Origin: Candidatus Woesearchaeota archaeon
GTDB taxonomy: Archaea; Nanobdellota; Nanobdellia; Woesearchaeales; GW2011-AR4
Assembly (NCBI GenBank): GCA_016184145.1
Contig: JACPDF010000027.1
Span: 1-43,345 of the forward strand
DNA length: 43,345 bases
Direction of reading: 5' to 3'
Part shown: in pieces, positions 1 through 43,345 of the stretch
Layout: each line of letters opens with the position of its first letter
Position numbering within the stretch: the first letter of the stretch is position 1
Made by a program: the position numbers and the translations under genes
The notes under the pieces: model-generated
The model's input: the letters and a program-made list of their open reading frames with translations, nothing else
Databases searched by the model: none
What the model was told of the DNA's origin: nothing

Positions 1-406
1 CGCCTTCTGCAACCTTACGGTAATTAGTGCCAGCCTGCGGGTCATAGTAATCAAGCTTAACAAAGGCTTTAGCTTTTTCTCCGTCTGTAAAGCCAACAAC
101 AGCCAAATCACAGCCTGTCCACGTAAAATCTTGCACCACGCCTGAACCCCATGAAGCTGGCAATGCTGGTGTCGCAGTAGTGCAAAATGGTGGAAGGCTA
201 CCAAAAACAACCCCTGCCTCTGTTGTGAGATTAATTCCGGTTACAGTTACAGCATAACCCACTCCATTTTTCAGCCTTAACCTAATTGTATCGTCTGCGG
301 CAGCAACTCCATTTTCAAGTGAGTACGCCTGACAGCCAAACCCAACGTTAAAAGTGCACCTATCAGGCAAAACTTTTTGCGGCTTTAAAATTCCAAAATA
401 AGCAAG
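1..406 (-). pseudogene. Partial, apparently N-terminally truncated pilin-like/secreted protein (runs off window edge)
   Basis: Minus-strand frame open from an in-frame TAA (407-409) to the window start: LAYFGILKPQKVLPDRCTFNVGFGCQAYSLENGVAAADDTIRLRLKNGVGYAVTVTGINL...; begins at what looks like the end of an N-terminal hydrophobic helix; no ATG in frame. Confidence 0.5.
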
Positions 407-538
407 TTAAGCTTTAGATACATACACTTAACAACTAATATATATACATTTAACTACTAATATAAAAACCTTTTTATTTTATGGGCTTGCCTCATTTGCC
501 GCAAATATTTTTAAATTGAATGCAATTTTGTGCCTAAT

Positions 539-943
539 ATGAAAACCTCGATAGCCTTCGGCTCTTTTGACATACTGCATGAAGGGCATTTAAATTATTT
601 AAAGCAGGCAAAAAAATATGGCGATTATTTGGTTGTTATTGTTGCAAGGGATGAAAACATAGAAAAATTCAAAGGGAAAAAGCCAAAACACAACGAAAGC
701 CAAAGATTGAATAATATCAAAAAACTAAATTTTGCCGATGAGGCTGTTTTGGGCCATAAGGATGATATTCTTAAGGTTCTTGAGGAGTACAAACCAGACA
801 TTATTTGCCTGGGCTACGACCAGAAAACAATAGATGAAAATAAATTAAGGGAAGAGCTGGAAAAAAGGAATATTAAGGCAAAAATAGCAAGATGCAGGCC
901 ATTTAAGCCGGAAGTTTACAAAAGCTCTAAAATAAGAAATTAG
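539..943 (+). CDS. ribL: Cytidylyltransferase-like protein, probable archaeal FAD synthase (RibL type)
   Basis: GSFDILHEGHLNYLKQAKKYGD nucleotidyltransferase HxGH motif; ATG 539 preferred over GTG 530. Confidence 0.7.
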   Translation: MKTSIAFGSFDILHEGHLNYLKQAKKYGDYLVVIVARDENIEKFKGKKPKHNESQRLNNIKKLNFADEAVLGHKDDILKVLEEYKPDIICLGYDQKTIDENKLREELEKRNIKAKIARCRPFKPEVYKSSKIRN

Positions 944-1650
944 TTTTTTACTTCTATCTCTTTTTTGTCAACAACCCTTAGCTTCTTTATCTTGACATGC
1001 CCGCAATACTCATCCTCTATTACCTTTTCAACTTTCTCAGGCACCAACCTTTTGCCAAACAACGGGCAGTTAAGGACTAAAGTATCTGCATAGCCGCCTT
1101 CAAAGCCAATATGGAACTTAAAGTTGACAGAATCTTCCCTTAATTCCTGCCAGTTGTCTTTTGTTATTGTCCTTCCAAGCCATCTCATCAAGCCGTCAGA
1201 AGCAACCTGCGTTACCATTATTTCATAGCCCTTATCAAGCATTTTTTCAATGACTAAATCGTGCTCTTCTCCTGCATGGGCTGCAAAAACCTCTATGCCC
1301 ATCGGCCTTAAAGCATCCTGTATGCTCCTTAACTGGGTTTCCTGCAATCCTGTGCCTCCAAGAACAACAGCATTGACAGGATTTTTTTCCTGCATTTTTT
1401 TAACAATGTTCTTTACTATATTTGCCTCTTTTTCAGGGTCAGCAACAGAGCATTTCTCAAGAATATGGGGAATTTTCAAAATTTTAGCCAATTCTTTGGT
1501 ATGCTCCACAGTAGCGTAATGGAATAAATAACAGTCCGTCCTTGTTGGCTTAATGGAAATCAAATACCTAATGTCCCAGCCTTTCTCTTTAGCCAAATCT
1601 ATTGCAAAAGTGCTGTCTTTTCCGCCTGAATACATGACCGCTATCCTCAT
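940..1650 (-). CDS. ATP-binding PP-loop protein, diphthine--ammonia ligase (Dph6) family
   Basis: MRIAVMYSGGKDSTFA PP-loop; VLGGTGLQETQLRSIQDALRPMGIE. Confidence 0.75.
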   Translation of the reverse strand: MRIAVMYSGGKDSTFAIDLAKEKGWDIRYLISIKPTRTDCYLFHYATVEHTKELAKILKIPHILEKCSVADPEKEANIVKNIVKKMQEKNPVNAVVLGGTGLQETQLRSIQDALRPMGIEVFAAHAGEEHDLVIEKMLDKGYEIMVTQVASDGLMRWLGRTITKDNWQELREDSVNFKFHIGFEGGYADTLVLNCPLFGKRLVPEKVEKVIEDEYCGHVKIKKLRVVDKKEIEVKN

Positions 1651-1699
1651 TTTAGAAAATGGATAAGCATTTCATTTATAAACTTTGTGTCGAGCAATT

Positions 1700-2305
1700 T
1701 CAGGCTTTTACATAATTCTGCCTTAAGTCAATTTTTAGCTTGTCGAAAGTCTTGTACTGTATGCCCTTTATTCCAAAAATTTTTGCAGCTATCACATACG
1801 CATATACATCATCCATGTACACTATCTGGCCGGGCATTGCTTTTGCCTTTTTTATTGCTTGAAAGTATATCATGGGGTTCGGCTTTTTGCAGCCTTCCTG
1901 GCAAGACAGCACATAGCCGTCAAAGATGTCTAAAACGCTGTATTTTTTCCTTAAGTAATTAAAATGCATTTCGTCAGTGTTTGACAGCAAAACAAGCCTG
2001 TAGTTTTTCTTAAGCCTGTAAAGCAGCTTTTCCATTTCCTTATTCAGCCCGAGAAAGCATGAGCACCATATTTCATTAAACTTATTAAAATTCAGCCTTA
2101 AGTCAAGATTATCCTTAAAGTCGGCAAAAAGCTGCTGCGGGCTTACCCTGCCCTTCTCAAAACCTTTCCTTGCATTTGAATTGACAAAGAAATCATATAC
2201 TTGGCTTTCATCCTTGTCCGTGTATCTTGCAAGCCCTTCAGTAATCTTTCTATGATTTGTAAAAACTATAACATTTCCCAAATCCGACAATATTGCTTTT
2301 ATCAT
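1700..2305 (-). CDS. HAD-superfamily hydrolase
   Basis: SDLGNVI...LLSNTD...KKPNPMIYFQAIKKA...YMDDV motif order. Confidence 0.75.
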   Translation of the reverse strand: MIKAILSDLGNVIVFTNHRKITEGLARYTDKDESQVYDFFVNSNARKGFEKGRVSPQQLFADFKDNLDLRLNFNKFNEIWCSCFLGLNKEMEKLLYRLKKNYRLVLLSNTDEMHFNYLRKKYSVLDIFDGYVLSCQEGCKKPNPMIYFQAIKKAKAMPGQIVYMDDVYAYVIAAKIFGIKGIQYKTFDKLKIDLRQNYVKA

Positions 2306-2434
2306 AATCCAGGCTAAAATGCTCCTTTTTAAAAGGTTTTGGCATTAAAGCAATGAATATTTTGTCTTGTTTTTATTCTTTTTGGAATAATTTTATCAAA
2401 AGGGTTTATATTTAATTTATTTATATACCATTGA

Positions 2435-3160
2435 ATGCCTGATGTTTTCGTTGAGGGTATGGACGGAGTAACCTTCAGATTAACAAGCGACAGGAATTTT
2501 GGAAGCTATGAATTGCATCCTAAAAGGCTGATTTCTGATAATTTGCTTGAAAAGGCAAGGTATAAAGAAAAGGTATTCTTCTATGATCTGGGCTGCGGGA
2601 AAGGGTATGCAGCAACGGATTTTTTTGAACACCTCAGGAGAAAGACTAAAGAGGAAGGCCGGGATTCTTCCCTCGTAGACAGGCTTGTTTACATTGGAAT
2701 AGACAGTCAAGCAGATGATTCTTGGAATGAAAATTCTCAAACAAGATTCTATAAAGGCAACTTAACAGAAGTATTGTCAGACCCCAAATTGCCTGCGATG
2801 GATGTTGGTTTGGCAAACTGGGCAATGCCTTACGTAGACGACAAGATAGGGGTACTGCACAGAATTGCTGAAACTCTTTCAGAGGAAGGGATTTTTTTTG
2901 GAATACCATTCTATGATCATCAATTGAAATTCGCAGAGGGAAAAATGGCTCCGGAGAGGGCTCTTCAACATTCCTTACCGTGGGGCATAGGTATAAATTT
3001 GATTGGGTCTGAAATTATCTTAACCAAAAGAGGCATCCTAACGCCTAAGGAAATCTTTTTAGTTTTTACCCATTCAACCCCAGACTTCCACCAATTCAGT
3101 AAAAACGGCTATATTGGATATCCTGGACAAAGAGTTTCACATTATAAGATTGCCCAATAA
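2435..3160 (+). CDS. Class I SAM-dependent methyltransferase-like protein
   Basis: FFYDLGCGKGYAATDFFEHL glycine-rich motif. Confidence 0.55.
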   Translation: MPDVFVEGMDGVTFRLTSDRNFGSYELHPKRLISDNLLEKARYKEKVFFYDLGCGKGYAATDFFEHLRRKTKEEGRDSSLVDRLVYIGIDSQADDSWNENSQTRFYKGNLTEVLSDPKLPAMDVGLANWAMPYVDDKIGVLHRIAETLSEEGIFFGIPFYDHQLKFAEGKMAPERALQHSLPWGIGINLIGSEIILTKRGILTPKEIFLVFTHSTPDFHQFSKNGYIGYPGQRVSHYKIAQ

Positions 3161-3192
3161 ATTTTTATAATCAAGGATTTTCCCTTTTTCTC

Positions 3193-3687
3193 ATGACCAC
3201 AGCTTTATTCCTTGGAAGGTTTCAGCCGTTCCATCTGGGGCATTTACATGTGATAAAAGAAGCTCTAAAAGAAGTAGACAAAATAATAATTGGTGTTGCT
3301 TATAATGGGAATGCGGACAAGAATGAAAACCCTTTTTCAGTTAAGGAGAGGATAGAGATGATTGATCTGGCATTGCCTGCCAATGAAATAAGCAATTACA
3401 CTGTTTTTCCGGTGCCTGACAATGAGGATGATGGCAGATGGGTTGAGAAACTGGAGACCTTAGCGCCAAAGTTTGATGTTGTGTATATGAGCGATAAAAA
3501 TACCTTTGGGGAAAAGTGGGTTGAGCGCTGTTTAAAGGAAAAATACACTATAAGGAAAATAAAATCGCTTGCAGGGATTGATGCAACTACAATAAGGGAA
3601 AAAATTGAAAGTAAAGAAGAATGGAAAAACCTGGTGCCTAGGCAAGTTGCCTACTATATAAACAGAATAATGCATTTGAGGGGATAA
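3193..3687 (+). CDS. nadM: Nicotinamide-nucleotide adenylyltransferase, archaeal type
   Basis: MTTALFLGRFQPFHLGHLHVIKEAL; GIDATTIREKI. Confidence 0.85.
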   Translation: MTTALFLGRFQPFHLGHLHVIKEALKEVDKIIIGVAYNGNADKNENPFSVKERIEMIDLALPANEISNYTVFPVPDNEDDGRWVEKLETLAPKFDVVYMSDKNTFGEKWVERCLKEKYTIRKIKSLAGIDATTIREKIESKEEWKNLVPRQVAYYINRIMHLRG

Positions 3688-3689
3688 GC

Positions 3690-4793
3690 TTATTCAAGAA
3701 TTCTCTTGAAAAACCCCTTCCTTCCGCTTTCCTTATCAAACTCTTTTAATAATTCTTTCTGCTTCTTGGTTAGTTTTTTAGGCACTTCAACAATGACTTC
3801 CACATTCTCATTTCCCTGGCCGTAGCCATGCAAATATGGAACCCCTTTTCCCTTCATCCTGAAAATGGAATTTGATTGTGTTCCAGCAGGAATCTTTAGT
3901 TTTGCCTTTCCATCCAGAGTTGGCACTTCCACCTCGCCGCCTAAAGCTGCAACAGCAAAGGGTACCTGAACTTTAGTGTAAATATCATCTCCATGCCTTT
4001 CAAAGACGTCATGCTCTGCGGCATGTATAATAACGTACAAATCCCCTGTTTCTGCTCCCTTCTCTCCAGCTTCGCCTTCTCCCCTGATGCGCAAATTAGT
4101 CCCTTCCTCAGCACCAGCCGGAACCTTTATCTCTATCTTCCTTGTTTTCTTTACAACGCCCTTTCCATTGCATTCACTGCACGGATTTTTTATGTAGCTT
4201 CCGTTGCCATGGCATTTCCTGCATGTAGTAGTCGTAGCTAACATTCCAAAAGGTGTTCTTTGGGCTCTTCTGATAACGCCAGTTCCGCTGCAATCAGGGC
4301 AATTTATAATATCCGATTCTTTTTCCGCGCCTAATCCATTGCAATTTTCGCATTTCTCAAGCCTCGGTACTGTAATGTTTTTTGTTGCTCCCCTGTAGGC
4401 TTCTTCCAAAGTAATTTCCAGGTCGTATCTTAAGTCCGAGCCCCTGCTCGGGCCTCTTCTTTGCCTTCCAAAACCGCCTCCGAAAAAGCTTTCAAATATG
4501 CTGTCAAAGTCAAAGCCGAAATCAGAGCCGTGCATGAAATCGCTAAAATCAAAGCCCTGGAAGCCCTGGCCAAACTGGTCTGCAGTTGTGCCATAGCGGT
4601 CGTACTGGCTTCTTTTTTCGTCATCAGCAAGAACTGCTGCAGCCTCACTTATTTGCTTGAATTTTTCCGCTGAGCCTTCTTCCTTGTTGAGGTCAGGATG
4701 ATATTTTTTAGCTAAATTCTTGTAAGCTTTCTTGATTTCCTCTTTAGTTGCATTTTTGCCTACCCCCAGTATTTCATAGTAGTCTTTAGCCAT
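3690..4793 (-). CDS. dnaJ: Chaperone DnaJ (type I)
   Basis: J domain with HPD; G/F region; four CxxCxGxG zinc repeats. Confidence 0.97.
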
Positions 4794-4930
4794 TTTTAGT
4801 TATCCTATTTTTGATTTTGTTTTTTATTCCCGGATTTTTATTGGTCAATTATTTTTTATTTTGTTTTATTGTTGTTTATTTTTTATTGTAGCTGATTATT
4901 GTTTTTGATTTTTATTGGCTTATATTTTTG

Positions 4931-5272
4931 TTACAATAACTCCTTCTCAATTTTTTTTGTAAATTCCATCTCCCAGCCTAAGTCAACATCATACCTTTTC
5001 TTTATATCATCATACCTCTCTTCCAGGCTGACTACCTTATCGTTCTTTACCCTTTTATCAGCATAAAAAACAATCTTTTCCTCGAATGTCTTTGGTTGGT
5101 TTTCCTCTATTTCCACTTTGTACAATGTATGCTTTGAAATAACCTTTGCAACCTCCGGATAGCCAAGTTTTTTGACTAATTCTGCGCCTCTTGCCCAATG
5201 CTCAATTATATTAGAAGGAGTTTTATTATTCTTTAGTATCTGCAGGCATTGTTCTCTGGAAGGAATGTTCAT
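4931..5272 (-). CDS. Internally deleted HD-family protein
   Basis: N- and C-terminal parts resemble HD-family proteins (YADKRV...VSLEERYDDIKKRY) but no HD doublet. Confidence 0.55.
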   Translation of the reverse strand: MNIPSREQCLQILKNNKTPSNIIEHWARGAELVKKLGYPEVAKVISKHTLYKVEIEENQPKTFEEKIVFYADKRVKNDKVVSLEERYDDIKKRYDVDLGWEMEFTKKIEKELL

Positions 5273-5365
5273 TTTTCGACATTATTACTTAAGCAATAAA
5301 TAGGTTTCCATTAAATAAAAACCAATGATTAACAAAAATGATTTTGACAAAAAATAAATTAATGG

Positions 5366-7282
5366 CTATTTCTTTTTCTTTCCTTTTTTATCTTCGTCCT
5401 CTACCTTGTAGTCTGCATCCACTACATTTTCATCGTCTTCTTTATCTTCTCTGTAGTTTCCTGAAGATTGTCCCTGGCTTTGCTGCCTCTTTGCCTGCTC
5501 CTCAGAAACTTTACGATACATCTCTGTTGACATTTTCTGGACAATTTCGTTGACTTCATCCATTTTTGATTTTATTGCTGAAACGTCTTTTTTCTCTGTT
5601 TTTAGCAGTTCTTTTAATTCCAGGATTTTTCCTTTTACCGTGCCTAATTCCTTGCTGTCCACCTTGCCTTCAAAGTCCTTGAACAATTTTTCAGTGGAGT
5701 AAACAAGATTGTCTGCATTGTTTATCGTCTCTATTTCATCTTTCCTTTTCTTGTCTTCTTCTGCATGCTCTTCTGCTTGTTTCCTCATCCTCTCAACTTC
5801 TTCCTCGCTCAATTTGTTCGGGGCAGTTATCCTTATGCCCTGCTCTTTTCCAGTTCCCAGGTCCTTGGCATTTACGTGCAATATGCCATTTGCGTCGATG
5901 TCAAAGGCAACTTCTATCTGGGGAATGCCCCTGGGAGCGGGAGGCAGCCCAACAAGATCAAATTGGCCTAAAACTTTATTGTCGGCAAACATAGGACGCT
6001 CGCCCTGGCCAACCCTTATTGTGACTGCTGTCTGGTTGTCTGCAGCCGTGCTGAAAATCTGGCTTTTTTTAGTTGGTATTGTTGTGTTTCTGTCGATTAA
6101 TTTTGTAAAGACCCCCCCTAAGGTCTCTATTCCCAAGGTCAATGGAGTGACATCAAGCAATAAAATATCCTTGACTTCCCCTGCAAGAATTCCTGCCTGT
6201 ATTGCAGCTCCTTGCGCAACGCACTCCATAGGGTCAACACCCCTCTCAGCTTTCTTGCCAACAAAATCCTCTACAATCTTCCTCACAATGGGCATCCTTG
6301 TAGGGCCGCCAACCAAGATTATCTTGTCTATATCTTTAGCGCTCAGCTTCGCATCCTTAAGGGCCTGCTCCAATGGATGCTTGCACCTGTTTACAATAGG
6401 CTCAACAAGCTGCTCAAGCTTTGCTCTTGAAAGCCTCATGCTTAAATGCTTGGGCCCTTCGTCTGTTGATGTTACGAAAGGCAAATTTATGTCGGTTTCC
6501 AAAGTTGTGGACAGCTCTATTTTTGCCTTTTCCGTAGCTTCCCTCAATCTTTGCATTGCGGTGTCATCATCGCTTAAGTCAACCCCTTCTTTGTTCCTGA
6601 AATCTGCAATTATGAATTTCATCAATGCCTCGTCCATGTCTGTGCCGCCAAGCTGGGTATCTCCATTTGTGGCTTTAACTTCAAATACACCCTCGCTGTA
6701 ATCCATGACTGTCACATCCAATGTTCCCCCGCCGAAATCAAACACAAGGATCTTTAATTCCTTGTCAGCTTTATCCAGGCCATAGGCCATAGAAGCGGCA
6801 GTCGGCTCATTAACCAGCCTTAGAACTTCCAATCCTGCTATTTCTCCGGCATCTTTTGTAGCTTGCCTTTGATTATCATCAAAATAAGCAGGCACGGTTA
6901 TTACTGCCTTGGTTATTGGCTCTCCGATGAATTCCTCTGCATCCTTCCTTATCTTTTGAAGGATAAAAGCTGAAATCTGCTGGGGAGTATATTCTTTATT
7001 GTTTATTTTGTACTTAAAGCTAGTGCCCATCTTCCTTTTTGCAGCTAAGATTGTTCCTGCAGGATTAGAAATTGCTTGGCGCCTGGCAGGCTCTCCTACC
7101 AGCATCTGGCCGTCCTTTGTGAATGCAACAACGCTTGGAAATGCTTTTCCGTAAGCAGTGGTTCCCTCTGCGCTGGGTATTATTGTAGGCTTTCCTGCCT
7201 GCAAAACAGCAGCCGCGCTGTTTGATGTTCCCAAATCTATTCCGATTATTTTTTCCTTTCTTGTTTTTGCTTCCTTAGCCAT
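5366..7282 (-). CDS. dnaK: Chaperone DnaK (Hsp70)
   Basis: [28 protein letters not shown]; full-length 638 aa. Confidence 0.98.
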
Positions 7283-7322
7283 AATTATCAGCCCCCATTG
7301 TTATTTTATTGAACATGATTTT

Positions 7323-7808
7323 TTACTTCAAAATCTCGAAGCTCAATATTTTCCTTAATTTTTCCTTGTCTGGAACCAGCTCTTCTAATTTTCCTCCATC
7401 CAGAGTCTTTCCGCCTGTTTTCAGGTAGGATGCATACTGCCTTACGCTCTCTGCATCATCCTTGTTTACAAAATGATTCAGCATGAACCACAATGCCAGC
7501 TGCTCCCCGTACGGCTTGCATCCCATCGCAATCTTGCATTCCAATGGCTTTGCCTCATGTATTTTGCATCCGAGCTTTTCATCGAAAAAGATGCACTTTC
7601 CATAAGGATGATTTTTTCTCTTTATCCTTGGGCGGAATTTTTTTGTGTTGAACTTTTCTATTTCCTCCAAAAACTCTTTTTTCAAAACCTCTGCATCAAC
7701 GTTCATGAACTCTGCAAGCTTTTCAATCTCTCCAGGGGCAAAAACACCGCTGCCATGCAAGCATCCAACTGTGCATGCGTCGCATTTGCATGGATGTGCT
7801 AGTTTCAA
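7323..7808 (-). CDS. YkgJ-family cysteine cluster protein
   Basis: CKCDACTVGC...C...GCKIHEAKPLECKIAMGCKP cysteine pattern. Confidence 0.65.
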   Translation of the reverse strand: MKLAHPCKCDACTVGCLHGSGVFAPGEIEKLAEFMNVDAEVLKKEFLEEIEKFNTKKFRPRIKRKNHPYGKCIFFDEKLGCKIHEAKPLECKIAMGCKPYGEQLALWFMLNHFVNKDDAESVRQYASYLKTGGKTLDGGKLEELVPDKEKLRKILSFEILK

Positions 7809-7812
7809 AACT

Positions 7813-8394
7813 TCATTTAGCGATGTTTTTTTCGTCAGTTTGATTTTTTTCCACCTTTTTTCCGCTAATCTTGACTTTACTGTATCTCAAAACCTTATCC
7901 TTAAACATATATCCTCTTTGCAATTCTTCCAAAACAATGCCCTCTTCCTTGTCTGATTCCTGCTTAAGCATGACTTCATGGTAATAAGGGTCAAACTTCT
8001 TTCCCTCAGCTGTTATGGGCCTTAAGCCCTCAGCTTCCAAAGCTGAAAAAAGCTGCGCATAAACCATCTCCATCCCTTTTAGGAACTTCTCATGGTCCTT
8101 GGTGTTTCTTAAAGCGATCTCAAAAGTGTCCAGCAAGGGCAATAGCTTGGCAATCATAGCTGCGTTTGCATACTTTGCAAACTCCTCCTTTTCCTTATCT
8201 GCCCTTTTTTTGTAGTTTTCAAACTCTGCCTGCAGCCTTTTTAATGTGTCTGTTAATTCCTCAAGCTTTTCCTTGTCTGTTGGCTTTTTTTCTTTTTTCG
8301 CCTTTTCTTTTGTTTCGACTATATTTCCTTTTGGTATCTTAAATTCCTCTGCCTTTTCTCTTTTTCTTTCTTCATTTTCATTGGCTTTTTCCAT
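7813..8394 (-). CDS. grpE: Nucleotide exchange factor GrpE
   Basis: LQAEFENYKKRADKEKEE...LLPLLDTFEIALRN...GYMFKDKVLRYSKVKIS. Confidence 0.95.
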   Translation of the reverse strand: MEKANENEERKREKAEEFKIPKGNIVETKEKAKKEKKPTDKEKLEELTDTLKRLQAEFENYKKRADKEKEEFAKYANAAMIAKLLPLLDTFEIALRNTKDHEKFLKGMEMVYAQLFSALEAEGLRPITAEGKKFDPYYHEVMLKQESDKEEGIVLEELQRGYMFKDKVLRYSKVKISGKKVEKNQTDEKNIAK

Positions 8395-8404
8395 TTTCGG
8401 ATTA

Positions 8405-8423
8405 CGTTGACTTTAAATCAACG
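8405..8423. promoter_or_regulatory. Palindrome near the grpE start, candidate heat-shock operator
   Basis: CGTTGA-N7-TCAACG, close to the expected TSS after TATA-like TTTAAATATT. Confidence 0.35.
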
Positions 8424-8518
8424 AAATTGAGATAAAATCTACTAATATTTAAACATTTCTATGCTTGAGTATATAAATAATCACAATTTATTTAAATAAG
8501 CAGTTAATTAATAGCAAT

Positions 8519-8923
8519 ATGAGATACTCGCAAAGGATTACAATAATAACCATCAGGAAGCCGGCGCAAAAAAATATTAACCAGGAGCTGCAATGGCTAG
8601 GCTCTTCCCTAGGCCTGTTTAATCTAAGGGACAAGGACAAAAGCTGCTTCAGGGTTTTTATTGAGCTGGTGAAAACAGCAAAGGCAAACTATCCTTTATC
8701 TTCCGATGAATTAGCTGATAGGCTTGGATTAAGCCGCGGCACAGTTGTGCATCATCTGCATAAATTATTAGATGCGGGAATAGTTGTACCAACGGAAAGA
8801 GGCTATATCCTAAGGGTAAACAATTTACAGGACCTTATAGACGAGGTTGAGAAAGACACTATAAGGACAATCACAGACCTTAAAAAGATGGCCAAGGAAA
8901 TTGATGAAAGTTTAGGGTTATGA
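8519..8923 (+). CDS. ArsR-like winged-helix regulator divergent from the hsp70 locus
   Basis: SSDELADRLGLSRGTVVHHLHKLLDAGIVVPTERGYILR. Confidence 0.75.
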   Translation: MRYSQRITIITIRKPAQKNINQELQWLGSSLGLFNLRDKDKSCFRVFIELVKTAKANYPLSSDELADRLGLSRGTVVHHLHKLLDAGIVVPTERGYILRVNNLQDLIDEVEKDTIRTITDLKKMAKEIDESLGL

Positions 8924-8965
8924 TAATTACAATAAAAAAGTTATAATAAAAAAGAAATCAAAAAA

Positions 8966-9382
8966 TTAATCGTACTCAGTGACCTGTCCTATACTTTCCT
9001 TGCTTTCTTCCTTTGCTTTATGCCTGTGAATATGGGCAAAGCTCGGCACAGCTGCAATCCAGTTGTCTCCAAAGCCTGCTATGTCGCCATCAATGGCATC
9101 GCAGGTTTTCTTTAGCTTGTTGATTGCCCTTTTCAGCTCAACTAGATCTTTGTCTTTTAATGGTTTAATGTTGACTAAAGCGATTGTGTGGCCCTCCCTT
9201 AATGCATCCAGAATTGGCTTAATGCTTTCAAAATCCTCAATAACAAAAGGCCTTACAGTTATCCTTGAGCCTCCTTCGGAAACGTCAGCCCCCAATTCCA
9301 CATAGCCTTCTGCCTCGGCCTCATGCAAAATTTGAGAACTGGAACCCATCTTTTCTCTCAATTTTGATAAAAATCCTGCCAT
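8966..9382 (-). CDS. sepF: Archaeal SepF-like cell division protein
   Basis: ITVRPFVIEDFESIKPILDALREGHTIALVNIKPLKDKDLVELKRAINKLKKTCDAIDGDIAGFGDNWIAAVPSF. Confidence 0.85.
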   Translation of the reverse strand: MAGFLSKLREKMGSSSQILHEAEAEGYVELGADVSEGGSRITVRPFVIEDFESIKPILDALREGHTIALVNIKPLKDKDLVELKRAINKLKKTCDAIDGDIAGFGDNWIAAVPSFAHIHRHKAKEESKESIGQVTEYD

Positions 9383-9526
9383 TAGACCACCTTGTTTAAT
9401 AAACTGAAAATGCTTTTATTATATTAAATATATAAATGTTTCTATTGAAATTACTATTCTGTAAGGCTAAATACTTTTCAGGTTAATTTATATGTTTGAA
9501 TCAATAAGGCACGATTTGATATGCTG

Positions 9527-9799
9527 GAAAATTCCGATTGCGCACATTCATTACTTTAGCCTGGAACAAGCAATCGGAATTTTCGGCACACTTAAAAATC
9601 TACAATGCAGATTTTTGGTGTCCCAGAAACGCTTTGCGTTTCTCAGGATGCTCAAAAACACGCCCCGCACTTTAGTGCGGGGTTGTTTTTGACATTTTTC
9701 TTTCCAAAACCAGCAGAAAGCAGAGCTTTCTAGGTATTTGGAATTTCCGAGAAATTTTCCAAAACCAGTGGAAACAAAGTTTCTAGGTTTCGAAAATTT
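9527..9799. repeat. Cluster of consecutive inverted repeats/hairpins
   Basis: 14-bp IR 9527-9540/9571-9584; AAAAATCT/AGATTTTT 9594-9616; AGAAACGC-TTT-GCGTTTCT 9625-9643; CAAAAAC..CCCCGCACT..AGTGCGGGG..GTTTTTG 9653-9691; 9702-9743; 9752-9799. Confidence 0.85.
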
Positions 9800-9853
9800 G
9801 CAAAGCTAAATTTTCCGCAACCTTTTTAAACAAGGATAAACTTCAATTTTTTC

Positions 9854-10150
9854 ATGAACAGAATTGGCGGCTTAAGAAGGAAGAGCAGGTTTAAGTTCAA
9901 GAAGGAAAGAAGGGACAGGGGAAAGATAAGCATAAGCAGGTTCATGCAGGAATTTGAAGCAGGCGCGAAGGTCCATTTAAGCTTTGAGCCTTCTTACCAT
10001 AAAGGGATTTACCATGCAAGGTTCCAGGGCAAGACTGGAACAATAAAAGCTGCAAGAGGAAAGTGCTATGAAGTCATCATAAATGATGAAGGAAAGGAAA
10101 AAATGATTTTGGTGCATCCTGTACATCTCAGGCAAGAGGCTAAAAAATGA
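9854..10150 (+). CDS. rpl21e: Ribosomal protein L21e
   Basis: GGLRRKSRFKFKKERRDRGKISISRFMQEFEAGAKVHLSFEPSYHKGIYHARFQGKTG. Confidence 0.93.
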   Translation: MNRIGGLRRKSRFKFKKERRDRGKISISRFMQEFEAGAKVHLSFEPSYHKGIYHARFQGKTGTIKAARGKCYEVIINDEGKEKMILVHPVHLRQEAKK

Positions 10151-10491
10151 CAACACAGATATTATCAGAAACTCCAATAAATGCTTACCAGCTTAAGGAA
10201 GAGCTGGCAAAGATAAAAAAAAGAGACAAGGAGCTTAATTTCAGGGCGCAAAAAACAGAGGAGCATCTCGCACTGACAGCAGACCATAAAAATGCCCAAG
10301 AGCTTTTCGACAAGATCAACAAGCTCAACATACCCAGGCTAAGGGAGCAGCAAATCCACAAGATAATAGACATAATGCCAACAACGGTAAAAGACCTTAA
10401 AATAGTGCTGCAGGGCTACACAGTAAATATCAGCGCTGAAAACATGAAGAAGATTGTTGATACCATAAATAATTTTATTGGGAAGAAGTAA
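10147..10491 (+). CDS. rpoF: RNA polymerase Rpb4/RpoF subunit
   Basis: Follows L21e as in other archaea; NINKLNIPRLREQQIHKIIDIMPTTVKDLKIVLQGYTVNIS-like C-terminus. Confidence 0.85.
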   Translation: MTTQILSETPINAYQLKEELAKIKKRDKELNFRAQKTEEHLALTADHKNAQELFDKINKLNIPRLREQQIHKIIDIMPTTVKDLKIVLQGYTVNISAENMKKIVDTINNFIGKK

Positions 10492-10612
10492 GAGTTCTTA
10501 TGTTTTATTATTGATATTTATTACTGAAAATTAAAAATGTCAAAAACCACCTTCTAGGAGTATTCATAGGGGAAAATTCAAAATAATGTACTGGTTTTTG
10601 TGTGAATTGTGA

Positions 10613-10665
10613 GCGGTTCGCTCCGCTCACCGCATTTCACTGCTCGGAAAATCTAAGATTTTCCG
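10613..10665. repeat. Two adjacent intergenic hairpins
   Basis: GTGAGCGG-TTCGCT-CCGCTCAC and CGGAAAATCT-A-AGATTTTCCG. Confidence 0.75.
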
Positions 10666-10701
10666 ACATATTTATAAACAAGTAATCCAAAGTTATGTAA
10701 A

Positions 10702-11661
10702 ATGAGGGTGGGCATAGAAAAGAGGTACATAGATAGCTATAAGAATATAGCGAGAGAAGTGAACAATATAGTAAAGGGCAGCAAAAAGGCGCTTAAGAAG
10801 GAAGCGTACAGGAAAGCCCTGGAAAGCAGGAACATAAGCGTAGAGAATAAGAAGAAAAAGCTGGCGAAAGCTCTTCATGAGCTTATACTGCATACATTTT
10901 CCATAGACATAAGGAAGATAAAAAACAGCAAAAAAGCCTTGGAAAGCGTAAAAGGATATATTGCGCTGATAAGGGAAATAATACATAAGATAAAATCCCT
11001 TAATAATTACCTGGAAGAAATCTTTTTGGCAGAGCTCGGCATTGCCAGCAGGGAGCCATTGATATTAAAAGCGCTTAAGGCAAAAAAGCCGGAAAGGTTT
11101 TTGCAGTCAAAAAGAGGTCTGCCAAAGGATTACATAAGCAAGATAGAGCATACAGTTTACAAGCTGATGCAGGAAATCGTGATTTTTGACGAGAAGCTGC
11201 TTGAAGGCTATGTAATCAAGGAAGCCACTATAATTGGGAAGGAAAAGGTGGAAATAAAAGACTTGGAAAACCTGCTAAGGACAGAAAGCGAGCTTTTGGA
11301 TTTGTTAGAGGCAAAGATGCCGCCGCAATCAAAGATAAAAGCAAAGCTTTTCGGCAAGGAAATATTCAACAAATGGATTCCAATGGTTTTTGCGCTATTA
11401 GCAGGGCTTGAAGCTGAATACAGGAAAGAAGCGTTGATTTTTTTAAAAGTCAAGAAAAACACGCGCTTAAGGAATAAAATTGAAGATAAGATAAAGCATA
11501 TCGTTGACGAAAAGGAAAAAATACTTAAAATAAAAGAGCAAAGGGCATTATCAATGAAGAGCTTTGGAAAGATAAGCGATGAATACAGGAAGGTATTTCA
11601 TGAATATATTAATGCAGCAAGGAAGGTATTTCATGAATATATTAATGCAGCAAACTTATGA
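10702..11661 (+). CDS. Hypothetical Lys-rich helical protein
   Basis: Long ORF with archaeal TATA upstream, sits inside the rpoF-DUF655 block. Confidence 0.75.
   Translation: MRVGIEKRYIDSYKNIAREVNNIVKGSKKALKKEAYRKALESRNISVENKKKKLAKALHELILHTFSIDIRKIKNSKKALESVKGYIALIREIIHKIKSLNNYLEEIFLAELGIASREPLILKALKAKKPERFLQSKRGLPKDYISKIEHTVYKLMQEIVIFDEKLLEGYVIKEATIIGKEKVEIKDLENLLRTESELLDLLEAKMPPQSKIKAKLFGKEIFNKWIPMVFALLAGLEAEYRKEALIFLKVKKNTRLRNKIEDKIKHIVDEKEKILKIKEQRALSMKSFGKISDEYRKVFHEYINAARKVFHEYINAANL
11587..11652 (+). repeat. Exact 33-bp tandem duplication at the 3' end of the preceding CDS
   Basis: AGGAAGGTATTTCATGAATATATTAATGCAGCA x2, gives RKVFHEYINAA repeat. Confidence 0.95.
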
Positions 11662-11733
11662 GATGTCAGGAGTCAAAGATTCCCGAGCATAATTAAAAGC
11701 CAGCAATTGAGGTGCTGGAAATAATTACATCCA

Positions 11734-12318
11734 ATGCAGATAGTGGTTTTTGAGACAATGGAAAACGCAAAAGAAGAAAACGTAATAGTACTAGACTTTT
11801 TGCCTAATGGGTACCCTTTTGATGACAGGCCCATGTATATGAAGACCCCTATAGCTCAGGCTCTGGGAAAAGAGCATTTTGTCCTGCTGGAACTGGTGCC
11901 AAAGAAAGGCGTGCATTTGCAGCCTTTTGAGGAAGTATACATAGGCGAAGGGAAAAGGGACAAGGTGCACCATATAGTCGGAAAGCTTGCAATGTCAAAA
12001 TTAACCAGGACTGCCAAATCTGAATTGCAGTTTGCGGTGAAGGATATAGTAAAGAAAAACGAGAAAAAGTTTGTTGACTTTTTCAATAGTGCAATGCCCT
12101 TAAGCACAAGAATGCACCAGATAGAACTGCTTCCAGGAGTTGGCAAGAAGCATATGTGGGAAATAATCAATGCCCGCGATGAGAAGCCATTCGAGAGCCT
12201 TGAAGACATAAAGAAGCGCGTTAAATTGATGCCCGATCCCGAGAAAGTCGTAATTCGCAGGATTCTTCAAGAGCTTGAAGGGAATGAGAAGCACAGACTG
12301 TTTGTTGATGTTATGTAG
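11734..12318 (+). CDS. DUF655 protein
   Basis: LLPGVGKKHMWEIINARDEKPFESLEDIKKRV HhH; conserved position after L21e/RpoF. Confidence 0.85.
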   Translation: MQIVVFETMENAKEENVIVLDFLPNGYPFDDRPMYMKTPIAQALGKEHFVLLELVPKKGVHLQPFEEVYIGEGKRDKVHHIVGKLAMSKLTRTAKSELQFAVKDIVKKNEKKFVDFFNSAMPLSTRMHQIELLPGVGKKHMWEIINARDEKPFESLEDIKKRVKLMPDPEKVVIRRILQELEGNEKHRLFVDVM

Positions 12319-12369
12319 ATTGCATTCTTAAACAAAAACTTTTAATAATAACATTAATTCTGATTTAAT

Positions 12370-12993
12370 ATGGAACATTTGGGTAGGGGGAAGCAAATCT
12401 ACATAGGGAATATTAATACCTCAGAGAAAGAGATAAAGGACCTGCTGAAGGCGTGGCTGGCAATTTCGTTTGCTTTTGCAATGGTCCTCAGGTTTTCAAT
12501 GCCATTAAGCCTCTATAAAGTTTTTATAGTTTCTGCAGTTACTGTAGGCACAGGTTTTTTATTGCACGAGCTCGGCCACAAGTTTGTTGCGCAAAGGTAT
12601 GGCTGCTTTGCAGAATTTAGAAGCTTTGATCAGATGCTGCTTTTAGCAATAATAATGTCATTTTTTGGATTTGTGTTTGCAGCTCCTGGAGCTGTAATGA
12701 TAGCAGGGAGAATTGACATAAGAAAGAACGGCATAATATCCGCTGCAGGGCCTATTGTAAACTTGGTTTTGGCATTATTTTTCCTGTCAATACTATTCAT
12801 GTTTCCTGCCGGCTTATTAAAAATACTGGCTTTCTATGGATTTTTCATAAACTCATGGCTGGCCTTATTCAATATGATACCAGTATGGAATTTTGACGGA
12901 GCTAAAGTGCTTAGATGGGACAAGAAAGTTTACGGCATTATTGTCGCTGCATCATTATTGTTCCTGTTTATGCAAAATTTTATAAGCATGTGA
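12370..12993 (+). CDS. M50-like site-2 protease family membrane metalloprotease
   Basis: LLHELGHKFVAQRYG HExxH; ISAAGPIVNLVLAL; NMIPVWNFDGAKVL. Confidence 0.85.
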   Translation: MEHLGRGKQIYIGNINTSEKEIKDLLKAWLAISFAFAMVLRFSMPLSLYKVFIVSAVTVGTGFLLHELGHKFVAQRYGCFAEFRSFDQMLLLAIIMSFFGFVFAAPGAVMIAGRIDIRKNGIISAAGPIVNLVLALFFLSILFMFPAGLLKILAFYGFFINSWLALFNMIPVWNFDGAKVLRWDKKVYGIIVAASLLFLFMQNFISM

Positions 12994-13022
12994 GCAAATA
13001 AATTATAAAAAAAGAGGTCACT

Positions 13023-13985
13023 ATGGCGAAGCCAGAGCTGGATATTAAAAAGGCACTGATTATCTCAGCAGCCATTATTCTGGTTGTTATTGGCAGCATT
13101 GTTTTCTACTATAACTACAGGCTCAGAGCCCTGAATGAGGACTTTAACATAAAGCTTCTCCTTATGAACAAGGAAATTTTGACAAACATTAATAATGTCC
13201 AGCAGGACCTTGGTGCAGAGATATCATCATTGAGAAACAACCTGACACTTAAAATAGATTTCATTGACACAAGCCTTACCAGCTTCCGCAAAGAAAATGA
13301 GCAAGAGATCACTACATTAAACTCCCTTATAGACGAAATAGAAAAACAGAGCGACATAAAGCTCAAAGAGCTTAAGGAAGAGATCAGCACGATACAGGTA
13401 GAGAGCAGTGACTTTTCCGCAATAATTGATGATGTTGTCAAATCTGTCGTTAGTGTGGGGACAAACCAGGGCCAGGGAAGCGGCGCAATAATTGACGACA
13501 GGGGCTTTATAGCCACGAATTACCATGTCGTTGAGGAAGCGAGCACCATAAGAGTACTTACTTATGACGGAAACGTGTATGATGCTGCCTTGATAGGGTA
13601 TGATGACGTTGCTGATGTTGCGGTAATAAAAGTAAATGCGGAACTTCAAAGCTTAAAGTTTGGCGACTCAGATGATGTAAAAGCAGGGGAGAGGGTCATA
13701 GCGCTTGGAAATCCTGCAGGCTTGTCATTTACCGTCACAGAGGGTATTGTAAGCGCTGTCCACAGGACAGGGCCCAACGGGCTTAACATATATATACAGA
13801 CAGACGTTCCTATAAACCCCGGAAACTCAGGAGGGCCGCTAGTAGACGCAAACTCAAGAATCATAGGGCTTAATAATTTCAAAATAGGGGGCTTTGAAGG
13901 CCTGGGCTTTGCAGTAGAGTCAAACGCAGTAAAGCAAGTGACAGATGACATAATAAGCCAGTATTTAAGCCAGGCGCAGCAATAA
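13023..13985 (+). CDS. Membrane-anchored trypsin-like serine protease (HtrA/DegP-like without PDZ)
   Basis: NYHVVEEAS, DVADVAVIKV, NPGNSGGPLVD catalytic triad; N-terminal TM and coiled coil. Confidence 0.9.
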   Translation: MAKPELDIKKALIISAAIILVVIGSIVFYYNYRLRALNEDFNIKLLLMNKEILTNINNVQQDLGAEISSLRNNLTLKIDFIDTSLTSFRKENEQEITTLNSLIDEIEKQSDIKLKELKEEISTIQVESSDFSAIIDDVVKSVVSVGTNQGQGSGAIIDDRGFIATNYHVVEEASTIRVLTYDGNVYDAALIGYDDVADVAVIKVNAELQSLKFGDSDDVKAGERVIALGNPAGLSFTVTEGIVSAVHRTGPNGLNIYIQTDVPINPGNSGGPLVDANSRIIGLNNFKIGGFEGLGFAVESNAVKQVTDDIISQYLSQAQQ

Positions 13986-14024
13986 AGGCAAAGTTTAAAA
14001 AGTACTTTTTGCATTAAGCATAAA

Positions 14025-14633
14025 ATGGCAAAGCATAAAATGGCAAAAAAAAGAGGCAAGGCAAAAGTTAAATCCAGGAAAAGCACTGCGCCAAAAAAGC
14101 CTGTTGATGAAAAAACAGATGTTTCTTATAGCCAAAAAGCTCAGGAGGCGGAGAATGATGATTTAAACAGGGAGCTGGAATCCCTGGAAGAATTAAGGTC
14201 GCAAAAGCCGGTGCAGAAAGAGGAGCAAGAGGAAAAGCCAAGGCCTGCAAAAAAATTTTTCCATTATGAGCCTCAGGGCAGCGTACCTTCCTGGTTCTAT
14301 ATAGGCTCTGTTTTTGCAGCGTATCTTTTTACAGTATACATATCAATTTTCGCAACCATCCATTTTGGAAGCATAGAATATATGAACATAACGGTTGTTT
14401 TTCTTTTCATATCATTAGTTTCATTTTTCCTCGTCTCAGCGGCGTATCTTATTTTTGAAAAAAAGAGCATACATTCTGCCGCTCCCATACTGTTTTTCGC
14501 AGGAATAACCTCGATAATGATTTATGCATTCAAGGCAACTGACACATCAAACCTTGTAAGATACTCCATCATATACGCCATAGTTGTTGCCGCAATATCT
14601 ATATATGTTCTTGCAGTAAGGAGAAAATCATGA
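14025..14633 (+). CDS. Hypothetical membrane protein with charged N-terminus
   Basis: Basic/acidic N-terminus then about 4 hydrophobic segments. Confidence 0.65.
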   Translation: MAKHKMAKKRGKAKVKSRKSTAPKKPVDEKTDVSYSQKAQEAENDDLNRELESLEELRSQKPVQKEEQEEKPRPAKKFFHYEPQGSVPSWFYIGSVFAAYLFTVYISIFATIHFGSIEYMNITVVFLFISLVSFFLVSAAYLIFEKKSIHSAAPILFFAGITSIMIYAFKATDTSNLVRYSIIYAIVVAAISIYVLAVRRKS

Positions 14634-14788
14634 AACTCTCCGGGAGAAAAACAATTTTCATTCTTTTGGCTGCACTGGGAATGATTGTTTCATTGTATTT
14701 TTTGATTATGAAGGAGTGGTTTTTGCTTGGCATTGGGCTTGTTTTTTCTTTTGTTGCTGCTTACAATATAACATGCGGGGACAAATAA
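14630..14788 (+). CDS. 52-aa membrane micro-protein
   Basis: MKLSGRKTIFILLAALGMIVSLYFLIMKEWFLLGIGLVFSFVAAYNITCGDK; ATGA overlap with upstream stop; absent from the ORF track. Confidence 0.6.
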   Translation: MKLSGRKTIFILLAALGMIVSLYFLIMKEWFLLGIGLVFSFVAAYNITCGDK

Positions 14789-14830
14789 GAAAAAGATTTA
14801 AAATTATGGTTCGATTTCAGATTTCTTATT

Positions 14831-14932
14831 GGGGCTGTAGTGTAGCTTGGTCGATGCAGTTTCGTGCTGCGCGGAGCAATATCACCCGAGGTTCGGGGCC
14901 TCGTAACCTGAGTTCGAATCTCAGCAGCCCCA
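14831..14932 (+). tRNA. tRNA-Pro(CGG) with about 29-nt insertion (probable intron) in the D-loop
   Basis: Acceptor GGGGCTG/CAGCCCC; D stem GTG/CAC; anticodon arm CGAGG-TTCGGGG-CCTCG; T arm CTGAG-TTCGAAT-CTCAG; extra sequence near 14852-14880. Confidence 0.8.
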
Positions 14933-14940
14933 TTTATAAC

Positions 14941-15048
14941 AAGCTTTGCCCGAATAGTGCCACTTGCCCGATAAGTGTTAATTCTGCCCGAAAAGTCAAG
15001 AGCCTGCCCGAATAGTATGACTTTTCGGGGACTTATCGGGCAAAGCTT
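14941..15048. repeat. Nested, mutually exclusive inverted repeats with four GCCCGAWWAGT-like units
   Basis: AAGCTTTGCCCG 14941-14952/15037-15048; TGCCCGATAAGT 14965-14976/15031-15042; CCCGAAAAGTCA 14987-14998/15018-15029; fourth unit 15005-15016. Confidence 0.85.
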
Positions 15049-15095
15049 TTATAACAAAAAGCTTTAAATACAAAAGGGCTTTCTGGGTTTTTACA

Positions 15096-15140
15096 ATGGC
15101 ACGAGTTGATTGTCGTCCTAATCGGCAACGATTTTTCTAG
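15096..15140 (+). CDS. Possible 14-codon leader ORF (MARVDCRPNRQRFF)
   Basis: ATG about 26 nt after TATA-like CTTTAAATAC; stop TAG just before the kinase-like ORF. Confidence 0.3.
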   Translation: MARVDCRPNRQRFF

Positions 15141-15146
15141 ATATGT

Positions 15147-16010
15147 TTGCAATATAATATCGAAAAATTCCGGCAAGGGTGGGCTATAGTGGGAAAGCTA
15201 CAAGTTGTAAAAATAGGAAGTGAATGTGCAATTTCTAACAGGGTGGAATATGGCAGGATAACAGATGTCTGCTATAGTATAACTAGAATGAAGTATGAAG
15301 AGGAAGTAGACACTATCGTGGTTGCTTCAGGGGCAATAAGGTTCGGTCTCTTGGATGAAATTAAGAAAGGATTAAGGTCTCCTGAGGAGCTGAAAAATCG
15401 GCCGCTTGATGCCAAAGAGCTGCAAAGCCTTGCAAGGCTAGGGCAGACGCATTTGATGAATTTTTACGCGGAATGCTTTCAGAGGGCTAATGACCGATAT
15501 ATGGTTGATTTTAACAGGCCTAATAGCATTGCTATCGCCCCCACTCAAGTTTTAGCTACATACCACAATCTTGAGTTGAAAGATGAGAAGCCAAATACAA
15601 TGGAAGGTATACTCAGGGATGCAAGAGAAAGATACAGGGTTCCATTGTTTAATTATAATGACGGGGTAGATTGTTCAGAGGTAATAAGAGACAATGACAA
15701 GCCAGCAGCAGAGATTGCTGTCGCGGTCAATGCAGACTGGCTGATTATGCTGGGCGTAGTTGGTGGACTCTTAGACGCTGATGGAAAGGTAATCCCTGAA
15801 ATTAGGGAAATAACTGCAGACATTGAGGTATTGTGTGAAAAAACTAGTTCTAATGGGACCGGCGGACCAAAAGCAAGGCTTGAAGCTGCGAGAATCCTGA
15901 GAGCAAGCCCAAAACTAATTCCTCTTTATTGGAGTAGTATAGACAAAGGGCTGGAAGGCGCATTGAATGGCGAAGGAACGGTATTCGTTCCTTTAAACAC
16001 AAATATTTAA
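15147..16010 (+). CDS. Divergent glutamate 5-kinase-like amino acid kinase
   Basis: VVKIGSE, VVASGAIRFGL, NYNDGVDCSEVIRDNDKPAAEIAVAVNADWLIMLGVVGGLLD, GTGGPKARLEAARI; start uncertain (TTG 15147 or GTG 15189). Confidence 0.65.
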   Translation: MQYNIEKFRQGWAIVGKLQVVKIGSECAISNRVEYGRITDVCYSITRMKYEEEVDTIVVASGAIRFGLLDEIKKGLRSPEELKNRPLDAKELQSLARLGQTHLMNFYAECFQRANDRYMVDFNRPNSIAIAPTQVLATYHNLELKDEKPNTMEGILRDARERYRVPLFNYNDGVDCSEVIRDNDKPAAEIAVAVNADWLIMLGVVGGLLDADGKVIPEIREITADIEVLCEKTSSNGTGGPKARLEAARILRASPKLIPLYWSSIDKGLEGALNGEGTVFVPLNTNI

Positions 16011-16035
16011 ATACAAAATGATAAGATAAATTGCA

Positions 16036-17472
16036 ATGCCAAAACAAGAAGAAAAACTAGGGGTAAAGGTAAAGAAATCAGATGATTTTTCTGAGTGGTA
16101 CAACGAGGTCGTTATCAAAGCTGAATTAGCAGAGCATTCTCCCATCAAGGGCTTCATGGTGATAAAGCCTCGCGGTTATAGTATATGGGAAAAAATCCAG
16201 GCGTACCTTGATAAAAACATCAAGAAGCTTGGAGTGAGGAATGCATACTTTCCCCTGCTTATACCTGAAAAATTCTTCAAGAAAGAGGCGGAGCATGCCA
16301 AAGGCTTTGCTCCTGAGTTGGCATGGGTGGTAGAAAAAGAGGAAGGGGAAAGGTATGCAATAAGGCCAACTTCCGAGACAATAATGTATGATTCCTATTC
16401 AAAGTGGATAAGGAGCTGGAGGGATTTGCCTTTAAGGGTTAACCAGTGGTGCAATGTCTTGAGGTGGGAAGTCAAGCAGACAAAATTATTTTTGAGAACT
16501 CGCGAGTTCTTGTGGCAGGAAGGGCATTGCGTCTATGAGACAGAAGAGGAATGCGAGAAAGAGGCAAGGCTTTACCTTAATGAGTACAAAAAAGTTTGCG
16601 AGGAATTGCTGGCAATACCTGTGATTGAAGGGGAGAAGACAGACAAGGAAAGGTTTGCAGGGGCAAAAAGGACTTATACACTGGAAGCCTTAATGCCTGA
16701 CGGCAAAGCGCTGCAGATGGGCACTTCCCATAACCTCGGCCAGAACTTTGCAAAGGCATTTAACATAAGGTTTTTGGGCAGGGACGAACACATTAAGATA
16801 CCGTGGCAGAATTCCTGGGGCGTCTCGACAAGGATGATAGGAGCGATGGTAATGACTCATTCTGACGACAAAGGCCTTGTATTGCCGCCAAAAGTCGCTC
16901 CTACCCAAATTATAATAGTCCCTATCTACAGCAATGAAAACAAGGAAAAAATATTGAAAAAAGCTGAAGAAATAAAAAGCAAGCTGAAAAATTATGAAGT
17001 TGAATTAGACGACAGGGACGGCTATTCCCCTGGATGGAAGTTCAACGAGTGGGAGCTGAAAGGCGTTCCTTTAAGGATAGAAATAGGCCCTAAAGACATC
17101 GAGAAAAGGCAGGTTGTTTTGGCAAGGCGGGATGCTAACGAAAAAGAGGCAGTTCCAGTATCCCAAGTGGATAAAAAAGTGAAAGAGGCCTTGGAGCACA
17201 TCCAGAACAATCTATTCGAGAAGGCAAAGAAATTCCTGAAAGAAAATCTTGTTTTTGCGGAAAGCTGGAAAGACTTTGTAAAGCATCTTAAGGACAGGAA
17301 GCTTGTCAATGCCCCTTTCTGCGGCGGGGTGGAATGCGAGGATTACATAAAAGACAAGACCAATGGCGCAACTTCCCGCTTAATCCCCTTTGGCCAGCCA
17401 AAAACTCTTGGAAAATGCGTGCATTGCGGCAAAGAAGCGAAGTTTATGGTCATATTTGGGAAGGCTTATTAA
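16036..17472 (+). CDS. proS: Prolyl-tRNA synthetase, archaeal/eukaryal type
   Basis: SPIKGFMVIKPRGYSIWEKIQ; RPTSETIMYDSYSKWIRSWRDLPLRVNQWCNVLRWE; C-terminal Cys motifs. Confidence 0.96.
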   Translation: MPKQEEKLGVKVKKSDDFSEWYNEVVIKAELAEHSPIKGFMVIKPRGYSIWEKIQAYLDKNIKKLGVRNAYFPLLIPEKFFKKEAEHAKGFAPELAWVVEKEEGERYAIRPTSETIMYDSYSKWIRSWRDLPLRVNQWCNVLRWEVKQTKLFLRTREFLWQEGHCVYETEEECEKEARLYLNEYKKVCEELLAIPVIEGEKTDKERFAGAKRTYTLEALMPDGKALQMGTSHNLGQNFAKAFNIRFLGRDEHIKIPWQNSWGVSTRMIGAMVMTHSDDKGLVLPPKVAPTQIIIVPIYSNENKEKILKKAEEIKSKLKNYEVELDDRDGYSPGWKFNEWELKGVPLRIEIGPKDIEKRQVVLARRDANEKEAVPVSQVDKKVKEALEHIQNNLFEKAKKFLKENLVFAESWKDFVKHLKDRKLVNAPFCGGVECEDYIKDKTNGATSRLIPFGQPKTLGKCVHCGKEAKFMVIFGKAY

Positions 17473-17694
17473 ATCCAATTTGCACCTTTTCCGCTCCAAT
17501 ACTTATTACAATTCTATTTTACAATAGAAAAAGACCAATAAATTTTGGGATTTGATATTTATTTGATGCTTCACACAATAGTGAGTGCTCGTCGGTGCTG
17601 TCCTGTCACATCGGCCTCCTCGCCTATTTATTATTACCATTATTCGATAGTAAATTAAGAAAGTTTTATAAACAAAATTGATTTCACTTTATTA

Positions 17695-18195
17695 ATGAAT
17701 GTGCTTCAATGTGTGCTATGGGGATTTACCCCTGAAGAAGTTATCTCTAACGATTTAATTGAATTTGTAGAGCGCGAGTTTAGAAAAAAAGAAACTCTTA
17801 GGATAAAATCAGTACCAGAAAAAACAGACCCTGCAAAAATAACTTCTGCAGTAATAGGGTATTATTCCCCTTATGGTATAGTTTACATTTCAAATCCAGA
17901 AAGATTAAATTCTGTTAGGTCTGGAGGACTGAGTGGGATAGATTTTGACAATAAACGTATTGTTTTCAGTCCAAACGATGGGGCTTTTTATGATCAGAGA
18001 GACGCCGTTGTTTATGTAACTAATTTTAATACTTATGTTAGGGATGGATACATGGAAGTTTTGATGGAATTCCAAAAAAGAGGGTTTAAATTTTATGAAT
18101 TCGCTCCAAGAGGAATTGGAGATGGACTGATTAGGTATAAATCTCCCCAGCAAATACCTTTCGGTAATCAAATTTCACTTGATAAATTGGTATAA
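17695..18195 (+). CDS. Hypothetical protein
   Basis: 166-aa ORF, TATA-like GTTTTATAAAC upstream. Confidence 0.65.
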   Translation: MNVLQCVLWGFTPEEVISNDLIEFVEREFRKKETLRIKSVPEKTDPAKITSAVIGYYSPYGIVYISNPERLNSVRSGGLSGIDFDNKRIVFSPNDGAFYDQRDAVVYVTNFNTYVRDGYMEVLMEFQKRGFKFYEFAPRGIGDGLIRYKSPQQIPFGNQISLDKLV

Positions 18196-18335
18196 TACCT
18201 TTGGTGTTACTACTTTTGTTCTCAAATCCCAAAATCACTTTACCCCAATGTGGGCATTATCTTTTTTATTCATGGAGCCGCTATTTGCTGGATATACGGC
18301 AAAATCAAATCTAGACGAATTTCTCATCGTTTCCA

Positions 18336-18575
18336 TTATTCCTCTATAATCTTGGAAATTTCCGCAATTTTTTCTGGGTTTAGGCTAACTTGCAAACCAT
18401 AAGAAGTCTGTTTTTGCAAAATGAATCCTTCTTTAACCAGTTCCTTAACTGCATTTTTTGCCTCTCCAACTGCATGTTTTGGCAGTCCTTTGGTTAAATG
18501 CTCTATGGCTGTATGCTTTCCTCCAATAATCCTAAGTCTAAACATCTTCCTCAGAATAATCTTTTTGAAATTCAT
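18336..18575 (-). CDS. Small winged-helix-like archaeal protein
   Basis: 79 aa; AKNAVKELVKEGFILQKQTSYGLQVSLNPEKIAEI resembles wHTH recognition/wing segment. Confidence 0.6.
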   Translation of the reverse strand: MNFKKIILRKMFRLRIIGGKHTAIEHLTKGLPKHAVGEAKNAVKELVKEGFILQKQTSYGLQVSLNPEKIAEISKIIEE

Positions 18576-18612
18576 ATTCCTTCAAAAATCACAGCATCTA
18601 TATATAGCTTCA

Positions 18613-18626
18613 TTCATTATAATGAA
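18613..18626. promoter_or_regulatory. 14-bp perfect palindrome between two divergent wHTH genes
   Basis: TTCATTATAATGAA. Confidence 0.4.
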
Positions 18627-18677
18627 CATTCAAATATGGAAAAATATATAAACAAGCTCATCTAATAATACATTACA

Positions 18678-19007
18678 ATGGAAGAAAAAACGTCTTTTAG
18701 GCTGGTATTTGGAGATTCCCCAATAGTTAAGGTTATAGACTTTTTCTTGGACAACAGGGAATTTGATTACAGCTTAACAGATATAGCAAAAAATGCCGAT
18801 ATTGGTTGGAGCACCTTGCATGGGTTTTGGGGAAACATAGTGAAGTTGGGAATAGTAATTAAAACTAGAAAAATCGGAAGAGCAGAATTATACAAATTAA
18901 ATCCAAACAGCCTGCTTGTGAAAAAATTGATAGATTTAGACACGGATATTTCTAAAAAATTGATGAATGAAGAAATCAATAAGCAGAAACTAAAAGTCAC
19001 TGCATAA
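18678..19007 (+). CDS. Winged-helix transcriptional regulator
   Basis: DYSLTDIAKNADIGWSTLHGFWGNIVKLGIVIKTRKIGRAELYKLN. Confidence 0.75.
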   Translation: MEEKTSFRLVFGDSPIVKVIDFFLDNREFDYSLTDIAKNADIGWSTLHGFWGNIVKLGIVIKTRKIGRAELYKLNPNSLLVKKLIDLDTDISKKLMNEEINKQKLKVTA

Positions 19008-19144
19008 TTCTTTTAGTGGAGACTTTACTGAAGAAATTGCCGGGAAACCCTAAAAATTATTTTGTTTGATATTTTCAATTTGAGAATCACCGCGAGAGCG
19101 CAGTTCCCGCAGTTGTTTTGCAACAGATTGTCTGCTTCTCAGAG

Positions 19145-19699
19145 TTATTGCTCTATTTTCTTTGGCACAAACCAGACAGAATTTCTTTTATGTGGCAGGT
19201 ATAGGACAAAATACAATTCTCCAACAGGATAACCCATCTCTTTCAACATTTTAACAGGAGTAAATGTTTTTATCATATGCTCAACATCTCCATCAGACAG
19301 GTTTCCTTCGCCATCAGGATGAGAATGCCAATCGATAATATCCCCTCCTTGTTCAAAATAATTGATAGGAAAGAAAGGTACTCCGCCATAAGAAACAACT
19401 TTATCGCCTTCAACCCTGACCATAGATTGTTCTGGTTTCGCATAATAAATCTCAGTCATCATACCCTCTTTTATTTTTAAAAGCCCTCCTATCTCTACAA
19501 GATGCTCAAGATTTGCAGCATTTACATTGCCGTCTAACTGGGCTCTCGGCAAGTCTCTTTCTGCTTTTTCGGTAAGAAATCTATTTACAAAGTCGGCATA
19601 ATGAGGCAAACTATTTGTGGCTGCAGGATAATATCCGCATTTCTTGCTCTTACAAAAGTCTATTACTTCATTTGTTCCTATTAGCACTCTTTCTGCCAT
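19145..19699 (-). CDS. JAMM/MPN-type metalloprotease-like protein
   Basis: DWHSHPDGEGNLSDGDVEHM fits HxHPx(n)SxxD. Confidence 0.65.
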   Translation of the reverse strand: MAERVLIGTNEVIDFCKSKKCGYYPAATNSLPHYADFVNRFLTEKAERDLPRAQLDGNVNAANLEHLVEIGGLLKIKEGMMTEIYYAKPEQSMVRVEGDKVVSYGGVPFFPINYFEQGGDIIDWHSHPDGEGNLSDGDVEHMIKTFTPVKMLKEMGYPVGELYFVLYLPHKRNSVWFVPKKIEQ

Positions 19700-19769
19700 A
19701 AAACTAGAGAAATTATGTGCTATATAAAGTTTTCTATTTTGTTACTACTAAACAATTAATAATTTTGTT

Positions 19770-20642
19770 TTATTTCCTCAAGCTCCCAGCCACCAACTCA
19801 GAAACATCAATTTTAGAAACTTTTGTAGGAATAGTATTTGTCGTTACAACCTTTATATTTGCTTTCCTTAATTTTTCCAATGCATTCTCCACAAAAACGC
19901 CGTGAACAGCTATGCAAACAAACTTCTTTGCCCCTAACTTTTTTAGTTTTTTTGCAGCTTCTAGTATTGTATGCCCCGTGCTTACGATATCATCAACAAA
20001 AACAACATTTTGATTGTTGATTTTTATTTTTTTGTTTATGCTTATCTTGACTTTTCTTCCTGACAGCCTTTTTTTATTTAATATAACAAACGGATAATTT
20101 AATTTTTCAGCAACTTTTCTTGCCCATTTGTAGCTTTCCCAGTCAGGTCCCACTATTAAAGGGTTTTTGATATTCTTCTTTATGTAAGCGGCAATGTAAG
20201 GATTGGATGTCAGCTTCTCAGTCCTGACGGAAAACAGATTGGAAAGCTCTCCCTGCCTGTGCAGGTGCGGATCAATAATCACGATTTTGTCAAAATATCT
20301 GCTGAATAGCCTGCCTACAACCTTAATGCTTATGCATTCTCCGGGATTAAACCTTGAGTCCTGCCTCAAATAAGGAAAATAAGGCGCGACAAGAATTATT
20401 TTTTTTGCTCCTAAATCCCTAGCGGTTTCAGCGGCAAATATGGCTTCCATGACACAGTCATTAATATAGCCGTAGAAAGACTGGACAAGAACAACATCCT
20501 TGCCCCTTACATTACTCATGAGCCTTACATAAATCTCGCCATCGGGAAACCTCTTTACCTTAAGCTCGGAATAGGGCTTCCTGAGCTTTTTGGCTATTTT
20601 CCCCGCTATATGCCTGCCTCTTGAGCAGCCTATTATTATCAT
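19770..20642 (-). CDS. prs: Ribose-phosphate pyrophosphokinase
   Basis: VDDIVSTGHTILEAAKKLKKLGAKK PRPP-binding loop; KRFPDGEIYVRL. Confidence 0.93.
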   Translation of the reverse strand: MIIIGCSRGRHIAGKIAKKLRKPYSELKVKRFPDGEIYVRLMSNVRGKDVVLVQSFYGYINDCVMEAIFAAETARDLGAKKIILVAPYFPYLRQDSRFNPGECISIKVVGRLFSRYFDKIVIIDPHLHRQGELSNLFSVRTEKLTSNPYIAAYIKKNIKNPLIVGPDWESYKWARKVAEKLNYPFVILNKKRLSGRKVKISINKKIKINNQNVVFVDDIVSTGHTILEAAKKLKKLGAKKFVCIAVHGVFVENALEKLRKANIKVVTTNTIPTKVSKIDVSELVAGSLRK

Positions 20643-20728
20643 GCCAACCCAACTTTAATTAGAGTATTTATATATTGCTAAAATGAGGCAATTTCAAGTT
20701 AAGTGTCAAAAGCCAATGTAATAGATAT

Positions 20729-20767
20729 GCGAGGCTTGAGCGTATTGTTAGGAAGCGAAAGCCTCGC
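20729..20767. repeat. Intergenic 9-bp inverted repeat, possible structured RNA
   Basis: GCGAGGCTT ... AAGCCTCGC with 21-nt loop; coordinates approximate to a few nt. Confidence 0.4.
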
Positions 20768-20885
20768 ACTAATGTTTGTGAGCCGAAGGCGAACGGATTG
20801 AAAAATAAAAAATTCATAAAATAATCGCCGAATGCAAATTGAGAATTTAAAAACACACCTAAATTGACTTTACCCTAAAATGGCA

Positions 20886-21431
20886 TTAACTTAGCTCCCA
20901 CATATCAATAACTCTATCTACAACAGAGTCTAGAAAACTTTCCCTGTAAGTTATCAGCAAATTGATGATATTCCCTTTATCAATCAAGATGCCATAGGCA
21001 GTCTTTCTTCCCTTTTTTGCAAATCCTATGATGTTGCTCTCTTCCAGCTTTTTCAGATGCCATGAAACTGTAGAGGGAGATAAGCCAACAAATTGCACAA
21101 TTTGCTTGTGATTGCAGTTGTTATGGGTTAATATGAATAAAACAATCTTCCTGATGCTTTTTTGCCTCAATAAGCCCAATAACTTTTTATCTTCAGAGCC
21201 AAATTCATTTGGGTAGTACCTCAGATTGTTCCCGTCTCTTTCTTCTTTGATTAAGCCATGCTTGGTTAAGTAGCTGAGATGGTACTTTATAGAGCCTGTT
21301 GACAATCCGCTTTTTCTTTCAATTTCCCTGAAATGGCACCCGGCAAATTTTCTTACAATATCATAGATTTTCCTTCTCGCATCCAGCTCAAGTACTTTTT
21401 TCTTGCCCTCATCAAAAAATTCCTCTGCCAT
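20886..21431 (-). CDS. Tandem winged-helix ArsR-like transcriptional regulator
   Basis: Two wHTH: HFREIERKSGLSTGSIKYHLSYLTKHGLIKEERDGNNLRYYP and NHKQIVQFVGLSPSTVSWHLKKLEESNIIGF. Confidence 0.85.
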   Translation of the reverse strand: MAEEFFDEGKKKVLELDARRKIYDIVRKFAGCHFREIERKSGLSTGSIKYHLSYLTKHGLIKEERDGNNLRYYPNEFGSEDKKLLGLLRQKSIRKIVLFILTHNNCNHKQIVQFVGLSPSTVSWHLKKLEESNIIGFAKKGRKTAYGILIDKGNIINLLITYRESFLDSVVDRVIDMWELS

Positions 21432-21437
21432 AAGGCC

Positions 21438-21800
21438 TCACTTTTTGATTATTCCAAAGAAAAAACTTAGAAGTATTGCAAAATCAAGGAAGCTGGCAAC
21501 AGGATCAATCCATGACGACCAATCGCCAAAAAAAAGCTCGGTTGACATCAAAAACCCCTTCAATGCAAACAAAAAAAAGGCGGCACTGACATATACGAGC
21601 CTTTTTCTCTGAGTCCTTTTATATGCAATCAAAGTTAAGATAAACAGAACTGTAGCAAGCAACCCGCTGCCTAAGTTCAATAATTCCTCCAGCTCCAGCC
21701 CGAAAACCTCTAAATCATCCCCTTCCTGAGCTAGTGCAACTGGAAGCTGCAGCAGCATCATGGCGATAATTGCAAGGAAAAATGATTTTTTGTTTTTCAT
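21438..21800 (-). CDS. Small multi-TM membrane protein
   Basis: TVLFILTLIAYKRTQRKRLVYVSAAFFLFALKGFL; start MKNKKSFF preferred. Confidence 0.75.
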   Translation of the reverse strand: MKNKKSFFLAIIAMMLLQLPVALAQEGDDLEVFGLELEELLNLGSGLLATVLFILTLIAYKRTQRKRLVYVSAAFFLFALKGFLMSTELFFGDWSSWIDPVASFLDFAILLSFFFGIIKK

Positions 21801-21873
21801 AATGCATCCCTCCATTTAACAAAATTGTCTTTACAGAACTAATTAAAATCTAATGCTGTTTATAAATAAATTG

Positions 21874-21889
21874 GTACAATTATAGAATA
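21874..21889 (-). promoter_or_regulatory. Operator-like motif GTWCAATYATMGAATA, copy 1
   Basis: gtacaattatagaata, immediately upstream of TATA of the minus-strand membrane protein gene. Confidence 0.5.
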
Positions 21890-21916
21890 ATAAAAAAAGA
21901 AAAAAGCAGGGTAAAA

Positions 21917-22267
21917 TTAATCATCCTCTTCGTCGCTATCCGATTCATGGCCAAGCACATTGAAGTTCTCGTCAAGATGCACGTCTACCTGCTGGCCGTT
22001 ATCTAGGGTAATCTCAACCTCATAATATCCTTCCTCATCACCTACCTCTGTTTCAGTTACTCTGCCCTGGCCAATATAATTAAGAGCAGCTGCACTTGCT
22101 TCTTCTAATGCACTCCCCGTGATGGCCGCTTCATTTTCGTCGTCGTCGTCTTCTTGGCTCTTTTGCGAGGTTACTGCAGAGGCTATAAAAACGCCTGTTG
22201 CCAATATCATCACAACAAGAAGCCCTAAAGTTACCTTTAGAATTGTCCTTTCTGTTGTTTTATCCAT
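21917..22267 (-). CDS. Membrane-anchored PepSY-domain protein
   Basis: EEASAAALNYIGQGRVTETEVGDEEGYYEVEITLDNGQQVDVHLDENFNVLG; start MDKTTER with SD GGAGG. Confidence 0.75.
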   Translation of the reverse strand: MDKTTERTILKVTLGLLVVMILATGVFIASAVTSQKSQEDDDDENEAAITGSALEEASAAALNYIGQGRVTETEVGDEEGYYEVEITLDNGQQVDVHLDENFNVLGHESDSDEEDD

Positions 22268-22271
22268 TTTC

Positions 22272-22330
22272 CTGCCTCCGAGTTTTTTTACGAGGAGGCT
22301 GGGAAATCCTTTGATTTCCAGCTGCCTCCT
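22272..22330 (-). promoter_or_regulatory. 5'UTR with duplicated GGAGGCAG and an intervening GCCTCC anti-SD
   Basis: GGAGGCAG at 22322-22329 and 22272-22279 (minus), GCCTCC at 22294-22299 (minus). Confidence 0.5.
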
Positions 22331-22377
22331 TATTCTTAACAAAAATATGAAATATGTATATCTTTAAATAGTTCGTA

Positions 22378-22412
22378 GTTCAATTATAGAATATTAGTAC
22401 AATCATAGAATA
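22378..22412 (-). promoter_or_regulatory. Operator-like motif, tandem copies 2 and 3
   Basis: gttcaattatagaata 22378-22393 and gtacaatcatagaata 22397-22412, upstream of TATTTAAAG. Confidence 0.5.
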
Positions 22413-22416
22413 ATAA

Positions 22417-23424
22417 TCAGTCTTCAGTGCCTAAGACCTGCCCTGTTTGTATGTCTATTATCACATCAATTTCTTCCCCGTCAGCATTTATCTCAACGAC
22501 ATAAGCGGCTTTTCCGAACTTTTTCTCTATTCCGACATCAGTTACATCTCCGTTTACTTCTCTTTTAGCGATTGCAATGGCTTCCTGCTCTGTTATCTCT
22601 GTTTTTAATTCTTGCAAAGGCTCTTCTTTTGCTGCAGAAGGTTTTGAGCCTTTTTCAATATCAACCAATTGGGCTGCTTCCCCGTCTTCAATTCCAACTT
22701 CATAAACAACATTTCCCGCTTCCGGGCAATAATATTTGTACTCTTCATCGCCAGGTTCCAGGGGATTTATGTCCTTTATTTGCAGGCAATTGAAAAATGA
22801 ACCATATTTTACCTTGATTTTTACACTCAAAGCAATTATCTCCCCCATGTCCTCTGCTTCTCCAGGATAATACTCCTGCCTGTAAACATCCCCTACCTGG
22901 GGATTAGCTTTCATAACTATTCCGGGCTTTGCTCCATAGTAACCAGCTACCCATGAGCCCCCTGTGCTGACAACTTTTCCATTAACAAACTCTTTAGAAT
23001 CTTCTCCAAAATACCATACATTCCCCAATTTGTCCTGGGCATACCAGTCTTTTGTATCCTCGATTAATTCGTCATTAAGCCATACCCTGTCCCTGACCTC
23101 AACAACCTCAACTCCCATTATTTTTTTGATATTGCCGGTTGCATATACCTCAGTCCTCTCCCTCCCCTCTTCAGTATTGCCTTCATAGATATACGTTGTT
23201 CCGGGAGTAAATGTAAGGTATTTATTGTTGATTTTTGCTGTAAAATCGCTGGGATTTATTTGCGGATTGTAAACCTCTTCTGCTGATGATTTCTCAGATT
23301 GTTTATTGGCATCTTTATCAAGAAAACTATTTTTCATAAGGAATATATTTAATACTGTAAAAAATACTGCAAAAATTACGACTAAGACAATTAAGGCTAA
23401 AATTAGCGGGCTTCTTGATTTCAT
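22417..23424 (-). CDS. Membrane-anchored protein with C-terminal PepSY domain
   Basis: N-terminal TM; ITEQEAIAIAKREVNGDVTDVGIEKKFGKAAYVVEINADGEEIDVIIDIQTGQVLG. Confidence 0.75.
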   Translation of the reverse strand: MKSRSPLILALIVLVVIFAVFFTVLNIFLMKNSFLDKDANKQSEKSSAEEVYNPQINPSDFTAKINNKYLTFTPGTTYIYEGNTEEGRERTEVYATGNIKKIMGVEVVEVRDRVWLNDELIEDTKDWYAQDKLGNVWYFGEDSKEFVNGKVVSTGGSWVAGYYGAKPGIVMKANPQVGDVYRQEYYPGEAEDMGEIIALSVKIKVKYGSFFNCLQIKDINPLEPGDEEYKYYCPEAGNVVYEVGIEDGEAAQLVDIEKGSKPSAAKEEPLQELKTEITEQEAIAIAKREVNGDVTDVGIEKKFGKAAYVVEINADGEEIDVIIDIQTGQVLGTED

Positions 23425-23462
23425 GATTCGCTTGTAATCTGCCTGGATTTAAATAAGCAATA

Positions 23463-23478
23463 GTACAATCATCGAATA
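23463..23478 (-). promoter_or_regulatory. Operator-like motif, copy 4
   Basis: gtacaatcatcgaata upstream of the TATA for the 22417-23424 gene. Confidence 0.5.
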
Positions 23479-23604
23479 TAAAAATATTTAAAAGCCTCAC
23501 CATTATTTAATGTCAAAAATCTATTACTATTATACAATAACAAAAACTTTAAATACTAGTGGTGTTTTTCATAGCTAAAATAAAGCTATAATAACTAATA
23601 GAAG

Positions 23605-24699
23605 GTGGTTAAAATAAAAGCATTAAGCATTTTAATTGGATTGGTTTTGGCGGTTTTTCTTGCGCCTAATGTATTTGCGCAGGAAGAGAATTTTGGCGTT
23701 TGCGTCACGGGATGCAAGCTTTTTATAACTGATGTTGATGTCAAGGTAGGCAGCAAAACAGACAAGAACCTGCAGGACGGGGAATCAATTTCTGACGAAG
23801 CAGCGCCAGGAGACACAGTTCAATTCTCAATAAAGGTATACAACAATTTTACTGATGATGATGATGTTGAGATTGAGGATGTAACAATCACGGTTACGAT
23901 AGAAGGCATAGATGATGATGATGACCTTGAGGAAGAAACCAACGAGTTCGACATTAAAGCAGACTCCGACGAAAAAGAGACCCTGGAATTCGAGATACCG
24001 CTTGAAGTTGACGAAGACACATTTAATGTTTTAATAGAGGTTGAAGGCGACTCAGACAATGGCTCTCAGGAAGTAAAGATGGAACTCGATTTGGAAGTCC
24101 AGAAGGAAGATGATGAGGTCAGGTTTTTGAGGAATTCACTTGCACCTTCAGAAGTACAGTGCGGCAGGAGTGTGCAGTTGTCCACTTCAGTCATAAACAC
24201 AGGCTCTAATGAGCAGGAAGATTCAGTGCTGGAAGTTTCAAATGCTGATCTTGGCGTAAGCTTTAAGGAAACATTTGACCTAAGCGATGACCCATTTGAC
24301 GATGACAGCAAGTTCAGCAAGACTTTTGCATTTACAGTGCCTGAGGATGTTCCAGCAGGCGTTTACCCAATAACCACGAAAGTGACATTTGACGATGGAA
24401 AGGAGACAGAAACAGAAACTGCTGACTTGGTTGTAGCAACATGCGAGGCTTTGGAAGAGGAAGTTAAGGAAGAGGAAGCTACGGAAGAAGAAGTGGTTGT
24501 TGTGCAGCCTACAGTGCAGCCAACAGTTCCAACAGGCGGAGTAATTGCTCAGCCAGTAACCGCTCCTAGCTTGCCAGCAACCGAGGAAAAATCGCTATTC
24601 CAGTCAACAGGCTTTTTAGCTGCTTTGGTTGCAGGAGAAGTATTGCTGGTAATAATTGCAATAGTGATTGTTGTTGCGGTAGTAAGGAAGAGAAGCTAA
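23605..24699 (+). CDS. Secreted acidic surface protein with CARDB/NEW3-like domains and C-terminal TM anchor
   Basis: Signal peptide VFAQEE; Asp/Glu-rich repeats; terminal VAVVRKRS. Confidence 0.75.
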   Translation: MVKIKALSILIGLVLAVFLAPNVFAQEENFGVCVTGCKLFITDVDVKVGSKTDKNLQDGESISDEAAPGDTVQFSIKVYNNFTDDDDVEIEDVTITVTIEGIDDDDDLEEETNEFDIKADSDEKETLEFEIPLEVDEDTFNVLIEVEGDSDNGSQEVKMELDLEVQKEDDEVRFLRNSLAPSEVQCGRSVQLSTSVINTGSNEQEDSVLEVSNADLGVSFKETFDLSDDPFDDDSKFSKTFAFTVPEDVPAGVYPITTKVTFDDGKETETETADLVVATCEALEEEVKEEEATEEEVVVVQPTVQPTVPTGGVIAQPVTAPSLPATEEKSLFQSTGFLAALVAGEVLLVIIAIVIVVAVVRKRS

Positions 24700-24840
24700 A
24701 TTCCTTTCTTTTGTTATTCTTTTTAATTTTTATTTTTTGATATTATTGTCAGTTATGTGGTTATTTTAAATAATGTCCTCACTTTAAAGTAACAACTCAA
24801 TAGAAAACTTTAAATACAGGTAGGCTATCCTAAGTATAAA

Positions 24841-25602
24841 ATGCTAGTAGCCAAAGACACTCTGAATGAGTTAAGGGAAAGGTTTAAGCTTAATATCTAT
24901 GAGGTTAAGATATGGACTGCTTTACTGAGCAGAGGCATAGCAGCAGCATCTGAGCTGGCAGACATCTCTGGGGTCCCTAGGAGCAGGTGCTATGATGTTC
25001 TTGAAAGCCTTGAAAAAAAAGGCTTCATTATAATGAAGATTGGCAAGCCGATTAAGTATATTGCAGTGCAGCCCGATGCTGTCGTTGACAGGGTAAAAAA
25101 CAGATTGCAGGAGGAAGCAGAAGAGCAGCTAAGGATAGTGGAGGAGCTTGGGAAAACAGACCTTTTCAAGGAGCTGGAGCTTTTGCACAAGACAGGTGTA
25201 AAGAAGGTAGATGTGGAGAACATAACAGACTCTATGGCTGGAAGGAATAATATTAACAGATTCGTAAAAGACATGCTTTTGAGGGCAAACAAAAGCGTTA
25301 CAATACTCACCAATGAAGAAGGCTTAAAGCACAAGCTCAAGGTTTTAAAGAAAGCCAAGCCATATTTGGCAAGGAAAAAGGTAAAGGTAAAACTTTACAC
25401 AAATGCCCGCGCAACAAGCATCGGCATGGAAAATGTTGAAGTTCTGAAAACAGGCTATGATGCAAGATTCGTAAATGTCGATAACGAAGAAATCTTCTTC
25501 GTAATGGCGGGAAAAGACCCTGAATATGATACAGGAGTCTGGATCAAGAGCCCTTACTTTGTATCTGCATTGAATAATTTGTTTGAGAAGGGGAATAGGT
25601 AA
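24841..25602 (+). CDS. TrmB-family transcriptional regulator
   Basis: LNIYEVKIWTALLSRGIAAASELADISGVPRSRCYDVLESLEKKGFI. Confidence 0.9.
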   Translation: MLVAKDTLNELRERFKLNIYEVKIWTALLSRGIAAASELADISGVPRSRCYDVLESLEKKGFIIMKIGKPIKYIAVQPDAVVDRVKNRLQEEAEEQLRIVEELGKTDLFKELELLHKTGVKKVDVENITDSMAGRNNINRFVKDMLLRANKSVTILTNEEGLKHKLKVLKKAKPYLARKKVKVKLYTNARATSIGMENVEVLKTGYDARFVNVDNEEIFFVMAGKDPEYDTGVWIKSPYFVSALNNLFEKGNR

Positions 25603-25727
25603 ATTTTATTAATTAATTTTATTATTTATACTAAAAACTTTAGATTTTTCACAATTGAAGTAGTATCAAAACGCAACATTTAAATACCACTTATATATAA
25701 CCAGAATAAAGAGTTCTTAGATTTAAA

Positions 25728-26372
25728 ATGATAGAAGATAAGAATATAATGAAGACAGGTACAACAACTGTTGGCATATTGTGCAAAGACGGCATTGTGC
25801 TTGCAGCAGACAAGAGAGCAACGTCTGGTTACCTGATAGCAAACAAGAAATTCGACAAGATCATAAGCATAGCAGATTCCATAGCTGTTACAGTTGCAGG
25901 GACAGTTTCAGATGTTCAGCTTCTGGCAAAATACATAAAAGCGGAATTAAAATTGAAGGAGATAAGGACCAACAGGGGAAATATGGTGAGGGAAGCAGCA
26001 AACCTTCTTGCTGTGATGGTTTACAACAACATAAGGAAGCTCAGCTTGATACCAGGCATATCCCATTTTGTATTGGGCGGAAAAGATGACTCAGGATTTT
26101 ACCTTTATGATTTAAGCCCCGATGGCAGCATTGCAGAGATTGATGATTATGTTTCCTCAGGCTCAGGAAGCGTGATGGCTTATGGCGTCCTGGAGACATT
26201 ATATGAAAAGAATATGTCTGTCGAAGAGGGCATTAAGCTGGCTGCAAAAGCGGTAAATGCAGCTGTCCAGAGGGACATAGCCTCAGGCAACGGCATAGAC
26301 ATTGTAACGATAACAAAAGACGGCGTAAAGAAAGTATTTTCAAAGGAGATTAACATAAGGATAGAGGTTTAG
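25728..26372 (+). CDS. psmB: Proteasome beta subunit
   Basis: MIEDKNIMKTG^TTTVGILCKDGIVLAADKRAT processing site and catalytic Thr. Confidence 0.96.
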   Translation: MIEDKNIMKTGTTTVGILCKDGIVLAADKRATSGYLIANKKFDKIISIADSIAVTVAGTVSDVQLLAKYIKAELKLKEIRTNRGNMVREAANLLAVMVYNNIRKLSLIPGISHFVLGGKDDSGFYLYDLSPDGSIAEIDDYVSSGSGSVMAYGVLETLYEKNMSVEEGIKLAAKAVNAAVQRDIASGNGIDIVTITKDGVKKVFSKEINIRIEV

Positions 26373-26498
26373 AATTTTTCTTAAAACAAGGCCAAAAAGA
26401 AATCAAAAACAATTTTATTCATTTTAATTTATTTTAATTTAATATCAATGGATTTGGAATTAAAAGAATAATGATTCTGTAAAATTTTAGTGAGCATA

Positions 26499-28391
26499 AT
26501 GGCAGACATAATAAAGGAAATCCTCAAGAGTTTGCCCCAAGACAAGATTAGCGAGGCGAATTTTGAGGCAGCGAACATTGTATTGTACACAAAGGATAAG
26601 GATTTCTTCCTGAATAATAACGGCCTTATCAAAAAGGTAGTTGACGATATAAAGAAAAGGGTAGAGCTAAGGCCGGATCCAAGCATTACCATGGACATGG
26701 AAGAGGCTGAAAAGGAGATAAGGAAGATAATTCCGGAAGAAGCGGGAGTTGACCAAATAATCTTTGACCCTCAAAGGTCCAGGGTAATTATAGAAGCGGA
26801 AAAACCTGGCTTGGCTATAGGAAAGCAGGGCTCTTTGCTCAGGGACATAAGAAGCAAGACATTATGGGTTCCGTTGATAAACAGGAAGCCTGCAATAAGG
26901 TCAAAGCTGATAGAGAACATACGCGCAGTCCTGTACCAGAATTCTGATTATAGGAGAAAGTTTTTGGATAAGGCAGGCCACAGGATTTATGACGGCTGGA
27001 TTCGCGGCAAGAAGGAGGAGTGGATAAGGATAAGCTATTTGGGAAGCGGAAGGCAGGTGGGAAGAAGCTGCTTATTTCTGCAGACTCCTGAAAGCCGCAT
27101 ATTGCTTGATTGCGGAGTAGATGTCGCCTCTGACCAGTACCCCTACCCTTATCTGGAAGCGCCTGAATTTAACATTAATGAGCTAGATGCAGTAGTTTTA
27201 AGCCATGCCCATGTTGACCACAGCGGTTTTCTCCCTTATTTGTTTAAGTACGGCTATAGGGGGCCTGTTTACTGCACAGCGCCTACAAGGGATGTTACAG
27301 CTTTAATGCTCCTTGACTTCGTGAAGATACAGCGCTCAGACGCAAAAGAGCCTATTTTTACTACAGACGACATAAAGGAGATGGTAAAGCATACTATCAC
27401 TCTTGAGTATGATGAGGTCTTTGACATAACGCCTGATGTAAGAATCACATTGTACAATGCAGGCCATATCTTAGGAAGCGCAATGGTCCATCTGCATGTA
27501 GGAAATGGCTTGCACAACATCCTTTATTCAGGCGACCAGAAATACGGGAAGACTCTACTGCTCGATCCTGCTGTCACTATGTTCCCAAGGCTTGAAACAT
27601 TGCTTCTTGAATCCACTTACGGCGGCAAAGATGCAAACATGCCTGAAAGGCAGAGCAGCGATGAGGAGCTGAACAGGATTGTGAAGGAAACAGTAAAAAG
27701 AGGGGGAAAAATCTTGATACCTACTTTAGGAGTTGGAAGAAGCCAGGAAATCATGATAGCTATAGAGCAGATGATACAGACAGGAGTCATGGAAAAAATA
27801 CCTGTCTATATTGACGGCTTGATATGGGACGTTACCGCAATTCATACAGCCTATCCCGAATACCTTAACAGTTCGATAAGAAAGCAGATTTTCCATAAAG
27901 ACCAGAACCCTTTCTTGTCTGAGGTGTTCAAGAGGGTTGGCAGCCAGAAAGAGAGGATGCAGATAATAGAGGAAACAGGGCCATGCGTTGTATTAGCTAC
28001 ATCTGGAATGCTGCAAGGAGGTCCGTCTGTCGAGTATTTAAGGCACTTGGCAGACAATCCAAAGAACTCAATGATATTTGTCAACTACCAGGGAGAAGGT
28101 TCTTTAGGCAGAAGAATACAGAGGGGAGAAAGGGAATATAATGTAAGCGGCAATGGCAAGAATGAGGTTGTGCAGATTAAGCTTGAAGTTCATACTGTTG
28201 AAGGCTTTTCCGGTCACAGCAGCCGCAACCAACTCATGAATTTTGTCAAGAACTGCGATCCAAGGCCTAAAAAAGTGATAGTTAACCATGGAGAGAGCTC
28301 AAGATGCCTGGATTTGGCAAGCAGCATACATAAGAATTTCCGCATTGAGACTTCCGCGCCAAGAAACCTTGAGAGCGTAAGGATTAAATAA
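26499..28391 (+). CDS. KH-domain/beta-CASP ribonuclease (aCPSF1 type)
   Basis: KH region then SHAHVDHSGFLP, beta-CASP motifs; ATG 26499 MADIIKEIL preferred over 26490. Confidence 0.95.
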   Translation: MADIIKEILKSLPQDKISEANFEAANIVLYTKDKDFFLNNNGLIKKVVDDIKKRVELRPDPSITMDMEEAEKEIRKIIPEEAGVDQIIFDPQRSRVIIEAEKPGLAIGKQGSLLRDIRSKTLWVPLINRKPAIRSKLIENIRAVLYQNSDYRRKFLDKAGHRIYDGWIRGKKEEWIRISYLGSGRQVGRSCLFLQTPESRILLDCGVDVASDQYPYPYLEAPEFNINELDAVVLSHAHVDHSGFLPYLFKYGYRGPVYCTAPTRDVTALMLLDFVKIQRSDAKEPIFTTDDIKEMVKHTITLEYDEVFDITPDVRITLYNAGHILGSAMVHLHVGNGLHNILYSGDQKYGKTLLLDPAVTMFPRLETLLLESTYGGKDANMPERQSSDEELNRIVKETVKRGGKILIPTLGVGRSQEIMIAIEQMIQTGVMEKIPVYIDGLIWDVTAIHTAYPEYLNSSIRKQIFHKDQNPFLSEVFKRVGSQKERMQIIEETGPCVVLATSGMLQGGPSVEYLRHLADNPKNSMIFVNYQGEGSLGRRIQRGEREYNVSGNGKNEVVQIKLEVHTVEGFSGHSSRNQLMNFVKNCDPRPKKVIVNHGESSRCLDLASSIHKNFRIETSAPRNLESVRIK

Positions 28392-28533
28392 TTGTTGCTA
28401 AGGTTTTCTCAGATTGAGTGTATTGTTGTGGGGATTCTTTATTAGGGAAGGTGTGTATAACGTACAAATGTGTTGAATGCCCGAAGGGGAACAATTTTTC
28501 TGCGCCCAACTGGTTTGAGAAGATTTTTCGATG

Positions 28534-28941
28534 CTACAAGTTTAATATTTCATTGGTGTTTAAAACTCTGACCGACTTCTGATTTTTCAGTCTTTTATCA
28601 TTAGACTAAATAATGCTGTTAGGGTATGCTAACGCGCATGCAACAAACAAAATATCATCCTTATCAATGTCTTTAACAATGTCTAGAGCCTTGTTTCTGT
28701 ATGGAAACAAAACATTGTTTGGGATAATCATCACTTTCTTTAAGATTATTGCCAGAAGAGTATTAAACTCATTTTTTGGGAGTTTTGATTTTTTCAGCAA
28801 TTCCTCTATATGTTCTTCCATTTCCTCGAAAATATATTGCGGGAAAAGAAAAAATCCCTCATATTCGAGAATTATTCTTCTTGCTTTGGAGTCTTTGATT
28901 AGTGCCGAAAACAAGATGTTGGAATCAAGAATAATCTTCAT
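28534..28941 (-). pseudogene. PIN-domain (VapC-like) toxin interrupted by an in-frame amber codon
   Basis: MKIILDSNILFSALI...DIDKDDILFVACALAYPNSII-TAG-SNDKRLKNQKSVRVLNTNEILNL-TAG. Confidence 0.85.
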
Positions 28942-29159
28942 GCAAGAAACCTTTTCGTGGCGTTTGCTTTTATTCTCTTGCTAAATTCTTCAACATCATT
29001 TTGACTTAATTTGCTCTTTTTGGCAAGATTTTCAGCTAGTTTTAATGTTTCCAGCCTGTCCACGATTGCTTTTCTTGCCACTTCAGACCACTTTACCTCA
29101 GAGAAATGCCTCATTTCCTGATGTATGTCTTCTGGCACGGATAGTGTTATGTTTCCCAT
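28938..29159 (-). CDS. VapB-like antitoxin
   Basis: MGNITLSVPEDIHQEMRHFSEVKWSEVARKAIVDRL; 4-bp overlap with PIN gene. Confidence 0.75.
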   Translation of the reverse strand: MGNITLSVPEDIHQEMRHFSEVKWSEVARKAIVDRLETLKLAENLAKKSKLSQNDVEEFSKRIKANATKRFLA

Positions 29160-29209
29160 AGTATCACCATGCATAAATATGTGATGACACATATATAAAT
29201 GTTTTGGAT

Positions 29210-29491
29210 TTAAGGTGTCGAACAAGTACTTTTTGTAAAAAAAGGTAATGCATAAAAGTCTTCTACGGCTAAATTTGTTGAACCATCTGATTGATATGCC
29301 CAGATTATAGGAAATTTAACAAAGTAACCAGAGTCAGAAAACGAACTTTCAATCCAATATATTTCTATTTTAGCATAATTACCTTCCCTAGTCCTTATGT
29401 AATATTTATGGGATTGCTCCAATGGTACTTTCAACTCATAACCTTCCTTTGTGGCATTAACTAAACTATAAAATGTATGCTGATTCCCCAT
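29210..29491 (-). CDS. Hypothetical protein
   Basis: 93-aa ORF with plausible composition. Confidence 0.45.
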   Translation of the reverse strand: MGNQHTFYSLVNATKEGYELKVPLEQSHKYYIRTREGNYAKIEIYWIESSFSDSGYFVKFPIIWAYQSDGSTNLAVEDFYALPFFTKSTCSTP

Positions 29492-29509
29492 ATCGATTAT
29501 TCCTGCACT

Positions 29510-29576
29510 TCCTAAAATATTTTAAGCGAACTTTTAGGATAAAAGTTATGAAATGAACGCTTAAAATATTTTAGGA
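29510..29576. repeat. 19-bp perfect inverted repeat with an internal 7-bp hairpin
   Basis: TCCTAAAATATTTTAAGCG (29510-29528) / CGCTTAAAATATTTTAGGA (29558-29576); AACTTTT-AGGAT-AAAAGTT inside. Confidence 0.95.
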
Positions 29577-29819
29577 GCGCCTTTCCCTAAGTTCAAAGAA
29601 ATAAGGAATAATAAGTTATTATCAGGACAGTTTGAGAAATTCAAAAAAAACATCAAGAGCAGGCAAAAAGAGGTGTTGAAAAGCCTGCCCTTGATTGATT
29701 AAAAAAGGGGTGTTTAGTCAGAATAATATGGATAGCATAGGTCTTTATTAATCATTATGAACAGCTGATACAGAACTATGATTCATAAAGTTTATAAAGG
29801 GAAAAACGCTTTTTAAGCC

Positions 29820-30551
29820 ATGGTATTTGAGAGTGTGCCCTATGGGCTTCCTTCTTATGTGTTCAGCCCAAATTGGTTCTATGGCTTTGACTCCATTATT
29901 GAGCTAATTGCCATACTAGTCAGCATATTGCTTGTATACTACAGCTATAAATGCTTTAAATTAACAAAGGAAAAGAAGTATCTGTACTTTAGCGCTGCCT
30001 TTTTGTCCCTGACCTTTGGATTTATCGCAAAAATTATCGGAACTTTGGCAATTTACAAGCCCTCAATTACAAGAACCGCGCTTGGGAGCTCAATACACGA
30101 GGCATTTACTGGTTTAACACCTTATAACATTAACGCTATTGCGCTGGTTATGCATTTTTTCTTTATGTTACTTGGATTTATGATATTATTCCTTATAATC
30201 TCAAGGCTTACGTGGAAAAATCAAAGGGTTATTGCGCTTTTGGTTTATTTTGTATTCATTGCAACATGGCTCAGCATTATACATTATCAGCTATTTTACT
30301 TTACATCATTCGTCCTTCTCTCGCTTATAACCTATTCGTATTATCAAAACTACAGGGAAGTTAAGAGCAAGAAGGCAGGATTTGTAACAATTGCCTTTGG
30401 AATACTTTTGATTTCTCAGGCCTTTTTTGTTTTTGTAATATACTCAAGAATTGTTTATGTATTGGCCGAGTTAATCCAATTGCTTGGCTTTGTATATCTG
30501 CTGATACCCTTTATCCTGATTTTTAGGAAAAGGCCCAGGATTATAAAATGA
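29820..30551 (+). CDS. Multi-TM membrane protein
   Basis: About 7 hydrophobic segments; YKCFKLTKEKKYLYFSAAFLSLTFGFIAKI. Confidence 0.8.
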   Translation: MVFESVPYGLPSYVFSPNWFYGFDSIIELIAILVSILLVYYSYKCFKLTKEKKYLYFSAAFLSLTFGFIAKIIGTLAIYKPSITRTALGSSIHEAFTGLTPYNINAIALVMHFFFMLLGFMILFLIISRLTWKNQRVIALLVYFVFIATWLSIIHYQLFYFTSFVLLSLITYSYYQNYREVKSKKAGFVTIAFGILLISQAFFVFVIYSRIVYVLAELIQLLGFVYLLIPFILIFRKRPRIIK

Positions 30552-30823
30552 TTGAAAAAAGGCGCGGAAAATTAGAGATAATTGCTGATATCCTCAGCTC
30601 TATGCAAAAAAAAGAAGGCAGGATTAAACCTACTCATCTTTTGTACAAATCCAATTTGTCCCATTCAAAATTAAAGGAATATATAAATATGCTTCTGGAA
30701 AAAGGAATGATTGAAGAAAAGCTGGTTAAAGGCAAAAAGATGTATTTTATGAAAGACCAGGGCTATAAATTTTTGCTGGAGTTTGAAAGGATAAAAGAAT
30801 TTTCTGATAGTTTTGGGTTGTGA
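30548..30823 (+). CDS. Small winged-helix regulator
   Basis: LEIIADILSSMQKKEGRIKPTHLLYKSNLSHSKLKEYINMLLEKGMIEEK; ATGA overlap with upstream gene. Confidence 0.85.
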   Translation: MIEKRRGKLEIIADILSSMQKKEGRIKPTHLLYKSNLSHSKLKEYINMLLEKGMIEEKLVKGKKMYFMKDQGYKFLLEFERIKEFSDSFGL

Positions 30824-30866
30824 ACAACAGATAAATTTTTATATAAATTTAATAATTAACGTTGCT

Positions 30867-32258
30867 ATGAAAAAGAGGCAGCTGTTATTATTTCTGACAA
30901 TTTTTGCTATAGCTATATATGGATGCGCGCAGCAGCCTAAAATGACGGAAGAGCCTCTGGCTGAAGAACCTAAAGTTGTAAAGGATGTCCCGGTTGCAGC
31001 TGAAGAAATTGAGGAAGCAGCTGAAACTAAAGAAGAACCAATAATAAAAGAAGAGCCTACAATTGCAGAGCCAGAGCCGGTAGTTGAAAAAAAAGAAGAA
31101 TTCCAGATATTTGATCCTGTTCTAACTTATGAAGGCGCGTATAATGGTCCATTATATGGGACATCCGAGCAGGTAGGCTCTGCATCAATGGATTCCTATT
31201 TTGAGAATTTGGACAGGAACGGCATTAATTTTTTCATAGGCATGTTTGGCATCTCTGGTGAGCCTGCTGTCGATACACTTATCAGCGACCAGGGGTTGGG
31301 AGAAGTGATTGATGCTGTGCAAAAGCATCCTTATAGGGTTATTCCTTTTTTTAACCCCGGAATTGGCGGGGAAGAAGTGGAGCAGCATCTTGGAGAAACT
31401 TTAACAGGATGGTACAGGGCAACCCTCGCTGCCTCCGAGAACATTGCTGGAAAAGGATTCATTCGGGGATTTGGAGAAGTTGAGACGCAGGAATGGAGTG
31501 TGAGGCATAATGACCCAAAAGTTATTCAGCTCATTGAAATAGCGAAAAATAATGACATTAATTTCATGTTTCATCCTGTTGCAACTAAAATTGATGATGT
31601 AGAAAAGATTATTGAGGCATATCCGGATATGGTTTTTCTAATACATATGTACCGGGAAGACTTAGACAAAAGCATGACCAAACTCATTAAGATATTAAAA
31701 GAGCATGACAACCTCTATTTCAGCATGGATGCTGCACATATACTTTTTGTTGATTCTCTTGGAGGAGATTTGGTATATGTTTATGACAGCAACAACAAGC
31801 AGTCATCCATCAATAAGTTTGTTTCTACCTATGATAGCAAAGAAAAATCCATGATTAATGATGCTATAAAAGCTTACAAGCCGTTGGTTGATGCCGTTCC
31901 GGATAAAGTAATGTGGGGGACAGAAATCGGTCCGGAATATGCCTTTGATCCAAAAGTATTCGACAGGGCAGTAAAGATATCAAGATTTGTGATAGCTGGA
32001 TTTGATAAAGAAGATCAGGAAGCAGTCGGCTATAAGAATGCACTAAGGGTGTTTGGGCAGGGCGTTGTTGCAGATTCAAATATCAAAGTGATTGACACAC
32101 GCTCTTGGTCTGACTGCACTGACGTTCAGATAGGTGCCTGTGACACTTCTTGTGAAATACCTGATTCAGAAAGCCTAACTTCCGAGCAGGAAGCGTGCTT
32201 TCAAAATTGCCTTATTGGGAAACAATGCAGGGAGGTTGTTGAGATGGATGTAGGATAA
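30867..32258 (+). CDS. Lipoprotein-like amidohydrolase-family protein
   Basis: MKKRQLLLFLTIFAIAIYGCAQQ lipobox-like; TIM-barrel-like HPV/HMY/DAAH pattern; Cys-rich C-terminus. Confidence 0.65.
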   Translation: MKKRQLLLFLTIFAIAIYGCAQQPKMTEEPLAEEPKVVKDVPVAAEEIEEAAETKEEPIIKEEPTIAEPEPVVEKKEEFQIFDPVLTYEGAYNGPLYGTSEQVGSASMDSYFENLDRNGINFFIGMFGISGEPAVDTLISDQGLGEVIDAVQKHPYRVIPFFNPGIGGEEVEQHLGETLTGWYRATLAASENIAGKGFIRGFGEVETQEWSVRHNDPKVIQLIEIAKNNDINFMFHPVATKIDDVEKIIEAYPDMVFLIHMYREDLDKSMTKLIKILKEHDNLYFSMDAAHILFVDSLGGDLVYVYDSNNKQSSINKFVSTYDSKEKSMINDAIKAYKPLVDAVPDKVMWGTEIGPEYAFDPKVFDRAVKISRFVIAGFDKEDQEAVGYKNALRVFGQGVVADSNIKVIDTRSWSDCTDVQIGACDTSCEIPDSESLTSEQEACFQNCLIGKQCREVVEMDVG

Positions 32259-32300
32259 ACCATAATAATTATAAATCAATCCCAAATCTTTTTCTCTGTA

Positions 32301-33188
32301 ATGGATAAGGAAGCAATAGAAAAAATAAAATTAGCAGGAAAGATAACTGCACAGGTCAGGGATTATGGCGCAACTTTAATTAAAAAAGACGCTTCCATGG
32401 TTGAGGTTTTGGATAAAGTAGAGGAAAAAATTAAGGAATTAGGCGGAAAACCAGCTTTTCCAGCGCAGATATCCTGCAACCACATTGCTGCCCACTATTG
32501 CCCGGAAGATGATGATAGGACAATTTTTACTAATCAGCTGGTTTCCCTGGATGTTGGAGTCCATGTAGATGGCTATATTGGAGATACTGCCAAAACCATA
32601 GACTTGTCGGGAAAATATGGTGATTTGATAAAAGCAGCTGAGGACGCATTGGATTCGGCTTTAAAAATATTAAAATCTGGAAGTACTTTGGGTGAGATTG
32701 GGGGAGCAATTCAGGACGCGATACAAAAATACAATTTTGCACCTGTAAGAAACCTATCAGGGCATGGTCTTGGAAGATATGAAATCCATACAAAGCCAAG
32801 CATACCTAATTTTGCCAACGGCGACAACACCCAGATAAAGCCCGGTATGGTCTTTGCAATAGAGCCTTTTGCATCTACAGGAGCAGGCATTGTGCAGGAT
32901 TCTGGAATACCAACAGTTTTTGAATTAAGGGCAAAAAAGCCGGTAAGAAACCCAATCACAAGGCAGGTTTTAAAGGAAATAGAGGCTTATGAAGGCCTTC
33001 CATTCACTACAAGATGGCTCACAAGAAAATTCGGCGCAAAGGCAAAACTGGCTTTAAGGGAGATGGAGCAATTAGGCATGCTTCATATGCATCCTCCTTT
33101 GGCTGACCGCGACAAAGGCATGGTTAGCCAGACAGAGCATACTGTCCTTATAGATGCCGACGGGAATATTATTGTTACGACGAAATAA
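32301..33188 (+). CDS. map: Methionine aminopeptidase type II
   Basis: SLDVGVHVDGYIGDTAKTID; GHGLGRYEIHTKPSIPNF. Confidence 0.96.
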   Translation: MDKEAIEKIKLAGKITAQVRDYGATLIKKDASMVEVLDKVEEKIKELGGKPAFPAQISCNHIAAHYCPEDDDRTIFTNQLVSLDVGVHVDGYIGDTAKTIDLSGKYGDLIKAAEDALDSALKILKSGSTLGEIGGAIQDAIQKYNFAPVRNLSGHGLGRYEIHTKPSIPNFANGDNTQIKPGMVFAIEPFASTGAGIVQDSGIPTVFELRAKKPVRNPITRQVLKEIEAYEGLPFTTRWLTRKFGAKAKLALREMEQLGMLHMHPPLADRDKGMVSQTEHTVLIDADGNIIVTTK

Positions 33189-33228
33189 AAATAGAAAGAT
33201 TTATAAAGACGTAAAATAGCCTGATTAC

Positions 33229-33271
33229 TATCTCACAGACTCCTTTAATATTATTTTACGGAGGTGAGATA
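33229..33271 (+). promoter_or_regulatory. 5'UTR hairpin containing the SD of a 22-codon sORF
   Basis: TATCTCAC aga CTCC -N16- GGAG GTGAGATA. Confidence 0.65.
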
Positions 33272-33272
33272 A

Positions 33273-33341
33273 ATGGAAAGGAAAACAATTTTTTCCTTGG
33301 AAGATTCCAGCGATTTGATGGAAGAGTTCAGGGAAAAATAA
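33273..33341 (+). CDS. 22-aa micro-ORF MERKTIFSLEDSSDLMEEFREK
   Basis: SD GGAGGTGA and TATA-like GATTTATAAAG upstream; absent from ORF track. Confidence 0.5.
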   Translation: MERKTIFSLEDSSDLMEEFREK

Positions 33342-33372
33342 CCTTGCCTATTTCTAAAAAACTTTAAAAAAC

Positions 33373-34650
33373 CTAATTTTCCTGCAAGAAAGCAACCAAT
33401 TCTTTAGCTGTCATTAAGCTTTCCTTTCCTGATTTCATGTCCTTTAGCTTTACTTTATTCTGCTTCAATTCATCTTCTCCAATAAACAGGACGTAAGGAA
33501 TCCCAAAAGAATTGGCATATTGCAGATTTTTGCTGGGGCCTTTTCCGCTTAAATCAATATCAACCCTCACATTCTCATTCCTTAGCTCTTCTGCTATCTT
33601 TAAGGACTCATTAAAGGCATTTATAGGGACAATATAGACCTTTGTAACTGTCTTTTTATCCTCTTTATTCTTTTCAACATAAGCGTCATATATTCTGTCC
33701 AGGCCGAATGAAATTCCCACTGCTGGAAAGCTGCCCTTTCCCAAAAACTCCCCAATCATCCTGTCATATCTCCCTCCTGCGCACACAGCGCTTTTAACAG
33801 GGCTGTTTTTTAAAAATACCTCGACAACAGTTCCGGTGTAATAAGCCAGGCCCCTGGATAGGGAAACATCAAACTCAATATCAACATTTAAAATCTTTAA
33901 TAAGGAAAATAATTCTTCTATTTCTTTCAACCCATCTGAATCGCTAATTATTTTCCTGATTTCACTGATTTTTTCTTTATTGCTTCCCTTGATATTGATT
34001 GTTTTTATTATATTGCCTATTGTTTTGCTGTCTATTCTTTTTTCTTTTAATTCTTTTTTTACCGTCTCCAGCCCAAACTTTTCCAATTTATCTATTGACA
34101 ATATTGCGGTTTCCAATTTATCCTTTTTTACGCCGGCATTAATCAGCAGCTCATTCAATAGTTTTCTGTTGTTTATTCTTATCACTGGCTCAAAACCCAA
34201 TTTCCTGAATGCCCTGGAAGTTAATGCAATTATCTCGGCATCTGCTGTCATGCTGTTTATTCCAACAACATCGACATCACACTGGGTAAATTGCCTGTAT
34301 CTTGCTTTTTCAACAGGGCCATCTCGGAAGACTTCTCCAATCTGATAGCGCTTGAAAGGCATCTTTGCATTAGGGTTCATTCCAACATATCTTGCCAAAG
34401 GTACAGTTAAGTCATATCTTAACCCAAGCTCTCTTTTTCCCTGATCTTTAAACTTGAAGGTTTCCTTAAGGATTTCGTCACCGCCAGCATATTTTGACGC
34501 TAAAATATCAAACCTTTCAAAAGCAGGCGTCTCTAAAGGGCTGTAGCCATAAAGCTCAAAAACCTCTTTTAGAGTGTCAACTATCTTGTTCTTTACGATA
34601 GCCTCTTCCGGCTTTAAGTCGCGAGTTCCTTTTGGTAGCTGGAGTTTCAT
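33373..34650 (-). CDS. hisS: Histidyl-tRNA synthetase
   Basis: MKLQLPKGTRDLKPEEA; class II motifs; GLDRIYDAYVE. Confidence 0.96.
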   Translation of the reverse strand: MKLQLPKGTRDLKPEEAIVKNKIVDTLKEVFELYGYSPLETPAFERFDILASKYAGGDEILKETFKFKDQGKRELGLRYDLTVPLARYVGMNPNAKMPFKRYQIGEVFRDGPVEKARYRQFTQCDVDVVGINSMTADAEIIALTSRAFRKLGFEPVIRINNRKLLNELLINAGVKKDKLETAILSIDKLEKFGLETVKKELKEKRIDSKTIGNIIKTINIKGSNKEKISEIRKIISDSDGLKEIEELFSLLKILNVDIEFDVSLSRGLAYYTGTVVEVFLKNSPVKSAVCAGGRYDRMIGEFLGKGSFPAVGISFGLDRIYDAYVEKNKEDKKTVTKVYIVPINAFNESLKIAEELRNENVRVDIDLSGKGPSKNLQYANSFGIPYVLFIGEDELKQNKVKLKDMKSGKESLMTAKELVAFLQEN

Positions 34651-34702
34651 AGCATTATTTATTGCAAGGTTGATTTAAAAATTTATTGGTATTAACAGAA
34701 TT

Positions 34703-35413
34703 CTATAATAGCTGCAGTAAATCACTTAATCTGCTGATGCTTAAATCGCCATGCGTATTTAAGCCAACAACAAAAGCCCCAGCAGCTTTGCCAGCTTTGT
34801 AGTCGTTTTTAGTGTCGCCAACATAAATCACTTCATCAGGCTGCACTTCCAGCTTCTCGCATGCTTTCAATATTGGATCAGGATAAGGTTTTGGCTTTTC
34901 AACATCGTCCGGAGTTATTACCACATTAAAGTATTGCCTTATTTTATGGAAATTCAAGGTCTTTATTGCTGGCTCTTTAAAAGTATTTGTCACCAAGCCA
35001 ATTTTGATTTTTTTATTTTTAACAGTTTCAAGAACTTCTCTTGCATCAGGCAGAAGCTTTGTTTTATGATAGTGCTTTTTAATTAAAGTTCTGTATTGGT
35101 CTTTAATTTCCTCCACGTCTTGATTAGGAAAATTCTCCTTCAGCTCTGTATCTAAAATCTTGCCCCAGGCTTTTTTTCTGAATTTATCTTTGTCAAAGCC
35201 TGTTAATTTGAAATGTTTTCTTGTTTGGTTAAAAACATGGTGCCAGGCATCAAAAGAATCAATAAGTACGCCGTCAAAATCAAACAAAATTGCCTTAAGC
35301 TCAGTCTTCCTCTTTGGCATTAGCATCTCATTGTATTTCCTCTGCCCGTAAAATACCCAGTACAATGCCAGGAATGCGGTAATTACAATAATTGCAGTTA
35401 AAAATAAGCTCAT
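34703..35413 (-). CDS. HAD hydrolase with N-terminal TM, phosphoglycolate phosphatase-like
   Basis: AILFDFDGVLIDSF...GLVTNT...KPKPYPDPILKACEKL...YVGDTKND. Confidence 0.85.
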   Translation of the reverse strand: MSLFLTAIIVITAFLALYWVFYGQRKYNEMLMPKRKTELKAILFDFDGVLIDSFDAWHHVFNQTRKHFKLTGFDKDKFRKKAWGKILDTELKENFPNQDVEEIKDQYRTLIKKHYHKTKLLPDAREVLETVKNKKIKIGLVTNTFKEPAIKTLNFHKIRQYFNVVITPDDVEKPKPYPDPILKACEKLEVQPDEVIYVGDTKNDYKAGKAAGAFVVGLNTHGDLSISRLSDLLQLL

Positions 35414-36072
35414 TTTTTACCTTTATAGCGGCCTCTGTTTTCCACAATTTTTACTCTTTTCAGCACTTCTTTTCCGTCTTTGGCATTTTTCTCATATTCC
35501 TGCAAAGCGGCAGTATAGCATTTCTCCCATATCTTGTAATGCTTCGATTCCAAGGCTTCTTTCAATAAATGCAAATCAACAGCTTTATCTTCCAATTTAT
35601 GGGAAAAAAAACTAAGGCCGAAGTCTATGAAATAAATTTTATTATTTCTATCCAATATCATATTGGAAGTTGTCAAGTCGCCATGAATTATATTTTCATT
35701 ATGAAGGATTGCGACTTTTTCCCCAATATCTCTGCTTAATTTAACATAATCACTTTTCTCAAGGGCGTCTTTCAGCAATTTTCCATTAATATTCTCGATT
35801 TCCAAATTCTCTTTTTCATCGTTATTGAGCAACTTAGGCGCCGGAAAATCTATTGCCTCCAACTTCTGCAAAACCTTTGCTTCCCTTTTTGTCCTGAATT
35901 TTCTTAATTTGCCGTCTATTTCCTTAATCCTATAATTTTTTTTGAATCTGTTTTTCAGTACACTAGAAAATCCTTTGGATTTTCTGTGTCCCGAAAATCT
36001 TTGATTTTCGTGGATTTTTCCATCTATTAAGAATATTTTTGATTCTGCGCCTTGAGCGATTAGCTTTTTCAT
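35410..36072 (-). CDS. bud32: Bud32/PRPK Ser/Thr kinase with an 18-aa N-lobe insert
   Basis: MKKLIAQGAESKIFLIDGK...; NIIHGDLTTSNMIL; YFIDFGLS; start MKKL preferred. Confidence 0.9.
   Translation of the reverse strand: MKKLIAQGAESKIFLIDGKIHENQRFSGHRKSKGFSSVLKNRFKKNYRIKEIDGKLRKFRTKREAKVLQKLEAIDFPAPKLLNNDEKENLEIENINGKLLKDALEKSDYVKLSRDIGEKVAILHNENIIHGDLTTSNMILDRNNKIYFIDFGLSFFSHKLEDKAVDLHLLKEALESKHYKIWEKCYTAALQEYEKNAKDGKEVLKRVKIVENRGRYKGKK
35959..36013 (-). repeat. In-frame palindromic element (two hairpins) inside bud32
   Basis: CGAAAATC-AAA-GATTTTCG GG ACAC-AGAAAATCC-AAA-GGATTTTCT-A-GTGT on the coding strand. Confidence 0.8.
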
Positions 36073-36162
36073 AGTGAAATGGAATAAATTTTCCATCTTA
36101 TGATGTTAACAATTAAATGTTTAAAATTGCCATAACGAGGTTTTCAATGATTCCGAAACCAA

Positions 36163-37443
36163 TTACTGCTCTAAAAGGGGATTTCTTATTAACAGGACAT
36201 ATCTGCCATTTTCCCTGCTTTCCGGAAGGTAAAGCATTGCAGCCTGCTTGATTTGCTCAGGTGTTACACCTCTCATTTTATCCAGCCACATGTTTGGAGT
36301 TAAGCCAGTAGCAACCTTTCTTCCAATGGCTTTCACATGGCCTTGGCTGGTTTCTAATTCAGCTTTTATATTGTAATCAAGATAATCTGTAATCATTCTT
36401 AACTCTGATTCCGGCACTTCTTCCTGCCTCAATCTCTGAAATTCAGAAAAAATTGAATCTACCACCTGAGATACATTCAAAGCCTTAACTTTACCGAATA
36501 TTTCGATAATACCCTTGTTGTATGTGCCGCGATACCCGCCGTTGATATCATAAATATTGCCGTCTTGTCCTCGGAGTTTCCTGAATAGTCTGCACTCGGT
36601 ATAAGAGATAAGGAGCTGCCCAATCATTGCCATAGCGTCGCTGTGTTCAGAATTGTACGGTGGAACTACTAATCCTAAGTTTAAGAACGCACTGCTCTCT
36701 TCTCGTTCTTCAATGTCTAGCAAATCTTTAGCCATCCTCTCAAGAACTACATTTTTTTGTAAAGGATTCAATGGCGGAAACTCAAATTTATTTGGTTCTC
36801 CTCCAGGTATATTATCAAAATATTTCCCAATCAAGGACTCAACATTTTCAGGCAAAGGGCCAGCCAAAATTAAATGGGCATTGCCTGCGTGGAAGCCTCT
36901 GGAGTAAAAATCCCTTAAATCATCAATTTTTGCGCTCCTGATGACAGTAGCTTTGCCAAATACATCTTGATTGTAAGGATGTGCCCCATACAGCGCTCTG
37001 TTAAATTCCTTCTCATCTTTATAATAGGGTTTGCTTCTCTCATCTGCAATATCCCTTATGACTGCAGCTTTCTCTGCCAAGAATATTCCTTTATCAAACC
37101 TTGGGGTAAATACTATGCCTGATAAGTACTCTAACATCAATTCTAAATTAGAGGGAATAATGCCTGCGGGAAATGATGTCCTGTCTAATCCAGTTGCTGG
37201 TTCAAATTTCCCTAAAGAATTTCTGATAGCTTCTGATTCTTCAACAAAATGTTTATGGGTTCCGTCTTTGAATAATATATGCTCCAATAAATGAGAGAAC
37301 CCCTCCTCGCCTTTCAATTCATGAACAGTGCCATGGTTAACGCTTAATCTTGAAGCAATGGTATTAGTAGGTATGGTATTTAAAGATACTAATAGGCCGT
37401 TGCCCAAATGAAACTCCCGATATTCACCATTCAAAGTTGACAT
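36163..37443 (-). CDS. M16-family zinc peptidase
   Basis: GFSHLLEHILFKDG (HxxEH). Confidence 0.88.
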   Translation of the reverse strand: MSTLNGEYREFHLGNGLLVSLNTIPTNTIASRLSVNHGTVHELKGEEGFSHLLEHILFKDGTHKHFVEESEAIRNSLGKFEPATGLDRTSFPAGIIPSNLELMLEYLSGIVFTPRFDKGIFLAEKAAVIRDIADERSKPYYKDEKEFNRALYGAHPYNQDVFGKATVIRSAKIDDLRDFYSRGFHAGNAHLILAGPLPENVESLIGKYFDNIPGGEPNKFEFPPLNPLQKNVVLERMAKDLLDIEEREESSAFLNLGLVVPPYNSEHSDAMAMIGQLLISYTECRLFRKLRGQDGNIYDINGGYRGTYNKGIIEIFGKVKALNVSQVVDSIFSEFQRLRQEEVPESELRMITDYLDYNIKAELETSQGHVKAIGRKVATGLTPNMWLDKMRGVTPEQIKQAAMLYLPESRENGRYVLLIRNPLLEQ

Positions 37444-37547
37444 ATAGGGTAGAAGTAGCAGCCATTTTATAAATATTGGCTCTTTGATTAATTCCAGGAA
37501 AAGTTAAAATTAAACGCTTGAAACACCTTTCCATCAAAATTAAAAAA

Positions 37548-37677
37548 TAGCCCCGGGCAGACTTTCGCAAAAGATTTGGTTCGAACTGCCGTCAGAGCCT
37601 TTCTATTGCATTTTCATGCAACCAGAGGGCCCTATCCTTGACCGCTAGATTCCGCGAGCATGACTCTCTACGGGGCT
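37548..37677 (-). tRNA. tRNA-Gln(CTG) with three putative introns
   Basis: Acceptor AGCCCCG/CGGGGCT+A; D stem ATCT/GGAT; anticodon stem GGGCC/GGCTC; T stem GGCAG/CTGCC; extra 18, 21, 18 nt; 130-57=73 nt mature. Confidence 0.8.
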
Positions 37678-37749
37678 AAAGCGTCTTTAGCGGGGCTATA
37701 TAGAGTAATCCCAGAAATAAATCTCTTTTAAATATGTTTTGTTAAACTC

Positions 37750-38451
37750 TTAAGCAGCAGTCAAAGGCTCTTCCTGCGCTTTCTTTGCAGGCTCTGGCTT
37801 TGCATCCTCGAGGTTTTTTTCGTCCTTTGTTTTTTCGTGCTTCGCCTTCTTTTTCGCAGCAGCTTCTTGCTTTGGCGCACTTTCCTCTTTGATAGCCTTG
37901 GAAATCTGCATTGACCTTATCTCGCATATTCTTAGCGGATATATCTTATTCAGGCTAGCTCTTAATAAGTCCTGCAGCTTATGAGTTATAAGGTCGTTAG
38001 CAAGATTGTCATAGCTTATTCCTTGGACATACTTTATGATAAAGTCCTCGGCATTCCTCCTTATTTTTGCCCCTACAGAAGAGCTTACTGCAGACCTTGT
38101 TATTATCAAAGGCTTTATCCTCAGGTTTTTATTGTCTGATGTAGAGCATGAGAATGACATATCAATCTTTTCTATATTCCTCCTTACAAGCCTTTTTACA
38201 GAGGAAGGAACCATTTTATAGCCGGTAATTTCTGTAAGAGCCCTGTTGTTCTCGACATTAACAACCTCAAAGACTACCTTTATGTTCTGCTTTTTTACAT
38301 CGTTTGTAAGGTTCATGAGGTTCTCGCTCATGCTTTTGCCTATCATCTTATTGGGATCGTATACAATAGTCTCCCCTATAACCGCTCCCCTGAAAATTTT
38401 GGGAGCTATGATCGGATACCATTCTTTCTTTGCTACTTTGGGTTTTGCCAT
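37750..38451 (-). CDS. rps3ae: Ribosomal protein S3Ae
   Basis: KKEWYPIIAPKIFRGAVIGETI; IRMAKIC-like IRSMQISKA. Confidence 0.93.
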   Translation of the reverse strand: MAKPKVAKKEWYPIIAPKIFRGAVIGETIVYDPNKMIGKSMSENLMNLTNDVKKQNIKVVFEVVNVENNRALTEITGYKMVPSSVKRLVRRNIEKIDMSFSCSTSDNKNLRIKPLIITRSAVSSSVGAKIRRNAEDFIIKYVQGISYDNLANDLITHKLQDLLRASLNKIYPLRICEIRSMQISKAIKEESAPKQEAAAKKKAKHEKTKDEKNLEDAKPEPAKKAQEEPLTAA

Positions 38452-38503
38452 AGTCGAGAGGAAAAAAGCGTGGTTTATAAAGGTTTTTATCGGTTATTTT
38501 AAA

Positions 38504-38758
38504 TTATCCGTACCTTAACTTAAAAATCAAGATTGTTGATGCCAGAATAAATGTAAAAAGATTAGCAAGTATTAGGGGCAAGGAATTTATTAAAATTCCG
38601 TAAACCAGCCATAAGAATGTTCCAGTTGTTATAAGAGCAAATAATCCAATGGAAAGGTCTTTTGTGTGCTTTGTCTTCCAGGTCTTGATTGCCTGCGGCA
38701 AAAAAGCTATTGTAGAGCATATGCCTGCTGCAAAACCTAAAATTTCAACATAATTCAT
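38504..38758 (-). CDS. SemiSWEET-like sugar transporter
   Basis: MNYVEILGFAAGICSTIAFLPQAIKTWKTKHTKDLSIGLFALITTGTFLWLVYG. Confidence 0.88.
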   Translation of the reverse strand: MNYVEILGFAAGICSTIAFLPQAIKTWKTKHTKDLSIGLFALITTGTFLWLVYGILINSLPLILANLFTFILASTILIFKLRYG

Positions 38759-38804
38759 TTTACAGGATATAATTATAAATTTAATATTGTAACTTATTAT
38801 TGGC

Positions 38805-40703
<1,899 letters not shown>

Positions 40704-40925
40704 CTAGCTTAGTTTTATTTTTCCCAAAAATACCGTCGAGATTTAAGTGCCTGACTACAAAAAAATAATACGCAGAACTATATAAATGTTGCGATTAAAT
40801 TTTAGGGTTTTAAGTGCTTAAAAAGGCAGAATTTTAGGGTTTAGGGTATAATAAATTGAATAGAATATTTATTAATAGAAGCAGAAGCAAAAATATCACG
40901 CATTTTTAATCCAATTTTCTTGATT

Positions 40926-41033
40926 TTACATTTCTTTAAACTCAGACATCTTGTCCGTAAAATCGACCAACAAAAACCTTTCAAAGAAGTCATCATAGTC
41001 TATTTCCTCAGATGGCTTCTTATGTTTTAGCAT
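40926..41033 (-). CDS. 35-aa acidic micro-protein (sORF3)
   Basis: MLKHKKPSEEIDYDDFFERFLLVDFTDKMSEFKEM; SD-like AGGTGG. Confidence 0.5.
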   Translation of the reverse strand: MLKHKKPSEEIDYDDFFERFLLVDFTDKMSEFKEM

Positions 41034-41053
41034 CTTAACCACCTATTTTGTTT

Positions 41054-41188
41054 TTATGCATTATCCAGGTAAGCATACCTTGACTCCTCATCAACTATCA
41101 AATCCTCGCAGTCCCTGCATAGGTAAGGATCGCTAAGGCCGCTTTTCAATATTACAGCTCCGCAGCTGACGCATCTTCTCCTTTGCAT
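41054..41188 (-). CDS. 44-aa zinc-ribbon micro-protein (sORF2)
   Basis: MQRRRCVSCGAVILKSGLSDPYLCRDCEDLIVDEESRYAYLDNA; SD-like GAGGTGG. Confidence 0.7.
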   Translation of the reverse strand: MQRRRCVSCGAVILKSGLSDPYLCRDCEDLIVDEESRYAYLDNA

Positions 41189-41197
41189 ATTCCCACC

Positions 41198-41350
41198 TCA
41201 TGTAAGAGCCTCATCATAGCCCTGCATAAAGCCCGCTTCCATGGGGCTTAACTCGTCATCTTCCAGAAGGTGGTCCCTCACTTTTTCAGAATATATGCTT
41301 TCGTCGTCTATATTTTCCACTTCTTCATCTAAAAGGTATTCTTCTTCCAT
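41198..41350 (-). CDS. 50-aa acidic micro-protein (sORF1)
   Basis: MEEEYLLDEEVENIDDESIYSEKVRDHLLEDDELSPMEAGFMQGYDEALT; SD GGAGGTGG. Confidence 0.65.
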   Translation of the reverse strand: MEEEYLLDEEVENIDDESIYSEKVRDHLLEDDELSPMEAGFMQGYDEALT

Positions 41351-41419
41351 AACTACCACCTCCCAAAATTTTACATTTTTTACACTAACCTTATAATCCT
41401 CAAAGGAAATGCTTAAATA

Positions 41420-41465
41420 TATATACTTATTCTTTATATTATATATATAATATAGTAAGTATATA
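41420..41465. promoter_or_regulatory. 46-bp near-palindrome in a divergent promoter
   Basis: TATATACTTA ... TAAGTATATA flanking perfect palindrome TATATTATATATATAATATA (41435-41454). Confidence 0.5.
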
Positions 41466-41524
41466 CGAACTATTAATATACTAAAAGCTTATATACTAAA
41501 ATTATACTTTAGTTAAATGAAAGG

Positions 41525-42589
41525 GTGGTATGTATCGATTATAGAAAGTTAATTGGATTTAGCAATGGCTCTTTTGTCGTTACTATGCCGAAATCGTGGG
41601 TAGAGAAGCACAGCCTAAAAAAAGGCGATGTGATTGGAATCGATGAAGGCACAGACCGACTTGTTTTTTATGCAGGCGAAAAAGAAGCTGAGAAGGAAGA
41701 AAAGTCTATTTCTATAAATGTTGATGGTAAGAGCCTTGCCATTATTAAGGCTGAGATAGTAACTGCTTACCTTAATAATTACCACACTATTGAAATCTTT
41801 TCCAGTACTTTGCATGATGATGCGCCTGTCATCAAAGGCATTCTAAGGAATCTTTCCGGCATGGAAATCATAGAGCAGACTGGAAGCAGGATAGTTGCAA
41901 AAGACCTCATTGATATAAGCAGCATTTCCATACAAAGCATCATACGCAGGATGGACACAATAACAAGGTCGATGATTTATGACAATCTCATGTGCATGCA
42001 AGAAAAATGTGATCCGAGAAGCATTCTTCATCGTGACGTAGATGTCAACAGGCTATATTACCTTGGCTTCAGGGTAATAAAAAATGCAATGCACAATCCT
42101 ATGCTTACAAGCAAGCTGAAAACAAACCCTTGGAAGCTTCATAGCGACAAGATGATTATGATAAGGGTGGAGGAAATTGCCGACAGGCAGAAGAGGGTAT
42201 GCAGACTGTTTGCCGAAGCGGGCTTCAAGGGCAAAATGCTGGAAGAGTTCCAGAAAATGAATGAGGAGATAAAGGAGCGCTATGATAATGCCATGAAGGC
42301 CTATTACACCAATGACAAGAAAATAGCATATGAAATAGAGACAACAAACAATGGTTTTATTGAAAGATGCGACAGGCTCCTTGAGGATATAAGCAAAGAA
42401 GTATGCTTATTCTGCCAGTCGGGATTTGTTGAGCTTTCCCCTCAAAAATCATCCGCCAAAAAAATGGAAGGATTAGGGCACAACCTCTCTGGGAATAAGA
42501 ATGTCTCAATATCAAAACTCTTTGAGCATATAAAAGCGACCATAACCTTCATAAGGTATATTGCAAGGACAGTGCTTAATATAGACTAA
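41525..42589 (+). CDS. AbrB-like/PhoU domain regulator (archaeal phosphate-uptake regulator type)
   Basis: KLIGFSNGSFVVTMPKSWVEKHSLKKGDVIGI N-terminus; PhoU-like helical C-terminus. Confidence 0.85.
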   Translation: MVCIDYRKLIGFSNGSFVVTMPKSWVEKHSLKKGDVIGIDEGTDRLVFYAGEKEAEKEEKSISINVDGKSLAIIKAEIVTAYLNNYHTIEIFSSTLHDDAPVIKGILRNLSGMEIIEQTGSRIVAKDLIDISSISIQSIIRRMDTITRSMIYDNLMCMQEKCDPRSILHRDVDVNRLYYLGFRVIKNAMHNPMLTSKLKTNPWKLHSDKMIMIRVEEIADRQKRVCRLFAEAGFKGKMLEEFQKMNEEIKERYDNAMKAYYTNDKKIAYEIETTNNGFIERCDRLLEDISKEVCLFCQSGFVELSPQKSSAKKMEGLGHNLSGNKNVSISKLFEHIKATITFIRYIARTVLNID

Positions 42590-43345
42590 TACCCCAAAAA
42601 AACAACCTTTTTATTATCGCTTTTTAATGTTGTCTTTGTTTCACTGCTTCTCCTTACCTCTCCAACAACTTTCGCATCTTTGGCAATCTGGAGGACTTTA
42701 CCGGCATCATTATTTTTGCATACAATAAAGAAGCCCATCCCCATGTTAAAAGTTTCATACATCCTTTTATCTGAAAATTTTGATTCTTTTTTCATTAAAT
42801 TAAATATTGGCTGCGGCCTTAATGGCTTGTCAATCCCGAACTCAAAATTCCCATGCATCCTGTTAAAGTTCTTTAACCCATAGCCTGTATTATTTATTCC
42901 AATGACATTATGCTCTTTTGAGATTTTCGCCATTGTCTGCAGGTATATTCTTGTCGGCTCCAACAATATGTTTCCAATAGTTGAATTATCAAATTTTGAA
43001 TCCAAAGAAAATCTTCCCCTGTAATTTTTCTTGTATCTTGCCCTTGTCTCAAAATCGCCATTCAACAAATGACGCCTTAAATCAGTATAGCCGTTGGAAT
43101 GCGGCCCGGAGCTTGGCAACGCTATTATTTTGTCCTCAATGCCTATTTTTTTATTTTTAACTTTATTTTTTTCAATGAAGCCAATCATGCATCCGGCAAT
43201 ATCAAAACCATACCCTTCTCTTGCTGCGTCTATCAATTCATCAACGGAAGCTGTCTCCCCTTTTCCGAAATTAAGCCTTATGGAGTTTCTTAAAATGCCT
43301 GAGGCATCGCTTTGCTTCAATCCTTTTACTATGCCCTTTATTATT
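42586..43345 (-). CDS. purM: Phosphoribosylformylglycinamidine cyclo-ligase, 5'-truncated by window edge
   Basis: IIALPSSGPHSNGYTDLRR; GINNTGYGLKNFNRM; MGMGFFIV; frame remains open to the window end. Confidence 0.88.
   Translation of the reverse strand, partial: IIKGIVKGLKQSDASGILRNSIRLNFGKGETASVDELIDAAREGYGFDIAGCMIGFIEKNKVKNKKIGIEDKIIALPSSGPHSNGYTDLRRHLLNGDFETRARYKKNYRGRFSLDSKFDNSTIGNILLEPTRIYLQTMAKISKEHNVIGINNTGYGLKNFNRMHGNFEFGIDKPLRPQPIFNLMKKESKFSDKRMYETFNMGMGFFIVCKNNDAGKVLQIAKDAKVVGEVRRSSETKTTLKSDNKKVVFLGY

Follow-up and report, generated by a model that had tools for sequence, protein, structure and literature searches.

The window, the whole stretch of 43,345 nucleotides analysed here, is contig C25 of a host genome of 1.016 Mb in 38 contigs. 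In the spacer between sepF and rpl21e, two adjoining hairpin insertions, element A and array B, lie within positions 9522–9830, and both sit between divergent promoters (Table 1). The DNA fold of 9515–9830 has a z of −10.4 relative to shuffles, and RNA folds are strong on both strands (z about −9). In particular, block A is ordered as arm1, GGCACAC-hpY-GTGTCCC-hpX-CAGGATGCTC, arm2, and GACA, and represents a long form in which CAC-hpY-GTGTCCC-hpX-AGGA is set between GAGCA and TGCTC. The orthologous spacer of a genome of the same genus (G001, locus L193) has the same sepF and rpl21e promoters and reads ..CTTCCAAAAACAATGCGAAACCTTTTTAAACAAGG, with the hairpins absent; blocks A and B are both insertions.

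An earlier note on this DNA had described hairpins at 9591–9799 as members of the same palindromic family. All of the hairpins that it quoted are present at this locus as given, and the feature is larger, with arm1 beginning at 9527 and arm2 ending at 9690. The assignment to one family holds for the architecture only: A (TGTC..GACA, target TTTTRAYA) and B (AACC near TATA boxes) differ in ends and targets.

Table 1. Features of the sepF–rpl21e spacer and related features (positions in the window)
Feature	Position	Strand	Basis or remark
sepF	start 9382	minus	SepF by Pfam
Left flank and inferred target TTTGATA, fits TTTTRAYA	9515..9521	+	consensus from 47 relatives
Element A, long form, 173 bp, right end TTTTTGACA	9522..9694	+	second copy elsewhere
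arm1, stem GAAAATTCCGATTGC/GCAATCGGAATTTTC	9527..9584	+	fold
hpY AAAAATCT..AGATTTTT (9594-9616) with clamp ACAC (9588-9591) / GTGT (9618-9621)	9588..9621	+	
hpX AGAAACGC-TTT-GCGTTTCT	9625..9643	+	
TGCTC junction, one half of GAGCATGCTC, the centre of the short form	9649..9653	+	
arm2 AAAAACACGCCCCGCAC-TTTA-GTGCGGGGTTGTTTTT	9654..9690	+	
Right-end tetranucleotide GACA; mimics target RAYA, complementary to TGTC	9691..9694	+	
Array B, hairpins 9708-9735, 9740-9760, 9763-9789, 9792-9815, ending CGCAACC	9703..9822	+	absent in same-genus relative L193
rpl21e TATA box TTTTTAAA, abuts array B directly	9823..9830	+	conserved in relatives
rpl21e	start 9854	plus	L21e by Pfam
Second A-type element, TGTC-arm1-GAGCA-(GTGA..TCAC module)-arm2-GACA	10538..10668	-	left flank TTTATAAATA; R1 E 0.08, weak by score
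Two-hairpin module in frame in bud32, peptide ENQRFSGHRKSKGFSS	35958..36010	-	Bud32

Array B contains the plus-strand units AACCAG..AGGT at 9708–9735 and AACCAG..AGGTT at 9763–9789, and two of its four hairpins have AACC/GGT clamps. Filled and empty sites of the array-B type were found in relatives. Specifically, the filled site of G015, CAACGAAACA[CAGCGG..AAAAGC]TTTTTAAA, corresponds to the empty site CAACGAAACATTTTTAAA in G013 and G020, while the filled site of G014, GACAGAAACC[TATCG..GATACC]TTTTTATAA, corresponds to the empty site GACAGAAACCTTTTTATAA in G012, where the right end is again similar to the left flank; by locus, the pairs are L196 versus L194/L195/L198 and L201 versus L205/L208. 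In several cases, units resembling those of array B are found close to a TATA box or the start of a gene, and array B would be a sister system of element A, with the target AACC beside TATA boxes.

A second copy of element A, at G000:C2:9659-9838, is 93% identical overall and 99% identical over the last 115 bp, and its flanks differ; partial copies are located at C36 and C30. Adjacent perfect-hairpin pairs number 22 in 414 kb of the host genome (the window and further stretches) versus 0 in one Markov shuffle; the genome-wide census combines model searches with these 414 kb. Since perfect hairpins have no excess in G012 (65 versus 73 shuffled), the dense hairpin arrays are a trait of the host genome and are not general to carriers.

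The second A-type element of the window is placed between a gene ending at 10491 and an ORF starting at 10702, and has a nested palindrome, GTGA..CCGCTCAC..TCAC, at its centre. Downstream of rpl21e, a 319-aa ORF without Pfam match contains a perfect 33-bp tandem duplication (11587–11652; repeated peptide (R)KVFHEYINAA) and, at its end, a degenerate A-like copy on the plus strand, TGTCAGGAGTCAAAGATTCCCGAGCA..TTTTTGAGACA (11656–11755; R1 E 0.026).

Family architecture, target rule and exact insertion

A degenerate pattern over the centre of element A matched at least 112 stretches in the species collection. Among the matches listed, 55 are Woesearchaeota/Nanoarchaeota-type MAGs by count of titles, and most others look like background; the bacterial matches were rejected as family members because they lack the arms. 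From the archaeal stretches we took 47 distinct two-arm elements of the form TGTC-arm1-GAGCATGCTC-arm2-GACA, the shortest of which spans about 52 bp (L107). A single unit of the family is a hairpin whose two feet carry TGTC and GAGCA, respectively. In the common mobile form, two such units are joined as an inverted pair, TGTC-arm1-GAGCA/TGCTC-arm2-GACA, and extra modules made of hairpins are nested within the arms or at the centre. The TGTC, GAGCATGCTC, AAAAA, and GACA columns are partly fixed by copy selection, and the independent evidence comes from the consensus pattern of the flanks and from those stem columns that vary.

In the arm1-first orientation, the left flank has the consensus TTTTRAYA, with A at −1 in 45/47 elements, A at −3 in 45/47, and T-rich sequence upstream. 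The right flanks of the 47 elements have no consensus. The right end of the element itself, TTTTTGACA, fits the left-flank consensus.

A filled and an empty site are available for a PIN-domain gene (PF13470). In G019 the gene contains an element, and excising exactly TGTC..GACA restores the open frame; in G012 the orthologous gene has no element, reads GTTGAT/AAGTTGAG, and is 88% identical across the junction. This pair, the one two-arm filled/empty pair aligned base by base, reveals an exact insertion with no target duplication. Module D (TATACTCAC-GGACAA..TTGTCC-GTTCGTAATA) provides evidence of a second kind, the nested use of a similar site: at some loci an A element begins directly after GTTCGTAATA, while at others unrelated DNA stands there. 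A nested test with family C (GCGATA/TGGCAAG) revealed filled copies only and no empty site.

Covariation, distribution and insertions inside genes

In an alignment of 28 elements, pairing holds in 99.6% of cells, both sides have changed in 47 cells (15.4 shuffled), and the covariation score is 0.216 (0.075 shuffled; 0/500); relatedness inflates these figures, and a one-column partner shift destroys the signal. The earlier note had allowed that the covariation might vanish as more copies were aligned, and it persists in these 28. The variable pairs of alignment A1 include a single G-U cell, and arm pairs 6–9 over the 47 elements comprise 302 Watson-Crick, 14 G-T, and 38 other pairs. Since the varying pairs are almost all Watson-Crick and G-U or G-T pairs are scarce, stems and clamps covary in the manner of DNA palindromes. 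A concerted change of the outer pairs, as claimed in the earlier note, is borne out by the clustered hairpins of the host genome, 28/72 of which have a clamp of at least 4 bp, with about 15 different sequences, compared with a mean of 7.1 and a maximum of 16 for re-dealt 3′ flanks; isolated hairpins have no clamp excess (16 versus 14.8).

The family is widespread among relatives. Matches to element A by blastn occur in 36/59 related genomes, and a search with covariance model R1, a check that had been proposed for further copies, found matches in 41/59 related Woesearchaeota genomes at E ≤ 0.01, with up to 49 matches per genome, both strands counted. Across the phylum, 59/279 genomes have matches at E ≤ 1e-4, nearly all of them in the same order and five more in the same class, while the best match on 411 kb of mostly bacterial control DNA reaches only E 0.07. 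A viral origin was considered and rejected: the pattern gave 11 matches in viral contigs, which is chance-like. Many copies, covarying stems, exact filled/empty sites, and near-identical copies at unrelated loci support the earlier view of a structured mobile element rather than decaying sequence.

A survey of 414 kb of the host genome, window included, revealed hairpin insertions within genes in addition to the bud32 module. In triosephosphate isomerase, an in-frame module of about 18–21 residues, STKIKDFRDTENPKDFPV, is absent from the two best-matching solved TIMs; in CarA, an in-frame insert of about 105 residues, with a full A element read through, lies between halves that align with human CPS1; and in enolase, a hairpin module forms a C-terminal extension. 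In-frame peptides from hairpin insertions include ENQRFS.. and KIKDFRDTENPKDF. CarA has no insert in several relatives, and G006 has a different insert of the same module. Insertions staying open in frame would be tolerated inside genes, as is known to happen with RPEs of Rickettsia and with certain REPs (PMC3733652, PMC6006769).

Mechanism and relation to known systems

We consider that the region carries, with a probability of roughly two in three, non-autonomous, REP/REPIN-like mobile palindromes, which belong to a Woesearchaeota family and move by an HUH/Y1-type ssDNA mechanism. Such a mechanism is suggested because element A has visible parts of the logic of IS200/IS605, whose transposases insert 3′ of a short target that is kept as the left flank, without duplication, and use guide sequences at the hairpin feet to read the target and the last tetranucleotide of the element (PMC5934647, PMC6006769). 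Specifically, an HUH/Y1-type (IS200/IS605-like) ssDNA transposase, acting in trans, would recognise the folded arms and would cut 3′ of RAYA in the left flank and 3′ of GACA in the element; the excised single-stranded circle would then be inserted 3′ of a new RAYA. The proposed guide is TGTC, which stands in guide position at the foot of arm1, the one arm to which a guide is assigned; its sequence is the complement of GACA and, allowing for wobble, of most of RAYA. Arrays and nesting would be explained because each insertion ends in GACA and would thereby recreate the target.

Y1 genes (PF01797) are present in 27/59 related genomes. TGTC..GACA ends are absent from all Y1_Tnp loci examined from the 59 genomes, and none of the loci examined is flanked by elements as a unit. 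Copy number has no relation to PF01797 (Spearman −0.12 within the family, p 0.49), and G028 and G031, which are among the most copy-rich genomes, have no Y1 match (MAGs 87% and 81% complete). Known Y1 TnpA elements were rejected as the source, one type having an AAATGAC left flank, others having TCATT-like ends, and none having TGTC..GACA. An autonomous version was sought as an ORF lying among LE, centre, and RE in every locus retrieved (up to 3 kb), which gave nested hairpins only and no gene. In addition, TGTC abuts the target directly, whereas in IS608 the guide is spaced from it. The elements may have outlived an enzyme now lost, or may be moved by an enzyme missing from the incomplete MAGs or by another enzyme class. 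A more speculative proposal, which we regard as conceivable but doubtful, is a guide-programmed ssDNA insertion system whose enzyme is not a recognisable Y1 TnpA, in which every hairpin unit would have a clamp of its own, the covarying clamps (ACAC/GTGT, ATAC/GTAT, ATGC/GCAT, AACC/GGTT, and others) would record evolving guide/target pairs, and in which one trans-acting enzyme would serve many families, build self-nesting arrays, and diversify proteins in frame.

Exact insertion without duplication, and the likeness of left flank and right end, could also result from a site-specific recombinase of the tyrosine or serine class, or from an integron-like enzyme, using folded single-strand (attC-like) sites, and attC sites, like these elements, conserve structure while stem sequence varies. 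We consider this unlikely, however, as RAYA in the left flank and GACA at the right end are similar and not identical, whereas recombinase cores must match, and no cassettes or attC boxes were noticed. Structured or cis-regulatory RNAs (a small RNA, a UTR element, or a terminator) kept by transcript selection, a reading that the earlier note had left beside the mobile one, would fit the strong folds on both strands, the compensatory stem changes, the terminator-like T5 at the end of the arm2 hairpin, and the array-B-like units near TATA boxes or gene starts. This reading is quite improbable: both window insertions are missing in the same-genus relative and lie between divergent promoters, copies lie in frame in coding sequences, the same element occurs in many unrelated contexts, the varying pairs include very few G-T or G-U pairs, and the whole window has no Rfam match at gathering score.

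Conventional MITEs, moved by a DDE transposase through TGTC/GACA terminal inverted repeats, would account for elements that are small, dispersed, and non-coding and have inverted TGTC..GACA ends; with a TIR of just 4 bp, a flank consensus on the left side only, and no duplicated target site in the filled/empty pair aligned base by base, they are highly improbable. Without any dedicated enzyme, template switching during replication and gene conversion, together with duplication now and then, would be expected to yield near-perfect palindromic stems with few G-T pairs, and would accord with the failure to find a cognate enzyme. As a full account it is scarcely credible, since the common 5′ target rule, the constant junctions (TGTC, GAGCATGCTC, GACA), and the exact ends in unrelated genomes need site-specific cutting; template switching may nonetheless be the reason that stems stay perfect.

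The reading as palindromic DNA moved by an HUH/Y1-type mechanism can be set against known systems. Element A shares with IS200/IS605 derivatives (TnpA Y1, e.g., IS608 and ISDra2) subterminal hairpins, an insertion that is exact, falls 3′ of a short target in the left flank, and duplicates nothing (PMC5934647, PMC6006769), and a right-end tetranucleotide that resembles the target; its hairpin-foot tetranucleotide occupies the position of a guide and may act as one. It differs from them in its target (TTTTRAYA, not TTAC or TTGAT), in consisting of two back-to-back arms without a gene, in having a proposed guide that abuts the target, and in having no TnpA with its ends among the loci examined from 59 genomes. 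With REP/BIME/REPIN and their RAYT (TnpA-REP), it has in common hairpins that are short and tagged, form inverted doublets as well as clusters and mosaics, and are dispersed and mostly intergenic; unlike them, it has an archaeal host, a TGTC/GAGCA tag (partly fixed by copy selection) in place of GTAG (GTRG), and no flanking RAYT at the Y1 loci examined. A survey of complete genomes found in Archaea only IS-type subclass 1.1 TnpA-Y1 and no TnpA-REP classes (PMC6006769). The CGTC-tagged palindromes, including Rickettsia RPE-4 and RPE-6, are likewise dimers with an xGTC tag at one end, in-frame gene insertion, and no dedicated transposase known, and they are listed in bacterial phyla only (PMC3733652). 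Element A differs from these in having TGTC rather than CGTC, no CCA tail, and unrelated stems. Streptococcus BOX and Neisseria dRS3/NEMIS are also modular, hairpin-forming, intergenic, and mobile-like, and differ in sequences, hosts, and ends. One of these, dRS3, is CGTC-1 (PMC3733652).

By analogy, element A would work like an IS200/IS605 derivative, have the organisation of REP/BIME/REPIN, and settle inside genes as RPEs do; because the tag and cognate-transposase tests fail, we do not assign it to IS200/IS605, REP, or RPE. REP-type mobile palindromes and their single-strand transposases have been described in bacteria. A search of the open-access literature found no report of such palindromes for Woesearchaeota, and the hairpin family is apparently unreported so far. 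A large archaeal counterpart of REPs that offers an exact empty site and a clear target rule, along with in-frame inserts in core enzymes of reduced genomes, would provide an independent system for how palindromes move, and would allow one to ask whether the enzyme resembles the mover of the CGTC/RPE repeats, which lack a transposase, and whether proteins gain new sequence from hairpin insertions. The covarying clamps would give a natural record of guide/target reprogramming.

Several other arrangements were observed at the loci examined. Module D, which is likewise structured and dispersed, occurs in several Woesearchaeota genomes (L041, L104, L114, L159, L236, L279, L283-L285, and L311), where it often precedes element A or CAAAGAAAACC..GGTTTTCGAGTGCTC. 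At L071, L276, L278, and L260, outer palindromes, GCGAGGCG..GCGATA and TGGCAAGAAAGCG..CGCCTCGC, enclose A-type or other hairpin modules. At L015 (G008), a long inverted repeat with internal palindromes, CTTCATCCAAAAA..TTTTTGGATGAAG, lies beside the element and is perhaps another mobile family. An IS200-like TnpA with a long N-terminus (..HKIESKIATVRTSHHCKYNINYHIIWIPKYRKPIL..), the left flank AAATGAC, and no visible right-end hairpin after the stop is present at L042, L043, L045, L046, L066, and L068. At L061 (G013), two copies of GAGAGAAAAATGCGGGGCATTTTTCTAAGCATAAATATCCGAAAACGC..GATATATTTATA are located beside a Y1 transposase gene, a candidate REPtron-like arrangement.

Follow-up and report, generated by a model that had tools for sequence, protein, structure and literature searches.

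A tRNA-Gln(CUG) gene with three introns in a Woesearchaeota genome, and a possible folding role for its antisense 5' leader

In the Thermoproteales, a single tRNA can carry up to three introns bounded by bulge-helix-bulge (BHB) motifs, at canonical as well as noncanonical positions and 59/60 among them (PMC4090602), and P. calidifontis has 71 introns in 46 tRNAs (PMC8450103). Noncanonical introns go with CSL or ASL loops in the splicing endonuclease EndA (PMC4090602, PMC12397907, PMC6379350), and archaea with alpha4 or alpha2 enzymes have introns in fewer than 10% of their tRNAs (PMC4090602). The textbook link between enzyme and intron holds that multiple noncanonical introns need a loop-bearing EndA of relaxed specificity and that alpha4 archaea are intron-poor. 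The lineage described here appears to break that link. In the open-licence literature searched, we found no account of tRNA introns in this lineage or of an antisense leader like the one reported below.

The window, meaning the whole 43,345-nt stretch of Woesearchaeota DNA that was analysed, carries on its minus strand a tRNA-Gln(CUG) gene (37677-37548) that is 130 nt long unspliced and has three introns, together 57 nt, at 10/11 (18 nt), 37/38 (21 nt), and 59/60 (18 nt). Its 73-nt spliced product is AGCCCCGTAGTCTAGCGGTCAAGGATAGGGCCCTCTGGAGGCTCTGACGGCAGTTCGAATCTGCCCGGGGCTA. The gene and its surroundings comprise the following parts:

37750..38451, minus strand: rpS3ae gene, 72 nt upstream of the tRNA, the syntenic anchor for orthologous loci
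37727..37734, minus strand: TATA-like box TATTTAAA, its center 53 nt 5' of the tRNA (comparison with orthologues)
37678..37697, minus strand: 5' leader element AGCCCCGCTAAAGACGCTTT, found in 11/11 tRNA-Gln genes with intron A and 1/27 without it
37668..37677, minus strand: exon 1, tRNA positions 1-10, AGCCCCGTAG (compared with intronless L009/L065 and single-intron L068)
37650..37667, minus strand: intron A at 10/11, 18 nt, AGAGTCATGCTCGCGGAA (orthologue comparison and BHB scoring)
37622..37649, minus strand: exon 2, positions 11-37, anticodon CUG at 34-36 (alignment to mature templates)
37601..37621, minus strand: intron B at the canonical 37/38 site, 21 nt, TTGCATGAAAATGCAATAGAA (orthologue comparison and BHB scoring)
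37580..37600, minus strand: exon 3, positions 38-59 (alignment to mature templates)
37562..37579, minus strand: intron C in the T-loop at 59/60, 18 nt, CCAAATCTTTTGCGAAAG (orthologue comparison and BHB scoring)
37548..37561, minus strand: exon 4, positions 60-73 (alignment to mature templates)

A first-pass annotation of the same DNA had proposed three introns here, and both the alignment of orthologues and the BHB motifs bear this out; removing the 57 nt does leave a canonical 73-nt tRNA, as it had supposed, and that product is identical to the spliced tRNA of relatives. Its intron lengths and its placements at 37/38 and in the T-loop (59/60) stand, but the intron that it put at positions 8-10 actually lies at 10/11. 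The leader element at 37678-37697 was absent from its description of the locus. The archaeal tRNA-Gln identity marks are all present (CUG at 34-36, an A1-U72 pair, and discriminator A73), and the four exons are collinear within 130 nt, unlike those of a split or permuted tRNA gene. Neither ARAGORN nor Rfam, the latter at its gathering cut-off and even at E up to 5, reports any tRNA in the window, because the introns defeat standard models. Judged from sequence, the gene is very probably functional and single-copy, with BHB introns at 10/11, 37/38, and 59/60, and it is one more of the archaeal tRNAs with BHB introns, an established class. It is set apart within that class by its lineage, by the type of EndA in its genome, and most of all by the antisense leader linked to the 10/11 intron.

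Orthologous loci were sought through the rpS3ae anchor in 36 genomes of the family, 28 of which have the gene, with a tRNA-Gln(CUG) nearby in most; outside the genome itself, the best named matches to rpS3ae come from "archaeon isolate ARS102", at 60% identity, and from a Candidatus Woesearchaeota MAG, at 39%, which suggests a Woesearchaeota-like DPANN archaeon. Intron sites were placed by aligning each tRNA-Gln gene to mature templates, and splice calls at 41/42 and 44/45 (L102, L131), at 62/63 and 70/71 (L104, L113, L115, L120), and at 8/9 (L073, L081-2159) were disregarded as alignment artefacts. At the same syntenic place beside rpS3ae, one relative (L009/L065) has an uninterrupted 73-nt tRNA-Gln(CUG). 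The spliced sequence recurs at no fewer than eight other loci, among them L068, L074, L078, L079, L086, L087, and L106, and that of L075 is one base off the window gene's. The introns are present or absent independently of one another: only 37/38 is interrupted in L068 and L075, which is joined by 10/11 in L074 and L106, by 21/22 in L078, by 20a/20b in L087, by 20a/20b and 59/60 in L079 and L086, and by a D-loop intron and 59/60 in L070. Exons that are letter-identical across genera, combined with introns that vary in sequence, length, and presence, form the pattern expected of functional spliced genes.

A second, intact tRNA-Gln(CUG), which the first-pass annotation had named as grounds for giving up its reading, was not found when the 1.0-Mb, 97% complete genome was searched with the spliced sequence. 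The other matches were a tRNA-Gln(UUG), located on contig 14, and 19 bases of T arm within a different tRNA. This tRNA-Gln(UUG) (G000:C14:9900 downwards, minus strand; L098, L160) has introns of its own, one at 37/38 and one of ~150 nt at 59/60, and lacks an antisense leader. Elsewhere (L064, 2410-2608), an intact tRNA-Gln that has no introns is preceded, at a distance of ~125 nt, by a partial tRNA-Gln 5' end, AGCCCTGTATCGTACCGGTCC.

Every junction carries a BHB motif, the absence of which the first-pass annotation had named as a second ground against its reading. All three have a 3-nt bulge, a 4-bp helix, and a 3-nt bulge, with the central H helix paired at 4/4 (10/11), 3/4 (37/38), and 4/4 (59/60) positions. 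The 59/60 junction forms the complete hBHBh' motif (h GGCAG:CUGCC, H UUCG:CGAA, bulges AA^C and AG^U, h' CAAA:UUUG). At 37/38, the outer helix is GGGCC:GGCUC, the H helix CUCU:AUAG with C34 mismatched, the bulges GG^U and AA^A, and the inner helix UGCAU:AUGCA. The 10/11 motif consists of H CCGU:GCGG, bulges AG^A and AA^U, and h' GAG:CUC; the tRNA body itself supplies no outer helix. When each intron was shuffled 200,000 times, with exons fixed and sites fixed by comparison, the observed center and inner helix were matched by 0.029% (10/11), 0.075% (37/38), and 0.024% (59/60) of shuffles. In the 10 other genes with a 10/11 intron, the center CCGU:GCGG is constant and the inner helix covaries on both sides (e.g., GAGAU:AUCUC in L074 and AGAAUAA:UUAUUCU in L110).

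Interruption is typical of tRNAs in this genome. An intron-tolerant scan of 20 stretches plus the window, ~40% of the genome, recovered 17 tRNAs, 16 of which exceed the expected length; tRNA-Ser(CGA) alone carries no insert. Six shuffled control stretches gave zero matches. A 59/60 intron with a 4/4 H helix occurs in 10 of the 17, 4/4 pairing having been a condition of the search. Three introns in one tRNA had been thought unusual for such an archaeon, a view that does not hold for this lineage, where relatives share them in varying combinations and 16/17 sampled tRNAs are interrupted. Above the Rfam cut-off, the whole genome has 8 tRNAs, its sister genome 11, and members of the family 11-22, compared with 34-42 in three genomes from other families of the order (G013, G015, G019). 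Set beside the 17 found by the tolerant scan in ~40% of the genome, the Rfam count of 8 indicates that tRNA numbers in such MAGs are strongly underestimated; annotation overlooks most of these tRNAs, and what looks like tRNA loss in genomes of this kind can be artefactual.

Several other features were observed along the way. At 14831-14932 (plus strand; L008), the window has a second interrupted tRNA, probably tRNA-Pro, 102 nt long and overlapping a spurious 99-aa ORF. At 9653-9747 (minus strand), a strong G+C-rich hairpin (CCCCGCACU...AGUGCGGGG) is followed by T-rich sequence and bears a weak likeness to an operon-leader terminator (E 1.1, below the cut-off). In L104, L110, L115, L120, L125, and L113, a hairpin and then a copy of the tRNA 3' end (~TCTGCCCGGGGCTA) lie ~50-130 nt 3' of tRNA-Gln(UUG), and L125 has two extra such copies downstream. 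These copies may be scars left by integration, may serve as a decoy 3' half, or may be an intermediate on the way to T-loop introns.

The 5' leader of the window gene contains AGCCCCG, complementary to the 3' acceptor strand C66-U72, with which it is predicted to pair in the precursor. A pattern search for the 3' half of the 10/11 intron plus the D arm gave 10 matches in 9 of the 353 genomes of the order, and an eleventh 10/11-intron gene, L117, came from the UUG search. Six of these 11 tRNA-Gln genes, including L109 from another family, are of the CUG type and five are of the UUG type. The CUG genes share the leader (A/T)GCCCCG(C/T)T...GAC; that of the UUG genes, UCGGCAGAUUCG or, with a wobble change, UCGGCGGAUUCG, is the complement of the T arm's 3' half and runs on to the acceptor. 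There are at least two leader types. In folds of 28 nt of leader plus each precursor, the predicted pairing between leader and 3' acceptor was 0.40-0.98 in 11/11 genes with a 10/11 intron and 0.00 in 26/27 genes without one, the exception being L125, which has a D-loop intron and a UUG-type leader but no 10/11 intron. The association (11/11 versus 1/27) gives a Fisher p of 1e-8, a value that overstates independence since the genes are related. Against shuffled leaders, the duplex energies of the GC-rich CUG leaders do not stand out (p 0.17-0.53). TATA-like boxes are centered at about -29 in most genes without a 10/11 intron and at -39 or beyond in genes with one; that of the window gene, at -53, is ~24 nt further out than usual. 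This upstream displacement suggests that the leader is probably transcribed. The 10/11 intron and leader of the window gene (37650-37697) are nearly identical to those of L106, which comes from another genus (genome G034), while the 37/38 introns of the two genes differ; transfer or gene conversion of the 5' part of the tRNA is a possible source of the likeness.

Folding models point to what such a leader could do. The 10/11 motif takes up the 5' strand of the acceptor (C5C6G7U8 paired with intron GCGG) and so cannot coexist with the acceptor stem. When the window gene is folded without its leader, the acceptor stem has a probability of 0.97 and the 10/11 H helix one of 0.00; adding the native leader raises the latter to 0.61. 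With their own leaders, the corresponding values are 0.98 in L102 and L104 (the latter with its 3' end corrected), 0.96 in L074 and L109, 0.94 in L105, 0.92 in L117, and 0.63 in L106; L110 varies over 0.15-0.83 with the length of leader included. L073 and L081 behave otherwise: their leaders, too, are predicted to lie on the 3' acceptor strand, yet the H helix reaches only 0.01 and 0.07. Leaders were also exchanged in silico: those of four orthologues that lack the 10/11 intron give the window gene an H helix of 0.00, and those of L074 or L109 give 0.97. Deletion of the anti-acceptor part of the leader returns it to 0.00. Pairing of leader CCGCUA with D-arm UAGCGG, considered as an outer helix for the 10/11 BHB, was rejected, as deleting the segment leaves 0.94.

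We suggest that, in the precursor, the antisense leader would capture the 3' acceptor strand and thereby free the 5' strand for the 10/11 motif. The single alpha4-type EndA would then cut each motif and an RtcB-type ligase would join the exons, after which the true acceptor stem would displace the leader, to be removed by RNase P; the parts given to EndA, ligase, and RNase P follow known archaeal biology, and an RNase P RNA gene is present in the genome (150 bits). Since the leader is still on the 3' strand in the modeled fold of the spliced product (0.86), its release would have to depend on strand displacement, tertiary folding, or RNase P. With a probability of roughly 0.5, then, the leader acts as a cis-acting folding switch that sequesters the 3' acceptor (CUG genes) or the acceptor plus T arm (UUG genes), enabling the 10/11 motif, and is later displaced and removed. 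Such a switch would have arisen with two or more unrelated leader sequences, and in a DPANN lineage where a loop-less alpha4 EndA serves tRNAs that are nearly all interrupted. If confirmed, it would show how an intron can persist where forming its splice motif comes at the expense of the acceptor stem.

The closest competitor to a folding role is that the leader has no function and is an accident, either of common descent or of a recombination that copied the tRNA 5' end upstream, and we give this a real, if smaller, chance. The CUG-type leader does copy the acceptor 5' strand, the near-identity of leader and 10/11 intron between the window gene and L106 spans different genera, and partial copies of tRNA ends lie near other tRNA-Gln genes. 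An accident would leave unexplained, however, that the UUG genes attain the same complementarity, against T arm and acceptor, with an unrelated leader sequence, that L117 keeps its complementarity through an A-U to G-U change, and that promoters are displaced so as to include the leader. The copying also takes the form of a direct repeat, AGCCCCG at 37691-37697 and again at 37671-37677, with the correct positions 8-10 coming after the second copy, and it could be argued that the upstream copy is the true 5' end and the second copy part of a fourth intron at 7/8. This is very improbable: the repeats would put GCCC against GCCC in the H helix, where they cannot pair, the upstream copy starts with T in L073, L074, and L109 and would have no pairing with U72, and the leader of the UUG genes is different and not a repeat. 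The silence of standard tRNA finders at the locus might instead be read as a sign of a decayed pseudogene with insertions, its work done by another tRNA-Gln. That is scarcely credible for a gene whose exons match several other genomes exactly and whose insert ends obey BHB geometry, in a 97% complete genome that has no further CUG copy and whose UUG gene is interrupted at 37/38 and 59/60 as well.

A different explanation, offered in the first-pass annotation, places the cause in the enzyme: a crenarchaeal-like EndA of relaxed specificity would have allowed noncanonical introns, as in the Thermoproteales. Multiple noncanonical introns do usually accompany (alpha-beta)2 or epsilon2 enzymes (PMC4090602, PMC12397907), and the best PDB match of the EndA encoded here (L018) is the N. 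equitans alpha subunit 3IEY (1.2e-38). The architecture of the enzyme, which the same annotation had listed as something to check, makes relaxed specificity unlikely. A single EndA gene is present, coding for about 192-214 aa, with an N-terminal PF02778 and a C-terminal PF01974 domain, and no second PF01974 gene even at E up to 10; the protein aligns over most of its length with the M. jannaschii alpha4 enzyme 1A79 (3.6e-33). Between the YG motif and LSLIEA, where we take the CSL/ASL insertion site to lie, it has no insertion, and the length of this segment is the same, within one residue, in 19 related EndAs from genomes with few or many introns. The features of an (alpha-beta)2 or epsilon2 enzyme (a second subunit type or fusion, a CSL/ASL loop) are lacking in L018, and those of the alpha4 type are present, namely a subunit of the ~180-aa class, N- and C-terminal domains, and the Y-H-K triad. 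By sequence it is an alpha4-size, loop-less enzyme, presumably tetrameric. The motifs are also strict, which argues against relaxed cleavage; pervasive introns alongside an EndA of narrow type are consistent with a motif that stays strict while its position is free. Whether the enzyme or the motif limits the spread of tRNA introns becomes testable here, with one enzyme and few substrates.

Compared with known systems, the genome resembles the Thermoproteales (Pyrobaculum, Thermofilum) in its multi-intron tRNAs and near genome-wide interruption. It differs from them in being a distant DPANN lineage, in its single alpha4-size EndA without a CSL and its strict BHB motifs, and in the 10/11 position with its antisense leader, a position not named in the published site lists consulted. 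Noncanonical tRNA introns in ultrasmall archaea are shared with ARMAN (Micrarchaeum; PMC4033280), which has a three-unit epsilon2 EndA with an ASL rather than an alpha4-size enzyme. The split tRNAs of Nanoarchaeum equitans and Caldivirga offer a parallel for the leader, in that leaders or trailers complementary to another RNA segment help to build the BHB (PMC4033280, PMC4090602); here, in contrast, a single transcript contains all the parts, and its leader would pair with the tRNA's own 3' half, freeing a motif and not joining halves. The enzyme itself resembles the alpha4 EndA of M. jannaschii (1A79), with similar size, both Pfam domains, the Y-H-K triad region, and no specificity loop. Yet where archaea with alpha4 or alpha2 enzymes have introns in <10% of their tRNAs (PMC4090602), almost all sampled tRNAs of this genome are interrupted.
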